From IMG/VR virus record IMGVR_UViG_3300044859_001241, positions 1 to 21,430 of that record: a DNA stretch of 21,430 bases. One strand, written 5' to 3'. This document shows, piece by piece, positions 1-21,430 of this stretch (position 1 is the first letter of the stretch; the number at the start of each line of letters is the position of its first letter). The notes beneath the pieces are model-generated. The model was not told where the DNA came from, did not search any database, and saw only the letters and a list, made by a program, of their open reading frames with translations. Position numbers and translations under genes: made by a program. The stretch is from a virus.

Positions 1-48
1 TACTATTAATAGAAGTCAACCTGTACAGGTTGACTTCTATTAATAGTA
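1..48. repeat. Perfect 48-bp palindrome at the window edge
   Basis: Bases 1-24 are the exact reverse complement of bases 25-48, with the axis between bases 24 and 25 and no unpaired loop. One arm is ordinary RCC1 coding sequence (INRSQPVQ); the other arm supplies the codons VDFY, the TAA stop at 6-8 and a following TAG. It could be a fold-back artefact at a contig end, a real inverted duplication, or a hairpin terminator; any T-tract for a terminator would lie outside the window. Confidence 0.95.
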
Positions 49-2969
49 TCATCTAGTCCCAATTGGCCTGATGTATTTGTCCCCCATACATACAGAGTTC
101 CATTATTTTTTAAAGCAATTGTATGCCCTGTTCCTGAGCAACTATTTACATAAGACCAATCGGTATCACTACCTATCTGAACCGGACTACTTCTATTTAT
201 GGTATCATTTAATCCTAATTGACCCGTATTATTAATACCCCAAGACCAAAGTTTTCCGTCAGTTGTTATGGCTGTAACACCATTAGCAGAGGCAGTTGCA
301 GATGCGTATGAGGTAGGTACTGAAGTAGATCCAAAACTTGATGGATAAAATTCATTAGTCATTTGCATAAGGAACGAAGATGGGTCACCATTGACTGTAA
401 ATGTTACTGCATTTGAACTATAATCAGTTGTCAGTGAACTAGATTGAAATGCAAGTATTACTGTATTTGAAATATTTGTCAGTGGTGATGTAGGTACTGT
501 GAAGCTAGACCCACTATAAACTATAGCTTTTGTAAATCTCAAATTACTTATATATGCATTACAGCTTTCCATTAGCGTTATGTTAGTTAACGTAGATATT
601 ATTGGTGCAGCTCCTGCATATGGCGTTGTAGCTGTTAAAACTCCATCTAGATAAACATAATAAGTATTCAAAGCACTATTTCTTACAAATGCAATATGAT
701 GCCAAGTATCTGATGGAGCAGCTACACCAGTAGTATTACCATATGCATTTATGTTACCATCATTCTGGGCAGAACAACTAAATGCCCAGCCGGATGTATA
801 ACCACTATTACCTAGCGTTACCCACCAATCTGCATTTCCAATAACTTTATGTTTGAGTCCGACCGATCCACCGGAAGGTATATTAAATGCCCAAAATTCA
901 ATAGTAAAATTGTCAGATGCTCCTATACTATAATTAGCATCGGTAGCAGAAAGGGTAACCCCGTTACTATAACCTTGATATACTGACCAATAGGTGCTTA
1001 CTCCTGAAATTTCTGATGTAGGTATTCTAACGCTAGTAACAGTTTCATAACCTGTTATCCCGGACAGACCCAATGCAGCTTGTCCAGTGCCCCATCTATA
1101 TAAATTAAAATCAGAACTAACTGCTATACCAAAACTATCACCTGAACTCACTGAAACAAAACTTTTAGGCCATATAATCATCATAGGGGAGAGTTGGTCT
1201 GAAAGGTTTCCTGTACCATTTGCATAACTAACTCCTCTTCCCCACACATATAATTTATTACTGTTTGTAATACCACCTGTGCGTAAACTTCCAGTATTTA
1301 TAAATACCCAAGACAATGATCCTATTTGTGTTGGACTACTTCGAAGGGTGGTAGTGTTATCTCCTAGATTACCAAAAAAATTATATCCCCATGCATATAA
1401 TCTGCCATCCTGTCGTATTGCTGCACTATAATTATTCCCAGTACTAACTGTAATCCAAGAAAAAGGTGTATCAGGTCTAATTTGTCCTGAAGAATTTAAT
1501 CCCCAGCCCCACAAATATCCATCACTATCAATGGCTAAAACATGGGCCCCGCCCGCACTAACCTGTAACCAGCTGCTATTACCAATCTTTGCCGGAGGAT
1601 TTGACCCGGAACCTGTAGAATTATTTCCTAGTACTCCGTTACTATTCAATCCCCATGTGAACAATAAATTGTCTGGACTTATGGCTGCTACGTAGCCGCC
1701 ATCACCTATACTCATTGACTTCCAAGATAGGGCTATAGTAGAGGTTTGACCTCCTACTTGACCATAAGTATTTGTTCCCCACCCATATAAACCATAATCA
1801 TACGATGAAATAGCTAGATTATGTGTTCCAGAAGAGACTGCAATCCAACTGCCACCTCCAGTGATCTGTACAGGGCTACTATAACTAATCAAATTTAGAG
1901 TTCCTAATTCACTATTAGAATTATTACCCCATACATATAACAATCCATCTACTGTTATTCCTGTACTATGAATATTACCTGCTGATATTGAACTCCAAAA
2001 ACTATTTCCTATCTGCACCGGACTTGATCTATTGATAGTTGTATTATCTCCTAATTGACCAGAACTGTTTAGTCCTAATGCAAATAACTTACCATCATAT
2101 CTTACAGCTAAAATATGATCATCTCCGGTTACTACCTGTGACCAATACAAACTTGAATAGGTTGAATATTTACCTAATTGACCATATTGGTTATCACCCC
2201 AAGTAAATAATTTATTAGATGTATTAATAGCTAAACTATGGGACCCGCCGGCTGAAATAATACTCCAAGAATTTGTACCTATTTGTACTGGGCTTGATCT
2301 ACTTATTGTAGTGCTATCTCCTAATTGACTAATATCATTTCTACCCCAAGTATATAATTTACTAGTCGAGTCGAGTGCCATTGAATGAAACTCTCCAGCA
2401 CTTATTGAAATAAAACTTCCTGAAATTTGAACCGGGCTACTTCTGAGAATAGTATCAAACAATCCTAATTGGCCATCATAATTAGAACCCCATGCATATA
2501 GTCTGTAAGAAGAATCAATAGCAAGACTATAATTTTCACCAGCACTTATTTGTATAAAACTAGTAGTTTGCGAAATTAAAGTAGGTAAACTTCTATCTAC
2601 TACCCCAATATCACCGAGTTGTCCATAGTAATTACTACCCCAAGCATATAAAGAATAATTTTTATCTATTCCTAAAGTATGTGTTTTTCCTGCAAATACA
2701 GCTGTCCAACTACTAGAACTTATTTGCACTGGGCTAGATTTACTTACTGTAGTGCCATCTCCTAATTGTCCTTGATAATTGTTGCCCCATGCCCACAGAG
2801 TAGAATCACTTCTTATAGCTACTGAGTGGCCATCACCGCTGGTAATAGAAACCCAACTGTAATAGTAGGCCGCTTTGCTATTTCCAACCAAACCAAAACT
2901 GTTATCGCCCCATGTATATAAAGAGGGCACATGACTATATAAACCTAGTAATAATGTATTGATATCCAC
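6..2969 (-). CDS. RCC1-repeat beta-propeller protein with inserted LamG-like module (putative phage adhesin)
   Basis: The product is 987 aa and begins at a GTG codon. An in-frame TAA lies two codons upstream, so no longer start is possible; GGA about 9 bases before GTG is a weak ribosome site. About 14 RCC1-type units run from residue ~17 to ~660, with hallmarks such as LYAWGSNYYGQLGD, RSSPVQI and SAGxxHSxAI. Units 1, 6, 9 and 11 are short and lack the RSSPVQ segment. A concanavalin/LamG-like module follows (residues ~661-870; FTIEFWAF, WHHIAFVRN, AYISNLRFTKA), then two more RCC1 units, the last incomplete. RCC1 repeats normally form seven-bladed propellers; here they probably make an extracellular binding surface, which is inference from the fibre-operon setting. 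No signal peptide or catalytic motif is visible. The final four codons and stop lie inside a perfect palindrome (bases 1-48), so the true C-terminus may continue beyond the window. Confidence 0.85.
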   Translation of the reverse strand: MDINTLLLGLYSHVPSLYTWGDNSFGLVGNSKAAYYYSWVSITSGDGHSVAIRSDSTLWAWGNNYQGQLGDGTTVSKSSPVQISSSSWTAVFAGKTHTLGIDKNYSLYAWGSNYYGQLGDIGVVDRSLPTLISQTTSFIQISAGENYSLAIDSSYRLYAWGSNYDGQLGLFDTILRSSPVQISGSFISISAGEFHSMALDSTSKLYTWGRNDISQLGDSTTISRSSPVQIGTNSWSIISAGGSHSLAINTSNKLFTWGDNQYGQLGKYSTYSSLYWSQVVTGDDHILAVRYDGKLFALGLNSSGQLGDNTTINRSSPVQIGNSFWSSISAGNIHSTGITVDGLLYVWGNNSNSELGTLNLISYSSPVQITGGGSWIAVSSGTHNLAISSYDYGLYGWGTNTYGQVGGQTSTIALSWKSMSIGDGGYVAAISPDNLLFTWGLNSNGVLGNNSTGSGSNPPAKIGNSSWLQVSAGGAHVLAIDSDGYLWGWGLNSSGQIRPDTPFSWITVSTGNNYSAAIRQDGRLYAWGYNFFGNLGDNTTTLRSSPTQIGSLSWVFINTGSLRTGGITNSNKLYVWGRGVSYANGTGNLSDQLSPMMIIWPKSFVSVSSGDSFGIAVSSDFNLYRWGTGQAALGLSGITGYETVTSVRIPTSEISGVSTYWSVYQGYSNGVTLSATDANYSIGASDNFTIEFWAFNIPSGGSVGLKHKVIGNADWWVTLGNSGYTSGWAFSCSAQNDGNINAYGNTTGVAAPSDTWHHIAFVRNSALNTYYVYLDGVLTATTPYAGAAPIISTLTNITLMESCNAYISNLRFTKAIVYSGSSFTVPTSPLTNISNTVILAFQSSSLTTDYSSNAVTFTVNGDPSSFLMQMTNEFYPSSFGSTSVPTSYASATASANGVTAITTDGKLWSWGINNTGQLGLNDTINRSSPVQIGSDTDWSYVNSCSGTGHTIALKNNGTLYVWGTNTSGQLGLDDTINRSQPVQVDFY

Positions 2970-2972
2970 TTC

Positions 2973-3545
2973 TTAAATTCCGGAATCAGTAGAAGGTTCA
3001 GTTGAAGTTGTTGATGTTGGTAAGTTAGGCCATACTATCAAATTGAAGCTATTTATATCATAATCATCTTTGTAGATATTTGGTAAATCACGTAATTCTT
3101 GACGATATAATTTGTATAGAGTAGTTAATTCTGTACCATTTTTTTCTACTATATCATTCAATTGAGTGTAATCAGTGTCTTTGAGTAATTGATTACGATA
3201 TTCTCTAAGTTGCGACATTACTATATTATGTATATTAATTTTTTCTAAAAATTGTTGTTCTTCAGATGTTGTAGTTTCTGTAGTTTCAATTGAAGTAATA
3301 GTTTCAACCGTCTTGGTCTCAATAATAATATTCCCTTCAATAGTGAAAATGCTATCAGATAATTTTTGACTAGTTGGATCATAGCTTGGTACAGGAGCCT
3401 GCTCTATGCATCTCCAGCCTAAAGATTCTATATATGTTTTATCTTCTGATAAAGCATAAAAATTGCTTATATTTCTCCAATTTAATGGAAAATTATCATA
3501 AACTCCAGTGATTTTATTATTTTCAATATGTGCGTATTTTGCCAT
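2973..3545 (-). CDS. Tail-assembly-chaperone-like phage protein
   Basis: The protein is 190 aa, starting MAKYAHIENNKITG. I place the start at the ATG at 3545 because it overlaps the stop of the preceding gene as TAATG, a typical coupling junction; a start at 3578 would overlap that gene by 34 bases. The N-terminal ~70 residues resemble small phage fibre-associated proteins. A Thr/Glu/Ile-rich linker follows (residues ~80-105), then a C-terminal ~75-residue segment with RNQLLKDTDYTQ, YRQELRDLP and VWPNLP. That pattern matches, from memory, the phage tail assembly chaperone family (Phage_tail_APC type), found near tail fibre genes of many myophages. A chaperone role in fibre assembly is therefore likely but not shown. 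Its TAA is separated by a single codon (GAA) from the GTG of the RCC1 gene, in the same frame. Confidence 0.78.
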   Translation of the reverse strand: MAKYAHIENNKITGVYDNFPLNWRNISNFYALSEDKTYIESLGWRCIEQAPVPSYDPTSQKLSDSIFTIEGNIIIETKTVETITSIETTETTTSEEQQFLEKINIHNIVMSQLREYRNQLLKDTDYTQLNDIVEKNGTELTTLYKLYRQELRDLPNIYKDDYDINSFNLIVWPNLPTSTTSTEPSTDSGI

Positions 3546-3937
3546 TAGTAATTCTGCCCTGAAATGAATGCTTGCCAAGTTGTACCACCGTCAATCGTCA
3601 TAAACAAGAATAAATCTTTTTTTCCATTAGTTGATGTTATTGTGGGTGCTATGGAGCTTGGCCATTGAAAACTTGCAGGCCATGTAACACTTCTTGCGGT
3701 ACCGTCAGCAGTAAAAATAATCACAAAACTACTAGTACGTCCTGTAGATTGTATATTACTCAGAGTAATTGAAGTAATATTATTAGTTAATGAAACGCTG
3801 AATATTGCAGCGGCATTTAAATCTAATGTAATACTATTGCTTACTATTGATATATCTGCTTCCGTGGAACTAGAATTATTTGGAAGAAATACTTTATTAT
3901 CGTCAATGACAGTCGTGTTTGATACTTTTATTGCCAT
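3545..3937 (-). CDS. Small beta-rich fibre-module protein
   Basis: The protein is 130 aa. ATG at 3937 is preceded at good spacing by a strong ribosome site, AAGGAG. The second half carries SVTWPASFQWP, APTITSTNGKKD and DGGTTWQAFISG, a pattern I recognise as a module recurring in tail proteins of marine phages; there it is usually part of a longer fibre, whereas here it is almost the whole gene. The segment before it (ITLDLNAAAIFSVSLTNNIT) is the normal N-terminal part of the same module. No signal peptide, membrane segment or catalytic motif is visible. Its stop overlaps the next start as TAATG. It is likely a minor structural or fibre-tip protein; the exact role is unknown. Confidence 0.8.
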   Translation of the reverse strand: MAIKVSNTTVIDDNKVFLPNNSSSTEADISIVSNSITLDLNAAAIFSVSLTNNITSITLSNIQSTGRTSSFVIIFTADGTARSVTWPASFQWPSSIAPTITSTNGKKDLFLFMTIDGGTTWQAFISGQNY

Positions 3938-3964
3938 CTTCGCTCCTTTGAACTCGGCTTACTA

Positions 3965-6900
3965 TTATTTATCTTTTTTAGTACTCTGGCGTTTTGGCTT
4001 AATAGAATTCCTAATTTCTTGCAATTCTTTATTGTTCTTTTTCAATGCTTCAAGTAAGAATGCAATTATAGGTATATAGTTAACTGTTTTTTTACCCTGT
4101 GCTGTTGTTCCAACTAATTCAGGTAATATTTGTTCTACATTTTGAGCACTTAAACCGTAACTCTTTCTTCCATTATCTGTCCATTCGAATCCCATACCAA
4201 ATAATTGATCTAGTATACTAAACGGATCGTCAATAGTCTGCCAATTTGTTTTTAATGTAGCATCGGATAGTGAGTTAAGGTCTGTTATAGTTAACTGACC
4301 AAGACTTGGATTGAATTGTAGTTTAGTAGAAGATACGCCTGCGGTGCTTAATGATCCAGAACTTGCAGTTGCATATACTGGATAATATGTTGCATTAGTT
4401 GTAGTATCGTCGGTGATTGTTGGTGAACCGCCGCCGCCGCCACCTGATTGTGCTACCCAACTTAGTGCTCCTGACCCGTCTGTTTGAAGAACATAGTTAG
4501 CACTTCCACCAGATATATGTAAGTTACTTACATTTCCTAATGTAACGTTAGCAGTAGTTGTAAAATTAACAACGCCTGTTGCATTGCTTACAGTTAATCC
4601 AGATAATGAACCAACACTTGTAATATTAGGTTGAGCATTAGTATAAACTGTGCTTGCAATTAATGCATTTCCAACTTGTCCAGTCAATACACTACCATTA
4701 CCAATAAAATAATTAGCACTAACATTACCGGTGTATGTAGGTAAGTAATCAGCAACATTGCTATTTCCATAACTTCCCCCACCTCCACCTGATTGTGCTA
4801 CCCAACTTAATGCACCTGATCCATCTGTACTTAATACATAACCAGCTGTTCCACCTGATATATGAACATTACCTACTGCACCTAATGCTACATTGCTTGT
4901 CCCTGTTAGGTCAAATACACCAGTTCCAGTAAGTCCTGCTATAGTACCAACGCTTGTGATGTTTGGTTGTGCGTTTGTATATACTGTTCCTGCTACTAAT
5001 GCATTACCTACTTGACCACTAACATTGCCGCCTGTAAGACCTGACAGGTAACTACCATTACCAATAAAGAATCCAGTACCACTAGTACCTACATTTAAAT
5101 TTCCATAAATACCAACATCACCTGACACATTATTATATTTGGTTGTAATAGTAATAGTACCACTGCTATCTTGTACATTTGCAGCTTTAAGACCTGTGCC
5201 TGTAGCAGTAATTAATCCTGTTACTGTTAAACTACTCAATGAACCAACACTTGTAATATTTGGTTGTGCATTTGTGTAAACTGTACCGGCTACTAATGCG
5301 TTACCTACTTGTCCACTGACATTACTTCCTGCTACTGAATTAGCAATATTTGCATAATGACTTTGCACTGCACTTGTGACATTACCAATTACATTACTAC
5401 CTGTAATATAAGTTAACAGGCTACCATTACCAGTGAAATAACTTGCTGTTGCTAAGTTACCTAAACTAGCATTACCACTAGTGATATTACCTGTTACTGT
5501 TAAACTCGCTAGTGTACCGACTGAAGTGATATTTGGTTGCACTGCGGTTGTTAATGTGCCGGTTAGATAATTAGCAGTTACATAGTTTAATCCACTAATA
5601 TTTCCACCTGTGCCTGATCCAGTAACTAGATTACCAGTTATAACTACATTGCCAGTAATTTTATTAAACGTAAATGCTGAATTGCCACCAAAACTGCCAC
5701 CGTCATTAAATTGAACTTGTGTATCACTTCCACCAGGTGTTGGCTGGGCTACCCAGGCTAATGTACCAGATCCATTAGTTTTTAATACATATCCGTCTGT
5801 ACCACCTGATATATGTAAATTGCTTACTGCGCCTAGGGTGACATTTGCAGTAGTTGTAAAATCAACAACACCTGTTGCGTTACTTACGGTTAATCCTGTT
5901 AAAGAACCGACTGATGTAATGTTTGGTTGTGCATTTGTATAAACTGTACCGGCTACTAATGCATTGCCTACTTGACCACTCACATTTCCACCGGCTACTG
6001 AGTTAGCTATGTTTGCGTAATGACTTTGAACTGCACTCGTAACATTACCGTTTACATTAGCACCAGTGATGTACGTTAGTGTGCTGCCATTTCCAATGAA
6101 ATAATTTGCAGACACATTACCAGTGTATGTTGGTAGATATGCGGCTACATTTGTATTTGAATAACCTGCTACTATTCCGGTCAATAAGCTGCCGTCGCCG
6201 CTGAAATAACTTGCTGTTGCTAAGTTACCCAAACTTGCATTTCCACTTGTAACATTACCTGTTATTGATAAACTTGCTAGTGTACCAACTGATGTAATAT
6301 TTGGTTGTGCGGCTGTAATTACTGTTCCAGCATATGTGCTATAATTTGCATTAGCAATAGTACCAGTTAATTGACTACCATTACCTATGAAATAGCTTGC
6401 TCTTATATTACCAAAATTATTAAATGTTACTACTTCACTTGAGACAGATACATTACTGCCAAATGCAAATTCACCATTAGAGTTGTCCCACCCCATAAAT
6501 GCATCAACTACCCCAGTAGTATAGTAGTGTAATAATGTACCGCGATCTTTACCATCGTTTGTAGTTAATGGGTCCCCGTTAGCCCCACCGCCTAATTCAA
6601 TGATCGGATCTTCAACTCTAAATGTTTCTACATTAATGTAAGTAGTAGTTCCACCTACAGTAAAGTTACCAGTTACAGTAGCATCTCCACTTACACTTAG
6701 ACTTACTAATGTACCAACACTTGTAATATTTGGTTGTGCATTTGTATATACTGTACCTGCTACTAATGCGTTACCAACTTGACCTGATATATTACTTCCT
6801 GCTACCGAGTTAGCTATATTTGCAAAATGACTTTGTACTGCACTTGTTACATTACCTGTTACATTGCCACCAGTGATACTTGTCAATAACGATCCATTAC

Positions 6901-8347
6901 CACTAAAATAATTACTAATAACATAATTGGCGCCAGTTATATTTCCTGCAGAACCACTAGTTGTGATACTAGCAACAGTCATTGTTCCGGTTATATTCGC
7001 ATTACCTGCTGTAAAGTTACCTGTGTAAGTTGGTAGATATGCGGCTACATTTGAATTTGAATAGCTTGCTGGTAATCCGGTTAGTAAACTACCGTCACCT
7101 ATAAAATAATTTGCAGAAATATTACCTGTGTAAGTTGGTAGATATGCGGCTACATTTGAATTTGAATAGCTTGCTGGTAATCCGGTTAGTAAACTACCGT
7201 CACCTATAAAATAATTTGCATTTATATAGTTAGCACCGGTTATATTTCCCGCAGAACCACTAGTTGTGATACTAGCAACAGTAATTGTTCCGGTTACATT
7301 CGCATTACCTGCTGTAAAGTTACCTGTGTAAGTTGGTAGATATGCGGCTACATTACTATTGCTATATGTACCAGTAATGCCAGTTAATAAACTTCCGTTA
7401 CCACTAAAATAAGTAGCACTTGCTAAATTACCTAAACTAGCATTTCCACTTGTAACATTGCCGGTTACTGTTAGACTTGCTAATGTGCCCACTGAAGTAA
7501 TATTTGGTTGAGCATTTGTAGTTACTGTAGCCGCTGTAGTAGCACTGCCTGCACTTGTTGCGTATGTTGCGTTTGCTACTATACCGGTTACATTAGCGCC
7601 GGTTATGTTTGTTAAGAAACTACCATCACCACTAAAATATGTAGCACTTGCTAGATTACCTAAACTAGCATTACCTGATGTAATATTACCTGTTACTGTC
7701 AAACTTACTAATGTACCAACACTTGTAATATTTGGTTGAGCATTAGTGTAAACAGTGCCTGCTACTAATGCATTACCTACCTGACCTGATACATTACTGC
7801 CTGCAACTGAGTTAGCTATATTTGCAAAATGACTTTGAACTGCACTTGTGACGTTTCCTGTTACATTTGCTCCGGCTATTGCGGATAAAGTTGATCCATT
7901 ACCTATAAAATATCCAGCAGTAACATTCCCTGTAGTACTAATTATATTGCTACCATAGCTTGCTAAAAACGTTGCTACATCACTGTTAGCATACCCTGAT
8001 GGTAGTCCAGTTAATAAACTTCCGTTACCACTGAAATAAGTAGCAGTTACTAAATTACCTAAACTAGCATTGCCTGATGTAATATTACCTGTTACTGTTA
8101 AACTTGCTAATGTGCCAACTGATGTGATGTTTGGTTGTGCATTTGTAGTTACAGTAGCCGCAGTTGTAGCACTAGATGCTATAATACCGGTCAATAAACT
8201 TCCATTACCGCTAAAATAATTTGCTAATACTAAATTACCTAAATTGGCATTACCGCTACTAAGGTTACCTGTTACACTCGTATTTGCGAATGTAAAGTTT
8301 CCTGTAGTATTTAAATTGAAGGGTTGCAGTAATGTTAAATCTGGCAT
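3965..8347 (-). CDS. Giant repetitive tail fibre with C-terminal S74-type intramolecular chaperone
   Basis: The protein is 1460 aa, starting MPDLTLLQPFNLN; AAGAG lies about 7 bases before the ATG. Most of it is built from short repeats: ten copies of a QPNITSVG unit, many copies of YFxGNGSLLTG, and SAVQSHFANIANSVAGSN blocks joined to SGQVGNALVAGTVYTN. This looks like a trimeric, beta-structured fibre shaft. A non-repeat block near residues 535-650 carries FRVEDPIIELGGG and DAFMGWDNSNGEFAFGS, known to me from marine T4-like fibres. GYVLxTxGSGxLxWV units occur in the second half. Residues ~1311-1360 (DDTTTNATYYPVY, SSTKLQFNPSLGQL) lead into a chaperone domain at 1361-1460 with the SDATLK start and YGLSAQNVEQILPELV. 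Family knowledge predicts self-cleavage just before Ser1361 after trimer folding. It is paralogous to the 1073-aa fibre at 14263-17484. Confidence 0.93.
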   Translation of the reverse strand: MPDLTLLQPFNLNTTGNFTFANTSVTGNLSSGNANLGNLVLANYFSGNGSLLTGIIASSATTAATVTTNAQPNITSVGTLASLTVTGNITSGNASLGNLVTATYFSGNGSLLTGLPSGYANSDVATFLASYGSNIISTTGNVTAGYFIGNGSTLSAIAGANVTGNVTSAVQSHFANIANSVAGSNVSGQVGNALVAGTVYTNAQPNITSVGTLVSLTVTGNITSGNASLGNLASATYFSGDGSFLTNITGANVTGIVANATYATSAGSATTAATVTTNAQPNITSVGTLASLTVTGNVTSGNASLGNLASATYFSGNGSLLTGITGTYSNSNVAAYLPTYTGNFTAGNANVTGTITVASITTSGSAGNITGANYINANYFIGDGSLLTGLPASYSNSNVAAYLPTYTGNISANYFIGDGSLLTGLPASYSNSNVAAYLPTYTGNFTAGNANITGTMTVASITTSGSAGNITGANYVISNYFSGNGSLLTSITGGNVTGNVTSAVQSHFANIANSVAGSNISGQVGNALVAGTVYTNAQPNITSVGTLVSLSVSGDATVTGNFTVGGTTTYINVETFRVEDPIIELGGGANGDPLTTNDGKDRGTLLHYYTTGVVDAFMGWDNSNGEFAFGSNVSVSSEVVTFNNFGNIRASYFIGNGSQLTGTIANANYSTYAGTVITAAQPNITSVGTLASLSITGNVTSGNASLGNLATASYFSGDGSLLTGIVAGYSNTNVAAYLPTYTGNVSANYFIGNGSTLTYITGANVNGNVTSAVQSHYANIANSVAGGNVSGQVGNALVAGTVYTNAQPNITSVGSLTGLTVSNATGVVDFTTTANVTLGAVSNLHISGGTDGYVLKTNGSGTLAWVAQPTPGGSDTQVQFNDGGSFGGNSAFTFNKITGNVVITGNLVTGSGTGGNISGLNYVTANYLTGTLTTAVQPNITSVGTLASLTVTGNITSGNASLGNLATASYFTGNGSLLTYITGSNVIGNVTSAVQSHYANIANSVAGSNVSGQVGNALVAGTVYTNAQPNITSVGSLSSLTVTGLITATGTGLKAANVQDSSGTITITTKYNNVSGDVGIYGNLNVGTSGTGFFIGNGSYLSGLTGGNVSGQVGNALVAGTVYTNAQPNITSVGTIAGLTGTGVFDLTGTSNVALGAVGNVHISGGTAGYVLSTDGSGALSWVAQSGGGGGSYGNSNVADYLPTYTGNVSANYFIGNGSVLTGQVGNALIASTVYTNAQPNITSVGSLSGLTVSNATGVVNFTTTANVTLGNVSNLHISGGSANYVLQTDGSGALSWVAQSGGGGGGSPTITDDTTTNATYYPVYATASSGSLSTAGVSSTKLQFNPSLGQLTITDLNSLSDATLKTNWQTIDDPFSILDQLFGMGFEWTDNGRKSYGLSAQNVEQILPELVGTTAQGKKTVNYIPIIAFLLEALKKNNKELQEIRNSIKPKRQSTKKDK
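3966..3973 (-). promoter_or_regulatory. Possible T4-like late promoter upstream of the small fibre-module gene
   Basis: The minus strand reads GATAAATA (seven of eight to TATAAATA), overlapping the last codons and stop of the 1460-aa fibre and lying 28 bases upstream of the ATG at 3937. The match is partly forced by the Lys-Asp-Lys-stop codons, so it is uncertain. Confidence 0.3.
3968..4267 (-). other. S74-type chaperone domain (last 100 residues of the 1460-aa fibre)
   Basis: The domain runs from Ser1361 (codon TCC at 4265-4267) to the end. Visible marks are SDATLK with Ser1361 and Lys1366 at the positions of the conserved Ser and Lys of the endosialidase-type chaperone, then NWQTIDD, GFEWTDNGRKSYGLSAQ and ILPELVGT. 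A helix rich in Leu and Lys (FLLEALKKNNKELQEI) and a basic tail close it. Cleavage is predicted between Leu1360 and Ser1361, releasing a ~100-residue chaperone. Confidence 0.88.
6407..6736 (-). repeat. Fibre block shared with 16372-16701 (copy in the 1460-aa fibre)
   Basis: About 330 bp aligning without obvious gaps to 16372-16701 in the 1073-aa fibre gene. It codes for the block containing FRVEDPIIELGGG, NDGKDRGxLLHYYTTG and DAFMGWDNSNGEFAFGS. Differences are mostly at third codon positions; one stretch of about 35 bp is identical. This marks an older duplication or exchange between the two fibre genes with the protein held constant. Confidence 0.9.
7017..7220 (-). repeat. Tandem duplication, 105-bp period, in the 1460-aa fibre gene
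   Basis: Bases 7017-7115 and 7122-7220 are identical over 99 bp, giving a 35-codon repeat unit (YLPTYTGN ... IGDGSLLTGLPASYSNS). The flanking segments near 6924-7020 and 7230-7323 are also near-copies of each other, so a larger imperfect duplication surrounds the perfect one. Exact identity at synonymous sites points to a recent event. Confidence 0.9.
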
Positions 8348-8364
8348 AATTTACTCTTGTTATG

Positions 8365-8372
8365 TATTTATT
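8365..8372 (-). promoter_or_regulatory. Possible T4-like late promoter upstream of the 1460-aa fibre
   Basis: On the minus strand the sequence is AATAAATA, seven of eight matches to the T4 late promoter core TATAAATA. It lies in the 30-base gap, 17 bases upstream of the ATG at 8347. The region is AT-rich, so chance matches are likely. Confidence 0.35.
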
Positions 8373-8377
8373 CTATT

Positions 8378-11300
8378 TTAAAACCCTATCAACGGTACAG
8401 TAGGTGGAGTGAATGTGGTTGTGTAGCGGGCATAACCGTTTGTGATTCTCAAATCCGCAATGTAGCCAAGGGTGCCGTAGCCTGACAAACTGCTGTCTTT
8501 TGATCCAATGACCACAAGATTGGTTGTTGCACTAGCAGTTTGTGTGCCGGACACTGTGTTAAATCCTGCTGACACTCCATTTACATAGTACGTCATGGTT
8601 GTACCACTACGCACCCAAGTTAGATATGTCCATTGATTTTTAAAAACTGTTATGCCATTTCCATAATTAGATGTTGTGTTATAATAGAGCATTCTGAATG
8701 AGCCGGAAACTGGACTGGGCAGCGGCTCTAATCCAAAAACAAAATTAGCTGCTGTTTGGCCAGTTTGCCTTGCATCATACACTGACCAGTAGTCAGGAGC
8801 CGAATTACTCGGATACACCCAACATTCCAGTGTAAAGTCACTGGCAAACGTTGTGAAACCGGGTTGTGGTCTCATACCAAAGGTATCAGTTTTGGTGACA
8901 AAATAAGCACTGGAATATTTTGTTAAATTACTACCGCCAAATGGTTGAAAAGTGGATACCTGTGTGTTACCATATATTGTGATAGCAAATGCATTGGTGG
9001 AATTGTCAATGAATCTGTTTGATTGACAAACTAAGTAACTGGTTCCTGATATTGCTGTGAGTGGTGCTGTAGGTGGGGTGAATGTTGCGGTATATACTGC
9101 GGTGCCTTTGACAAATCTTAAATTAGAAATATACCCAGCCCAGGGGTTATTGTTACCATCACTGTTTCTTCCTATAAAAGGCTGTTGCGTACCATAATTT
9201 GTACTGTCAGACCATGTGCTGCCTGATTGAGTACCATTAATATACATTTTGGTGCTACTACCGCTTCTAACTACAGCTATGTGTGTCCATACATTGGCAA
9301 CCAGTGCGGCTCCTGTAATTACATTAGACCCATTAACAAGATATGTCACTTGCATTGCACCCTGCAAATATATCATGTGATCGGTAGCAAGGCGTCCACC
9401 TGCGTTGTTGCCTCCATCAATGATAGTCATATTTCCAGCACTAGATGTAGGATAGGCCCAGACTTCCAAGGTAAAATCGCCGTTGCCAGCGCCCATTGCT
9501 GCATTAAATGGGAGAGTCAAATAATCGCCACTGCCATCAAAGGCACCACTGTAGGAACCGTAGTAAGGCGAGTTTGATGTGGTTAGTTTTGCTGTGCCTG
9601 CGGTTTCCATGTCACTCAGTTCAGCAGCATCGTATGTGGATGGAGTTATGGTGCTGGATACCAATAACACAGTATTTTGCACTGCTGGCAAGGGAGAGGC
9701 GCTTGGCACAAACGGTCCGGTATATACTGCGGTGCCGTTGACCACACGCAGGTTGGAGATATATCCATTCATCAATGATGAATATGTGCCACCAGAATTT
9801 ATTGCCCCGATAACAGGTTGTTGCGCTAAATTATTAATCGTGCCAGATAATGTACCTGTAGTAGAATCTTGAACTCCATTGACAAAAAGACGTATAGTAG
9901 TTCCTGAACGAGTTACAGCAACATGATTCCATTGATTTGCAGTCACTAATGTTGTTGTACCGGTTGTGGTTGTTATTGCGGATGATCCTACTGTAAACTC
10001 ACTTCGTAGTCTACCTGTAGATTGCATATTAAAATTTATAGCTGTAGCTGATACGGTGCCACCAAACCAAACAGTAAATATCGCCGTTTCGGCCGCTAAT
10101 GTAGTTGGGTATATCCAACTTTCAATAGTAAAATCACCAGAAAATGCCCACGTATTGTTATCAGGTACTAATAAATAATCTCCAGTGCCATCAAAGTACA
10201 TGCTGGTGCCCACTGTGGTAGGAGAGTATGCTACCGGTGAAGTAAATGTGTTCACAAACGGATTTTGTATCACAGGCCGTGTGTTGCCGTTCACTGTGAT
10301 AACAAGTGCATTGGTGGAATTGTCAATGAATGTGGTAGACTGGCAGGTCAATAGACTGGTGTTGGCAATTGCAGTGAGTGGTGCTGTAGGTGGGGTGAAT
10401 GTTGCAGTATATACTGCGGTGCCTTTAACTACTCTGAAGTTTGAGATAAGACCATTCCAATCTGGAATTGATCCGTCTTGATTGCGACCAATTTCAATAA
10501 GACTAGATGATGGCAATGATGCTGTTTGATTACTAACTATAATATCTTGTACGCCATTAACATATAATTTAAACACAAGAGATTGTCTAACAAACGCAAT
10601 GTGATACCACTGCCCGCTGTTACTAAGCTGTGTTGTTCCATTGGTGCCACTAGTACCGAAATAAGTTCCAACTCCTGATCCGTTAGCGTAAATATTGATT
10701 GCGTTATCACCATTACTCAACCTAACCATAAGCCGATTAGTATAACTTCCGCTAGTATATATTGTAAAAAGACCTCGGCCATACTGAGAACCAGAATAAC
10801 CATAATTAATTACAAAACACTCAAAAGTAAAATCTCCGGTGCCCATGTCAAATCCCGCATTTACGGGTGTGGTCAAATAATCCCCAGTGCCATCAAAGTA
10901 ACCACTGTAGCTGGCAAAGTTTGTGATGTAGCCCGGGAATGGTGAGAATTTATTTACAACAGTATCACCATTTCTTGTTATCACATTGCGTATTGGAGAA
11001 TAGTCAACAAAACTGTTTGAGTTACAGGTCAACAAACTGGTATTTGCTATGGAATTCAATGGCGTGGTGCTGGGTGTGAATGCTGCGGTATATACTGCGG
11101 TACCTTTGACCACACGCAGGTTAGAGATATACCCCTTAAACATTGAATCTGCATTAACATTACTTGCAGCACCAATCGTTGGTGTGATTGTAGAAGTTAC
11201 ACTATCTGAGTCAGTATAGGACCCACTGCTCACACCATTGATATAGAATGTGATCGTTGACCCGTTTCTCACAAGGGCAACGTGATTCCAGGTACCTGCT

Positions 11301-13894
11301 GTAATTGTTCCTGTAGATGTACCGCTACCAACATCACCAAGTTGAGCGTACAACACCCTAGTAGAACCGTTTAATGCAATTACAAATTCATTAGCAACAC
11401 CATATGTAGTTGCTCCAACGATTACTCCGTAAGCCGCAGTTGTTCCAGTGTCATAAATCCACGCTTCAATAGTGAAATTGCCTGCACCAAACGCAAATGC
11501 AGTATTGGTAGGCATGCTCAGGTAATCACCAGTGCCATCAAAATAATTGCTCCATGCACCATTGAGTGGACTGAATGTTCCTATGTTTGTGTTACCGTTT
11601 CGTGTGATTGAATTGTTCTGACCGCTTTCGTCAACCATTGTGGTTGTTGTGGCAGGCACAGTGGTTTGACAGGTCAACAAACCGGTGTTGGTGATTGCAG
11701 TGAGTGGTGTGGTAGGCGGTGTGAACGCAGCGGTATATACTGCGGTTCCATTGACCAATCTAAAATTAGAAATATAACTGGTTGTTAGTTGTACGCCAGT
11801 GTCGCCACCACCTATTGCTGCCAGCCCAGAACTAAAGTTAGTACTCATTGTGCCAGACCCATCTAATACGCCATTTAAATATAACTTTGTCTGACTGCCA
11901 CCAGTGCCTTCTCGCACAAGTGCCACATGATTCCATTGTCCAATTGGTACTACGCTAGAGCAGGTAAAAAGAAAACCGCCTTGAACACCAATTGATATGC
12001 CGCCAGATGAATTTAATAAAATTAACGGTCCGCTGGTTGTATTACTTCCTGCGTATATATACTTGTCAGAGTTTGTTGCAGGAAGATATATCCAGAGCTC
12101 AATTGTAAACGCAGATGTTCTAATAGAAGGTTGTGTATAGGTTAGATAATCACCAGTGCCATCAAACAATGTGCTGCCGTATGTGGCGTAACTGCTGTTG
12201 GGTGTGAATGGTTGAAATGAGTTTACTGCTATGTTACCGGCCACTGTGATTGTAAACGCATTGGCAGAATTGTCAACAAATCCACTTGATTGACAGGTTA
12301 ATAGACTGGTACCAGAAATTGCTGTTAATGGCGTGGTGCTGGGTGTGAAGTTGCTGGTGTACACAGCGGTACCTTTAACCACACGCAGGTTTGAAATATA
12401 ACCAGTGATCAAAGCTGATGGCCCTGCTCCTGCACCTATAAAATATGGTACTCCTGATGAAGTATTTACAGTAGCTATTGTAGCATCAGTTCCTTTTACA
12501 CCATTAACATAACAGGATGTAGTGCTTCCATTTTTAACGCCAGCAACATGATACCATGTTCCAACAACAGGAACGGTTGTATTATATGCTCGTACAGCAC
12601 TGGCTAAAAATCCAGTTGATGTGCAATAAAATTCCCATCTACTTTGATCTGCTCTATAGAATAAAGCCCAATCTCCGTCACCTGATGTATTATTAGTATT
12701 GCTTATAATATGTTGAGAAGAAGCAACACTGCTTGAAAAATAAACCCAAGCCTCAACGGTAAAACTGCTTGACTGTGGTGCTAACGCAACATTATACGGC
12801 ACACTTAAATAATCTCCAGTGCCATCAAAGTATCCACTGTAGTAGCCAGGTTCAAACGGATCAAATTTACTTGGCTTGGTGTCTCCAACAATGGTGATGT
12901 CAAGATTGTTTGAACTTGCATCAGACACAAATGTATTTGTTACTACCGTGCTGCTCATCAACATTGAATTGTATTTGAAGTACGGATCACTCAACGTCAC
13001 AACCCAGTAAATTGTATTGGTTGCAGAACGATTTGTGGTTGCGGCTGTGGCAGTCAACAATGACGTTGTGTTGGCTTCTGTTGTGGGTGTGCCTGATATC
13101 ACACCTGAACTCAGTGCCAATCCTGTGGGCAAGGCATTTGCAGTGTATGTTACACCGTAACCGGCAGCACTGGTTGCAGTCAAGGTAACGTTGCTGATTG
13201 GTGAGCCGCCCACCACTGCATAGGTGGTTCCACTGCCTGGACTGCTCCAGGTGACCACATCAGTGTTGATGGTCAAAGTAAAACTGCGAGTTACGTCTTG
13301 TAACTCAGCGTCAGTAGCTTTGATTGAAAAACTATATGTTGTACTGCTACTATCTACTGGTGCTGTGCCAGTAATCACGCCATTAGCATACAATGTTGCG
13401 CCACTAGGTAATGCACCAGTATCCAAACTATATGTTATTGCACTATCACTTGTAGCAACCACTTGAGTGCTAATTGCTGTAGTTTCATAGTTTGTTCCAA
13501 TGCTACCTGCGGATGTAGTATATGTTGGTATACTAGAATAAGTTATACCAGGTATATATATAGCGGCTGATCCACTAGTATTGGATAGTATCAATGTATA
13601 TGACCCGGCAGATTTTGCTGTACTAGTAAAGGTTGCTGTTGATGGACTTACTACGGTAACTGATGCTAAAGTGGTAGAACCAACTATACCAGTCAGCCCA
13701 GCAGCAAAACCTGTGCCAGTGACAACAACGGTTTGTCCACCTGCAGGATCTAATGATGTATCATCTGACCCTTGAATAGCCCAAGATGTAATTGAAGGTA
13801 CCGGGTCTTTCTTCTGAACAAATAATTCACGATTTGCTACTGACCCGACACCGTCTCTGGCCCTTGCTCCGCGAATACCGCTATTGAAAAACAT
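8378..13894 (-). CDS. Multi-lectin adhesin: TIG, two Ig-like modules and seven LamG-like modules
   Basis: The protein is 1838 aa. ATG at 13894 overlaps the stop of the preceding gene as TAATG, with a strong GGGAGGAGA upstream. After a short N-terminus (MFFNSGIRGARARDG, perhaps the attachment segment) come an IPT/TIG domain (residues ~37-120; GGQTVVVTGTGFAAGL), two putative-Ig modules (~125-210 and ~212-302; ALPSGATL with GVITGTAP, then ALPTGLAL with GVISGTP) and seven concanavalin/LamG-like modules. Six carry FDGTGDYL or FDGSGDYL, near residues 356, 577, 787, 1000, 1233 and 1453; the seventh, near 1663, has lost it. Each has FTxExW, QWNHVAxVR-like and SNLRVVKGTAVYT-type motifs. LamG folds usually bind glycans, so host-surface recognition is the likely role; no catalytic motif is visible. 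The protein ends directly after the last module (FTPPTVPLIGF). Confidence 0.9.
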   Translation of the reverse strand: MFFNSGIRGARARDGVGSVANRELFVQKKDPVPSITSWAIQGSDDTSLDPAGGQTVVVTGTGFAAGLTGIVGSTTLASVTVVSPSTATFTSTAKSAGSYTLILSNTSGSAAIYIPGITYSSIPTYTTSAGSIGTNYETTAISTQVVATSDSAITYSLDTGALPSGATLYANGVITGTAPVDSSSTTYSFSIKATDAELQDVTRSFTLTINTDVVTWSSPGSGTTYAVVGGSPISNVTLTATSAAGYGVTYTANALPTGLALSSGVISGTPTTEANTTSLLTATAATTNRSATNTIYWVVTLSDPYFKYNSMLMSSTVVTNTFVSDASSNNLDITIVGDTKPSKFDPFEPGYYSGYFDGTGDYLSVPYNVALAPQSSSFTVEAWVYFSSSVASSQHIISNTNNTSGDGDWALFYRADQSRWEFYCTSTGFLASAVRAYNTTVPVVGTWYHVAGVKNGSTTSCYVNGVKGTDATIATVNTSSGVPYFIGAGAGPSALITGYISNLRVVKGTAVYTSNFTPSTTPLTAISGTSLLTCQSSGFVDNSANAFTITVAGNIAVNSFQPFTPNSSYATYGSTLFDGTGDYLTYTQPSIRTSAFTIELWIYLPATNSDKYIYAGSNTTSGPLILLNSSGGISIGVQGGFLFTCSSVVPIGQWNHVALVREGTGGSQTKLYLNGVLDGSGTMSTNFSSGLAAIGGGDTGVQLTTSYISNFRLVNGTAVYTAAFTPPTTPLTAITNTGLLTCQTTVPATTTTMVDESGQNNSITRNGNTNIGTFSPLNGAWSNYFDGTGDYLSMPTNTAFAFGAGNFTIEAWIYDTGTTAAYGVIVGATTYGVANEFVIALNGSTRVLYAQLGDVGSGTSTGTITAGTWNHVALVRNGSTITFYINGVSSGSYTDSDSVTSTITPTIGAASNVNADSMFKGYISNLRVVKGTAVYTAAFTPSTTPLNSIANTSLLTCNSNSFVDYSPIRNVITRNGDTVVNKFSPFPGYITNFASYSGYFDGTGDYLTTPVNAGFDMGTGDFTFECFVINYGYSGSQYGRGLFTIYTSGSYTNRLMVRLSNGDNAINIYANGSGVGTYFGTSGTNGTTQLSNSGQWYHIAFVRQSLVFKLYVNGVQDIIVSNQTASLPSSSLIEIGRNQDGSIPDWNGLISNFRVVKGTAVYTATFTPPTAPLTAIANTSLLTCQSTTFIDNSTNALVITVNGNTRPVIQNPFVNTFTSPVAYSPTTVGTSMYFDGTGDYLLVPDNNTWAFSGDFTIESWIYPTTLAAETAIFTVWFGGTVSATAINFNMQSTGRLRSEFTVGSSAITTTTGTTTLVTANQWNHVAVTRSGTTIRLFVNGVQDSTTGTLSGTINNLAQQPVIGAINSGGTYSSLMNGYISNLRVVNGTAVYTGPFVPSASPLPAVQNTVLLVSSTITPSTYDAAELSDMETAGTAKLTTSNSPYYGSYSGAFDGSGDYLTLPFNAAMGAGNGDFTLEVWAYPTSSAGNMTIIDGGNNAGGRLATDHMIYLQGAMQVTYLVNGSNVITGAALVANVWTHIAVVRSGSSTKMYINGTQSGSTWSDSTNYGTQQPFIGRNSDGNNNPWAGYISNLRFVKGTAVYTATFTPPTAPLTAISGTSYLVCQSNRFIDNSTNAFAITIYGNTQVSTFQPFGGSNLTKYSSAYFVTKTDTFGMRPQPGFTTFASDFTLECWVYPSNSAPDYWSVYDARQTGQTAANFVFGLEPLPSPVSGSFRMLYYNTTSNYGNGITVFKNQWTYLTWVRSGTTMTYYVNGVSAGFNTVSGTQTASATTNLVVIGSKDSSLSGYGTLGYIADLRITNGYARYTTTFTPPTVPLIGF
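9061..9112 (-). repeat. DNA-conserved LamG linker, copy 1
   Basis: This 52-bp segment, which codes for the TAVYTATFTPP end of one LamG module, is nearly identical (two mismatches by eye) to 10378-10429. Shorter relatives centred on the TATATACTGCGGT core recur at the other module ends, for example near 9720, 11089 and 11733. Confidence 0.8.
10378..10429 (-). repeat. DNA-conserved LamG linker, copy 2
   Basis: Partner of 9061-9112 in the same gene. A second match precedes it: about 24 bases around 10311-10334 equal those around 8992-9015 (coding for IDNSTNA). The repeats bracket one lectin module each. Confidence 0.8.
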
Positions 13895-14253
13895 TAATTA
13901 ATCTCCTCCCAACTACATACAGCTTGCAATCTACTATTTGCATTTGCTGTAAGTCTGAGCGTGTCCCCTTCTAATAAATATAAACTCAATGTTTTATCTA
14001 TAGGTGTAAAACTTGTATTGATTGCAACTGTTACTGCATTTATAATAGTATATGCGGTTGAACTTCTATATAAATCTACTGTCAATGTTGCTGAATTGCT
14101 TGCATCAACATTAGATACTATTAGACAATTTATTTTATATACTTTTCCACTAGCCCCGGAATTTGTTACAATTGCAGTTGCTGAGTTAGTAACTGCTTGA
14201 ACTCCGGTATTTCCTATAATATTTGTTACTGCTACGATATTTGGTGCTGACAT
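13894..14253 (-). CDS. Small conserved phage structural protein
   Basis: The protein is 119 aa, starting MSAPNIVAVTNIIG, with AAGGAA about 7 bases upstream of the ATG. The core VYKINCLIVSNVD, TLTVDLYRSSTAY and LYLLEGDTLRLTANANSRLQAVCSWEEI resembles, from memory, a small hypothetical protein that sits between tail fibre genes in marine T4-like phages. The pattern is all-beta. No signal, membrane or catalytic motif is seen. It lies 9 bases after the 1073-aa fibre and shares its stop with the start of the 1838-aa adhesin, which suggests coupled translation and perhaps a base or adaptor role for that adhesin; this is inference. Confidence 0.82.
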   Translation of the reverse strand: MSAPNIVAVTNIIGNTGVQAVTNSATAIVTNSGASGKVYKINCLIVSNVDASNSATLTVDLYRSSTAYTIINAVTVAINTSFTPIDKTLSLYLLEGDTLRLTANANSRLQAVCSWEEIN

Positions 14254-14262
14254 GTTTGTTCC

Positions 14263-17200
14263 TTAAAATCCAAATACTATTGCCATGGCAATAGCTTTTC
14301 CTGTTGTGGTTAGCCCACTTGTGCTTACCACTCCCAAAGTTGTAATTTCTAAACTTGATCCACTAGCCGGGGGTGCTACAAATGTGATATCTGAGCCTGA
14401 TAAACTGTATACATCTTTTTGCAATATTGCACCGTTATAGTTTATGATAGTATCATTTTCACTTGATGGTGTGGTGCTCAATGTGAATACAGTTTGAACT
14501 CCATTGCCGGTAAAATTATCTATTGTTGCAGTAGTTGTTCCGCCAGATTGTGCTACCCAGCTTAGTGTACCTGATCCATTAGTACTTAGTACATAGTTAG
14601 CCGTTCCACCTGTTATATGTAAGTTACTTACATTACCTAATGTAACATTTGCAGTAGTTGTAAAATCAACAATACCTGTTGCATTGCTTACAGTCAATCC
14701 AGATAATGATCCAACACTAGTAATATTAGGTTGTGCGTTAGTTGTAACAGTTCCTGCAGTGGTTGCACTAGATGATGTTATTCCAGTCAACAAGCTGCCG
14801 TTACCACTAAAATAGTTAGCGGTTACTAAATTACCTAAATCAGCGTTACCACTTGTAATATTACCTGTTATTGTTAAACTAGTTAGTGTACCAACTGATG
14901 TAATATTTGGCTGTGCGTTAGTGTACACAGTGCCAGCAACTAATGCGTTACCTACTTGTCCAGAGACGTTACTACCAGTTACTGAATTAGCAATATTTGC
15001 ATAATGAGCCTGAACTGCACTTGTGACATTACCAGTGACATTAGCACCTGTTATAGTTGTTAGTGTACTACCATTACCTATAAAATAATTTGCACTTACA
15101 TTACCGGTGTATGTTGGTAGATACGCGGCTACATTACTGTTTGCATATCCAGCTGGTAAGCCAGTCAATAAGCTACCATCACCGCTAAAATATGTTGCTG
15201 TTGCCAAGTTGCCTAAACTAGCATTACCTGATGTAATATTACCGGTTACAGTTAGGCTACTTAATGTACCAACTGAAGTAATATTTGGTTGAGCATTAGT
15301 ATATACTGTTCCAGCCACTAGTGCATTACTTACTTGACCTGATATGTTGCTGCCAGCTACTGAGTTAGCTATGTTTGCAAAATGACTTTGTACTGCGCTA
15401 GTAACATTACCAGTGACATTGGCACCTGTAAGACTTGTTAATAATGATCCGTTTCCACTGAAGTAGTTTGCTACGACATAATTAGCACCAGATATGTTAC
15501 CTGTACCTGATCCAGTAGTAATTGTTCCTGCTACTAACGAACCAGATATGTTTGCATTACCTGCTGTGAAATTACCCGTATATGTTGGAAGATATGCGGC
15601 TACATTTGCATTTGAATAGCTTGAGGGTAGTCCAGTTAATAAACTACCGTTACCAATGAAGTAATCAGCAGATACATTACCTGTTACAGTCAATGATGTT
15701 AGACTACCTATACTAGTGATGTTTGGCTGAGCATTAGTGTAAACAGTACCAGCAACTAATGCATTGCCTACTTGACCACTCACATTTCCACCGGTTACTG
15801 AGTTAGCTATGTTTGCAAAATGACTTTGTACTGCACTAGTGACATTGCCACTTACATTTGCACCCGTAATACTTGTTAATAATGATCCGTTTCCACTGAA
15901 GTAATTTGCTACAACATAATTAGCACCAGATATATTACCAGAACCCGATCCTGTAGTAATACTACCAGAGATGTTTGCATTACCTGCACTGAAATTACCT
16001 GTATATGTTGGAAGATATGCGGCTACATTACTGTTGCTATATGTACCAGTAATGCCGGTTAGTAGACTACCATCACCGCTAAAATATGTTGCTGTTGCTA
16101 AGTTACCTAAACTAGCATTGCCTGATGTAATATTACCTGTTACCGTTAAACTTACTAATGTACCAACTGAGGTAATATTAGGCTGTGCATTAGTATAAAC
16201 AGTACCGGCTACTAATGCATTGCCTACTTGCCCACTTACATTACTACCTGCTACTGAATTAGCAATATTTGCAAAATGACTTTGTACTGCGCTGGTAACA
16301 TTTCCTGATACATTACTACCGGTTATGTCAGTTAATGTGCTGCCATTACCTATAAAATAATTAGCACGGATATTACCAAAACTATTAAATGTTACTACCT
16401 CACTAGATACTGAGACATTACTTCCAAATGCAAATTCACCGTTAGAGTTATCCCAACCCATAAATGCATCAACTACTCCGGTGGTGTAATAATGCAATAA
16501 CGAGCCGCGATCTTTCCCGTCATTACTTATTAATGGGGCTCCGTTAACTCCGCCGCCCAATTCAATGATTGGATCTTCAACTCTAAATGTTTCTACATTA
16601 ATGTATGTAGTATTACCACTTACTGTAAAATTACCAGTTACGGTAGCATCTCCGCTTACATTCAAACTGACTAATGTACCAACTGATGTAATATTTGGTT
16701 GAGCATTTGTGTATACTGTACCGGCTACCAATGCATTACCTACTTGACCACTTACATTACTTCCGGCTACTGAATTAGCTATATTTGCATAATGACTTTG
16801 CACTGCACTTGTGACATTACCGTTTACATTGCTACCTGTTATATATGTTAAGGTTGCACCATTACCTATAAAATAGTTAGCAGAGACATTGCCGGTGTAT
16901 GTTGGGAGATATGCGGCTACATTTGTATTTGAATAACTTGCTGGCAATCCGGTTAATAAACTACCATCACCACTAAAATATGTTGCTGTTGCCAAGTTAC
17001 CTAAACTAGCATTACCACTTGTAATATTACCTGTTACAGTTAAACTTGATAATGTTCCAACAGAAGTAATGTTTGGTTGAGCATTTGTGTACACCGTGCC
17101 AGCAACTAATGCGTTGCCTACTTGACCGCTAATATTACTTCCTGCTACGGAGTTAGCAATATTTGCAAAATGACTTTGTACTGCACTAGTTACATTACCA

Positions 17201-17484
17201 GTTATGTTAGCACCGGTAATATATGTTAATGTGCTACCATTGCCTATAAAATAATCAGCAGAAACATTGCCTGTATATGTTGGAAGATACGCCGCTACAT
17301 TTGTATTTGAATAACCTGCTGCTATTCCGGTTAATAATGCCCCGTTACCTATAAAATAATTTGCTGTTACGCTATTGCCTAAATTAGCATTAGCGGCTGA
17401 AACATTGGCAGTTATTGTCATTCCGTTAACTGTATAGTTACCGGTTATGTCTATGCCAGATGATTTAACTACCGTTAATGCCAT
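14263..17484 (-). CDS. Giant repetitive tail fibre, paralogue without S74 domain
   Basis: The protein is 1073 aa, starting MALTVVKSSGIDITGN; AAGG lies 9 bases before the ATG. It is built from the same repeats as the 1460-aa fibre: seven QPNITS(V/I)G units, YFIGNGSxLT units and SAVQSHFANIANSV blocks, plus the shared FRVEDPIIELGGG block near residues 260-375 and one GTANYVLSTNGSGTLSWV unit. The last ~91 residues (983-1073) differ completely: FTGNGVQTVFTLSTTP, INYNGAILQKDVYSL and ITFVAPPASGSSLEI form a small beta domain seen in phage tail fibres, followed by a short tail ending AIAMAIVFGF. With no self-cleaving chaperone visible, it may fold alone or need a chaperone in trans, such as the protein at 2973-3545. 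It is likely a shaft-forming fibre; the target is unknown. Confidence 0.9.
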   Translation of the reverse strand: MALTVVKSSGIDITGNYTVNGMTITANVSAANANLGNSVTANYFIGNGALLTGIAAGYSNTNVAAYLPTYTGNVSADYFIGNGSTLTYITGANITGNVTSAVQSHFANIANSVAGSNISGQVGNALVAGTVYTNAQPNITSVGTLSSLTVTGNITSGNASLGNLATATYFSGDGSLLTGLPASYSNTNVAAYLPTYTGNVSANYFIGNGATLTYITGSNVNGNVTSAVQSHYANIANSVAGSNVSGQVGNALVAGTVYTNAQPNITSVGTLVSLNVSGDATVTGNFTVSGNTTYINVETFRVEDPIIELGGGVNGAPLISNDGKDRGSLLHYYTTGVVDAFMGWDNSNGEFAFGSNVSVSSEVVTFNSFGNIRANYFIGNGSTLTDITGSNVSGNVTSAVQSHFANIANSVAGSNVSGQVGNALVAGTVYTNAQPNITSVGTLVSLTVTGNITSGNASLGNLATATYFSGDGSLLTGITGTYSNSNVAAYLPTYTGNFSAGNANISGSITTGSGSGNISGANYVVANYFSGNGSLLTSITGANVSGNVTSAVQSHFANIANSVTGGNVSGQVGNALVAGTVYTNAQPNITSIGSLTSLTVTGNVSADYFIGNGSLLTGLPSSYSNANVAAYLPTYTGNFTAGNANISGSLVAGTITTGSGTGNISGANYVVANYFSGNGSLLTSLTGANVTGNVTSAVQSHFANIANSVAGSNISGQVSNALVAGTVYTNAQPNITSVGTLSSLTVTGNITSGNASLGNLATATYFSGDGSLLTGLPAGYANSNVAAYLPTYTGNVSANYFIGNGSTLTTITGANVTGNVTSAVQAHYANIANSVTGSNVSGQVGNALVAGTVYTNAQPNITSVGTLTSLTITGNITSGNADLGNLVTANYFSGNGSLLTGITSSSATTAGTVTTNAQPNITSVGSLSGLTVSNATGIVDFTTTANVTLGNVSNLHITGGTANYVLSTNGSGTLSWVAQSGGTTTATIDNFTGNGVQTVFTLSTTPSSENDTIINYNGAILQKDVYSLSGSDITFVAPPASGSSLEITTLGVVSTSGLTTTGKAIAMAIVFGF
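16372..16701 (-). repeat. Fibre block shared with 6407-6736 (copy in the 1073-aa fibre)
   Basis: Counterpart of 6407-6736, about 330 bp, with mostly synonymous differences. The encoded text differs at few residues, such as GAPLISNDGKDRGS here against GDPLTTNDGKDRGT there. Confidence 0.9.
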
Positions 17485-17503
17485 TTTTTATACCTTATTA
17501 TAT

Positions 17504-17510
17504 TATTTAG
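17504..17510 (-). promoter_or_regulatory. Possible late promoter upstream of the 1073-aa fibre
   Basis: The 74-base gap 17485-17558 is the longest in the window. On the minus strand it holds CTAAATA, close to the T4-like late promoter core, 19 bases before the ATG at 17484. The gap shows no clear terminator hairpin with a T-tract and no other gene. The match is weak in AT-rich sequence. Confidence 0.3.
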
Positions 17511-17558
17511 CGTATTTTTGTTATACTAGTTCTACCCAAGAGGTTGTATATTCAATTA

Positions 17559-18449
17559 TCAAAATGTTATACTACCTGAGGCAGTCCACTTGTATACTCT
17601 ATATCCGCCGGCTACTGTTATAGTTGGGCTACCTGTAGTTGAAGCAGCGGCTGCAAATGTATCTGCATAACGAACGATTACTACGCCAGATCCTCCTGCT
17701 TGTCCTATACCAGCAGGAAAGTTTCCAGGGGTATAATTATCTTCTGATCCACCACCACCACCACCACCGGTATTAACAGTTCCTTCAGTAGGCAATGTAG
17801 AAGGGTAACCTGCACCGATGCCACCTCCACCTAAACCGCCACTACCTCCCCCACCACCAGAAGTAAATCCAAAGCCACCTCCACCGCCACCATAATATGT
17901 TGCGGTACCTGATATAGAAGATGTTAGGCCAACACCACCGTTACCACCTTTGGTGCTATCATTAGTAGCCGTTTCGCCTACAGCACCCGCACCTCCTCCA
18001 CCAGCAGTTTGATTTCCACCACTAACGTTTCCTGCGCCACCATCATATCCTTGTCTAGGTGGGCCAGCAGTTCCTAAACCACCAGCTTGAGTGCCACTCG
18101 CCTTTGAACCTCCGCCGCCACCTGATCCGCCGTTCTGCGGCACTTGACTTCCTGTGTATTGGCCGCCCCTACCGCCACCAATTGCAGTTATACTAAATGC
18201 AGATGAATTCGTACCAGATACGTTAGTGGCTCCGCCACCACCGATAGTAATAGTGTAAGGTGATCCTGCTGTTACAGAAGTAGTATTAGTCAATAAACCA
18301 CCTGCTCCTCCACCGCCACCATAATTTTGTCCAGCACCACCCCCACCTGCTACAACTAAGTATTCAACTGTGGATGGTGTAGTTACATCTAGGGAATTTA
18401 ATGCAATCCCTAAGCCTATTGATATTCCTAATCCTATTTCTAATGCCAT
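17559..18449 (-). CDS. Glycine-rich adhesin-like protein (296 aa)
   Basis: The protein starts MALEIGLGISIGLGIALN, with AAGAGAA as a modest ribosome site. After a ~28-residue N-terminus comes VEYLVVAGGGGAG, then about 215 residues of glycine runs separated by short variable stretches (GGGGGSKASG, YYGGGGGGFGF and others). The C-terminus is conserved among the three glycine-rich proteins here: GSGVVIVRYADTFAAA, TTGSPTITVAGGYRVYKW, SGSITF. Glycine-rich domains of this kind occur in phage tail proteins. In T-even phages related only by analogy, polyglycine helices at the fibre tip (gp38 adhesins) carry receptor-binding loops, so a tip-adhesin role is plausible but inferred. It lies 11 bases after the 287-aa paralogue, a tandem duplication. 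Confidence 0.85.
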   Translation of the reverse strand: MALEIGLGISIGLGIALNSLDVTTPSTVEYLVVAGGGGAGQNYGGGGGAGGLLTNTTSVTAGSPYTITIGGGGATNVSGTNSSAFSITAIGGGRGGQYTGSQVPQNGGSGGGGGSKASGTQAGGLGTAGPPRQGYDGGAGNVSGGNQTAGGGGAGAVGETATNDSTKGGNGGVGLTSSISGTATYYGGGGGGFGFTSGGGGGSGGLGGGGIGAGYPSTLPTEGTVNTGGGGGGGSEDNYTPGNFPAGIGQAGGSGVVIVRYADTFAAAASTTGSPTITVAGGYRVYKWTASGSITF

Positions 18450-18460
18450 ATTTTATTCTC

Positions 18461-19324
18461 TTAGAATGTTATACTACCTGAACTAGCGAAGTTATATATT
18501 CTATATCCGCCGGTTACTGTTATTGTTGGTGAACCTGTCGTTGAGGCAGCAGCTACATATGAGTCTGCATAACGAACAATCACAATACCCGACCCACCGG
18601 CGCCGCCCCTGCCGGCGCTACCTGCTCCACCACCACCACCGCCACCAAGATTTACAGTACCGTCAGTGCCATTGGCACCAGGTGAGGCATTACCTGCACC
18701 ACCACCACCTGAGCCACCTGCTCCAGCAGTTACATTGTATGGAGAATAGGCTCCACCACCGCCACCTCCAGCATAAGTTACAGAAGTTCCAGTAATACTT
18801 GATGCCGCACCTGTGCCACCTGCTCCAGCAAAAGACTCGCCGGCTGCGCCGCCCACGGCACCAGCGCCACCACCACCTCCACCTCCGGCACTAGCATTAC
18901 CTCCGTTGTAGCCTTGGCCAACAATGCCTGTTCCAACATCAGTGGCAACGCCACTATTTCCTCGGGCGCCACCACCAGATCCACCATCATTGTTGGCATC
19001 TTTTGTCTGCTGGAAGCTGCGGCCACCGCCACCACCTGTGGCAACCACATTGACTCCGGTGCCCACAATAGAACTATTGGTTCCCGGACCACCATTATTG
19101 GTTGTATTGCCTGTGCCACCGCCTCCAACACTTACTGTGTATGTAATAGAAGCACTGACCGACACAGTATTGGCCAGCAAACCACCAGCACCGGCACCAC
19201 CGCCAAAATCGTAACCGCCACCGCCGCCGCCGGCCACAATCAAGTACTCAATACTTGGAGTGTTAGGTGGAGGTACTGCTACTGATATTCCACCACCGAT
19301 TGTAATTCCTGATCCTATTTCCAT
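18461..19324 (-). CDS. Glycine-rich adhesin-like protein (287 aa)
   Basis: The protein starts MEIGSGITIGGGISVAVPPPN, then IEYLIVAGGGGGGYDF, glycine runs up to eight residues, and the shared C-terminus GSGIVIVRYADSYVAAAS, GSPTITVTGGYRIYNF, SGSITF. It is a close paralogue of the 296-aa protein; the two are alike at both ends and differ most in the loops between glycine runs. ATG at 19324 lies 4 bases after the stop of the cupin-like gene with no clear Shine-Dalgarno, so translation may depend on coupling. The high glycine content makes this stretch more GC-rich than the fibres and opens long false frames on both strands, which I do not call as genes. Confidence 0.85.
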   Translation of the reverse strand: MEIGSGITIGGGISVAVPPPNTPSIEYLIVAGGGGGGYDFGGGAGAGGLLANTVSVSASITYTVSVGGGGTGNTTNNGGPGTNSSIVGTGVNVVATGGGGGRSFQQTKDANNDGGSGGGARGNSGVATDVGTGIVGQGYNGGNASAGGGGGGGAGAVGGAAGESFAGAGGTGAASSITGTSVTYAGGGGGGAYSPYNVTAGAGGSGGGGAGNASPGANGTDGTVNLGGGGGGGAGSAGRGGAGGSGIVIVRYADSYVAAASTTGSPTITVTGGYRIYNFASSGSITF

Positions 19325-19328
19325 AATA

Positions 19329-19703
19329 TTATATATGTTCTATTTGTTTTTTCTTTTCCCAGTAATCATCTGGGGCATACCAAGCACACAAGGGATCATG
19401 TTGCGGGCCATATATGTCACTTACAACTTCCCCATCAACATCTCTCAGTGCAAACACACAATAGTAAACTGTGTCATCTTCCAGTGCAGTCATCTTGTGT
19501 ATCAGTTCTTTTTTGATTACTACAAATGTGGGCGCCACAAATTTTTTAGGCTCTTTGCCTTCTACTTCTACACAAACACTGCCTTTTGCCAACAATGTTA
19601 CATGGTCAAAGTAATGCACATGTCCTGGTGCTTCTTCACCTTTTGACAACATGTTTTGTCTGACCCAAATGTTACCAAAGTAACCTAACTCAATATTTTC
19701 CAT
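19329..19703 (-). CDS. Cupin-like small protein
   Basis: The protein is 124 aa. I use ATG at 19703 (MENIELGYFGNIWV) rather than the TTG one codon earlier; AAGAAAGAA upstream is a weak ribosome site. The pattern fits a single cupin barrel: GHVHYFDHVTLLAKGSV with His28, His30 and His34, then VEVEGKEPKKFVAPTFVVI and His69 in KKELIHKMTAL, which together could bind a metal. The classic glutamate of the first cupin motif is not evident, so metal binding is unproven. The C-terminus (YGPQHDPLCAWYAPDDYW) is specific. It may be a structural barrel on the tail, a sugar-modifying enzyme, or a regulator of fibre assembly; sequence alone does not decide. Neighbours are tail genes 11 and 4 bases away. Confidence 0.75.
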   Translation of the reverse strand: MENIELGYFGNIWVRQNMLSKGEEAPGHVHYFDHVTLLAKGSVCVEVEGKEPKKFVAPTFVVIKKELIHKMTALEDDTVYYCVFALRDVDGEVVSDIYGPQHDPLCAWYAPDDYWEKKKQIEHI

Positions 19704-19714
19704 CAAATTCTTTC

Positions 19715-20107
19715 TTAAATTGTCTCAACAGGTGTGGCTAATTTTTCACCCAAGTCTATCCAAGTATTGGTATAATCATCCCACACATGTCGTTTACCGT
19801 CTTCTGGGTAAGGCACAGGTGGTCCCCACTTGCATGTTTCGTTGTTTAATACCCAACTGGCAAAAGGTCTTGGTTCTAAAAATGCATCTCTCTTTACATC
19901 ATAAATGAATCCTGCTCCTGCAAAGTTTTTGCGGAACAAACCATTGTATGAAGTTTGCTTCCATACTGTATCTATGCCAAATATTGATTGGCAAAATGAA
20001 ATGCCCTTAGATTCAGATTCTGTCTCGTTATCTAGTAGTTCATTGTTGTGTACCACAATCACTTGTGTCACTATATTGTTTTCGTCAAGTTGTGCAAAAT
20101 GTGCCAT
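19715..20107 (-). CDS. Conserved small phage protein, MAHFAQLDENN family
   Basis: The protein is 130 aa, starting MAHFAQLDENNIVTQVIVV at ATG 20107, with AAGG 8 bases upstream. The text KGISFCQSIFG, WKQTSYNGLFRKNFAG, YDVKRDAFLEPRPFASWVLN and WGPPVPYPEDGK is typical, from memory, of a small protein family repeatedly found in cyanophages, pelagiphages and marine viral contigs, often beside tail genes. Its biochemical function is unknown to me. The conserved aromatic and Pro pattern suggests a compact structural domain. There is no signal peptide or membrane segment. It sits 12 bases after the partial glycine-rich gene, within the same operon. This is one of the better indicators that the window is from an aquatic T4-like phage. 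Confidence 0.85.
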   Translation of the reverse strand: MAHFAQLDENNIVTQVIVVHNNELLDNETESESKGISFCQSIFGIDTVWKQTSYNGLFRKNFAGAGFIYDVKRDAFLEPRPFASWVLNNETCKWGPPVPYPEDGKRHVWDDYTNTWIDLGEKLATPVETI

Positions 20108-20119
20108 GTGTTTACCTTA

Positions 20120-21430
20120 TTAATTGATTACAAATGTACCAGTACCGGTAAATTTGTAAATTCTGTATCCAGTGATTGCTGTAATAGTAGGACTACCTGT
20201 TGTGGTTGCTGCGGCAAATGTATCAGGGTATTTGATAATGACCACCCCTGATCCGCCATTGGAACCTGCTGTGTTGAGTGGAAATGCGCCGCCGCCGCCT
20301 CCGCCAGTATTTGCCGTACCGGCAGTCTTACTGCCGCCGCCAGTGCCGCCACCGCCAGTGCCACCCGAGTTTGCTGCACCATATCCGCCGCCGCCGCCGC
20401 CGCCGTAATATACTGCGCTACCAGTTACTGATGATTGAATACCTACGCCGCCCTCACGATTGGCCGGGATTCCGGAAGCATAGTTGCCTCGGGCACCTGC
20501 ACCGCCGCCGCCGCAACCATAATCTGTACCAAATACCGGTGCTGGTGCACCGTCATACCCTTGCCTTGCTTGATTTAAAAATGTTGATCCAGGATAAACA
20601 CCTACACCACCAACACTTGTATCGGGGTAGGCAGCACCACCTCCGGACCCGCCATTGGCACCACTAGCATTGCCTCCTGAGGTGTCAGCGTTACGACTTC
20701 CGCCGCCACCGCCACCTACAGCAGTGATGGTAGTGAAACCTGATCCAGAGATTGAACTATTTCCTCCAGACCCGCCTCTTTGAGTTTGTGAGCCCTGACC
20801 CACGCCACCTGGGCCTATAGTAATTGTATATGTTACAGCGAGTAGAAAAACAGTAGATGTTTCTAATACTCCGCCGGCACCTCCACCTCCACCATAGTAT
20901 CCTGTTCCGCCGGCTCCACCGCCACCAATTGTCAAAGCGGTAGCATTAATAACGTCAGCTATTAGAATACTAAATGCTCTTGCGGTGGTTTGGGTGTAAT
21001 TGTTAGTGGCTGTTATAGTAAAGTTGAAAGTATTGGCAACAGTAGGAGTTCCTGAAATTAAACCTGAACTTGAATTTAAACTTATTCCAGTAGGCAGTGC
21101 TCCAGAGGTTACTGCGTATGTTATACTTGTACCAGTAGCCTCAACTGATTGTGAATAAGCAGTATTGTTGGTGCCCGCAGTTAATGCACCGCTAGCTGTC
21201 ACCCAGACTGGAGGAGAATTGAATATTATTGCTCCTGGCTTTGTACCATTTGTTCCGTCTGTGTTGTACAATATAACATTGTATGTTCCGGCACTGGTTG
21301 CAGGTGTAGTGAATGTTAAACTTGTGCTGTTACCATATGTTGTAGAACATATTGTACTATTGATATATGCTGTAATACCACTATTAAATCCACTACCAGT
21401 AACTGTTATTGTTTGACTTCCGGCTATATC
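20120..21430 (-). CDS. TIG + putative-Ig + glycine-rich protein, 5' partial
   Basis: The frame stays open to the right window edge, so 436 residues are visible and the true start lies outside; a TTG near 21271 falls inside a TIG domain and is not a credible start. In order: an IPT/TIG domain (residues 1-58; GSQTITVTGSGFNSG, SAGTYNVILYNTDG), a putative-Ig module (~77-160; ITYAVTSGALPTGISL, GLISGTPTVANTF), and a glycine-rich domain (~165-436; IGGGGAGGTGYYGGGGGAGG) ending GSGVVIIKYPDTFAAA, GYRIYKFTGTG. The front matches the module set of the 1838-aa adhesin and the back matches the 287- and 296-aa proteins, so it is a hybrid of the two families. It is likely a host-binding tail protein. It holds a pure GGC glycine-codon tract at 20385-20405. 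Confidence 0.87.
   Translation of the reverse strand, partial: DIAGSQTITVTGSGFNSGITAYINSTICSTTYGNSTSLTFTTPATSAGTYNVILYNTDGTNGTKPGAIIFNSPPVWVTASGALTAGTNNTAYSQSVEATGTSITYAVTSGALPTGISLNSSSGLISGTPTVANTFNFTITATNNYTQTTARAFSILIADVINATALTIGGGGAGGTGYYGGGGGAGGVLETSTVFLLAVTYTITIGPGGVGQGSQTQRGGSGGNSSISGSGFTTITAVGGGGGGSRNADTSGGNASGANGGSGGGAAYPDTSVGGVGVYPGSTFLNQARQGYDGAPAPVFGTDYGCGGGGAGARGNYASGIPANREGGVGIQSSVTGSAVYYGGGGGGGYGAANSGGTGGGGTGGGSKTAGTANTGGGGGGAFPLNTAGSNGGSGVVIIKYPDTFAAATTTGSPTITAITGYRIYKFTGTGTFVIN
20385..20405. repeat. (CCG)7 trinucleotide tract in the glycine-rich domain
   Basis: Seven perfect CCG units on the plus strand, read as GGC glycine codons on the coding strand within YYGGGGGGGYGAAN. 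Such tracts slip in whole codons, changing glycine-run length without a frameshift. Confidence 0.9.

Follow-up and report, generated by a model that had tools for sequence, protein, structure and literature searches.

The stretch of DNA analysed here (the window, 21,430 bases) is an entire virus record, IMGVR_UViG_3300044859_001241, so that a contig ends at its base 1. At this end, on the minus strand, lies a truncated gene for an RCC1-repeat protein (6-2969), called as an open reading frame of 987 aa, in which Pfam RCC1 (PF00415) matches 11 stretches and exceeds the Pfam gathering score with 361.7 bits. At residues ~684-878 of this protein, the RCC1 array is broken by a stretch resembling the LamG-like repeats found in the adjacent 1,838-aa protein (8378-13894), and L008 matches the RCC1 protein in this stretch only. 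Elsewhere in the window, two large paralogous repeat proteins (3965-8347 and 14263-17484) have the motifs NITSVGTL and YFIGNGSxLT in common; one of them ends in a Peptidase_S74 chaperone domain, and the other is without a Pfam match to Peptidase_S74.

The RCC1 gene meets the contig end in a perfect palindrome. Bases 1-24 and 25-48 are reverse complements of each other at every position and form a 48-bp palindrome with no spacer, which starts at base 1 of 21,430 and thus touches the very end of the contig. By chance, at the local composition, ~3e-10 perfect palindromes with 24-nt arms are expected anywhere in 21,430 bases, and the runner-up in the window has arms of 9 nt; the mirror symmetry that an earlier note on this DNA had described is therefore exact and far above chance. 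The same note held that the mirror arm supplies the residues VDFY followed by TAA and TAG. The minus-strand frame reads ...DDTINRSQPVQV-D-F-Y-TAA-TAG, with the RCC1 frame of 6-2969 ending in ...TINRSQPVQVDFY ahead of TAA TAG, and the mirror arm does provide D-F-Y and both stop codons, but not the V, since the genuine gene also has V at that position (GTA versus GTT).

Overlapping contigs and the intact gene

With the RCC1 protein as a query against IMG/VR, six loci were obtained. The contig L003 (3300042863_000301) stems from a different metagenome and matches the window with 100% identity over 3,430 nt (window 3448..19), and the two part at window base 18/19. Past the split, L003 reads ...CAACCTGTACAGGT|ACCTGGCAGTTGG... 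with the RCC1 frame open, running on after window base 19 as ACCTGGCAGTTGGATATCAG with no fold-back, and it extends 10 kb beyond the fold site, first inside the RCC1 gene and then through a second RCC1 gene. A diverged contig, L004 (3300008448_007197; ~96% DNA identity), continues like L003 and carries an ORF of 2,277 aa. These two contigs come from different metagenomes, are mutually non-identical, and share the same continuation, which is a canonical RCC1 blade. Neither relative thus has a genome end or an inverted copy at this site, as both L003 and L004 continue through it. When the whole collection was scanned with a 26-mer from the genuine arm, the only other contigs to hold it were L003 and L004, with one copy each (a count that may not include the record of the window itself), so neither contig has an inverted repeat; the scan found no inverted copy in these two or in any other viral contig.

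The intact ORF occupies L003 480-7613 and encodes 2,377 aa with 26 RCC1 stretches, for which PF00415 again exceeds the gathering score (837.9 bits), making the true gene ~2.4 times longer than the ORF in the window. The first 984 of the 2,377 residues are genuine in the window protein; its final three residues (DFY) and the stop codon come from the artefact. Proteins of reference cyanophages match across the genuine junction, as does that of Synechococcus phage BUCT-ZZ01 (45% over 299 aa). Because L003 and L004 read through and reference proteins span the junction, the DFY-stop ending is not a C-terminus; DFY and the stop codons come from reading the upstream RCC1 motif in antisense.

In L003, two giant RCC1-repeat genes (480-7613 and 7610-13429) follow each other head to tail and overlap by 4 bases. 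The second encodes at least 1,940 aa, and together the two genes form a very long RCC1 array adjoining tail genes.

A natural palindrome at the fold point

Comparison with the overlapping contigs separates the genuine from the false bases of the 48-bp palindrome. Bases 31-48 (minus strand), the genuine arm, belong to the RCC1 motif DDTINRSQP and are identical in L003 and L004. Bases 19-30 are a natural 12-bp palindrome, ACCTGTACAGGT, whose exact centre is the fold point (between 24 and 25); it sits inside a PVQV-coding RCC1 motif, and L003 has it twice, at 3419-3430 and 7253-7264. As this 12-mer is natural and belongs to the genuine sequence, only bases 1-18 are false: they are the reverse complement of 31-48 and do not occur in the continuation of the genuine gene, with L003 departing from base 18 and L004 following L003. 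L004 is without the 12-bp palindrome and has ACCTGTACAAGT instead. Perfect palindromes of this length have only 9 centres in the 13,431 bases of L003 (0.07%), a rarity that makes it unlikely for the fold to coincide with one by chance.

A second copy of CAACCTGTACAGGT lies at L003 7240-7264, in the same RCC1 gene and 3.8 kb downstream of the fold point, and includes the 12-mer at 7253-7264. We considered a repeat-induced misjoin through this paralogous copy and rejected it: the false bases complement the upstream arm exactly, and the complement of the copy's arm differs, its flank reading GAAGCCAACC and not GAAGTCAACC. A hairpin in the genuine sequence is likewise a weak candidate for the cause, as that sequence has no notable hairpin when folded (z = 0.37). 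Two strands pairing through the 12-bp palindrome are a likelier seed than a hairpin.

Origin of the false bases

With very high confidence, we attribute bases 1-18 to a fold-back artefact at the contig end, arising from the library or from the assembler. The earlier note had listed, among its explanations, a fold-back artefact that hides a longer gene, and this is the one that the data uphold: base 1 is a contig end, and the contig that matches the window without a mismatch passes the fold and carries the gene at 2,377 aa. In the library, strands ending in ACCTGTACAGGT could anneal to themselves or to a sister strand, and amplification or end repair would then fill in the paired ends, yielding the true arm joined to its own reverse complement. 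Alternatively, an assembler tip ending at ACCTGTACAGGT may overlap its own reverse complement, with the same result. In a k-mer graph, the fold-back path would then meet itself, so that the contig would end a fixed short distance past the centre and leave a perfect terminal palindrome. By either route, the fold-back would convert antisense RCC1 codons into D-F-Y-TAA-TAG and make a long gene look finished.

Taking an arm of (k+1)/2 as the expectation for an assembler k-mer, we simulated the fold-back walk in a de Bruijn graph, which halts 24 bases past the centre at k = 47 (k-mers as edges) or k = 49 (k-mers as nodes); a k of 47 or 49 would thus explain why the palindrome stops at 48 bases. Either route, library or assembler, would fit these data equally, and the k-mer size is an inference. 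As an assembler signature, palindromes of 48 bp or of other k+1 lengths were sought at 250 ends belonging to 161 random IMG/VR contigs. A zero-gap terminal palindrome with arms >4 nt was seen at none of these ends, one had a terminal hairpin (L225; 25-nt arms, 14-nt loop), and no arms >14 nt were seen at ~25,000 internal positions in the same survey. Terminal palindromic ends are uncommon, though not unique. The inverted repeat of L225 (IMGVR_UViG_3300021431_000404, 1-64) starts from base 1, its 25-nt arms are perfect around the 14-nt loop, and it is possibly a similar fold-back end. A literature search on contig-end palindromes returned nothing useful.

The earlier note had also named a real inverted duplication; such a duplication, or a rearrangement, in a phage subpopulation would truncate the RCC1 protein. 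The perfection of the palindrome and the origin of the window and L003 in different assemblies would suit it, and short natural palindromes can seed genuine fold-back rearrangements. The inverted copy, however, covers 18 false bases before the contig ends, occurs in no other viral contig in the 26-mer scan, and is missing from both overlapping contigs, which are uninverted; we consider such a rearrangement very unlikely. In its specific form, with the 12-bp palindrome seeding a real fold-back inversion in a minority of the source sample's phage genomes, which then make a shortened RCC1-repeat protein, the chance is slimmer still.

An invertible or hairpin element, as the earlier note also proposed, or a terminal structure at the end of the phage genome would agree with the position of the palindrome at the record's end and with the strong hairpin into which the 48 nt fold as a single strand (-20.1 kcal/mol). 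Against this stand the identical contig, which goes on for 10 kb past the site, the lack of an inverted copy or an end at the site in L003 and L004, and the absence of a notable hairpin from the genuine sequence; among the scanned window ORFs, no recombinase, invertase or protelomerase was matched in PHROGs or Pfam, the matches being to RCC1, tail, virion or unknown phage families. We regard the probability of such an element as negligible. A reading in which VDFY is a true C-terminus and the assembly of L003 is wrong has nothing beyond the record itself in its favour, and it is just as improbable, given that the two contigs agree on a canonical blade and that the homologous protein does not end at VDFY, as the earlier note had allowed it might, and instead continues with further RCC1 blades.

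The palindrome is therefore real as an observation in the record, and the fold-back origin that we favour for it is almost certainly artefactual and ordinary, not a real feature of the phage. It also carries a caution: stop codons may come from a contig-end fold-back, which makes a truncated gene seem complete and end in invented residues, and palindromes at contig ends should be trimmed ahead of gene calling.

Comparison with known systems

The closest parallel is the PDSM model (PMC10908179), in which natural palindromes expose sticky ends that pair during library preparation and give reads in which a strand is joined to its inverted complement. The end of the window resembles these chimeric reads in having a short natural palindrome at its centre and a strand followed by its own reverse complement. 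The PDSM reads, in contrast, come from human short-read libraries, in which near-perfect palindromes and false variants were described, whereas the present case is seen in an assembly, where it closes a phage contig. Whole-genome amplification (PMC6218980, PMC13265396) and long reads (PMC12870357) are further settings for which artificial palindromes or fold-backs are described. The inverted chimeras of whole-genome amplification are like the window end in being artificial palindromes, and would be a parallel in origin if the source sample had been amplified.

As for the protein, the truncated gene is a relative of those for the RCC1/BNR-repeat proteins of cyanophages (Synechococcus phages BUCT-ZZ01 and S-SRM01), ~35% identical over most of its length. 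Compared with these cyanophage proteins, the gene here is a long array, reaching its 2,377 aa in L003, and the window holds only the first 984 residues of it.
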